Of a stretch of 11,003 nt of DNA, positions 1-11,003 are shown piece by piece. The stretch covers positions 1-11,003 of the forward strand of contig JALUVB010000118.1 of assembly GCA_027021085.1 (NCBI GenBank), in the 5' to 3' direction. The notes below the pieces were generated by a model that saw only the letters and a list, made by a program, of their open reading frames with translations, did not search any database and was not told where the DNA came from. The stretch's first letter is position 1, and the number at the start of each line of letters is the position of its first letter. Made by a program: the position numbers and the translations under genes. This DNA comes from a bacterium. GTDB taxonomy: Bacteria > CAIJMQ01 > JAADFP01.

Positions 1-2
1 AG

Positions 3-515
3 AAAAAGCTTTCCCCGGAACAGTATAAAATAAAAAAGGCAGCGCTCAGCCATCCTCTTTATAATTTAATACCCAGGCACCGTGAGCAAATAAGATGGTG
101 GGATATTCCACACTGGATTACCTGGAATCTTTTTGGCAACGATGATGACGGAATATTTGCGGAAGAAACAAATATGTACCACGATGAGCCAATAGGATTT
201 CGCAGGTTCCTGAAATGGACACTGAGAAATCCCCTGCACAATTTTACCTTCTACACAATCGGCAGTGCGGAAAGAAAAAACCACCACACTTACACATTAC
301 TTCGCATTGATGCCGAGGGGCTGAGCTATTTTCAAAAGGGACAGAATAGTATCGTTTTTGGTAAAGGTAGAAACGCCTTGTATTTAGCTTTTAACGACCA
401 CAAACCCTTTATTTCTCTTAAACTATCCTATTTTTCCCGGCAGCTCAGGTTCTACTTCGGCTGGCGTGAAAGGGGAAACTTCGGCATAAAATTCCAGCCT
501 GCCGTGAAAATATAA
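3..515 (+). CDS. Uncharacterised protein, 5' end truncated by window edge
   Basis: The frame is open from the left edge to the TAA at 513-515, giving 170 visible residues; the true start lies outside. An internal Met codon at 174 could be taken for a start, but the upstream frame (with WWDIPHWITWNLFGNDDDG) looks equally protein-like, so 174 is unlikely to be the N-terminus. The visible part is rich in aromatic and basic residues. It has a compact motif RNPLHNFTFYTIG (residues 75-87) and a C-terminal block with PFISLK and FYFGWRERGNFGIKF. No signal peptide or clear membrane span is seen in the visible part. The pattern vaguely recalls a small conserved family of unknown function, but I cannot name it and assign no role. 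It is convergent with the flavodoxin-like gene, and only 43 bp separate the two stops. Confidence 0.7.
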   Translation, partial: KKLSPEQYKIKKAALSHPLYNLIPRHREQIRWWDIPHWITWNLFGNDDDGIFAEETNMYHDEPIGFRRFLKWTLRNPLHNFTFYTIGSAERKNHHTYTLLRIDAEGLSYFQKGQNSIVFGKGRNALYLAFNDHKPFISLKLSYFSRQLRFYFGWRERGNFGIKFQPAVKI

Positions 516-558
516 TCTCGCTTTTAAATTTGCCTTCTTCTGGCCAACGAGAAAATCC

Positions 559-1035
559 TCACCCAAATAATTTCTTTACCAGGGAGGCAACCCTTTTACC
601 CAGTTCTCTGGCCACCTTCAACTCTTCATGTCCGGGCTTACCCACGGAGACTGCTCCATAGTGTGCACCCTTGGCTGTTCCCTGGATAATCATCCCGTGT
701 ATAAGAAGCATCTGGATTATTCCCATTACCGTGGTTTCGTTTCCACCGCCAAGTATGCCGGAAGTAGAAAAAGCCCCCCCTACCTTCCCTTCCAGCTTTC
801 CATAATATTTTACCGATTCATCCAGAAGTCCCACTATTTCCTGGGAAGGCAACCCAAAATAAGTAGGGGAACCAACAATAATACCTTCCACTTGCAAAAA
901 ATCCTCCGGGGTAGTATCTCCCACCCTCTTTAATATCGCCTCTACATGCTCATCCTTCACCCCGTGCGCCACCTCGCGAGCCATCTTTTCGGTATTTCCA
1001 GTGCGGGAATAGTAGACTATCAAAACTTTGCTCAT
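559..1035 (-). CDS. Flavodoxin-fold, WrbA-like NAD(P)H:quinone oxidoreductase/flavodoxin
   Basis: A 158-aa cytosolic FMN-binding protein. The N-terminus MSKVLIVYYSRTGNTEKMA is a flavodoxin phosphate-binding loop (SRTGNT, residues 10-15). SPTYFG (56-61) and STSGILGGGNETT (90-102) match the second and third FMN-contact loops, and their form is more like WrbA than classical electron-carrier flavodoxins. Family members transfer two electrons from NAD(P)H to quinones or act as small redox proteins; the substrate here cannot be read from sequence. The start is well supported: GGAGGT lies 6 nt before the ATG, and the ATG overlaps the fmt stop by 4 bp (ATGA), so translation is probably coupled. It is the last gene of the metallopeptidase-fmt operon. 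No terminator with a U-tract was seen after its stop. Confidence 0.85.
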   Translation of the reverse strand: MSKVLIVYYSRTGNTEKMAREVAHGVKDEHVEAILKRVGDTTPEDFLQVEGIIVGSPTYFGLPSQEIVGLLDESVKYYGKLEGKVGGAFSTSGILGGGNETTVMGIIQMLLIHGMIIQGTAKGAHYGAVSVGKPGHEELKVARELGKRVASLVKKLFG

Positions 1036-1976
1036 CTTTTTACCTCCATTCCTATTTTCATTCCTTTCTCCATTCTATATCCGCGTAAGAAATCTCTTAC
1101 CGGCAATCTTTTCTTTCCTTCCAGTTGAACTTCTTGCAAAGAAACCATCCCTTTCCCTGCAGCTACAAGAATACTTTCTCTTTCCACTTCTATAACTTCC
1201 CCCGGCTCCCCTACCCTATCCTCCTCACAAACTACCCCAAGACTCCACAGAATAAGCCTTTTCCCCTCTAGGAAAGTATAAGCAGTGGGCCAGGGATTCA
1301 ATCCCCTCACCAGGTTATGAATTTCCCTTGCACTCTTTCTCCAGTCTATTTTACCCATCTTCTTGCTGAGAAAAGAGGCATAAGTGGGAATTCCCACCTG
1401 CGGACTGCGGGGAGGGTTACCTCTTTTTATTAACTCCAGGGTTTTTAAAAGAAGCCCGGCTCCCTGTTCGCTTAACCTTTGCTCCAAGGTAAAAGCAGTA
1501 TCCCGGGGAAGAATATCTGCCTCTTCCTGCAGTATAATATCTCCCGTATCTATTCCTTCATCCATAAAAATGGTAGTAACCCCTGTTTTATCTTTTCCCA
1601 GTATTATAGCCCAGGGAATGGGAGCAGGTCCCCGGAGTTCGGGAAGAAGCGAAGGGTGCAGGTTAATAGCTCCCCGGGAAGGTAAGGTAAGAATATTCCC
1701 TGGCAAAATCTTGCCAAAGGCAGCTACGATTATAATTTCGGGCAATAGAGAGGATATAAAATTCACTGCTTCTTCTGTTCTCAAAGAATAGGGCTGATAA
1801 ACCCGCAAAGAGAGACTCTCCGCCGCTTCTTTGACCGGAGTCTTGGAGAGCTTTCTCCCCCTGCCTCTGGGCTTATCGGGAGCAGTAACCACCGCAGCGA
1901 TTTCCTCTCCACTCTCGCAAAGTTTCCTGAGAGGAAAGACAGCAAACTGAGACGAACCAAGAAAAACTATCCGCAT
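1032..1976 (-). CDS. fmt: Methionyl-tRNA formyltransferase
   Basis: Transfers the formyl group of 10-formyltetrahydrofolate to Met-tRNAfMet so that the initiator tRNA can be used in bacterial translation initiation. At 314 aa it has the normal family length. The N-terminal Rossmann-like domain starts MRIVFLGSSQFAVFPL. The folate and catalytic segment GAINLHPSLLPELRGPAPI (102-120) and GIDTGDIILQ (141-150) supply the Asn-His-Asp triad typical of this fold (here N105, H107, D143). The basic linker PDKPRGRGRKL (33-43) corresponds to the tRNA-contacting loop region. The C-terminal part (about 207-314) is the OB-like tRNA-binding domain. The start overlaps the upstream metallopeptidase by 10 bp and is preceded by AAGGA 7 nt away; the stop overlaps the flavodoxin-like gene by 4 bp. 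No peptide deformylase gene (def), a frequent fmt neighbour, is seen in this window. Confidence 0.97.
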   Translation of the reverse strand: MRIVFLGSSQFAVFPLRKLCESGEEIAAVVTAPDKPRGRGRKLSKTPVKEAAESLSLRVYQPYSLRTEEAVNFISSLLPEIIIVAAFGKILPGNILTLPSRGAINLHPSLLPELRGPAPIPWAIILGKDKTGVTTIFMDEGIDTGDIILQEEADILPRDTAFTLEQRLSEQGAGLLLKTLELIKRGNPPRSPQVGIPTYASFLSKKMGKIDWRKSAREIHNLVRGLNPWPTAYTFLEGKRLILWSLGVVCEEDRVGEPGEVIEVERESILVAAGKGMVSLQEVQLEGKKRLPVRDFLRGYRMEKGMKIGMEVKR

Positions 1977-2332
1977 CCCATCTTCCTTAAATCTTCTTCC
2001 TTAAAGCCAAAGTAATGCCCTATCTCATGAAACAGGACTTCTCTTACCCTTTCTTTTATTTCCTCTTCGCTCCCGGCAATAGCTTCAATAGAATTCTTAA
2101 ATATCACCACCGTATCGGGTCCCACCCCCCCATAATAATGTCCTCTGTGTTTCAAGGGAACTCCCCGGTAATACCCGAGAATTTCCCCTCCCCTTCTTCG
2201 CATCAACTCCCGTGCCTCTTCATCGTATTCTTCCTCTACAAGAATTGCCAGATTCTCAACATTCTTCCTAAAAAAAGATGGAAGTGAATTCCAGGCTTCT
2301 TTTACCAATTTCTCAAATTTTTCTTTCTCCAT
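1967..2332 (-). CDS. Small zincin-type metallopeptidase family protein (DUF1025-like)
   Basis: A 121-aa protein ending in a zinc-binding helix HEIGHYFGFKEEDL (residues 102-115). It has the HExxH motif plus the downstream Gly and acidic residues typical of the minimal zincin family (Pfam Zincin_1, formerly DUF1025). The rest also fits: an N-terminal amphipathic stretch EKFEKLVKEAWNSLP, a central YYRGVPL, and GPDTVVIFKNSIE before the helix. Members are small soluble putative peptidases of unknown substrate; HExxH and length support the fold, not a proven activity. It lacks the glycine-rich and EGCLS motifs of peptide deformylase, so it is not Def. It is the first gene of the operon with fmt. 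Unlike most neighbours it has no Shine-Dalgarno sequence, and a TATAAT lies 5 nt before its ATG, which suggests leaderless translation. Confidence 0.85.
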   Translation of the reverse strand: MEKEKFEKLVKEAWNSLPSFFRKNVENLAILVEEEYDEEARELMRRRGGEILGYYRGVPLKHRGHYYGGVGPDTVVIFKNSIEAIAGSEEEIKERVREVLFHEIGHYFGFKEEDLRKMGCG

Positions 2333-2337
2333 GTCTA

Positions 2338-2346
2338 ATTATATCA
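2338..2346 (-). promoter_or_regulatory. Extended -10 promoter, probably giving a leaderless mRNA
   Basis: On the minus strand the sequence TTTGATATAATTAGACATG contains TG-A-TATAAT, an extended -10 element, with TATAAT at 2343-2338. Only 5 nt (TAGAC) lie between the hexamer and the ATG at 2332-2330. A start point 6-7 nt after the -10 box would fall on or inside the start codon. No convincing -35 box sits 16-18 bp upstream, which is tolerable for an extended -10 promoter. Confidence 0.5.
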
Positions 2347-2442
2347 AACTCAAGTAAACCGTAGAAAGACAACTCACCAGCTATCGCCTCCTGTACACCC
2401 GACTACCCTTCCTGCCCACCCTTCTCGGGGAAATTCAGCACA

Positions 2443-2476
2443 AAATAAAACACCCCCGTAGCTTCCCACGGGGGTG
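2443..2476 (-). terminator. Rho-independent terminator of the gntR-kinase-oxidoreductase operon
   Basis: A perfect 9-bp GC-rich stem pairs CACCCCCGT (2451-2459) with ACGGGGGTG (2468-2476) around an 8-nt loop. Read on the minus strand it is followed by TTTTATTTT (2450-2442). It begins about 30 bp after the stop of the SAF-domain oxidoreductase and closes that operon. The plus strand has no T-run after the stem, so the terminator is directional. Confidence 0.9.
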
Positions 2477-2507
2477 ATAGATAAAAAGGCCACTACCAGT
2501 TCAGTGT

Positions 2508-3704
2508 TTAACCCAAGGAATCCTGCTCCTTTCTCAACTGGAAAAGCAAAGAATCTTCCTTTAATATCACATTTTCCCAGGTAAGCACTTCTCCTTTTTT
2601 GATGCTTCTCTTTACTTCTGCCCCTTCTGTAATCCCCAGTGGAAGCAGATTATCTCTTTTTGCTATATCTCTTTTTTCAATCACACCATACACAGAGAAT
2701 CCCCCTATGCCGTCTATAATTTCTCCCTTCTCTAAGTCCTTCTTTGCCACTGCTACCACCTCGGAAGTGGGAAGAGGCAGAGAAAAAATTACCGCTTTTC
2801 CTTCCCTTACTACACGGGCGACGGTCAGAGGAGTATCTATAAACCAGTTATGGTATCTCTGGTAAAAGCAATATGTATTCCCTTCGCCTATCTTTAAATA
2901 GTTAAGGTCAGAAACAATCCTCTCATCTTCCACTTTCACCACAATAAAAACCCCACCAGCCAGCTCTTTACCCAGGATGTACTCCACCACTCCTTCCCGG
3001 TTCAAGATTCCCCCTTCTTCCTTCAGCGAAAAAATCCGCGGTAAATCTTTTATCCTTGCCTCCACCCCATGCATTCCCCTCGTATCCGGGGGAAAACCAA
3101 TACCATTGGATACAGAAGCCATCTCCACCATCGTTTTGCTTCCATCCACAAAAGAAGCTACCTGCCGGGCTGTTATCCCATTACCAGGCACTTTTACCGT
3201 ATCCGGATTAGCTTCCACCTGCAGAGGATTGTTTTTCCCCTTACCCAGAGCCAGCACTTTGAAATTCAGAAAAGCATAATGGTCGTACATCTTTTTTAGT
3301 TCTCCCGGCTCATCCCCCTCAGTAACCGTGTAAATTAACCCCTTTTTCTGGAAAATGCGGGTTAAAATGCACCCAATGGTGGCATCGCATTCTATATTTA
3401 AAGACACCAGGTGCTTTCCATGCTGCGCGCAGTAGTATCCAATCATGGCCCCTAAAAGAGGGCTGGTGTTTGTATCCACAATTGCTTCTATCTCCGGGTC
3501 AGCACATAACTCCTCCGGGTCAGCATATACTTTAGTATCAGCGCCTCCATAACTTTCCTTGGCTTCCCGGGCCTGTTTTATATCTTCATCGTAAATCCCC
3601 TTTACTTCTATTTCCGGAATCCTTCTCAGGACGGCAAGGAGTCCAGACCCCATGTATCCTGCTCCCCCTATACCAGCCTTTATAACTCGTTCTCTCTTCC
3701 CCAT
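2508..3704 (-). CDS. NAD(P)-dependent oxidoreductase with C-terminal SAF domain (COG4091-like)
   Basis: A 398-aa cytosolic enzyme with two recognisable parts. The N-terminal Rossmann domain has GIGGAGYMGSG (11-21) followed by an acidic strand end (YDED), suggesting NAD(H)-type cofactor use. The middle contains conserved-looking segments such as VTEGDEPGELKKMYD and NPDTVKVPGNG. The C-terminus (about 313-383) is a SAF domain: EVVAVAKKDLEKGEII ... LPLGITEGAEVKRSIKKGEVLTWENV. This layout matches the group often annotated as predicted homoserine dehydrogenase with SAF domain; I would not transfer that activity, since no amino-acid biosynthesis genes are nearby. As last gene of the kinase/GntR operon it may oxidise a sugar- or polyol-derived substrate. 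Its ribosome site GGGAGGT overlaps the final codons of the preceding gene, with 3 nt between stop and ATG, so translational coupling is likely. Confidence 0.8.
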   Translation of the reverse strand: MGKRERVIKAGIGGAGYMGSGLLAVLRRIPEIEVKGIYDEDIKQAREAKESYGGADTKVYADPEELCADPEIEAIVDTNTSPLLGAMIGYYCAQHGKHLVSLNIECDATIGCILTRIFQKKGLIYTVTEGDEPGELKKMYDHYAFLNFKVLALGKGKNNPLQVEANPDTVKVPGNGITARQVASFVDGSKTMVEMASVSNGIGFPPDTRGMHGVEARIKDLPRIFSLKEEGGILNREGVVEYILGKELAGGVFIVVKVEDERIVSDLNYLKIGEGNTYCFYQRYHNWFIDTPLTVARVVREGKAVIFSLPLPTSEVVAVAKKDLEKGEIIDGIGGFSVYGVIEKRDIAKRDNLLPLGITEGAEVKRSIKKGEVLTWENVILKEDSLLFQLRKEQDSLG

Positions 3705-3707
3705 TTT

Positions 3708-4703
3708 TTACCTCCCTTCATCTACAGTGGCCAGCAGGTACGTTCTCCACACACAAAACTCCGCGGTAGAGGAAGCGGTAGGTCCCCCACCCCTTACCCA
3801 ATAACCTTCCGGATGGGCAATTTTCAAAAGCGAGGTCATAAATTTCTCTGCCGCCTCGAGATACCTTTTCTCTCCTGTAGCCTGATACAGGAATATGGAG
3901 GCAAAGCAAAGTTTTCCGCAAGACTCACTCTTGTAGAGAATAGGATTACATCTCATCACAAAATCAAAGAGTTCCCTGGCCAGATTAAGGCTCCCTTCTT
4001 CCTTGCTCACCAGGTAAAATTTAGAGAGAAAGGCTATTACTGCACCCAGAATGTACAGCCAGTTCTCTCTCTCTTCCCGGGCGGCAACCCGGATAAACCT
4101 TTCATCCGGTTCCTCTGCGGGCTTCTCCGTGATTAAACCTTTTTCAGGCGACCAGTAATAGTAGAAAAAGTTTTCCCTGTCCGGCTGTATATCCCAGAGC
4201 ATCTGCAGGAACTTTGCCGCCTTTTTAGCCTCTTCCACTTTGCCCAGATGAAGCCCCACGAAGGAACACCAGGCAGTAGAAATTGCATCCTGCAAGTTTT
4301 CTCTTTCTCCGTAGGGTGCACGAGAGCAGTATCCCCCTGAATCCGGAGACTGGAAAGAAGAGATGTATTTCCAGAGCGGATAAGAAATATTAAAAAGTGA
4401 TAGAAGATGCGAAGATAAACATATCCAGCCGTTAGGATAGGTATAGTAATCCAGGTGGAACTTCTGTCTCTTCTCTGACTTCAGGTCTCCTTCCGGAGAC
4501 AGGGTTTCCTTGACTATCCAGTCTATTATGGCCCTTGCCTCTTTCGCTCTACCACCCAGCACCAGTGCCCAGGGCAACTTATAAAAAGCAATCGCTCCCT
4601 TTGAAACAGGATTTACACTCCCGTCAGGATTAATCTGAGTAAGCAACCACTCAATACTTTTCTGCAAAGAATCCTGATATTCCTTTTCATTTTTCAGTAT
4701 CAT
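3708..4703 (-). CDS. Alpha/alpha-toroid (terpenoid cyclase/prenyltransferase-like) protein of unknown function
   Basis: A 331-aa protein made mostly of paired helices. Short loops with the Q/P-D-G-S/G-x-pattern of prenyltransferase/squalene-oxidase repeats are visible: SIEWLLTQINPDGSVNP (16-32), LWKYISSFQSPDSGGYCS (110-127) and IAHPEGYWVRGGGP (295-308). These place it most plausibly in the alpha/alpha 6-barrel superfamily, which includes terpene cyclases, prenyltransferase beta subunits and six-hairpin glycosidases. No DxDD cyclase motif or clear prenyltransferase zinc-ligand set is seen, so cyclase or prenyltransferase activity should not be assumed. The sugar-operon context favours a carbohydrate-related role. 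There is no signal peptide, so it should be cytosolic. AAGGAG lies 7 nt before the ATG, and the start overlaps the preceding small gene by 17 bp. Confidence 0.65.
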   Translation of the reverse strand: MILKNEKEYQDSLQKSIEWLLTQINPDGSVNPVSKGAIAFYKLPWALVLGGRAKEARAIIDWIVKETLSPEGDLKSEKRQKFHLDYYTYPNGWICLSSHLLSLFNISYPLWKYISSFQSPDSGGYCSRAPYGERENLQDAISTAWCSFVGLHLGKVEEAKKAAKFLQMLWDIQPDRENFFYYYWSPEKGLITEKPAEEPDERFIRVAAREERENWLYILGAVIAFLSKFYLVSKEEGSLNLARELFDFVMRCNPILYKSESCGKLCFASIFLYQATGEKRYLEAAEKFMTSLLKIAHPEGYWVRGGGPTASSTAEFCVWRTYLLATVDEGR

Positions 4704-4854
4704 TCTTTTCTCCTTTCTCTACAAGTTCCCTTTTTAGATAATAACTACCTTCATAAATTGTCACCAATTCCCAACCCTGTCTGCCAAATTCATCCAGGGT
4801 TTCCTCAATTCCCAGTATCTTGGATTCAAAAACCTTGTACTCCCATTTCTTCAT
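4687..4854 (-). CDS. DUF4177-like small protein
   Basis: A 55-aa protein starting MKKWEYKVFESK, with the hallmark of the DUF4177 family: WEYKV near the N-terminus followed by LDEFGRQGWELVTIYEG and a final beta-strand YYLKRE. Family members are small alpha/beta proteins of unknown function. A longer reading starting at 4887 is possible in frame, but the ATG at 4854 is the better start: it overlaps the kinase stop as ATGA and has GGAGG 7 nt upstream, and the extra 11 residues do not look like the family. The charged tail (about residues 42-55) is probably unstructured. Its placement inside a sugar-type operon gives no clear role. Confidence 0.75.
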   Translation of the reverse strand: MKKWEYKVFESKILGIEETLDEFGRQGWELVTIYEGSYYLKRELVEKGEKNDTEK

Positions 4855-5810
4855 GATTCTTCCTCCCCTTTCCTTTCCCTTATCCATTTCTTAATTCTTC
4901 CCAGCTCCGGATATCCACTCCCCGGACGCGAGATTACCAGGGAAACCAGAGCATTGGAAAATTCCAGTATTTCCTTCTTTCCCCAACCATTCAGCAAGCC
5001 AAAAATTACACCGGCATTAAAAGTCTCTCCCGCCGCGGTAGTATCCCTTGCTTCTACGCGAAAAGCCTCTCTCTTATATATTCTTCCTTCTGTATAAACC
5101 GCCGAGCCCTTTTTACCCATCTTAAGAAAAATTTCCCCTGGGCCATACTGCGAAATCTCTCTAAGAATTTCTTCCACCTTATCTCTGCCCGATATAGCAA
5201 AAGCTTCTTCCAGGTTGGGGAAAAATATATCCACCTCTCTTAACAAAGCTATTACTTCTTTTCTTACAGTTTCATTCCAGTCTTCCGGGTCCCAGCCAGT
5301 ATCCAGGAGTATTTTTACTCCCTTTTTTCTCATCCTCCGGAAAAATTCCGCAAGATTCTTACTTCTCAACCCAGGCAAAACAAAGTAACCGGTAAGAAGA
5401 AGATAATCCCCCCTGCCTAAGAGCTTCTCCCAGGAAAAAAGATGCGCAACCTGCAATTGTTTTAAAGCTCCCAGGTAACTCAGAAGAGTCCTTTCCCCGT
5501 CTTTTCTTATCAAAGAAATGCACATCCCGGTGGAGTTACCCTCTATTTTTCTTACGAATTCCCGGGAAATACCGCACTCCTTCATCCTGCATAAAATTCT
5601 TTCTCCGTAGAGGTCATTCGCCACTGCTCCCATTACATAGGGAGTTAAACCAAATTTAACTAAAGGGAAAGCTACTCTCAATGCAGAGCCTGCCTCCTCC
5701 ACGCTTAAAGCATCTCCCAGCACCTGCTTACCCCAGCCCGGGAAATCCTCAAATCTCCCCAGAGAAACCTCCATATTCAGCGTGCCAATGATACCTACCC
5801 TTGCCTTCAT
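4851..5810 (-). CDS. PfkB (ribokinase) family carbohydrate kinase with atypical catalytic motif
   Basis: A 319-aa protein of usual PfkB length. The N-terminus VGIIGTLNMEVSLGRFEDFPGWGKQVLG resembles the PfkB substrate-binding start. EEAGSALRVAFPLVKFG (38-54) corresponds to signature 1, ILLDTGWDPEDWN (167-179) follows a family strand, and FPNLEEAFAISG (197-208) matches the usual N-x-x-E segment. Signature 2 is DTTAAGETFNAG (256-267). The family consensus is DTxGAGD, whose last Asp is the catalytic base; here it is Glu (E262, codon GAG). This could be a conservative change that keeps activity or a sign of altered chemistry. The protein should phosphorylate a sugar, sugar acid or nucleoside using ATP; the substrate is not readable. 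Its ATG overlaps the regulator's stop by 4 bp, so it is likely co-regulated with it. Confidence 0.88.
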   Translation of the reverse strand: MKARVGIIGTLNMEVSLGRFEDFPGWGKQVLGDALSVEEAGSALRVAFPLVKFGLTPYVMGAVANDLYGERILCRMKECGISREFVRKIEGNSTGMCISLIRKDGERTLLSYLGALKQLQVAHLFSWEKLLGRGDYLLLTGYFVLPGLRSKNLAEFFRRMRKKGVKILLDTGWDPEDWNETVRKEVIALLREVDIFFPNLEEAFAISGRDKVEEILREISQYGPGEIFLKMGKKGSAVYTEGRIYKREAFRVEARDTTAAGETFNAGVIFGLLNGWGKKEILEFSNALVSLVISRPGSGYPELGRIKKWIRERKGEEES

Positions 5811-6535
5811 TTCTCCCTCAATTCCATGGTCAACTCATACTTATCCGACCGATAAATGGCCTCCAGGTATTCTGCAGGCCGGTTATCCGCCAGGAAGGAA
5901 ATTCTTTCGAAATAGAGAACAGGAGAACCCGGCTTGATTCCCAGAAGAGCAGCCTCTTTTCTTAAAATAGCAATTGCCTTTACTCTTTGTGTCGCCCGGC
6001 GCAGGGAAAGAGAATATTTTTCCCGGGTTATCTCAATCAGGGAAGAAGAAAGGTCCTCGGACAGGATATTGGGAAAAAGCTTATGAGGCAAATAAGAAGT
6101 CTCTATACCTATAGGCTCTCCGTTTGCCAGGCGTAATCGTTTAATCAAAACTATTTCTTCTTCTGCATTTAAAGATAAATACTGTGCAATTTTTTTTCTT
6201 CCTGAAAGGATTTCAGCCTTCAACACTTTCGTGCTTGGCTTCAACCCTAAACGTTTCAGTTCTTCTGTAAAACTTATGATTTGTGCAGGCTGTTTCAGAG
6301 GAGGAACAGTGGCAAAAGTGCCCCGTCCCCGCTCCCGGTAAATAAATCCTTCCCGCACCAAAAGGTCAAGTGCCTTGCGTACTGTTATCCGGCTTACTCC
6401 GAATCTCTCGCATAATGTTTGTTCAGCAGGCAAGCGGTCTCCCGGTTTATACTCTCCCGCTTCAATACTTCTCTGCAATATTTCTTTTACCTGGTAATAG
6501 TAATGCACCATCCCGCTTCTGGCTATTGTTTCCAT
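5807..6535 (-). CDS. GntR family transcriptional regulator, HutC/UTRA subfamily
   Basis: A 242-aa regulator. The N-terminal winged helix (about 10-76) has the classical series YYQVKEILQRSIEAGEYKPG, LPAEQTLCERFGVSRITVRKALDLLV and GFIYRERGRGTF. After a linker, the UTRA ligand-binding domain (about 85-240) includes VLKAEILSGR, ETSYLPHKLFP and the terminal YLEAIYRSDKYELTMEL. Members bind operator DNA as dimers and release it when a sugar phosphate or other small metabolite binds UTRA. As first gene of the operon it probably controls itself and the kinase, DUF4177, toroid and SAF oxidoreductase genes. The start at 6535 has GGAG 10 nt upstream; a Met nine codons in lacks a good ribosome site. An 8-bp palindrome beside its -10 box is a candidate operator. 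Confidence 0.93.
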   Translation of the reverse strand: METIARSGMVHYYYQVKEILQRSIEAGEYKPGDRLPAEQTLCERFGVSRITVRKALDLLVREGFIYRERGRGTFATVPPLKQPAQIISFTEELKRLGLKPSTKVLKAEILSGRKKIAQYLSLNAEEEIVLIKRLRLANGEPIGIETSYLPHKLFPNILSEDLSSSLIEITREKYSLSLRRATQRVKAIAILRKEAALLGIKPGSPVLYFERISFLADNRPAEYLEAIYRSDKYELTMELREK

Positions 6536-6555
6536 CTTAATTCTTCTCCAAACTT

Positions 6556-6563
6556 GTTATAAC
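6556..6563. promoter_or_regulatory. Candidate GntR operator palindrome
   Basis: GTTATAAC is a perfect 8-bp palindrome lying directly downstream of the gntR -10 box and before its start codon. It keeps the GT...AC ends and spacing of HutC-type operators (GTMTAKAC), but the central four bases differ. The position suits autorepression. A single AT-rich 8-mer can occur by chance, so this is a weak call. Confidence 0.35.
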
Positions 6564-6606
6564 ATTATAAACTCATATCTTATTTTACCGCAAAAAAAAA
6601 TTTTTT
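6564..6606 (-). promoter_or_regulatory. Promoter of the gntR-kinase operon with A/T-tract upstream element
   Basis: On the minus strand TTGCGG (6593-6588) and TATAAT (6569-6564) are separated by 18 bp. Immediately upstream lies a block of nine A then six T on the plus strand (6592-6606), which should be intrinsically curved and could act as an UP-like element. A second overlapping pair, TTGCAA (6610-6605) and TAAAAT (6587-6582) with 17-bp spacing, could also be used; in that reading the A/T block is the spacer. Confidence 0.6.
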
Positions 6607-6674
6607 GCAAGAGAGAATTTATTTATCGCATCAGGAAGGAAAGAGTTTAATATCCCAACCGTCTTCTTCTGTCT

Positions 6675-6706
6675 TTGCATGCAATCACCCATTATTATGG
6701 TATAAT
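6675..6706 (+). promoter_or_regulatory. Extended -10 promoter of groES-groEL with a palindrome in its upstream part
   Basis: TATAAT at 6701-6706 is preceded by TG at 6698-6699, making an extended -10 box. TTGCAT (6675-6680) is the only -35-like hexamer, but the 20-bp spacing is long. The same bases are part of a perfect 10-bp palindrome TTGCATGCAA (6675-6684), which could be a regulator site. The predicted leader is about 70 nt. No CIRCE inverted repeat (TTAGCACTC-N9-GAGTGCTAA) is present in the interval between the promoter and groES. Confidence 0.6.
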
Positions 6707-6784
6707 ATACACCTGAAATTTGGGTTGGTTATTCTTAATATTACAGTAAAATAATTTAGTTAGGGAGTGTCAGGAGGTGAGAGC

Positions 6785-7075
6785 ATGAAAGTGAAACCAT
6801 TGGGTGAGCGGGTATTAATTAAAAGACTGGAGGAAGAAAGCAAGACCGAAGGCGGTATTTACCTTCCTGAAACTGCAAAGGAAAAGTCTCACAAGGGAGA
6901 AGTAATCGCTGTGGGAGAGGGAAAGAAATTGAAGAATGGTGAAATAGTTGCCCTCAGTGTGCGGAAGAATGACAAAGTCTTATTTGATAAATTTGGTGGA
7001 ACCGAGGTAAAAATCGAGGGAGAGGAATATATTATCTTGAAAGAAGATGATATCTTAGCAATTATTGAAGAATAA
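6785..7075 (+). CDS. groES: Co-chaperonin GroES
   Basis: A 96-aa protein of normal GroES length that forms the heptameric lid of the GroEL folding chamber in the cytosol. Family landmarks are the N-terminal MKVKPLGERVLIKRLEEE, the mobile-loop region SKTEGGIYLPETAKEKSHKG (residues 19-38) with the hydrophobic GIYLP that docks on GroEL, and the C-terminal strand VKIEGEEYIILKEDDILAII. An in-frame GTG at 6767 would add six residues (MSGGES). The ATG at 6785 is preferred because AGGAGGTGA (6772-6780) lies just before it at ideal spacing, and because the protein then starts as the family does. groEL follows after 18 bp, a standard bicistronic operon. Confidence 0.97.
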   Translation: MKVKPLGERVLIKRLEEESKTEGGIYLPETAKEKSHKGEVIAVGEGKKLKNGEIVALSVRKNDKVLFDKFGGTEVKIEGEEYIILKEDDILAIIEE

Positions 7076-7093
7076 AGAAAGGAGGGAGAGAAA

Positions 7094-8701
7094 ATGCCAG
7101 CAAAAGAAATAACTTACCGGGAGGAAGCAAGGAAATCCCTGGAAAAAGGGGTGGATATTCTTGCAGAGGCAGTTAAGGTTACTTTAGGACCCAAGGGAAA
7201 AACAGTAATTTTAGAGAAGAAATGGGGCTCCCCTACCGTGACAAACGACGGAGTTACTATCGCCAAGGAAATAGAATTAAAAGACCCGGTGGAAAATGCA
7301 GGTGCCCAACTTATAAGAGAAGTTGCCTCCAAAACTTCTGATATTGCGGGCGATGGTACAACCACCGCTTCCTTACTGGCACAGGCAATATTTAAAGAGG
7401 GAATGAAAAACATAGCCGCGGGAGCTAATCCCATGGCTCTAAAAAGGGGTATAGAAAAAGCTGCGGAGATAGTGGTGGAAGAATTAAAGAAACACGCAAA
7501 GCCAGTAGGAAAAAAGGAAGAGATGGCACAGGTGGCTACAGTCTCTGCACACGGAGACACTGAAATAGGCAATCTCATTGCTGATGCCATGGACAGGGTA
7601 GGAAAAGAAGGGGTAATTACCGTGGAAGAGGGGAAAGGAATGAGTATCGAGCTGGAGCTGGTAGAGGGGATGCAGTTTGACCGCGGCTACCTCTCCCCCT
7701 ACTTTATTACTGACCCTGACAGGATGGAAGTGGTCCTGGAAGAACCTTTAATCCTTATTCATGAGAAAAAAATATCCAACGCAAGAGACCTGGTACCTCT
7801 TCTGGAAAAAATAGTGCAGACTGGGAAACCGCTTCTGATAATTGCTGAGGATGTAGAGGGTGAAGCTCTGGCCACTATCGTGGTAAACAAGCTCAGAGGC
7901 ATTCTCAAGTGCGCAGCAGTAAAAGCACCCGGATACGGAGAAAGACGAAAAGCCATGCTGGGAGATATAGCAGTGCTTACCGGAGGAAGAGTCATTGCAG
8001 AAGAGCTGGGTATCAAGCTGGAAAGCATAGACTTAAAAGACCTGGGCAAGGCAAGAAGAGTGGTAATTGACAAGGAGAATACCACTATTGTGGAGGGAGC
8101 AGGCAGCGAAGAAGCCATCAAGGGAAGAATGGAACAAATAAGAAAATCTATTGAGGAAACAACTTCTGATTATGACAGAGAAAAACTGCAGGAGAGACTG
8201 GCTAAACTTGCCGGCGGAGTAGCAGTGATAAAAGTAGGAGCAGCCACAGAGCCTGAAATGAAAGCCAGGAAATCAATCGTAGAGGATGCGTTGCACGCCA
8301 CTCGTGCAGCAGTGGAAGAAGGTATCCTTCCGGGCGGCGGCATCGCGCTTCTCAGGGCACAGGATAAATTGGCCGAGCTGAAACTGGAAGATGAAGATGA
8401 ACAGGTAGGAGCAAACATTATCAAGAAGACACTGGAAGCACCATTAAAACAAATTGCCAACAATGCAGGCTGGGAAGGCGCAGTGGTAGTGGAAAAAGTT
8501 AAGGGAATGGATTATAATTACGGATTCGATGCTGAGAAAGAAGTATTTACCGATTTAGTAGCAGCAGGAGTAATTGACCCGGCAAAGGTAACCCGTTCCG
8601 CTATACAGAATGCAGCAAGCATAGCTTCATTACTCCTAACAACGGAAGCCATAATAGCCGAAAAGCCAAAGGAAGAGGAAGAAGAGAAAAAAGGAGCATA
8701 A
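7094..8701 (+). CDS. groEL: Chaperonin GroEL (60 kDa chaperonin)
   Basis: A 535-aa subunit of the tetradecameric ATP-driven folding chamber that works with GroES. Residue numbering runs parallel to E. coli Gro[11 protein letters not shown] (30-38) binds nucleotide phosphates, D52 lies in TNDGVT, D87 in AGDGTTT and the ATP-hydrolysis Asp D398 in [15 protein letters not shown], followed by GILPGGG. Apical-domain landmarks include [15 protein letters not shown] (190-204) and [17 protein letters not shown] (277-293). The C-terminus is [12 protein letters not shown] rather than the Gly-Gly-Met repeats found in many GroELs, so the flexible tail inside the cavity is short and highly charged. The start is preceded by AAGGAGGGAGAG. 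The stop is directly followed by a small basic ORF. Confidence 0.98.
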
Positions 8702-8800
8702 ATGGCCAGGAAAAAAGGAAGAAAAAGGAAAAGGCAAAATAAGCTAAGGTGGAAAGTTAAAAAGGCAAACAAGGGACGCATACCCTGCTACGGTAAGTAA
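8702..8800 (+). CDS. Very basic 32-aa microprotein, third gene of the groESL operon
   Basis: ATG follows the groEL TAA with no gap, and the frame closes at TAA 8798-8800. AAGGAG (8691-8696), inside the groEL tail codons, lies 5 nt before the ATG, so a real ribosome site is present. The 32-aa product begins MARKKGRKRKRQNKLRW and ends ANKGRIPCYGK. By count it has 10 Lys and 6 Arg, so half its residues are basic, and it has no Asp or Glu. It has one Trp, one Tyr and one Cys. Such composition is typical of nucleic-acid- or ribosome-binding peptides (compare bTHX and L36 in size and charge), but I cannot align it with either. The GC-rich hairpin 48 bp downstream suggests it is carried on the groESL mRNA. 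Lys/Arg codons are also frequent in A-rich DNA, so proof needs conservation or ribosome data. Confidence 0.7.
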   Translation: MARKKGRKRKRQNKLRWKVKKANKGRIPCYGK

Positions 8801-8826
8801 CCTCTGCACAGCATCCACCTAAGCAC

Positions 8827-8838
8827 GCATTTAAATGC
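8827..8838. repeat. 12-bp perfect palindrome
   Basis: GCATTTAAATGC is fully self-complementary and lies between the small basic ORF and the long GC hairpin. It may be a protein-binding site or a minor part of the transcript-end structure; no role can be assigned. Confidence 0.5.
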
Positions 8839-8847
8839 CTATGGGAA

Positions 8848-8884
8848 AGGGGATGGGCCGGCCAAGATTGCCAGCCCATCCCCT
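8848..8884 (+). terminator. Long GC-rich hairpin ending the groESL transcript
   Basis: An 11-bp perfect stem (AGGGGATGGGC 8848-8858 with GCCCATCCCCT 8874-8884) continues past one C-A mismatch into a 3-bp GGC/GCC stem around a 7-nt loop. It begins 47 bp after the basic ORF. No U-run follows, so it may mark a factor-dependent end, protect the 3' end of the mRNA, or terminate without a U-tract. The structure is certain; terminator function is inferred. Confidence 0.6.
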
Positions 8885-8903
8885 GCTCATTAGATACTCT
8901 CCC

Positions 8904-8946
8904 CTACCCTTACTTAATAAGTAGCGAGCAGCGAGGGGAAGGGTAG
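8904..8946. repeat. Nested inverted repeat
   Basis: CTACCCTT (8904-8911) pairs perfectly with AAGGGTAG (8939-8946). Inside it, TACTT (8911-8915) and AAGTA (8919-8923) form a small competing hairpin. The right arm leads straight into the first heptamer array. Confidence 0.55.
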
Positions 8947-8981
8947 TAAACAGTAAATAGTGAACAGTAAACCGTGAATAG
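8947..8981. repeat. Heptamer tandem array, consensus TRAAYAG, five units
   Basis: Five consecutive 7-bp units stay in exact phase from 8947 to 8981 (unit starts 8947, 8954, 8961, 8968, 8975). Units vary only at the second base (A/G) and at positions 5-6. TAGCGAG and CAGCGAG at 8922-8935 are two further heptamers of a related type just upstream. Confidence 0.85.
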
Positions 8982-8988
8982 GGGTTTG

Positions 8989-9028
8989 GTACTCTGGTAT
9001 CCTAGTATCTTAGTGTCCTGGTTTCCTG
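8989..9028. repeat. Octamer tandem array, consensus GTRTCYTR, five units
   Basis: Five 8-bp units in phase begin at 8989, 8997, 9005, 9013 and 9021. They are degenerate mainly at positions 3, 6 and 8. The array then merges into a short CCTG tetranucleotide run (9025-9036). Confidence 0.8.
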
Positions 9029-9038
9029 CCTGCCTGTC

Positions 9039-9058
9039 ATGCCTGCGCAAGCAGGCAT
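9039..9058. repeat. Perfect 8-bp hairpin with GCAA tetraloop
   Basis: ATGCCTGC (9039-9046) and GCAGGCAT (9051-9058) are exact complements around GCAA (9047-9050). GCAA is a stable GNRA-type RNA tetraloop when read on the plus strand. There is no U-run, so it is not a classical terminator. Confidence 0.8.
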
Positions 9059-9065
9059 CCACGCA

Positions 9066-9086
9066 AGACTATAGACTGTAAACTGA
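9066..9086. repeat. Heptamer array, consensus ARACTRT, three units
   Basis: Units start at 9066, 9073 and 9080. The first 11 bases (AGACTATAGAC) occur in inverted orientation in the array at 9172-9206, so the two arrays are the same repeat family on opposite strands. Confidence 0.65.
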
Positions 9087-9094
9087 AAGTATAG

Positions 9095-9138
9095 TGAAGA
9101 GTAGTTAGTAGCGAGGGAAGATAGTAAATAGTGAACAG
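9095..9138. repeat. Second copy of the TAGCGAG / TRAAYAG heptamer module
   Basis: Heptamers start at 9095, 9102 and 9109 (the last is TAGCGAG). After a 9-nt purine-rich joint come TAAATAG (9125-9131) and TGAACAG (9132-9138). The same order TAGCGAG, purine-rich joint, TAAATAG, TGAACAG occurs at 8922-8967, so this is a shortened direct repeat of that module about 180 bp away. Confidence 0.75.
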
Positions 9139-9171
9139 TGAGTTAGGGCCTCCGTATCATGTGTCTTTCCC

Positions 9172-9206
9172 GTCTAATGTCTAAAGTCTGATGTCTATAG
9201 TCTAAC
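9172..9206. repeat. Heptamer tandem array, consensus GTCTRAN, five units
   Basis: Five in-phase units start at 9172, 9179, 9186, 9193 and 9200. The first four bases GTCT are invariant, and the last three vary. It is the inverted counterpart of the array at 9066-9086. Confidence 0.88.
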
Positions 9207-9222
9207 ATGGGGGAGCAGGCGC

Positions 9223-9238
9223 CCCGGCATGCGCCGGG
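9223..9238. repeat. GC-rich hairpin
   Basis: CCCGGC (9223-9228) pairs with GCCGGG (9233-9238) around ATGC. It is embedded in a GC-rich block (9209-9244) that contrasts with the surrounding heptamers. Confidence 0.65.
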
Positions 9239-9244
9239 ACAGGG

Positions 9245-9286
9245 AACTGGCAACTCATAACTCACAACTCTTGGACCTTAGACCAT
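9245..9286. repeat. Heptamer tandem array, consensus AACTCAN, decaying to RGACCWT, six units
   Basis: Units begin at 9245, 9252, 9259, 9266, 9273 and 9280. The first four share AACT; the last two keep the 7-bp phase but have drifted. This is the last repeat before the AT-rich stretch next to the dehydrogenase stop codon. Confidence 0.8.
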
Positions 9287-9341
9287 AGCCTACGCTATTC
9301 AAAAGCCCACTCTGGATTCATTAAAAGAAAAACTATTTTGC

Positions 9342-10211
9342 CTAAGTCTTTTCTCCCTTAACCAGGGTGCTGATTATTTCCAGGGTTTCTTCGGGCGGGA
9401 AGGGTTCCCTGCCGGTTTCTACCATCTCCACGAACTTCCTTAACATTTCAGCATAGAAATACCCTGCGTCTTTTGCCGTAATCACCCTGCTGCCCTCTGT
9501 TCCATACAGGCCTACCTGGAATAAAGGAGAAATACCCTCGTAGGAAGAGACTATAAATTGACGTCCGTCCCTGTATTTGAGAATTAGAATATCCTCGCCT
9601 TTTCTCCCCGCATTTTCAACCGATTCTATACCCCCTCCGATTACAGAATACAGTAATTCCAGGGCATGGATTCCATAGAAGACCAAGCTTCCCTGCCATT
9701 CCCGGCAGATGCTAAAACCGGTAAGAATTTCTCCTATACTGTCTCTGCCTTCTCTCAGGTCTTCGGTTTCTTTTGCATAACGAAGAGCAGAACAGCTCAT
9801 TATAGGGGTGTTGTGTTTTTTTGCCAGTGCCACTATTTTCTCTGCTTCTTCTATATCCGGAGAAAGTGGTTTGTCAATGAAAGCAGGAATTCCCGCTTCA
9901 ATAAACGGAATTGCCCGTCTCTGGTGCTGCATGGTGCAATCGTCTGTAATTATTACACCGTCCACTTCACCTATCATATCTTCCTTTTTGGCGGTTATAT
10001 TTTCTATTTTACAGATTCTGGCTACTTCTTCTACGTTTTTCCTGTTTTCGTCCCACACATGGGTAATGCGGGCATCTCTATCCAAGTTTACATCATATAG
10101 AGCGTCCCATTCCCTCTTAACTGCTTCTTCTTTATTGTAGCCATTGAATATTTCAGCAAAGCTTATGCCATGGTATTCTTTAACCCCACCCACAAGGCCT
10201 ATTTTAATCAT
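9342..10211 (-). CDS. Gfo/Idh/MocA-family oxidoreductase
   Basis: A 289-aa putative NAD(P)-dependent dehydrogenase, somewhat short for the family. The N-terminal Rossmann part starts MIKIGLVGGVKEYHG, where the usual GxGxxG loop is replaced by GLVGGVKEYHG, so cofactor binding may be unusual. VDGVIITDD (83-91) and EAGIPAFIDKPLS (105-117) match the family's end-of-Rossmann region, with DKP (K114) in place of the common EKP. FYGIHALELLYSVIGGG (178-194) carries the expected catalytic-region His (H182). The C-terminus (about 235-285) includes LYGTEGSRVI and the closing EETLEII helix. The substrate is unknown; relatives oxidise sugars, inositols and sugar acids. GGGAGG lies 5 nt before the ATG, and it follows a second family member after an 11-bp gap, so the two may act in one pathway. 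Confidence 0.85.
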   Translation of the reverse strand: MIKIGLVGGVKEYHGISFAEIFNGYNKEEAVKREWDALYDVNLDRDARITHVWDENRKNVEEVARICKIENITAKKEDMIGEVDGVIITDDCTMQHQRRAIPFIEAGIPAFIDKPLSPDIEEAEKIVALAKKHNTPIMSCSALRYAKETEDLREGRDSIGEILTGFSICREWQGSLVFYGIHALELLYSVIGGGIESVENAGRKGEDILILKYRDGRQFIVSSYEGISPLFQVGLYGTEGSRVITAKDAGYFYAEMLRKFVEMVETGREPFPPEETLEIISTLVKGEKT

Positions 10212-10222
10212 GCTTTCCTCCC

Positions 10223-11003
10223 TTAATATAGTTTTATTATCTTTTTAGTAGTCGCACTTTCCCACACTGCTTCGGCAATTTGCATATCCTTTGCCCCGTC
10301 AAACAAGTCTGAGCTTGGCTTTGCTTTCTTCAGAAGCGAGAGGGCAAAGTTTTCCAGCTCTCCCCGGTAACCGAAACATCCTTCTGCTTTTGTAGCCATC
10401 AGCTCTGTCCAATCCGGCTGCCACTCAATACTCTGGTACCTTCCGGCTACCTCAAACCCCTTTACCGGAGCATTTTTAGGATGGTAACGCAGATGGATAA
10501 TATTATCCACTTCAAGCCAGTTATCAATTCCTGTAACTATGAATTTTTCACTGGCACACCATTCAGGAGTCTCCAGCGCATTCAAGTTCAACATCCCTAT
10601 CGTTCCCTCTTTAAACTCCAGGTTAATCATATAGCCAAATTTATCCGGCGTGACCTGTTTCAACCTTGCATAAACTTCACTTACTTCTCCGGCAAAAAAA
10701 CGGACGAGATTGAACATGTGAATAACCTGCCCTATCAAAAACGCTTTTGCATTTTCCTTTATTCCCCAGATTGCAGGATACGGACCATTGGCAAACCTTA
10801 CCTCAAGTAAACTTACCCTGCCAAATTCTTCTCTTGCCACAATTTCTTTTGCCATCCTGTAAGCGGTAGAAAATCTTTTCATATAGGCAACTGCCCCCCA
10901 GAGCCCCTTTTTTCTGGCATACTCGGCTAAGTCCAGGGCTGCTTTATAGGAAATTGCAGAGGGTTTCTCTACAAAGATGGGTAAGCCCGCATCTATACAC
11001 TGC
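10223..11003 (-). CDS. Gfo/Idh/MocA-family oxidoreductase, N-terminus beyond window
   Basis: The frame remains open from the stop at 10223-10225 to the right edge, giving 259 visible residues. A Met at 10882 looks like a start, but the 40 codons before it encode the family's own signature: DAGLPIFVEKPSAIS with the EKP motif, then a helix and GAVAYMKRFSTAY. That Met is therefore internal, and the missing part is the NAD(P)-binding Rossmann start. Downstream, GQVIHMFNLVRFFAGEV carries the conserved His of the active-site helix, and the C-terminal domain ends FDGAKDMQIAEAVWESATTKK, a typical family close. It should be a cytosolic NAD(P)-dependent sugar or polyol dehydrogenase; the substrate is unknown. 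It is the upstream partner of the 289-aa paralogue, with which it shares the fold but little obvious identity. Confidence 0.9.
   Translation of the reverse strand, partial: QCIDAGLPIFVEKPSAISYKAALDLAEYARKKGLWGAVAYMKRFSTAYRMAKEIVAREEFGRVSLLEVRFANGPYPAIWGIKENAKAFLIGQVIHMFNLVRFFAGEVSEVYARLKQVTPDKFGYMINLEFKEGTIGMLNLNALETPEWCASEKFIVTGIDNWLEVDNIIHLRYHPKNAPVKGFEVAGRYQSIEWQPDWTELMATKAEGCFGYRGELENFALSLLKKAKPSSDLFDGAKDMQIAEAVWESATTKKIIKLY

Follow-up and report, generated by a model that had tools for sequence, protein, structure and literature searches.

A basic 32-residue microprotein gene abutting groEL probably encodes a bL37-family ribosomal protein of a distinct type

Introduction

Directly behind the groEL gene of the bacterial DNA studied here stands a short and very basic open reading frame, and the question is what, if anything, it encodes. 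The window, by which we mean the whole stretch of 11,003 nucleotides that was analysed, is part of contig C118 of a draft genome of 1.93 Mb. A sequence-only reading of it had taken the frame for a real, unannotated microprotein and had suggested a stress-linked, ribosome- or RNA-binding peptide or a charged partner of the acidic GroEL tail.

Among very short, very basic ribosomal proteins is bL37, which occupies a pocket of 23S and 5S rRNA behind the peptidyl transferase centre and has uL30 as a neighbour on the ribosome. It folds into a helix of roughly 13 residues at the N-terminus, followed by a C-terminal loop, and was reported solely from high-G+C actinobacteria (PMC5876184). In a 2026 structure it was called mycobacterial-specific, and occupation of the pocket elsewhere was treated as possible convergence (PMC13392368). 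NCBIfam already holds a planctomycete type of bL37.

Results

The features of the groES-groEL region of the window, all on the forward strand, are as follows.

6785..7075, +: groES (ORF 6767-7075, with the ATG read at 6785)
7094..8701, +: groEL, upstream of the microprotein gene, with an acidic tail and without a GGM tail; one of two copies in the genome
8691..8696, +: ribosome-binding site AAGGAG (from the sequence), within the groEL 3' end and 5 nt (CATAA) from the ATG; also present in G001, a genome of the same genus
8702..8800, +: LRW-type bL37-like microprotein gene, 32 aa (from the ORF, its homologues, codon selection and the NCBIfam bL37 models matched by its relatives)
8848..8884, +: downstream hairpin, likely transcript end (15-nt inverted repeat, fold)

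The frame of 99 nt opens with an ATG abutting the groEL TAA (8699-8701) and encodes the peptide MARKKGRKRKRQNKLRWKVKKANKGRIPCYGK, in which 10 Lys and 6 Arg make up 16 of the 32 residues and Asp and Glu are absent. Its place immediately after the groEL stop, the AAGGAG 5 nt ahead of it and the count of sixteen basic and zero acidic residues had all been described correctly from the sequence. The frame had also been said to end before a transcript-end hairpin. A strong hairpin is indeed found downstream (-29.2 kcal/mol, z -4.95), and G001 has one of other sequence at the equivalent place (-24.3 kcal/mol). The window hairpin is absent from the terminator listing and has no T-run, and because of the latter it is called a likely but unproven transcript end.

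Beyond the hairpin, the intergenic stretch at 8915-9210 holds an inverted repeat of 18 nt as well as short degenerate repeats such as AGTAAATAGTGAACAGT, and similar text was also seen 3' of the second groEL of the same genome (G000:C286:19338-20921). This second groEL is 66% identical to that of the window and has the C-terminus GGAGAPYGY instead of the acidic tail; the two groEL types occur side by side in the class.

In G001, the only same-genus genome searched, the 31 codons past the start are collinear with those of the window and differ by five substitutions, four of them synonymous and one converting Lys to Arg, while similarity is lost within a few bases past the stop codon. The window gene starts with ATG and its G001 counterpart with TTG, owing to the insertion of one nucleotide at this codon. 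A disruption of the G001 gene by this change was considered and rejected, as the frame is otherwise intact. Frameshifts or stops in related genomes, or a lack of purifying selection, had been named beforehand as evidence that would speak against the gene; they were looked for in the window's genus and not found. A profile search recovered the peptide from five of the seven genomes of the class, three of which lie beyond the window's genus. In the remaining two, G003 and G002 (64% complete), neither the acidic-tailed groEL copy nor the peptide was found, owing either to missing assembly or to real loss. By these sequence comparisons the frame is shown to be a conserved and selected coding sequence.

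The search was also widened beyond the class. A scan of named genomes yielded 16 loci, which belong to Omnitrophota, Ratteibacteria, Aerophobetes, Tectomicrobia, Hinthialibacteria, Chloroflexi and further groups. In a sample of 386 genomes drawn from around the window's genome and from across bacteria, profile matches at E <= 0.01 were obtained in 16. The members are mostly 24-36 aa long with a Lys/Arg-rich N-terminus, followed by the consensus K-L-R-W-x-S-K-K-A-N-H-G-x-x-P and frequently a C-x-G ending; K14, W17, K20, A22 and P28 are invariant in the 22 sequences aligned. The neighbouring genes, named by eye from their sequences, vary by phylum (tsaD-like, mnmG-like, HAD-phosphatase-like and others), and therefore the peptide is regarded as the product of a stand-alone small gene whose linkage to groEL is local. 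At one locus (L051:1501-1578, genome G214) a bL37-like gene has TGA at the invariant Trp codon (MSKRKRRGKLK*RSKKANHGRKPNLG), although its neighbouring genes read normally; this may be a decayed copy, a sequencing error or recoding, and no match was found in the other five of the six genomes in that patchy phylum.

The 22 family members were compared one by one with NCBIfam. At E <= 0.1 the model ribo_Myco_bL37 was matched by 8 of the 22 (best 6e-6) and ribo_Plancto_bL37 by 6, and no model other than these two was matched by any member. The best match, that of an Omnitrophota peptide, extended over nearly the whole length and scored 26.3 bits against a curated cut-off of 30; the curated bL37 cut-offs were reached by no relative. 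Profile-profile comparison with bL37 (three sequences) aligned 12 columns at a probability of 88% and an E value of 3e-6; the aligned core is thus about 12 residues long, and the core common to the family and bL37 reads K-K-A-N-H-G-x-R-P. Searched against the PDB, the family profile found ribosomal proteins only, and these weakly: mL102 of the Tetrahymena mitoribosome (E 0.04) and mycobacterial bL37 (E 0.07 and 0.2). The window peptide alone matched nothing in NCBIfam or Pfam, and its PDB matches were all designed coiled coils, none with an E value below 0.24.

Since all of these peptides are rich in Lys and Arg, the scores were compared with those of composition-preserving shuffles. Against the family profile, Mtb bL37 and two planctomycete-type bL37 sequences scored above 5000 of 5000 shuffles, and the bL37 of M. 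smegmatis and of C. acnes exceeded all but 1 of 5000. In the reverse test most Omnitrophota-type members beat 2000 of 2000 shuffles. Neither the window peptide nor its relatives from Ratteibacteria did so, the score of the window peptide against bL37 being near shuffle level, and therefore the link to bL37 runs through the family. Homology between the family and bL37 is thus shown, at the level of sequence, by way of the family and not by the window peptide alone. In a single-sequence AlphaFold model the window peptide forms a helix at residues 7-22 followed by a tail (mean pLDDT 78); the predicted fold, an N-terminal helix with a C-terminal tail, is that of bL37.

The peptide is named 'bL37-like, LRW type', outside NF047428 and NF047429, and was placed in neither of these curated families because their cut-offs were tested and not reached. 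With the bL37 of Mycobacterium and Cutibacterium (NCBIfam NF047428; PDB 5o60, 7kgb, 8crx) it shares the very short and very basic sequence, the N-terminal helix and C-terminal tail and the KANHGKRP core; it differs by K-L-R-W-x-S before the core, an often present C-x-G ending, a score below the curated one and its presence outside Actinobacteria. Planctomycete bL37 (NF047429) has a similar short basic N-terminus and a K-L-K-K-A-N-H-G-R/K-R-P core, but a longer basic C-terminal tail and no Trp. Clear matches of the three bL37 types did not overlap within the same 386 genomes, and in the window's genome no second bL37 was found with NF047428 at E <= 10 or with NF047429 at E <= 0.05. In mL102 (PDB 6z1p) the likeness lies in KKANHGARPCSS at residues 68-79, with the match KKANHGARPC; at 109 aa and the E value given above, this protein is a lead and no proven homologue. 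It stretches between the central protuberance and the L7/L12 stalk (PMC7326499).

A link to uL30 was also considered. The uL30 gene (rpmD) was not found in the window's genome nor in several LRW-positive lineages. In the spc region of the window's genome (G000:C48, L112) an ORF reading as uL15 is followed directly by a secY-like ORF, with no uL30-like ORF listed, and in G004 the ORFs of uS5 and uL15 overlap, leaving no room for uL30. The gene was missing from 11 of the 16 LRW-positive genomes, against 157 of the 386 overall. The association of LRW-type bL37 with uL30 loss is suggestive only (Fisher p 0.034 per genome and 0.074 with the positives counted per family, kinship being ignored in both).

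Discussion

With a probability of roughly 80%, we take the ORF to encode a large-subunit ribosomal protein of the bL37 family, of a distinct LRW type. The earlier proposals of a real microprotein and of a ribosome- or RNA-binding peptide are both supported by this homology to a ribosomal protein.

Other explanations fit parts of the data. The groEL tail and the start of the 8702-8800 frame are purine-rich, as would suit a chance ORF in an A-rich region past groEL, but change biased towards synonymous sites and homologues in several phyla have already refuted this, and its probability is practically nil. An accessory of the chaperone, or a stress peptide acting on the acidic GroEL tail, would be in keeping with the gene order in f1 (the window's genome, G000, and G001), where the peptide gene is directly 3' of groEL, and in f2 (G004 and G005), where it follows the orthologous acidic-tailed copy within about 40 nt. 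However, G006 has the peptide while the sole groEL found in it lies elsewhere, and the relatives in Omnitrophota, Aerophobetes, Tectomicrobia, Chloroflexi and Hinthialibacteria adjoin unrelated genes. Such a role is very improbable, and the adjacency of unrelated genes in these five other phyla likewise leaves both the stress link and the partnership with the GroEL tail unsupported.

The peptide might also bind RNA or the ribosome in another way and elsewhere on the particle, its likeness to bL37 having arisen by convergence. What the two have in common is a short, basic core, and the bL37 pocket is filled in other bacteria by unrelated elements, namely the N-terminal extension of uL30 in Borrelia (PMC10618245) and CLaSP in Coxiella, the latter reported to be without substantial sequence identity to bL37 (PMC13392368). 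Against convergence stand the exact KKANHG.RP core, the nearly full-length match of the bL37 model in Omnitrophota, the failure of shuffles and the lack of matches to other ribosomal families, and we consider it rather improbable. The family profile matched neither these two small basic ribosomal elements nor another, bS22/mS38 (AURKAIP1/COX24 domain), of which bS22 is a 30S protein.

If the peptide is an LRW-type bL37, its action can be outlined. Because the ribosome-binding site overlaps groEL, we infer that its translation would be coupled to the groEL stop on the groESL mRNA, and the position behind groEL probably merely supplies high co-expression. As in bL37, the basic helix would enter the rRNA pocket formed by H39-H42, H72, H89 and the tip of 5S rRNA, the C-terminal tail would serve as an anchor, and the peptide may thereby stiffen H89 behind the peptidyl transferase centre.

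No published description of the LRW type was found in a literature search that covered few subscription journals. The presence of a related gene in Omnitrophota, Ratteibacteria, Chloroflexi, Aerophobetes and further groups changes the picture of bL37 as a protein of actinobacteria only. Tentatively, bL37 could be an old bacterial ribosomal protein overlooked for its size, with the LRW type widespread in uncultured phyla and surviving in mitochondria as mL102; where uL30 is lost, it may be the only protein in that 5S/H39-H42 part of the ribosome. Annotators would gain from the family a missing ribosomal gene, and in structural work its sequence would be a candidate for density near the peptidyl transferase centre that has no assignment.
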